11,303 nt of DNA from Desulfobacteraceae bacterium (lineage in GTDB: Bacteria; Desulfobacterota; Desulfobacteria; Desulfobacterales; UBA11574): positions 1-11,303 of the forward strand of contig JAOUGB010000032.1 of NCBI GenBank assembly GCA_029857875.1, in the 5' to 3' direction. Position numbers and translations under genes: made by a program. The notes beneath the pieces are model-generated. The model saw only the letters and a program-made list of their open reading frames with translations. It searched no databases and was not told where the DNA came from. Numbering within the stretch: position 1 is the first letter of the stretch; the number at the start of each line of letters is the position of its first letter. This document shows positions 1-11,303 of this stretch, piece after piece.

Positions 1-248
1 CCTTCAGCGCGAGGGCGGGCTTCATTAACATTAAGGCTTCGGCCTTTCAAATCCTTCCCATTCAAGCCTTCGATTGCAGACTGTGCTTCAGATTTAGCAG
101 GCATCTCCACAAATCCAAACCCTTTTGATCTGCCAGTGTAATTGTCCTTTATAATTTTGACGGTATCGACCCCTCCAAAAACCCCAAAAGCCTCTTTTAA
201 ATCCTCTTCGGTCACCTCGTACGATAAATTCCCAACGTAAATATTCAT
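1..248 (-). CDS. RRM-domain RNA-binding protein, 3' end cut by the window
   Basis: The visible 82 codons form nearly a whole RNA recognition motif. RNP2 is IYVGNL (residues 3-8) and RNP1 is SKGFGFVEM (about 41-49), inside the usual beta-alpha-beta-beta-alpha-beta pattern ending in LNVNEARPR. Small single-RRM proteins of this type in bacteria bind single-stranded RNA in the cytoplasm and are often linked to cold or stress responses; that is family knowledge, not shown here. The ATG at 248 is supported by AGGAG about 7 nt upstream. The frame is still open at position 1; bacterial members usually end in a short Gly/Arg-rich tail, which would lie outside the window. The 177 bp upstream (249-425) hold no gene and should contain its promoter. 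Confidence 0.93.
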   Translation of the reverse strand, partial: MNIYVGNLSYEVTEEDLKEAFGVFGGVDTVKIIKDNYTGRSKGFGFVEMPAKSEAQSAIEGLNGKDLKGRSLNVNEARPRAE

Positions 249-425
249 CCTGATCTCCTTCTAATAAAGATAATTTTAAAGGTTAATTTTCTTGACATTT
301 AAGACTTTTATCAATTTTTTATTACTGCAAATTACGTTTGTAAATGGTAAGCATTCTGGCTTTCGATTTTTCCAAGATAATGTAGAAGTTAACAAATCAG
401 CTTACAATATTTCTCTTAAAGATTC

Positions 426-1076
426 TTACACTATTAATGCAGGAAGCATAATTTCTTCCAGTTGCTTTCTTTGCTTTTCAAAGCTCTCTCTGTCTTTTAC
501 TCTATCAAATTTGATCATTTCTCCAAAACGAAGAAACACCTTACTAAAGGGTTTTGGCAGAAGAAATTTATCCCAGCTGTTGAAATACCACCCTTTTTCT
601 GCAGAAACAGAAAGAGGAACGATTACGGCATTGGCAGCATGTGCCAAACGGATTACTCCAGCCTTAACAATACCTGAAGGCCCTTTAGGTCCATCTATAA
701 TATGGGCTGCAAGTTTTTTCTCCTTTAAATTAGTAATCATTTTCTTTAAAGCCTCCATCCCACCTTTTGAAGAAGAACCCCGAACTGGATTCCAGCCATT
801 ACGCAAAGCCATCTTGGCTACTATTTCACCGTCTCTACTCTGACTAATCATGATACTTGGATTGAAGGTCTTATATTTTTTAAAAGGACGAATAGCAGAA
901 AAAAATTGCTGATGCCAAGTGCAAAGCAAAACGACACCTCCATTTCTTCTATAATCCATCCAGTCTTTATCATTTTCAATCTTTAAACGAAATGTCCACG
1001 AATAACATAGAATTAATCTATAAAAAAAAGAAATGAACGCTTCTGACGAAAGAAAACGATATAGCTTTATTCGCAA
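426..1076 (-). CDS. DUF374/LPLAT-family lysophospholipid acyltransferase-like protein
   Basis: The 216-residue protein has the layout of the DUF374 branch of the lysophospholipid acyltransferase superfamily. Seen motifs are TWHQQFF (53-59, holding the presumed catalytic His55), SRDGE (80-84), RGSSSKGG (99-106) and DGPKGP (128-133). The family acylates lipid or lipid A-type acceptors at the inner membrane; the acceptor here is unknown. A weakly hydrophobic stretch at 12-30 may anchor it. The length is normal for DUF374. The start is TTG, with AGGAG 9 nt upstream and an in-frame TAG at 1089-1091. The only other option is a rare ATT one codon earlier, so TTG is preferred. It lies between two small RNA-binding protein genes on the same strand, 63 bp downstream of the cold-shock gene. 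Confidence 0.88.
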   Translation of the reverse strand: MRIKLYRFLSSEAFISFFYRLILCYSWTFRLKIENDKDWMDYRRNGGVVLLCTWHQQFFSAIRPFKKYKTFNPSIMISQSRDGEIVAKMALRNGWNPVRGSSSKGGMEALKKMITNLKEKKLAAHIIDGPKGPSGIVKAGVIRLAHAANAVIVPLSVSAEKGWYFNSWDKFLLPKPFSKVFLRFGEMIKFDRVKDRESFEKQRKQLEEIMLPALIV

Positions 1077-1139
1077 AATGGTGAACTCCTAATTGCTATA
1101 GGTAAGTATTAAAATAGAAAAGTATTGTTCGTTTCCAAA

Positions 1140-1346
1140 TTAATAGGATTTGAGAGGCTGTAAGTTGATGGCTTGTTTGCCTTTAGAGGTTTCTTTTAAT
1201 TCAAAAGATACAGGGTCACCCTTTTGTAAACCGAAATGCCCAAACTCCTTGATGCCCGATTTATGAACAAAAACAACCCCATATTCTTCAGTGTGTATGA
1301 AACCATAGCCTTTTTTTTCACTGTACGATTTGACATAACCTTCCAT
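1140..1346 (-). CDS. Cold-shock-domain (CspA-like) protein, divergent
   Basis: A 68-residue single cold-shock domain of normal length. RNP1 is KGYGFI (12-17) and RNP2 is VVFVH (24-28); the later strand QKGDPVSFEL and the ending GKQAINLQP also follow the family pattern. Such proteins bind single-stranded RNA or DNA and act as RNA chaperones in the cytoplasm. It is divergent: the usual KWFN after the first strand is KSYS here, and the Phe that normally follows FVH is Lys, so part of the aromatic nucleic-acid-binding face is missing. The start ATG is preceded by purine-rich AAGGAAAGGAAG. The same strand carries an acyltransferase gene and an RRM gene downstream. Regulation may involve the long non-coding stretch upstream. 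Confidence 0.9.
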   Translation of the reverse strand: MEGYVKSYSEKKGYGFIHTEEYGVVFVHKSGIKEFGHFGLQKGDPVSFELKETSKGKQAINLQPLKSY

Positions 1347-2020
1347 CTAATTTTCTTCCTTTCCTTTGATCTTGTGCAAATGCTCAGGAGGTCACTTTGA
1401 AGGAAGGCCCAAAAAAGACAGGTTCTTTGGACAAGCTCCAAAATAAATATCAGAAATATACACAAGTAGTGAGTGGTAGCGTCAGTTATGACCTAAATTA
1501 ATCCATTCCTAATAATAAGTCAATAGTTTGACCGGAAAATAATCCAGTTTTTGGTTATGAATGATAGTTGTGATGGATCTGGATCCGTAATCAAAGACTG
1601 ACGGGATTGAAACGTCGGGAAAAATAAGGTCTCGGCTTGCTGTTGCGCTTATATATTTTTTGCACAAGTTTCGCACCCTTAATTTTAAGCAATGCGAATA
1701 CAGCGGAGCAGGCCGGATAGTTTTTTTTAAAGTAAAATCATATAAATGCGATGGTTAAACAGGAAAAAGCAGTAGGGCACCGGATAAGGCACAAATAAGA
1801 TTTAACATTCATATATCCATATGATTTATTGATATAAAGATTAATTTGAATTTTGGTGCTGTCCTGAAAAAGGGCGGGGATGAAAGCGTCCGGCAAATGA
1901 TCATTACAGCCTGCTGATCAACGCTCATCATTCCCCGCCTATACCTCAATCGGTCGTAAACAAAAAGGTGTAAATATATTAATTGAGTTTATATTACCGG
2001 AATGCCTGTTCAAAGGCACC
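1347..2020. other. 674-bp non-coding stretch: possible cold-shock leader plus downstream end of the vWA operon
   Basis: I see no convincing gene on either strand. The half near 1346 probably holds the cold-shock gene's promoter and leader. On the minus strand TTGACT (1518-1523) lies 17 nt from a weak -10 TAATTT (1495-1500), which would give a leader of about 140 nt. Near its start, TGACGCTAC (about 1476-1484) resembles the enterobacterial cold box TGACGTAC with one extra base. This match is weak. The half near 2020 holds the strong hairpin at 1867-1940, listed separately, and a small TGCCT/AGGCA hairpin at 2003-2018 just after the vWA stop. A short AT-rich palindrome lies at 1809-1824. No tRNA, array or insertion sequence was seen. 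Confidence 0.4.
1867..1940 (-). terminator. Probable intrinsic terminator of the vWA operon
   Basis: A long imperfect hairpin. GGCGGGGA (1873-1880) pairs with 1932-1939, TGA (1881-1883) with 1928-1930, AGCGT (1885-1889) with ACGCT (1921-1925), and an inner TGATCA (1898-1903) with 1915-1920 around an 11-nt loop. Read on the minus strand the GC-rich base is followed by CTTTTTC (1866-1872), the layout of a Rho-independent terminator. It lies about 80 bp beyond the stop of the vWA gene. The 5-T tract is short and the stem unusually long, so a structured small RNA or processing site is an alternative. Confidence 0.5.
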
Positions 2021-2671
2021 CTACCCCTTTGCTAAGATGTTATCGAGCCGCTCCAGGTCATTTATTACCCGCCACGTGCCACCACCCTTTTCTGCCTTTT
2101 CCCGCCACTGCTCGACGCGGGCCAAATAACTCTTCGGATCCTGATTGTCGGCACGCAGTTTGGTCACGTTAAGTGCAATGATATGGAACCCGGACAGTTC
2201 AAACGGAACATCCCTTACATACCCCTGGGCCAGTTCTTCCTGAAGATCTGAAAATACCAGAATGTATTTATTGGCAGATCCGGATTCATTCAGATACTCA
2301 ATGGCCTGAAGCAAGCCACCGGAGATATCGGTATATCTGCTTTGTCGAACACCTGTTACAAACGAACTGACTTTGTTTTTAAAAGCGCGCTTCTGGTTAT
2401 TGGCCACTGACGGTCGGGCGTCAAATGTGACCTTGGCGACAATGTCTTTTTCACTGAAACTGCCGGTATCGATGCATCCCACAGCCATAGTGTCCCCGGG
2501 CTGTAACGTACCCAGAAGGTAGTTGATGATCAAACGGGCTTTATTCAACTCCACAGCATAGGTTCCCGATGTATCCAGCAGCATGTAGACCCCTTTTGCA
2601 CGGTTCGATTGTTGTGAACAGCCGGTCAAAAGGATTAAAAATCCGATGAGCCAAAATCGAAAAGATTTCAT
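2021..2671 (-). CDS. von Willebrand factor A-domain lipoprotein
   Basis: A 216-residue lipoprotein. A basic start and hydrophobic stretch lead into the lipobox LTGC (15-18), so after lipidation Cys18 would be the first residue and the protein would sit in the envelope. The rest is one vWA domain with an apparently complete metal-ion-dependent adhesion site: DTSGT (33-37, the DxSxS-type motif with Thr in the last place), Thr114 in YTD, and Asp142 in FSDLQ. vWA domains usually bind a protein partner through this metal site; the partner here is unknown. The start ATG has AAGGAG 8 nt upstream, located inside the previous gene, and overlaps its stop as ATGA, so translation is probably coupled. It is the last gene of the riboswitch-led operon. 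Confidence 0.88.
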   Translation of the reverse strand: MKSFRFWLIGFLILLTGCSQQSNRAKGVYMLLDTSGTYAVELNKARLIINYLLGTLQPGDTMAVGCIDTGSFSEKDIVAKVTFDARPSVANNQKRAFKNKVSSFVTGVRQSRYTDISGGLLQAIEYLNESGSANKYILVFSDLQEELAQGYVRDVPFELSGFHIIALNVTKLRADNQDPKSYLARVEQWREKAEKGGGTWRVINDLERLDNILAKG

Positions 2672-3249
2672 TTTGCCATCTCCTTGTTCTCGGCCAGTGG
2701 ATCCACAACGGGCATGGTCCCCGAGCCGATCGTCTTCTCTTTATCTGCGGCGTTGTCTTTGGTTTGAGTCCGAAACAGGCTCTGGGTCACAACCCCCTCC
2801 AGCCAAAGCGCCGGAAAAATAACCAGATCGTATAGGTTTATCATAAACCTCCCGGTGTAGTACCCAAGCTGGCCGATCAGTCGCAATGCAAAGGCCAAAG
2901 AACGAAGCATCCATGCAGCGATTATGCCCAAAATGGTTCGGGCAGATGCCACAAAGGATTCCAAAGGTATGGCCACAAAGGTGAGGATAAACGGCAAAAT
3001 AAAACCCATCACCATCTGTCCAACAGTTGGGATCACACTGCCGGCTACGGAACTGGGCGCAACACCTGCCAGGCTCTGACGCAATGCCTCCATATCACCT
3101 GCAATCCGGTCGCGCATAAAGGCCAGCGCCGATTCTACACCGGCTAAAATGGCCAGCAGGCTCAAGGCGATCCAGAACAGCATCATACGCATGCGATCGT
3201 CCATGCTGCCAATGATTGGAAACAGTCGCGTGATACGCAGAGACTCCAT
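2668..3249 (-). CDS. Membrane protein, probably the C-terminal part of the upstream gene product
   Basis: I do not recognise a named family. The 193-residue frame starts with ESLRITRLFPIIG, a soluble segment normally found between membrane helices. It then has hydrophobic helices near residues 24-43, 78-103 and 104-127, an amphipathic stretch with several aromatic residues, and a polar acidic and lysine-rich C-terminus. ATG at 3249 overlaps the upstream stop (TGATG). There is no Shine-Dalgarno sequence before it, unlike the genes on either side. Reading back through TTG at 3252 joins the upstream frame at a six-T run with a -1 shift, giving a single chain of about 497 residues that runs straight through a membrane helix. 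I think it is one split protein, or one made by frameshifting, rather than an independent gene. Its role is unknown. Confidence 0.75.
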   Translation of the reverse strand: MESLRITRLFPIIGSMDDRMRMMLFWIALSLLAILAGVESALAFMRDRIAGDMEALRQSLAGVAPSSVAGSVIPTVGQMVMGFILPFILTFVAIPLESFVASARTILGIIAAWMLRSLAFALRLIGQLGYYTGRFMINLYDLVIFPALWLEGVVTQSLFRTQTKDNAADKEKTIGSGTMPVVDPLAENKEMAK

Positions 3250-4160
3250 CAAAAAATACCGGTACAGATTTCGAGGCAGATAATTACCAAACCGGCTATA
3301 TTTGACGTCTTGTACGGGCCGATATAGCTGGCACCGCCCACCATTTCGGACATCGGCAGAGCGATTAGATTAAAATTAATTATGGCGCCGCCGAGAGCGA
3401 TCATAAGAACAGCGCCGGAAATAAAAAACTGAGTCAGCGAAGAGGAAGAAAGCGTTCGCATGGCCGTGTCGGTCTGTTCGCGGATCTGTTCATAGTTGTC
3501 CATGTAACGATCGATCCGTTTTGCCCGAAAGTTCAAATCAGACAAGGATTTATTCAAACTGCCGAGGGTCTTTTTTATGCCGCGCACTAGGGGCAGCATT
3601 CGATTGAGGATCGCATGACGTTTGGAAGCATCCACACGGTGCTGTTCGAGCGCTTTTATGTGCTGTTCGGATAAAGTCTGATGAATGTCATCCAGCATAT
3701 TGCCGACAATAGGGTCATTGCTGGGTCGAATGCTCGCAATCGCTTTAATGACCTTAACCCAGTCAGGCAGCGTCTGAGGAATTTCAACGCTATTTTGGTA
3801 GTCTTCGTCCAGTTTGACGAGGCCCTCGTTCAACTGGCGATGAACCTGAGGATACCCCTCCAGGTCTCGTTGTACCGCAGTGCTGATACGTTCAAACTCC
3901 CTTTCCACACAACGTTCGGCATGTTGCCGCCCGACACTGAGCAATACATCCCGGTTTCGATCGTTCAGGCGCTTTTCAGCCAGTTTGACTGAAGTAGCAA
4001 AAAGCCGCATGCTATTTCGAATAATCAGGCTAAAAGATGCCAGGCAGCGATGACTCGGTTTACGCGCCAAATACATGGCTGCAAGGATTAAAATGATCCA
4101 TATGAAGGTGGAAAGAAAGGGGCTGGCGGTAATCGTTGGTAAGAATCCGGCGGTTGTCAT
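3249..4160 (-). CDS. Coiled-coil membrane protein of unknown function, riboswitch-controlled
   Basis: A 303-residue protein I cannot assign to a known family. It has an N-terminal membrane helix (about 13-32), then a long charged, mostly helical cytoplasmic or periplasmic region (about 60-240) rich in Glu, Arg, Gln and Lys and likely to form coiled coil. A second helix follows (about 245-267), and a third begins at 286 but is cut off by the stop after GIF. The start at 4160 is chosen because GGGAGGTG sits 5 nt upstream; a GTG 11 codons earlier has no such site. It is the first gene after the cyclic-di-GMP riboswitch and terminator. The stop overlaps the next frame in TGATG at a T6 run, and the half-made last helix suggests that the natural product continues into the next gene. 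Confidence 0.82.
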   Translation of the reverse strand: MTTAGFLPTITASPFLSTFIWIILILAAMYLARKPSHRCLASFSLIIRNSMRLFATSVKLAEKRLNDRNRDVLLSVGRQHAERCVEREFERISTAVQRDLEGYPQVHRQLNEGLVKLDEDYQNSVEIPQTLPDWVKVIKAIASIRPSNDPIVGNMLDDIHQTLSEQHIKALEQHRVDASKRHAILNRMLPLVRGIKKTLGSLNKSLSDLNFRAKRIDRYMDNYEQIREQTDTAMRTLSSSSLTQFFISGAVLMIALGGAIINFNLIALPMSEMVGGASYIGPYKTSNIAGLVIICLEICTGIF

Positions 4161-4225
4161 GAAACACCTCCCTTTGTTTGAGTTATACACCACGGGAGGT
4201 CAGCTCATTTGCCGATGAACTTCTG

Positions 4226-4267
4226 AAAATAGAAAACGCCTAAGTACCTAATTGTATGAAGGCGTTT
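4226..4267 (-). terminator. Riboswitch expression-platform intrinsic terminator
   Basis: On the minus strand AAACGCCT (4260-4267) pairs perfectly with AGGCGTTT (4234-4241) around an 18-nt loop and is followed by the U-rich tract TTTTCTATTTTC (4225-4236). It begins only 3 nt after the aptamer's closing helix and lies 66 bp before the first gene of the operon, where a transcription-attenuating expression platform would be. Six loop bases, GGTACT (4243-4248), can pair with GGTACC (4271-4276) at the aptamer's 3' edge, suggesting an antiterminator alternative. Confidence 0.8.
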
Positions 4268-4270
4268 GCT

Positions 4271-4365
4271 GGTACCTTTCGGTAGCCCGGCTATCATGGC
4301 CTTTGGAGCTTTTGACCCGTGGCTTTGCGTCACTGCCTTTCGACAGCTTTGCCCTTTCGTTGGTA
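4271..4365 (-). promoter_or_regulatory. Class I cyclic-di-GMP riboswitch aptamer (GEMM-I)
   Basis: The minus strand carries the conserved GEMM-I core in order. First comes GGGCAAAGC, then helix CTGTC/GGCAG capped by a GAAA tetraloop (about 4334-4347), then GTGACGCAAAGCC (about 4321-4333). A spacer leads to the second arm containing TAGCCGGGCTACC (about 4282-4294), which matches the tetraloop-receptor side. A closing helix can form from TACC (4362-4365) and GGTA (4273-4276). By alignment to the Vibrio cholerae Vc2 aptamer, the two ligand-contacting positions appear as G (before CAAA) and C (in CTACC), which favours cyclic di-GMP over the cAMP-GMP variant. Known members control motility, surface and envelope genes. 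Here it precedes the membrane protein/vWA operon, with a promoter just upstream and a terminator just downstream. Confidence 0.92.
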
Positions 4366-4383
4366 TAATTATTATTGCGATGT

Positions 4384-4412
4384 ATGATAGAACACTTCGA
4401 AGACGAAGTCAA
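4384..4412 (-). promoter_or_regulatory. Sigma70-type promoter of the riboswitch operon
   Basis: On the minus strand a -35 TTGACT (4407-4412) and a -10 TATCAT (4384-4389) each match consensus at five of six positions, with the ideal 17-nt spacer. The predicted start is near 4376-4379, about 12 nt before the aptamer's closing helix, so the transcript would begin almost directly with the riboswitch. Confidence 0.65.
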
Positions 4413-4651
4413 GAATTATAGCAATCGTCATCAGGGCAAACGCATTAGAATCCCAATAAAGAGAGAAAGTTACACGACGACGTATATTTATGACAACCAT
4501 ATATATACGAAAATTTTGGTGGTCGATTTGACTTTCGAGGCCTAAAATGATTTGCTAATAAAATCATATAATTTTATCTTGCGTGAAAATTAATGAAAAT
4601 ATTTATAACTATTAGCTAAAAGGCTGTTTTGTAAGAAAGACGAAAAAGTAT
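4413..4651. other. AT-rich intergenic region upstream of the transglycosylase gene
   Basis: No gene is seen. It must contain the plus-strand promoter of the transglycosylase gene. A perfect TATAAT lies at 4567-4572, inside a 7-bp AT palindrome (4558-4577), but no good -35 is found at the right distance. TTGACT at 4528-4533 is 33 nt too far upstream to pair with it. The riboswitch operon reads away from this region, so the two transcription units are divergent. Confidence 0.35.
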
Positions 4652-5749
4652 ATGAAAAAAACGATTTTTCTGATTTTGGCAATAGTACTGACTTTGACAT
4701 TTGAGGCTTTTGGTGCTTCGACCAATCCCTTGGATCTTCCTTCTTTGCTGACATCTGTTAAAAATATGGATTCCCTCTCCTTTTGCGGAGAACAGGTTCC
4801 CATTAAAAACCAGGAGATTCTGGAACGGCTGGAAAAGGAGCTTTTGCTGTCCCTTGGAGATCGTCCCCAGGTGATTCTCTGGTTGAAGCGCTCCCGCCGA
4901 TATCTGCCGTATATTGAAAAAATGTTGAAGGAAAACAACATGCCGGAGGATCTCAAGTATATGGCCATTGCCGAAAGCGCCCTTCTCCCCCATGCCGGCT
5001 CTAAAAAGGGGGCCATTGGATTCTGGCAGATTCTACCCGATACAGGCCGCAGGTACGGGCTGATTATTGATGATACCATGGATGAAAGACGAAATATATT
5101 TGCCTCTACCCGGGCTGCAATAGCCCATTTAAAAGCCCTTTATGAATTGATGGAGTCCTGGACCCTTTCAGCCGCTGCCTACAACATGGGTGAAGAGGGA
5201 TTGGAGGCTGAAATCATGGTTCAACACACCAGAGATTATTACCGCCTCTATTTGCCCCTTGAAACCCAGCGATTCATTTTCCGCATTCTTTCGGCCAAAC
5301 TAATTCTTTCGGAACCTGATCGATTCGGCTTTTATCTCACGGATGCAGATTATTATCCGCCTCTTGAATTCGACCGAATCAGCATCGACTGTTTTCAAGA
5401 AATTCCGCTGAGCCTTGTTGCAAAGGCGTCTAAAACGGACTTTAAAGTCATCAAGGACCTTAACCCCGAAATTCGGGGGCACTATCTCACCGAAGGCACC
5501 CATTCGATTCTGATTCCCAAAGGGGCAACTAACGGATTTACCTCGCGATATAAGAAACTGGTTAAGGAATATGAGGGAAAGCGGACGGATCGGATCTACA
5601 TCATTAAAGAGGGGGATAATCTGTCATCCATTGCCGATAAATTCGATGTGCCCCTGACGGTTCTTATTATCTGGAACCGTATAGACTTGAACAAGCCTAT
5701 CCATCCGGGAGACCGGCTGATTATTTATCCGAAAAATAAGCTGAACTAA
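4652..5749 (+). CDS. mltD: MltD-like membrane-bound/periplasmic lytic murein transglycosylase
   Basis: The 365-residue protein cleaves the MurNAc-GlcNAc bond of peptidoglycan, releasing 1,6-anhydro products in the periplasm; this follows from family. A signal peptide covers about residues 1-21, probably cut after FEAFGA; no lipobox is present, unlike E. coli MltD. The SLT domain spans about 75-225 with catalytic Glu108 in IAESAL, then GAIGFWQILPDTGRRYGL and AAAYNMG (174-180), the standard motifs. A degenerate LysM-like repeat lies at about 245-290, and a clear C-terminal LysM at 315-360 (YIIKEGDNLSSIADKF to PGDRLIIYP), which would hold it on peptidoglycan. It is shorter than the E. coli protein (about 450 residues). 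The Shine-Dalgarno is weak. It is divergent from the cyclic-di-GMP operon and convergent with the helicase gene. Confidence 0.92.
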   Translation: MKKTIFLILAIVLTLTFEAFGASTNPLDLPSLLTSVKNMDSLSFCGEQVPIKNQEILERLEKELLLSLGDRPQVILWLKRSRRYLPYIEKMLKENNMPEDLKYMAIAESALLPHAGSKKGAIGFWQILPDTGRRYGLIIDDTMDERRNIFASTRAAIAHLKALYELMESWTLSAAAYNMGEEGLEAEIMVQHTRDYYRLYLPLETQRFIFRILSAKLILSEPDRFGFYLTDADYYPPLEFDRISIDCFQEIPLSLVAKASKTDFKVIKDLNPEIRGHYLTEGTHSILIPKGATNGFTSRYKKLVKEYEGKRTDRIYIIKEGDNLSSIADKFDVPLTVLIIWNRIDLNKPIHPGDRLIIYPKNKLN

Positions 5750-5817
5750 AGTTCAGACTTTGTTAAGTGACTAAATCGTTGATTGGTTAAGCAGTTGTTA
5801 TATTGACAAAACACGAA

Positions 5818-5853
5818 ATTTGACGGGTTCGCAAAAAGTCGAATCCGTCAAAT
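5818..5853. terminator. Palindromic hairpin between convergent genes, possible terminator or dispersed repeat
   Basis: ATTTGACGGGTTCG (5818-5831) pairs with 5840-5853 over 14 bp, with one G-T wobble, around an 8-nt loop. It lies 69 bp after the transglycosylase stop and faces the helicase gene. Neither side has a strong T-run (the minus-strand side reads TTTCGTGTTTTG), so termination is plausible but not clear. A dispersed palindromic repeat is the alternative. Confidence 0.4.
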
Positions 5854-5859
5854 ATTAAA

Positions 5860-6004
5860 TAGTGTCCATCCATAAATGAGGATTTTTATTCAAGATCAAG
5901 GCATGCGAAAAAAATAACCACAGGCATATAATTGATATTCCGAGGATTATTTTTTGAGCATAACGCAGAGATTGAGCAAAAAGACCATTTATGGATGGAC
6001 ACTA
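5860..6004. mobile_element. MITE-like element with 19-bp perfect terminal inverted repeats
   Basis: The left end (5860-5878, TAGTGTCCATCCATAAATG) is the exact reverse complement of the right end (5986-6004). If the outer TA is a target duplication, the true ends are 17-bp GTGTCC... repeats flanked by TA, as for IS630/Tc1-type elements; that assignment is inference. The 107-bp interior codes for nothing and contains a nested inverted repeat, AAAAAATAA (about 5909-5917) with TTATTTTTT (5947-5955). The element ends 1 bp from the helicase stop codon and separates that gene from the hairpin at 5818-5853. No transposase is in the window, so movement would need one elsewhere. Confidence 0.7.
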
Positions 6005-6005
6005 A

Positions 6006-9000
6006 CTACCATTTTACAGGTATACGCACTGTTTTTTTGGCCCTGTTTTGAAAAAGCAGATACCCGTTTTTTTGACCATACAGAAAAAGATCTCTCGTTA
6101 TCTCCACATCTTTTTTGCAGTAATCGATGATTTCCCGTATCCGTCCCTGTTTCCACCATTGAAGGGCCTGAAGGCCGTCCGCCGTCTTTTTCTGACCCAG
6201 GGTCACTTTGGCAAGATGATCCAGAGAGAGTCTGTAACCGAGTCGATTGTGGACGTCTTCGAGGATATCTAAGGTGGGAAGTTTTTCAAAATTAAAATCC
6301 GAATATCCGGCAAGCACCCTGAAATCAAATCGTTTGACATTGAACCCCACCACCAGATCGCATTTTTTAAAGTGTTCGATGAGCTGATCCACCTGATCAT
6401 CTAAAAACTCGAAATATTGATCTTTTTTTGAATCATACAATACTGCACAGCTCATTTTCATCAAATCCGCCCGATGCCAGCCGCCCACTTCCTGGGCAGA
6501 TCGCTGTGTCTCGATGTCGAAGATACAAAATCGAGTATCAGATGCGTTGACCGGAGCCCGGGCTATTGAAGGGGTTTTACACGCTTCTTTGAATGCCCTG
6601 CGCCTTGCGAGCATTCTTTTTCGCAGCCGCCCCTTGTGACCGGCAGATCTTTTGCCCCGATCCATTACCGTTTTTTTCTTCTGAAACAATGCAACCTTTT
6701 CAGGGGGACGAAATTCTTTTTCTTTAGACCATGTATCTGCCGGATATGTTTCCGGCGTTGCAGCCTCTTGCGCTGATATGAGTTTGTCCAACAGAAAAAT
6801 CGCTGAAGCCTTGTCAATGGGCCGGTTTCCGGAACCGCATTTTGGGGAATGCACACACGACGGACAACCGGTTTCACACGGGCACGCGCGGATCACTTTA
6901 AATGTATTTTCAAGAAGTTCCGTTGCTTTTTTAAAGGCCTGTCTGCTCAGGCCGGCGCCCCCAGGAACCCCGTCGTAAATAAATACCGAAGCACTTCCCA
7001 CCTGGGGATGAAGCACGGTGGAAATGCCCCCGAGGTCATTTCGGTCCGCCATCACCAAAAGGGGAAAAATACCGATGGCCGCATGTTCAATGGCGTGAAT
7101 CCCTCCCATAAAATGTAAATACTGTGCTTCAGCTTGTCTTTGAATCTGAACAGGAATTTTAAACCACAGGCCTTCGGTCTCAAATATCAGCGGCGGAAGC
7201 GTCAGCGGCGTGATGCTCAACTTTTTTTTGGCATGTATCCGCCATTTTTCATATCCCGTAACTTGATCTGTAACTTTAAGTCGTCCGAAATAACAAATTG
7301 TATTCAATAGGTCTTTAGTATCATATATTTCGAGTATTTCCGTATTTTTCTCAGACCGCACCCGGGTATAGTAATCGACCTTGGCCCTGGACACCTTTAC
7401 GGTCTTTGTGTCCAGATCCAGGGTGTTGACCAGGAACGTGTCGCCCCTATGAAGATAAATGGCTCCGGGATGGGTTTCTTTAAAGGCCCTGAATTCATCG
7501 ATCTCACCTTTGCTTTTCCCGGTGTTTTTGCTGACAATTTGAAATCGGTTCCCCGTCCCCCTGAGATCCACATGCCGGTGGGGCGCCAGTCGGCTGGAAT
7601 AAAGTTCAGTCCCATCTCCACTTTTTAAAAGCGCACCGCTTTCCTCGAGGTCAAGTACGGCCTTTTCAACATGTTCGTCCAGCAGGAACGGTTCATTGGA
7701 TTTTAGCGGCAGTTCGGCTGCTGCACAGATGATGTGCCTGGACATAATCTCGGTATTGTGCGGGTTGATCACCGCGGCTTCGGGTTCCCGATTCAAAAAA
7801 TCCTCCGGATGCCGCATAAAATATTGATCCAGGGCATCTTCTCCGGCTATAAGCACCAAGGTGGAATCCTGTCCGCTGCGCCCTACCCGGCCGCCCCGTT
7901 GCCATGTTGCCACCACCGTTCCGGGATATCCCACCAGCAGGCAAAGATCCAGATCGCCGATATCGATTCCGAGTTCAAGGGCACTAGTGGATATCACCGC
8001 CAACAGGTCACCCTTGGCAAGTTTGGCTTCGATCTCCCTTCGCTCTTCAGGAAGAAACCCTGCCCGATATGCACTGATCCGTTGTGCATAAGGTCCGGAT
8101 TGACTCCCGGCCCATATGGCGATTAACTCGGTGAGTTTTCTCGACTGGGCATAAACAATGGTGCGCAAGCCCCGGTGGAGTGCAGCTTTGAGCAAAAGTA
8201 TGGCGGTTTGTGCCGGACCCTGAACCGGGTTGATAAAGACAACATGTTTTTTGCCCAAAGGGGCACCGCTTTTTGTGATGGTTTCGACCTTCAGGCCTGT
8301 GAGCTGCTCAGCAAGCTGGGCAGGATTGGACACGGTGGCCGAACAAAAAACAAATGTCGGATCAGCGCCGTAAAACGAGCATATCCTTTGAAACCGTCTG
8401 AAAACCTGGGCCATGTGCGAGCCCATGATTCCCCGATAAGTATGCACTTCATCCACCACCACCATGTCCAGATTGCAAAAAAAATCAGCCCATTTTTGAT
8501 GATGGGGCAACAGTGAAAGGTGGATCATTTCAGGGTTGGTCAAAAGAATATTGGGCGGGGCCTCCCTTATCCGTTTTCGATACCAGGCAGACGTATCTCC
8601 GTCGTAAATGGCAATTTTAGGTTTTACGTCTTTGTTGTGTTTCATTAGGGCTTCAAATGTACGAAGCTGATCCTGGGCAAGGGCCTTTAAGGGAAAAATA
8701 TACAGTGCCTTGGAATCCGGATTTTTTAATATATTTTCCACTACAGTGAGATTGTAAATAAGCGTCTTGCCGCTGGCTGTGGGGGTCGCAACCACCAGAT
8801 GACGTCTGGACCGGATGAAATCGATGGCATCCGCCTGATGCCGGTAAAGATCTCGTATGCCTGCGGATTGAATCATACGATCTATTATTTTAGGCCATGG
8901 TTTCTCTGGTTTTGATACCCGAGCAGGGTGATCCGGCAATACGGTGTGATAAACCACCTGGTTTCCCATGCGTTTGGATGAAAGGAGGGATTGGATATAT

Positions 9001-9044
9001 TCTTTTATATCATTTTTTTCTTGCATTAACTCGATAAATTGCAC
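6006..9044 (-). CDS. mrfA: MrfA-type (YprA-like) DEXH helicase with DUF1998, fused to an MrfB-like DEDDy exonuclease
   Basis: A 1012-residue cytoplasmic DNA-repair enzyme, by family. The N-terminal superfamily 2 helicase has Walker A ATPTASGKT (86-94), DEVH (198-201), SAT (235-237), the motif V region STSALELGIDIGD (352-364) and motif VI QRGGRVGRSG (382-391). A DUF1998 region follows, with the cysteine cluster C721, C723, C727, C730 and C736, a probable metal site. A basic linker (about 785-830) leads to an RNase H-fold exonuclease: D843 and E845 in FDIET, D907 in RFDFRVL, and Y975/D979 in YCKKD, the full DEDDy set. In Bacillus subtilis the helicase MrfA and nuclease MrfB are separate proteins that repair mitomycin C damage; here they are one chain. 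The start is GTG at 9044; ATG at 9026 is an alternative, and neither has a clear Shine-Dalgarno. Confidence 0.92.
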   Translation of the reverse strand: MQFIELMQEKNDIKEYIQSLLSSKRMGNQVVYHTVLPDHPARVSKPEKPWPKIIDRMIQSAGIRDLYRHQADAIDFIRSRRHLVVATPTASGKTLIYNLTVVENILKNPDSKALYIFPLKALAQDQLRTFEALMKHNKDVKPKIAIYDGDTSAWYRKRIREAPPNILLTNPEMIHLSLLPHHQKWADFFCNLDMVVVDEVHTYRGIMGSHMAQVFRRFQRICSFYGADPTFVFCSATVSNPAQLAEQLTGLKVETITKSGAPLGKKHVVFINPVQGPAQTAILLLKAALHRGLRTIVYAQSRKLTELIAIWAGSQSGPYAQRISAYRAGFLPEERREIEAKLAKGDLLAVISTSALELGIDIGDLDLCLLVGYPGTVVATWQRGGRVGRSGQDSTLVLIAGEDALDQYFMRHPEDFLNREPEAAVINPHNTEIMSRHIICAAAELPLKSNEPFLLDEHVEKAVLDLEESGALLKSGDGTELYSSRLAPHRHVDLRGTGNRFQIVSKNTGKSKGEIDEFRAFKETHPGAIYLHRGDTFLVNTLDLDTKTVKVSRAKVDYYTRVRSEKNTEILEIYDTKDLLNTICYFGRLKVTDQVTGYEKWRIHAKKKLSITPLTLPPLIFETEGLWFKIPVQIQRQAEAQYLHFMGGIHAIEHAAIGIFPLLVMADRNDLGGISTVLHPQVGSASVFIYDGVPGGAGLSRQAFKKATELLENTFKVIRACPCETGCPSCVHSPKCGSGNRPIDKASAIFLLDKLISAQEAATPETYPADTWSKEKEFRPPEKVALFQKKKTVMDRGKRSAGHKGRLRKRMLARRRAFKEACKTPSIARAPVNASDTRFCIFDIETQRSAQEVGGWHRADLMKMSCAVLYDSKKDQYFEFLDDQVDQLIEHFKKCDLVVGFNVKRFDFRVLAGYSDFNFEKLPTLDILEDVHNRLGYRLSLDHLAKVTLGQKKTADGLQALQWWKQGRIREIIDYCKKDVEITRDLFLYGQKNGYLLFQNRAKKTVRIPVKW

Positions 9045-9062
9045 TTATCTATGTTTATTGAC

Positions 9063-9091
9063 TTGAAAAAACGAAAATCTGATTGTATTAT
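9063..9091 (+). promoter_or_regulatory. Sigma70-like promoter overlapping a divergent -10
   Basis: On the plus strand TTGAAA (9063-9068), a 17-nt spacer and TATTAT (9086-9091) match consensus at five of six positions in both boxes. This would start a transcript near 9098 towards the CorC-like gene. The same bases read on the minus strand give a perfect TATAAT (9087-9092), 43 nt before the helicase GTG, but with a poor -35. If both are real, polymerase binding in the two directions would be mutually exclusive. Confidence 0.45.
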
Positions 9092-9097
9092 AGAGAT

Positions 9098-9380
9098 ACT
9101 TTATAATCATAAATAAGGCAGCTTATTTTTTGATCCGAGAATCCGATAAGGATTTATAGGGAACGTGCTTAAGTGCCTGTAGAACCATTTTATGCCGTCA
9201 CTACCAGACATAGTGGTTTAAACCGATCGACAAATAAGATATAGTGTCATATTGCATGACAAATTTCTCTTTGCAAGAGAAATAAATCACCTTTACATGT
9301 ATCAGAAAATTGCTTAATTTGCTCTTTTTAAAACGTTTTAACTGTTTGTCCGGCAAGTTTTTATAAAATCCATAGATATC
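9098..9380 (+). other. Long untranslated leader before the CorC-like gene
   Basis: About 280 nt with no recognisable gene. It contains two adjacent hairpins: TGTCAT/ATGACA near 9244-9260, and a perfect 9-bp stem ATTTCTCTT/AAGAGAAAT (9263-9271 with 9275-9283) around a 3-nt loop. I could not match it to the M-box, ykoK or ydaO motifs, and no T-run follows the stems. It may be a structured leader or simply spacer. Confidence 0.3.
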
Positions 9381-10604
9381 ATGGTACACCAAATTATTGT
9401 ATTGATTGTGTTGCTGTTTCTGTCCGGTTTTTTCTCCTCTGCGGAAACCGCCCTTTTCTCCATTAGCAAAACAAAAGCACGACATCTGGCCAAGAAAAAA
9501 GATAGGACCTATACGCTGATCAAACAGATGAAGGACAATCCCCACAAGCTCCTTTCTACTGTTCTCATTGGAAACAATATCGTCAATGTCGGTGCTGCCG
9601 CTCTGGCTACGTCTATTACCCTTCAATTTTTTCCAAATTATGCGGTAGGTGTCGCCACCGGCGTCATGACTTTTCTGATTCTGGTTTTTGGTGAGGTATT
9701 GCCTAAGTCCGTAGCCACACGAAATAATATCATGATCGCAAAAGCCACCATATATCCGATATACTGGATGTCTATCGTGTTTTATCCGCTTGTTATGCTG
9801 CTGAATTTTATTCCAAAAATAACCGGCATGATCAAAAAAACACCTTCCGTAACCGCAGAGGAATTGATGACGTTTCTTGAGGTGGTCGAAGAAGAAGGCG
9901 AAATTAAAGAGGAAGAAAAGGAACTGATACATAATATTTTTGAGTTCGATGATACCAGCACTTCGGAAATCATGACACCCAGAGCGGACATGTTCGTCAT
10001 CGAAGCCGATAAAGAGTTGAACCTGGAAGCCATTGTCGCGTCGGGTTTTACCAGAATTCCGGTGATCGAGGACGATATCGATCATGTCATCGGTATCGTA
10101 AACATAAAAGATCTTTTTTTGCATGAAATCACCTCTGGTGAAAAGATCGATGTCCGTAAAATTATGACAACTCCGTATTTTGTTCCGGAACACAAAAAAC
10201 TCGACAAGCTGCTTCATCAATTCAAAAAAAGAAAGCATCATATGGCCATTGTTGTGGATGAACATGGCGGGGTATCCGGACTGATCACCCTTGAGGACGC
10301 CCTGGAAGAAATTGTGGGAGAAATCAGGGATGAAACCGATAAAGAAGAACCCCATATTGTGAAACACAAAGACAATAAGGAATGGATCGTTCTTGGAAAG
10401 TCCGATATCGACGAAGTCAATGAAATTGTAGGGATGAATATTCCGGATTCAAAAGATTATGACACGTTTTCCGGATATGTCCTAAACACCATTGGAAGAA
10501 TTCCCACTGAAAAGGAAAAAATCACCATTGGAAAATATATTGTCATTGTGGAAGAGATGGACGGAAACAGAATAAACAAATACAGTATCAAACAACAAAC
10601 ATGA
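9381..10604 (+). CDS. HlyC/CorC family membrane protein (CNNM, CBS pair, CorC domain)
   Basis: A 407-residue inner-membrane protein. The CNNM transmembrane domain (about 1-150) has FFSSAETALFS (17-27), IGNNIVNVGAAALATS (63-78) and FGEVLPKS (103-110), with four hydrophobic segments. A CBS pair follows (about 195-315), with IMTPRADM (197-204) and the conserved HGGVSGLITLEDALEEIVGE. The CorC/HlyC domain closes the protein (about 330-403, with YDTFSGYVLNTIGRIP). Relatives are magnesium or sodium-linked ion exporters, regulated by nucleotide binding at the CBS domains; older names call them haemolysins. The length is normal. ATG at 9381 has no clear Shine-Dalgarno, but no other start is nearby. 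The stop overlaps the next start as ATGA, so the two genes are probably one operon. Confidence 0.92.
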   Translation: MVHQIIVLIVLLFLSGFFSSAETALFSISKTKARHLAKKKDRTYTLIKQMKDNPHKLLSTVLIGNNIVNVGAAALATSITLQFFPNYAVGVATGVMTFLILVFGEVLPKSVATRNNIMIAKATIYPIYWMSIVFYPLVMLLNFIPKITGMIKKTPSVTAEELMTFLEVVEEEGEIKEEEKELIHNIFEFDDTSTSEIMTPRADMFVIEADKELNLEAIVASGFTRIPVIEDDIDHVIGIVNIKDLFLHEITSGEKIDVRKIMTTPYFVPEHKKLDKLLHQFKKRKHHMAIVVDEHGGVSGLITLEDALEEIVGEIRDETDKEEPHIVKHKDNKEWIVLGKSDIDEVNEIVGMNIPDSKDYDTFSGYVLNTIGRIPTEKEKITIGKYIVIVEEMDGNRINKYSIKQQT

Positions 10605-11167
10605 AACTGGATCAGATACTCAACACCCGGAGGTCCGTAAGATCTTTTGATTCAATACCCGTAAACGAAAAAGACATCCTCTCCATCATCGAGGCAGCGC
10701 GTCTTTCCCCGTCTGCCTGCAACAGCCAGACTTGGCGTTTTATCTTCGTAACCCAACGTGAAATTATTCGAAAAATTTGTCATGAAGCCATGCGTCCCAT
10801 TATCCCGAACAAATGGCTCGAACAGGCGCCGCTGGTGATTGTGGGATGCTCCCAGCTGGATGTTATTGCAAATCGTGTCGGCGGCCGTGTCACCGGCATC
10901 GAATATTACCAGATTGATCTTGGCATCGCCATGGAACATATGGTGTTAAAAGCCACGGAACTGGGCCTTGGGACCTGTTGGATCGGCTGGTTTGATGAAA
11001 CTAACGTCAAAGACATCCTTGGAATACCCAAAAAAATAAAGGTCTCCGCCTTACTGGCGGTGGGGTATCCAAAAGAAACGTCCGGAAAAAAAAGAAAAAG
11101 AAAACCTGCGGAAAAAATAGCTTTTTCTGAAAAATGGGGTCAGCCTTTTAGGATTGATGATTTATAA
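10601..11167 (+). CDS. Nitroreductase-family FMN oxidoreductase
   Basis: A 188-residue flavoprotein of the nitroreductase superfamily, usually an FMN-bound homodimer that uses NAD(P)H to reduce quinones, nitro compounds or enoates. The signature is clear: RRSVRSF (10-16, phosphate binding of FMN), SPSACNSQTWRF (36-47), and GLGTCWIGWF (122-131) on the flavin side, followed by VSALLAVGYP (148-157). The Lys/Arg-rich tail ending RKPAEKIAF is typical. The natural substrate cannot be told. The start overlaps the CorC gene stop by 4 nt (ATGA) and has no separate Shine-Dalgarno, which suggests reinitiation after the upstream gene. Confidence 0.92.
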   Translation: MKLDQILNTRRSVRSFDSIPVNEKDILSIIEAARLSPSACNSQTWRFIFVTQREIIRKICHEAMRPIIPNKWLEQAPLVIVGCSQLDVIANRVGGRVTGIEYYQIDLGIAMEHMVLKATELGLGTCWIGWFDETNVKDILGIPKKIKVSALLAVGYPKETSGKKRKRKPAEKIAFSEKWGQPFRIDDL

Positions 11168-11180
11168 GCCTCTGGCTTAT
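11164..11180 (+). terminator. Small hairpin at the nitroreductase stop, weak terminator candidate
   Basis: ATAAGCC (11164-11170) pairs perfectly with GGCTTAT (11174-11180) around a TCT loop, and the stop codon lies inside the stem. The following TGTTGATTG is only mildly T-rich. From here to the window end at 11303 I see no gene. Confidence 0.3.
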
Positions 11181-11303
11181 TGTTGATTGATGACTGCCGA
11201 TTGAAGGGCAGAGCCTATGTTTAGACCATCGAATCTTTACGGTTTTAAAAAAAGCATTATCCATTGAGCGATTTAACACATAAAAACACCTCGCCCTCTG
11301 AAT

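Follow-up and report, generated by a model that had tools for sequence, protein, structure and literature searches.

A GEMM-I riboswitch, probably responsive to cyclic di-GMP, precedes a two-gene envelope operon in a Desulfobacteraceae genome and recurs before the same operon in relatives

A riboswitch can reveal the signal that is answered by a gene of unknown function. Which signal, then, governs the unnamed envelope operon on the minus strand of the window, as the whole analysed stretch of 11,303 nucleotides is called here, and in which direction does it act? The best explanation, to which a probability of about 0.7 is assigned, is that a c-di-GMP class I riboswitch controls the two genes of this operon. 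An Rfam search of the whole window returned a sole match at E <= 1, the GEMM-I family RF01051 at 4363-4278 (81.0 bits, E 4e-15, gathering score 35), which covers the full model from position 1 to 87 and exceeds the curated gathering threshold. A GEMM-I aptamer had been claimed by the original prediction; the covariance search proposed as its check, which could have returned no significant GEMM-I score, thus bore the claim out. In an alignment of 38 aptamers from the same genome and its relatives, 97.8% of the helix cells are paired and 14 of the 21 pairs changed on both sides; for each of these two values, none of 500 shuffles was as high, and slid versions of the alignment scored far lower. 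Judged by its sequence, the window element is an ordinary member of the known GEMM-I class, and it is very probably the c-di-GMP riboswitch of the envelope operon. Aligned to RF01051, the selectivity nucleotide at model position 11 (4353) is a G, as in the c-di-GMP type, rather than the A that marks the cGAMP-binding GEMM-Ib members. We take model position 11 to be nucleotide 20 (the G20 equivalent), and the ligand-pairing C at 4282 is presumably the equivalent of C92. The G20A change is described in the available text of PMC6274999 as the one that lets GEMM-I bind cGAMP.

The aptamer was predicted to stand in a complete control unit, and promoter, aptamer, terminator and first gene indeed follow each other in this order on the minus strand. 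The sigma-70-type promoter (4412-4384, consensus scan) consists of the -35 box TTGACT at 4412-4407, a 17-nt spacer and the -10 box TATCAT at 4389-4384, just as it had been read originally. Promoter-like matches over the whole window are not above chance (24 versus 19.8 expected, sd 4.1). The pattern TTGACN-17-TANNNT lies 14 to 26 nt 5' of the aptamer at 9 of the 11 operon loci examined, a placing reached by 0 to 10 of 500 shuffles per locus; none was found before the aptamer in L063 and L064. The spacing of the window's promoter also occurs in L001, a paralogous copy of the control unit, and a putative second -10 box (TATAAT, 4420-4415) is kept in L018, L019 and L001. Between the riboswitch promoter and a divergent MltD-like gene, a 60-nt block (4563-4504) is almost unchanged in genomes G002 and G003.

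The intrinsic terminator expected between aptamer and first gene is present at 4267-4226 as an 8-bp stem with an 18-nt loop and a U-rich tail: AAACGCCT (4267-4260) pairs with AGGCGTTT (4241-4234), followed by TCTATTTT. Its energy of -13.1 kcal/mol was matched by none of 500 base shuffles; the consensus terminator scan accepts loops of 3 to 8 nt, and the hairpin with its 18-nt loop is absent from that list. The modelled pairing of the terminator 3' arm is 0.87 in the free leader and 0.87 with the aptamer forced, and the models predict that the terminator can coexist with the folded aptamer. Equilibrium folding with the aptamer forced gave no sign of ligand-dependent terminator switching, the 3' arm hardly changing in the window, L018, L019, L001, L020, L021, L116 and L157; at L087, its pairing climbs from 0.77 to 0.94. 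Since terminator pairing is indifferent to the aptamer in these folds, the predicted sign of the switch rests on the Shine-Dalgarno model and on topology. A clear antiterminator of the Cd1 type was sought in the window leader and not found, which counts against the best explanation. Upstream of the promoter, GCGTTTGCCC (4443-4434) offers an 8-nt complement to the terminator 5' arm and also to GGGCAAA of the aptamer; it is kept in L018 and L019 and absent from the paralogous copy L001. In a longer transcript, it might act as an antiterminator.

The leader includes a further element, a 7-bp Shine-Dalgarno hairpin that the original prediction did not mention. Downstream of promoter, aptamer and terminator follow a small hairpin (AGTTCAT/ATGAGCT, 4221-4202, from folding), the anti-Shine-Dalgarno/Shine-Dalgarno hairpin and the ATG at 4160. 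The Shine-Dalgarno sequence GGGAGGT (4172-4166) is sequestered by pairing with 4200-4194, which belongs to the strand ACCTCCCGTGG (4200-4190); in this strand, the anti-Shine-Dalgarno motif ACCTCCC overlaps a complement of CCACGGG of the aptamer (4322-4316). Only 7 of 1000 shuffles paired as strongly with the Shine-Dalgarno sequence, and 13 of 1000 were as strong for the pairing between aptamer and leader strand. With the aptamer forced, the modelled accessibility of the Shine-Dalgarno sequence in the window falls from 0.32 to 0.02, a drop equalled by 0 of 150 shuffles, and drops as large as the observed ones occurred in 2 of 150 shuffles for L020 and 4 of 150 for L116. The effect is weak in L019 (9/150), L018 (18/150) and L021 (26/150), which counts against an OFF model; in L018 and L019, the site is nearly closed without the aptamer already (0.07 and 0.06). 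It is reversed in the paralogous copy L001, for which 149 of 150 shuffles were at least as high and whose anti-Shine-Dalgarno strand has lost one base.

What does this leader precede? The first open reading frame (ORF1, 4160-3252, 303 codons) encodes an N-terminal transmembrane segment and a coiled coil, and the second (ORF2, 3252-2671, 194 codons) further transmembrane segments. Relatives of ORF1 are mostly near 497 amino acids long (among 120 matches listed of 3586), and ORF1 and ORF2 align end to end on these relatives; going by this alignment, the two frames are halves of one broken protein, here called gene A. The frame breaks at a run of six T (3256-3251), where the ortholog at L018 has seven, and we attribute the break either to an error in the sequence or to a mutation of recent date. 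In gene A, a hydrophobic segment at the N-terminus is joined by a long helical region and by five more hydrophobic segments. No curated family was found for it: an intact relative (P0002) had no Pfam match, and matches among 32 members were weak and scattered. A PDB sequence search gave unconvincing matches (best E 0.0045), and a fold assignment was dropped, as the AlphaFold2 model of A2 was poor (pTM 0.30) and Foldseek returned nothing at E <= 0.001. The second gene (2671-2021) encodes a vWA lipoprotein of 216 amino acids with a lipobox cysteine, Cys18, and a DxSxT motif. Its AlphaFold2 model (pTM 0.81) shows a vWA fold, for which Foldseek found named vWA domains in the PDB, e.g., that of CLCA1 (E 4e-6, TM-score by query about 0.5). 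Pfam VWA_2 matches 11 of 30 family members, the window protein itself being without a match. The lipobox cysteine and the metal-binding residues are kept in 30 aligned sequences; read with the MIDAS motif DxSxS/T...T...D, which we take to mark the metal-ion residues, D33, S35 and T37 are nearly invariant and T114 and D142 invariant. Both identities given in the original prediction, a coiled-coil membrane protein and a vWA lipoprotein, are therefore upheld, but the frame of the first gene is broken, which splits it over two ORFs. The lipoprotein gene lies directly 3' of gene A in 74 of the 77 named loci with enough DNA and is missing after gene A at L038, L049 and L078; L043, L063 and L083 were left out of this count, as their sequence ends too early.

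Gene A is present in 69 of 389 genomes of the order. Upstream DNA, at least 248 nt in each case, was inspected in 62 of the 69; the other seven are G124, whose 201 nt showed no aptamer, and G011, G129, G183, G201, G217 and G302, whose upstream DNA was truncated or not retrieved. A GEMM-I aptamer precedes gene A in eight of the 62 genomes (G000, G002, G003, G051, G093, G133, G300 and G330), while the other 54 carry gene A without an aptamer in front, which counts against the best explanation. Eight of the best 80 of 277 named loci have the aptamer (L018, L019, L020, L021, L063, L064, L083 and L087), five of which correspond to genomes G003, G002, G300, G330 and G133. The search for the same arrangement in relatives, which had been recommended, thus found it in 11 genomes altogether: eight in the order, including that of the window, and three on distant branches. 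Every counted aptamer exceeds the gathering score of RF01051 or RF03167; matches below threshold at L105 (12.7 bits), L124 (12.4 bits) and L212 (16.5 bits) were not counted. A quick maximum-likelihood tree was built from 80 gene A rows, of which 9 have an aptamer, 66 lack one and 5 have too little upstream DNA; L049, G000 and G093 are absent from it. The aptamer label has to change five times on this tree, and at least four of these changes are forced by starred branches. Going by this tree, the aptamer was either gained several times before the operon or lost many times. Distant relatives appear to have brought the gene pair under the control of these switches on several independent occasions, and this suggests that the pair genuinely belongs to the outputs of cyclic di-GMP signalling. 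A chance pairing of aptamer and operon was considered and rejected, as eight of 62 is far above a rate of about one aptamer per thousand genes; the eight fall in few lineages. Altogether, the 69 gene A genomes contain 302 aptamer matches, about four per genome. A GEMM-I match (E <= 0.001) occurs in all 69 of them versus 281 of 389 genomes overall, a comparison that is uncorrected for kinship and carries little weight.

The neighbourhoods of gene A were grouped into gene clusters, of which one member each was scanned. Genes for MCP, HAMP and partly CheW proteins lie near gene A at L020, L021, L024, L026, L027, L045, L058 and L078, and a PilZ-domain gene at L032, L035, L037 and L049. These neighbours also hint at motility and c-di-GMP.

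The operon aptamers differ in their selectivity nucleotide and in the design of their terminators. The window and L018 to L021, L116, L087 and L157 combine a G at position 11 with a terminator that is separate from the aptamer. An A at this position is found at L063, at L064 (3806-3897) and in both aptamers of L083, which are arranged in tandem. At these three loci, the lower terminator stem uses the aptamer 3' strand with the ligand-pairing C, so that ligand and full terminator would be mutually exclusive and an ON switch is predicted; in constrained folds, the upper part of the terminator hairpin persists. The GGDEF enzymes of the same genomes were compared, with G133 left out, only motif-readable matches counted and the place of the Hypr specificity position within the search motif being our assumption. 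Serine at this position together with GGDE[FY] occurs in three of three genomes with A-type operon aptamers (G396, n=2; G397, n=2; G398, n=1; the genomes of L063, L064 and L083). A serine-type domain is found in two of seven tested genomes with G-type operon aptamers, G002 (AGDEF, one of three readable domains) and G093 (GGDEF, one of ten), and is absent among the readable domains of G003 (0/4), G051 (0/7), G300 (0/7), G330 (0/7) and the window's genome G000 (0/3), where three of five GGDEF matches are readable and all have the canonical aspartate. The Hypr signature of GGDEF domains is described in the available part of PMC6456294. Taken jointly, these features tentatively suggest that the operon may have been wired several separate times to riboswitches for two ligands and of opposite sign: a c-di-GMP type with a coexisting terminator, predicted OFF, in the Desulfobacterales, and a cGAMP type with an overlapping terminator, predicted ON, on three distant branches with Hypr-like GGDEF enzymes encoded in their genomes. 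Such a joint reading is held with somewhat less than even confidence. Elsewhere in G000, an A-type (cGAMP) aptamer at L007 (729-807, contig C129) precedes a response regulator and an M1 peptidase, in a genome in which no serine-type GGDEF domain was read.

How would the window riboswitch work? Transcription would begin a short way upstream of the aptamer. When c-di-GMP is abundant, the aptamer would fold; the terminator could then form, and the strand 4200-4190 would be available to block the ribosome-binding site, thereby switching the operon off. At low c-di-GMP, the same strand could pair with CCACGGG of the aptamer, the site would open, and the operon would be made in the low-c-di-GMP state. 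An OFF switch is slightly favoured because the modelled Shine-Dalgarno accessibility drops when the aptamer is forced and because the terminator coexists with the aptamer as in Cd1. The reverse sign, in which termination is relieved by c-di-GMP and the operon belongs to the outputs of the sessile state, as in the Geobacter pilM design, is a possible though less probable reading. It would fit the shared strand of terminator stem and aptamer at L063, L064 and L083; moreover, GGTACC of the window (4276-4271) can pair either with TACC of the aptamer or with GGTACT of the terminator loop, which might allow ligand-dependent antitermination. However, terminator and aptamer occupy separate stretches in the window and form side by side, L018 has not kept the GGTACC/GGTACT pair, and the Shine-Dalgarno model points the opposite way.

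That the aptamer binds its ligand with little regulatory consequence is improbable: that the aptamer is repeatedly associated with this operon and that the layout of promoter and aptamer is kept argue for function, although in the L018 and L019 models both the terminator and the Shine-Dalgarno hairpin are formed by default, and Bc1 of Bacillus thuringiensis, whose response is masked by a second terminator according to the text available from PMC11218506, provides a precedent. The broken frame of gene A at the T run, which also counts against the best explanation, could mean that the operon has become a pseudogene or was misassembled, in which case the control unit would have no useful target in this genome. 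We consider this unlikely: in an assembly of 722 contigs, a homopolymer that differs by one base may reflect an error in the sequence, the frame is open in orthologs at 90-97% identity, and the lipoprotein frame is intact. It is very unlikely that the ligand is 3',3'-cGAMP instead of c-di-GMP. GEMM-I does include cGAMP-type members, one of which, L007, lies in the same genome; the window aptamer, however, has G at position 11, and none of the three readable GGDEF domains of this genome, which is 87% complete, is of the serine type.

The control unit itself has a second copy. A stretch of 268 alignment columns, from before the promoter to the Shine-Dalgarno sequence, recurs with 91% identity on contig C94 of G000 before a different gene; this second unit of promoter, riboswitch, terminator and Shine-Dalgarno sequence (L001, 1436-1697) precedes a gene for an envelope-like protein that has no Pfam match. 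Both sites are present in G002, where the second copy is L189 (contig C398). Inserts of more than 100 nt interrupt the unit in G004 and in the second copy of G002; at L164 (G004, contig C77), the insert falls within the P3 region of the aptamer, and the following ORF resembles, by eye, a cyclic-nucleotide-binding protein. The unit therefore looks like a module that was duplicated. In the window's genome (722 contigs, 87% complete), there are seven GEMM-I matches. Downstream of the remaining six, the closest plausible ORFs, in part several hundred bases distant, encode a protein that looks envelope-like by eye and lacks a Pfam match, a response regulator, a flagellar rod-type protein, an SMP-30-like protein, a PEP-CTERM protein and, last, a response regulator followed by an M1 peptidase. 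At L064, another c-di-GMP-I-GGC aptamer (6281-6355) lies shortly after the vWA gene and precedes, as read by eye, a small Cys-rich ORF and a two-component system. Elsewhere in the window (6006-9044), a DEAD-box helicase with an MZB domain is fused to a C-terminal RNase H-like exonuclease domain.

As a conserved, unnamed pair that is repeatedly placed under cyclic-dinucleotide riboswitches, the two genes probably belong to the motile-sessile programme in sediment bacteria. The operon is worth following as a conserved envelope pair under recurrent riboswitches of possibly two ligand types and opposite sign; setting its c-di-GMP-type versions beside the cGAMP-type ones would tell whether a single output can be rewired from one second messenger to another. 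The leader offers a direct and cheap handle on the ligand and on the motile-sessile role.

In the available parts of the literature, Geobacter riboswitches target cytochrome, pilus and polysaccharide genes (PMC6456294). Among the matches listed in searches of titles and abstracts of open-licence PMC papers, none describes a GEMM-I riboswitch before such a gene pair, nor do the accessible portions of PMC9140294, PMC11124144 and PMC8835794; this agrees with the earlier statement that control of the pair by GEMM-I was not described, and within these searches the operon is new as a recurrent riboswitch target. The lipoprotein model matches the folds of the vWA proteins BatB and NorD (Foldseek E 7e-6 and 1e-5); the identity to these proteins is 13-18%, however, and no known partner is matched by gene A. 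With the RF01051 class, the window shares the full aptamer with its conserved core and helices, the position in the 5' UTR and the downstream terminator, whereas the target operon differs and the leader adds a Shine-Dalgarno hairpin. The pilM riboswitch of Geobacter metallireducens is an ON switch for cGAMP in which the terminator takes the ligand-pairing C (described in part of PMC9262584); its logic is common to the distant loci L063, L064 and L083 with A at position 11, in contrast to the window with its G at this position and its separate terminator. Cd1 of Clostridioides difficile is an OFF switch in which terminator and aptamer can coexist (same portion of PMC9262584), as they also can in the window; unlike Cd1, the window has no Cd1-like antiterminator that was found and may add a translational step. 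Like the window, Bc1 has a long expression platform with transcriptional and translational elements, but, as far as covered by the available part of PMC11218506, it possesses two terminators and is proposed to expose its ribosome-binding site at low ligand while terminating. The terminator and the Shine-Dalgarno element of the window, in contrast, are predicted to act in the same way.
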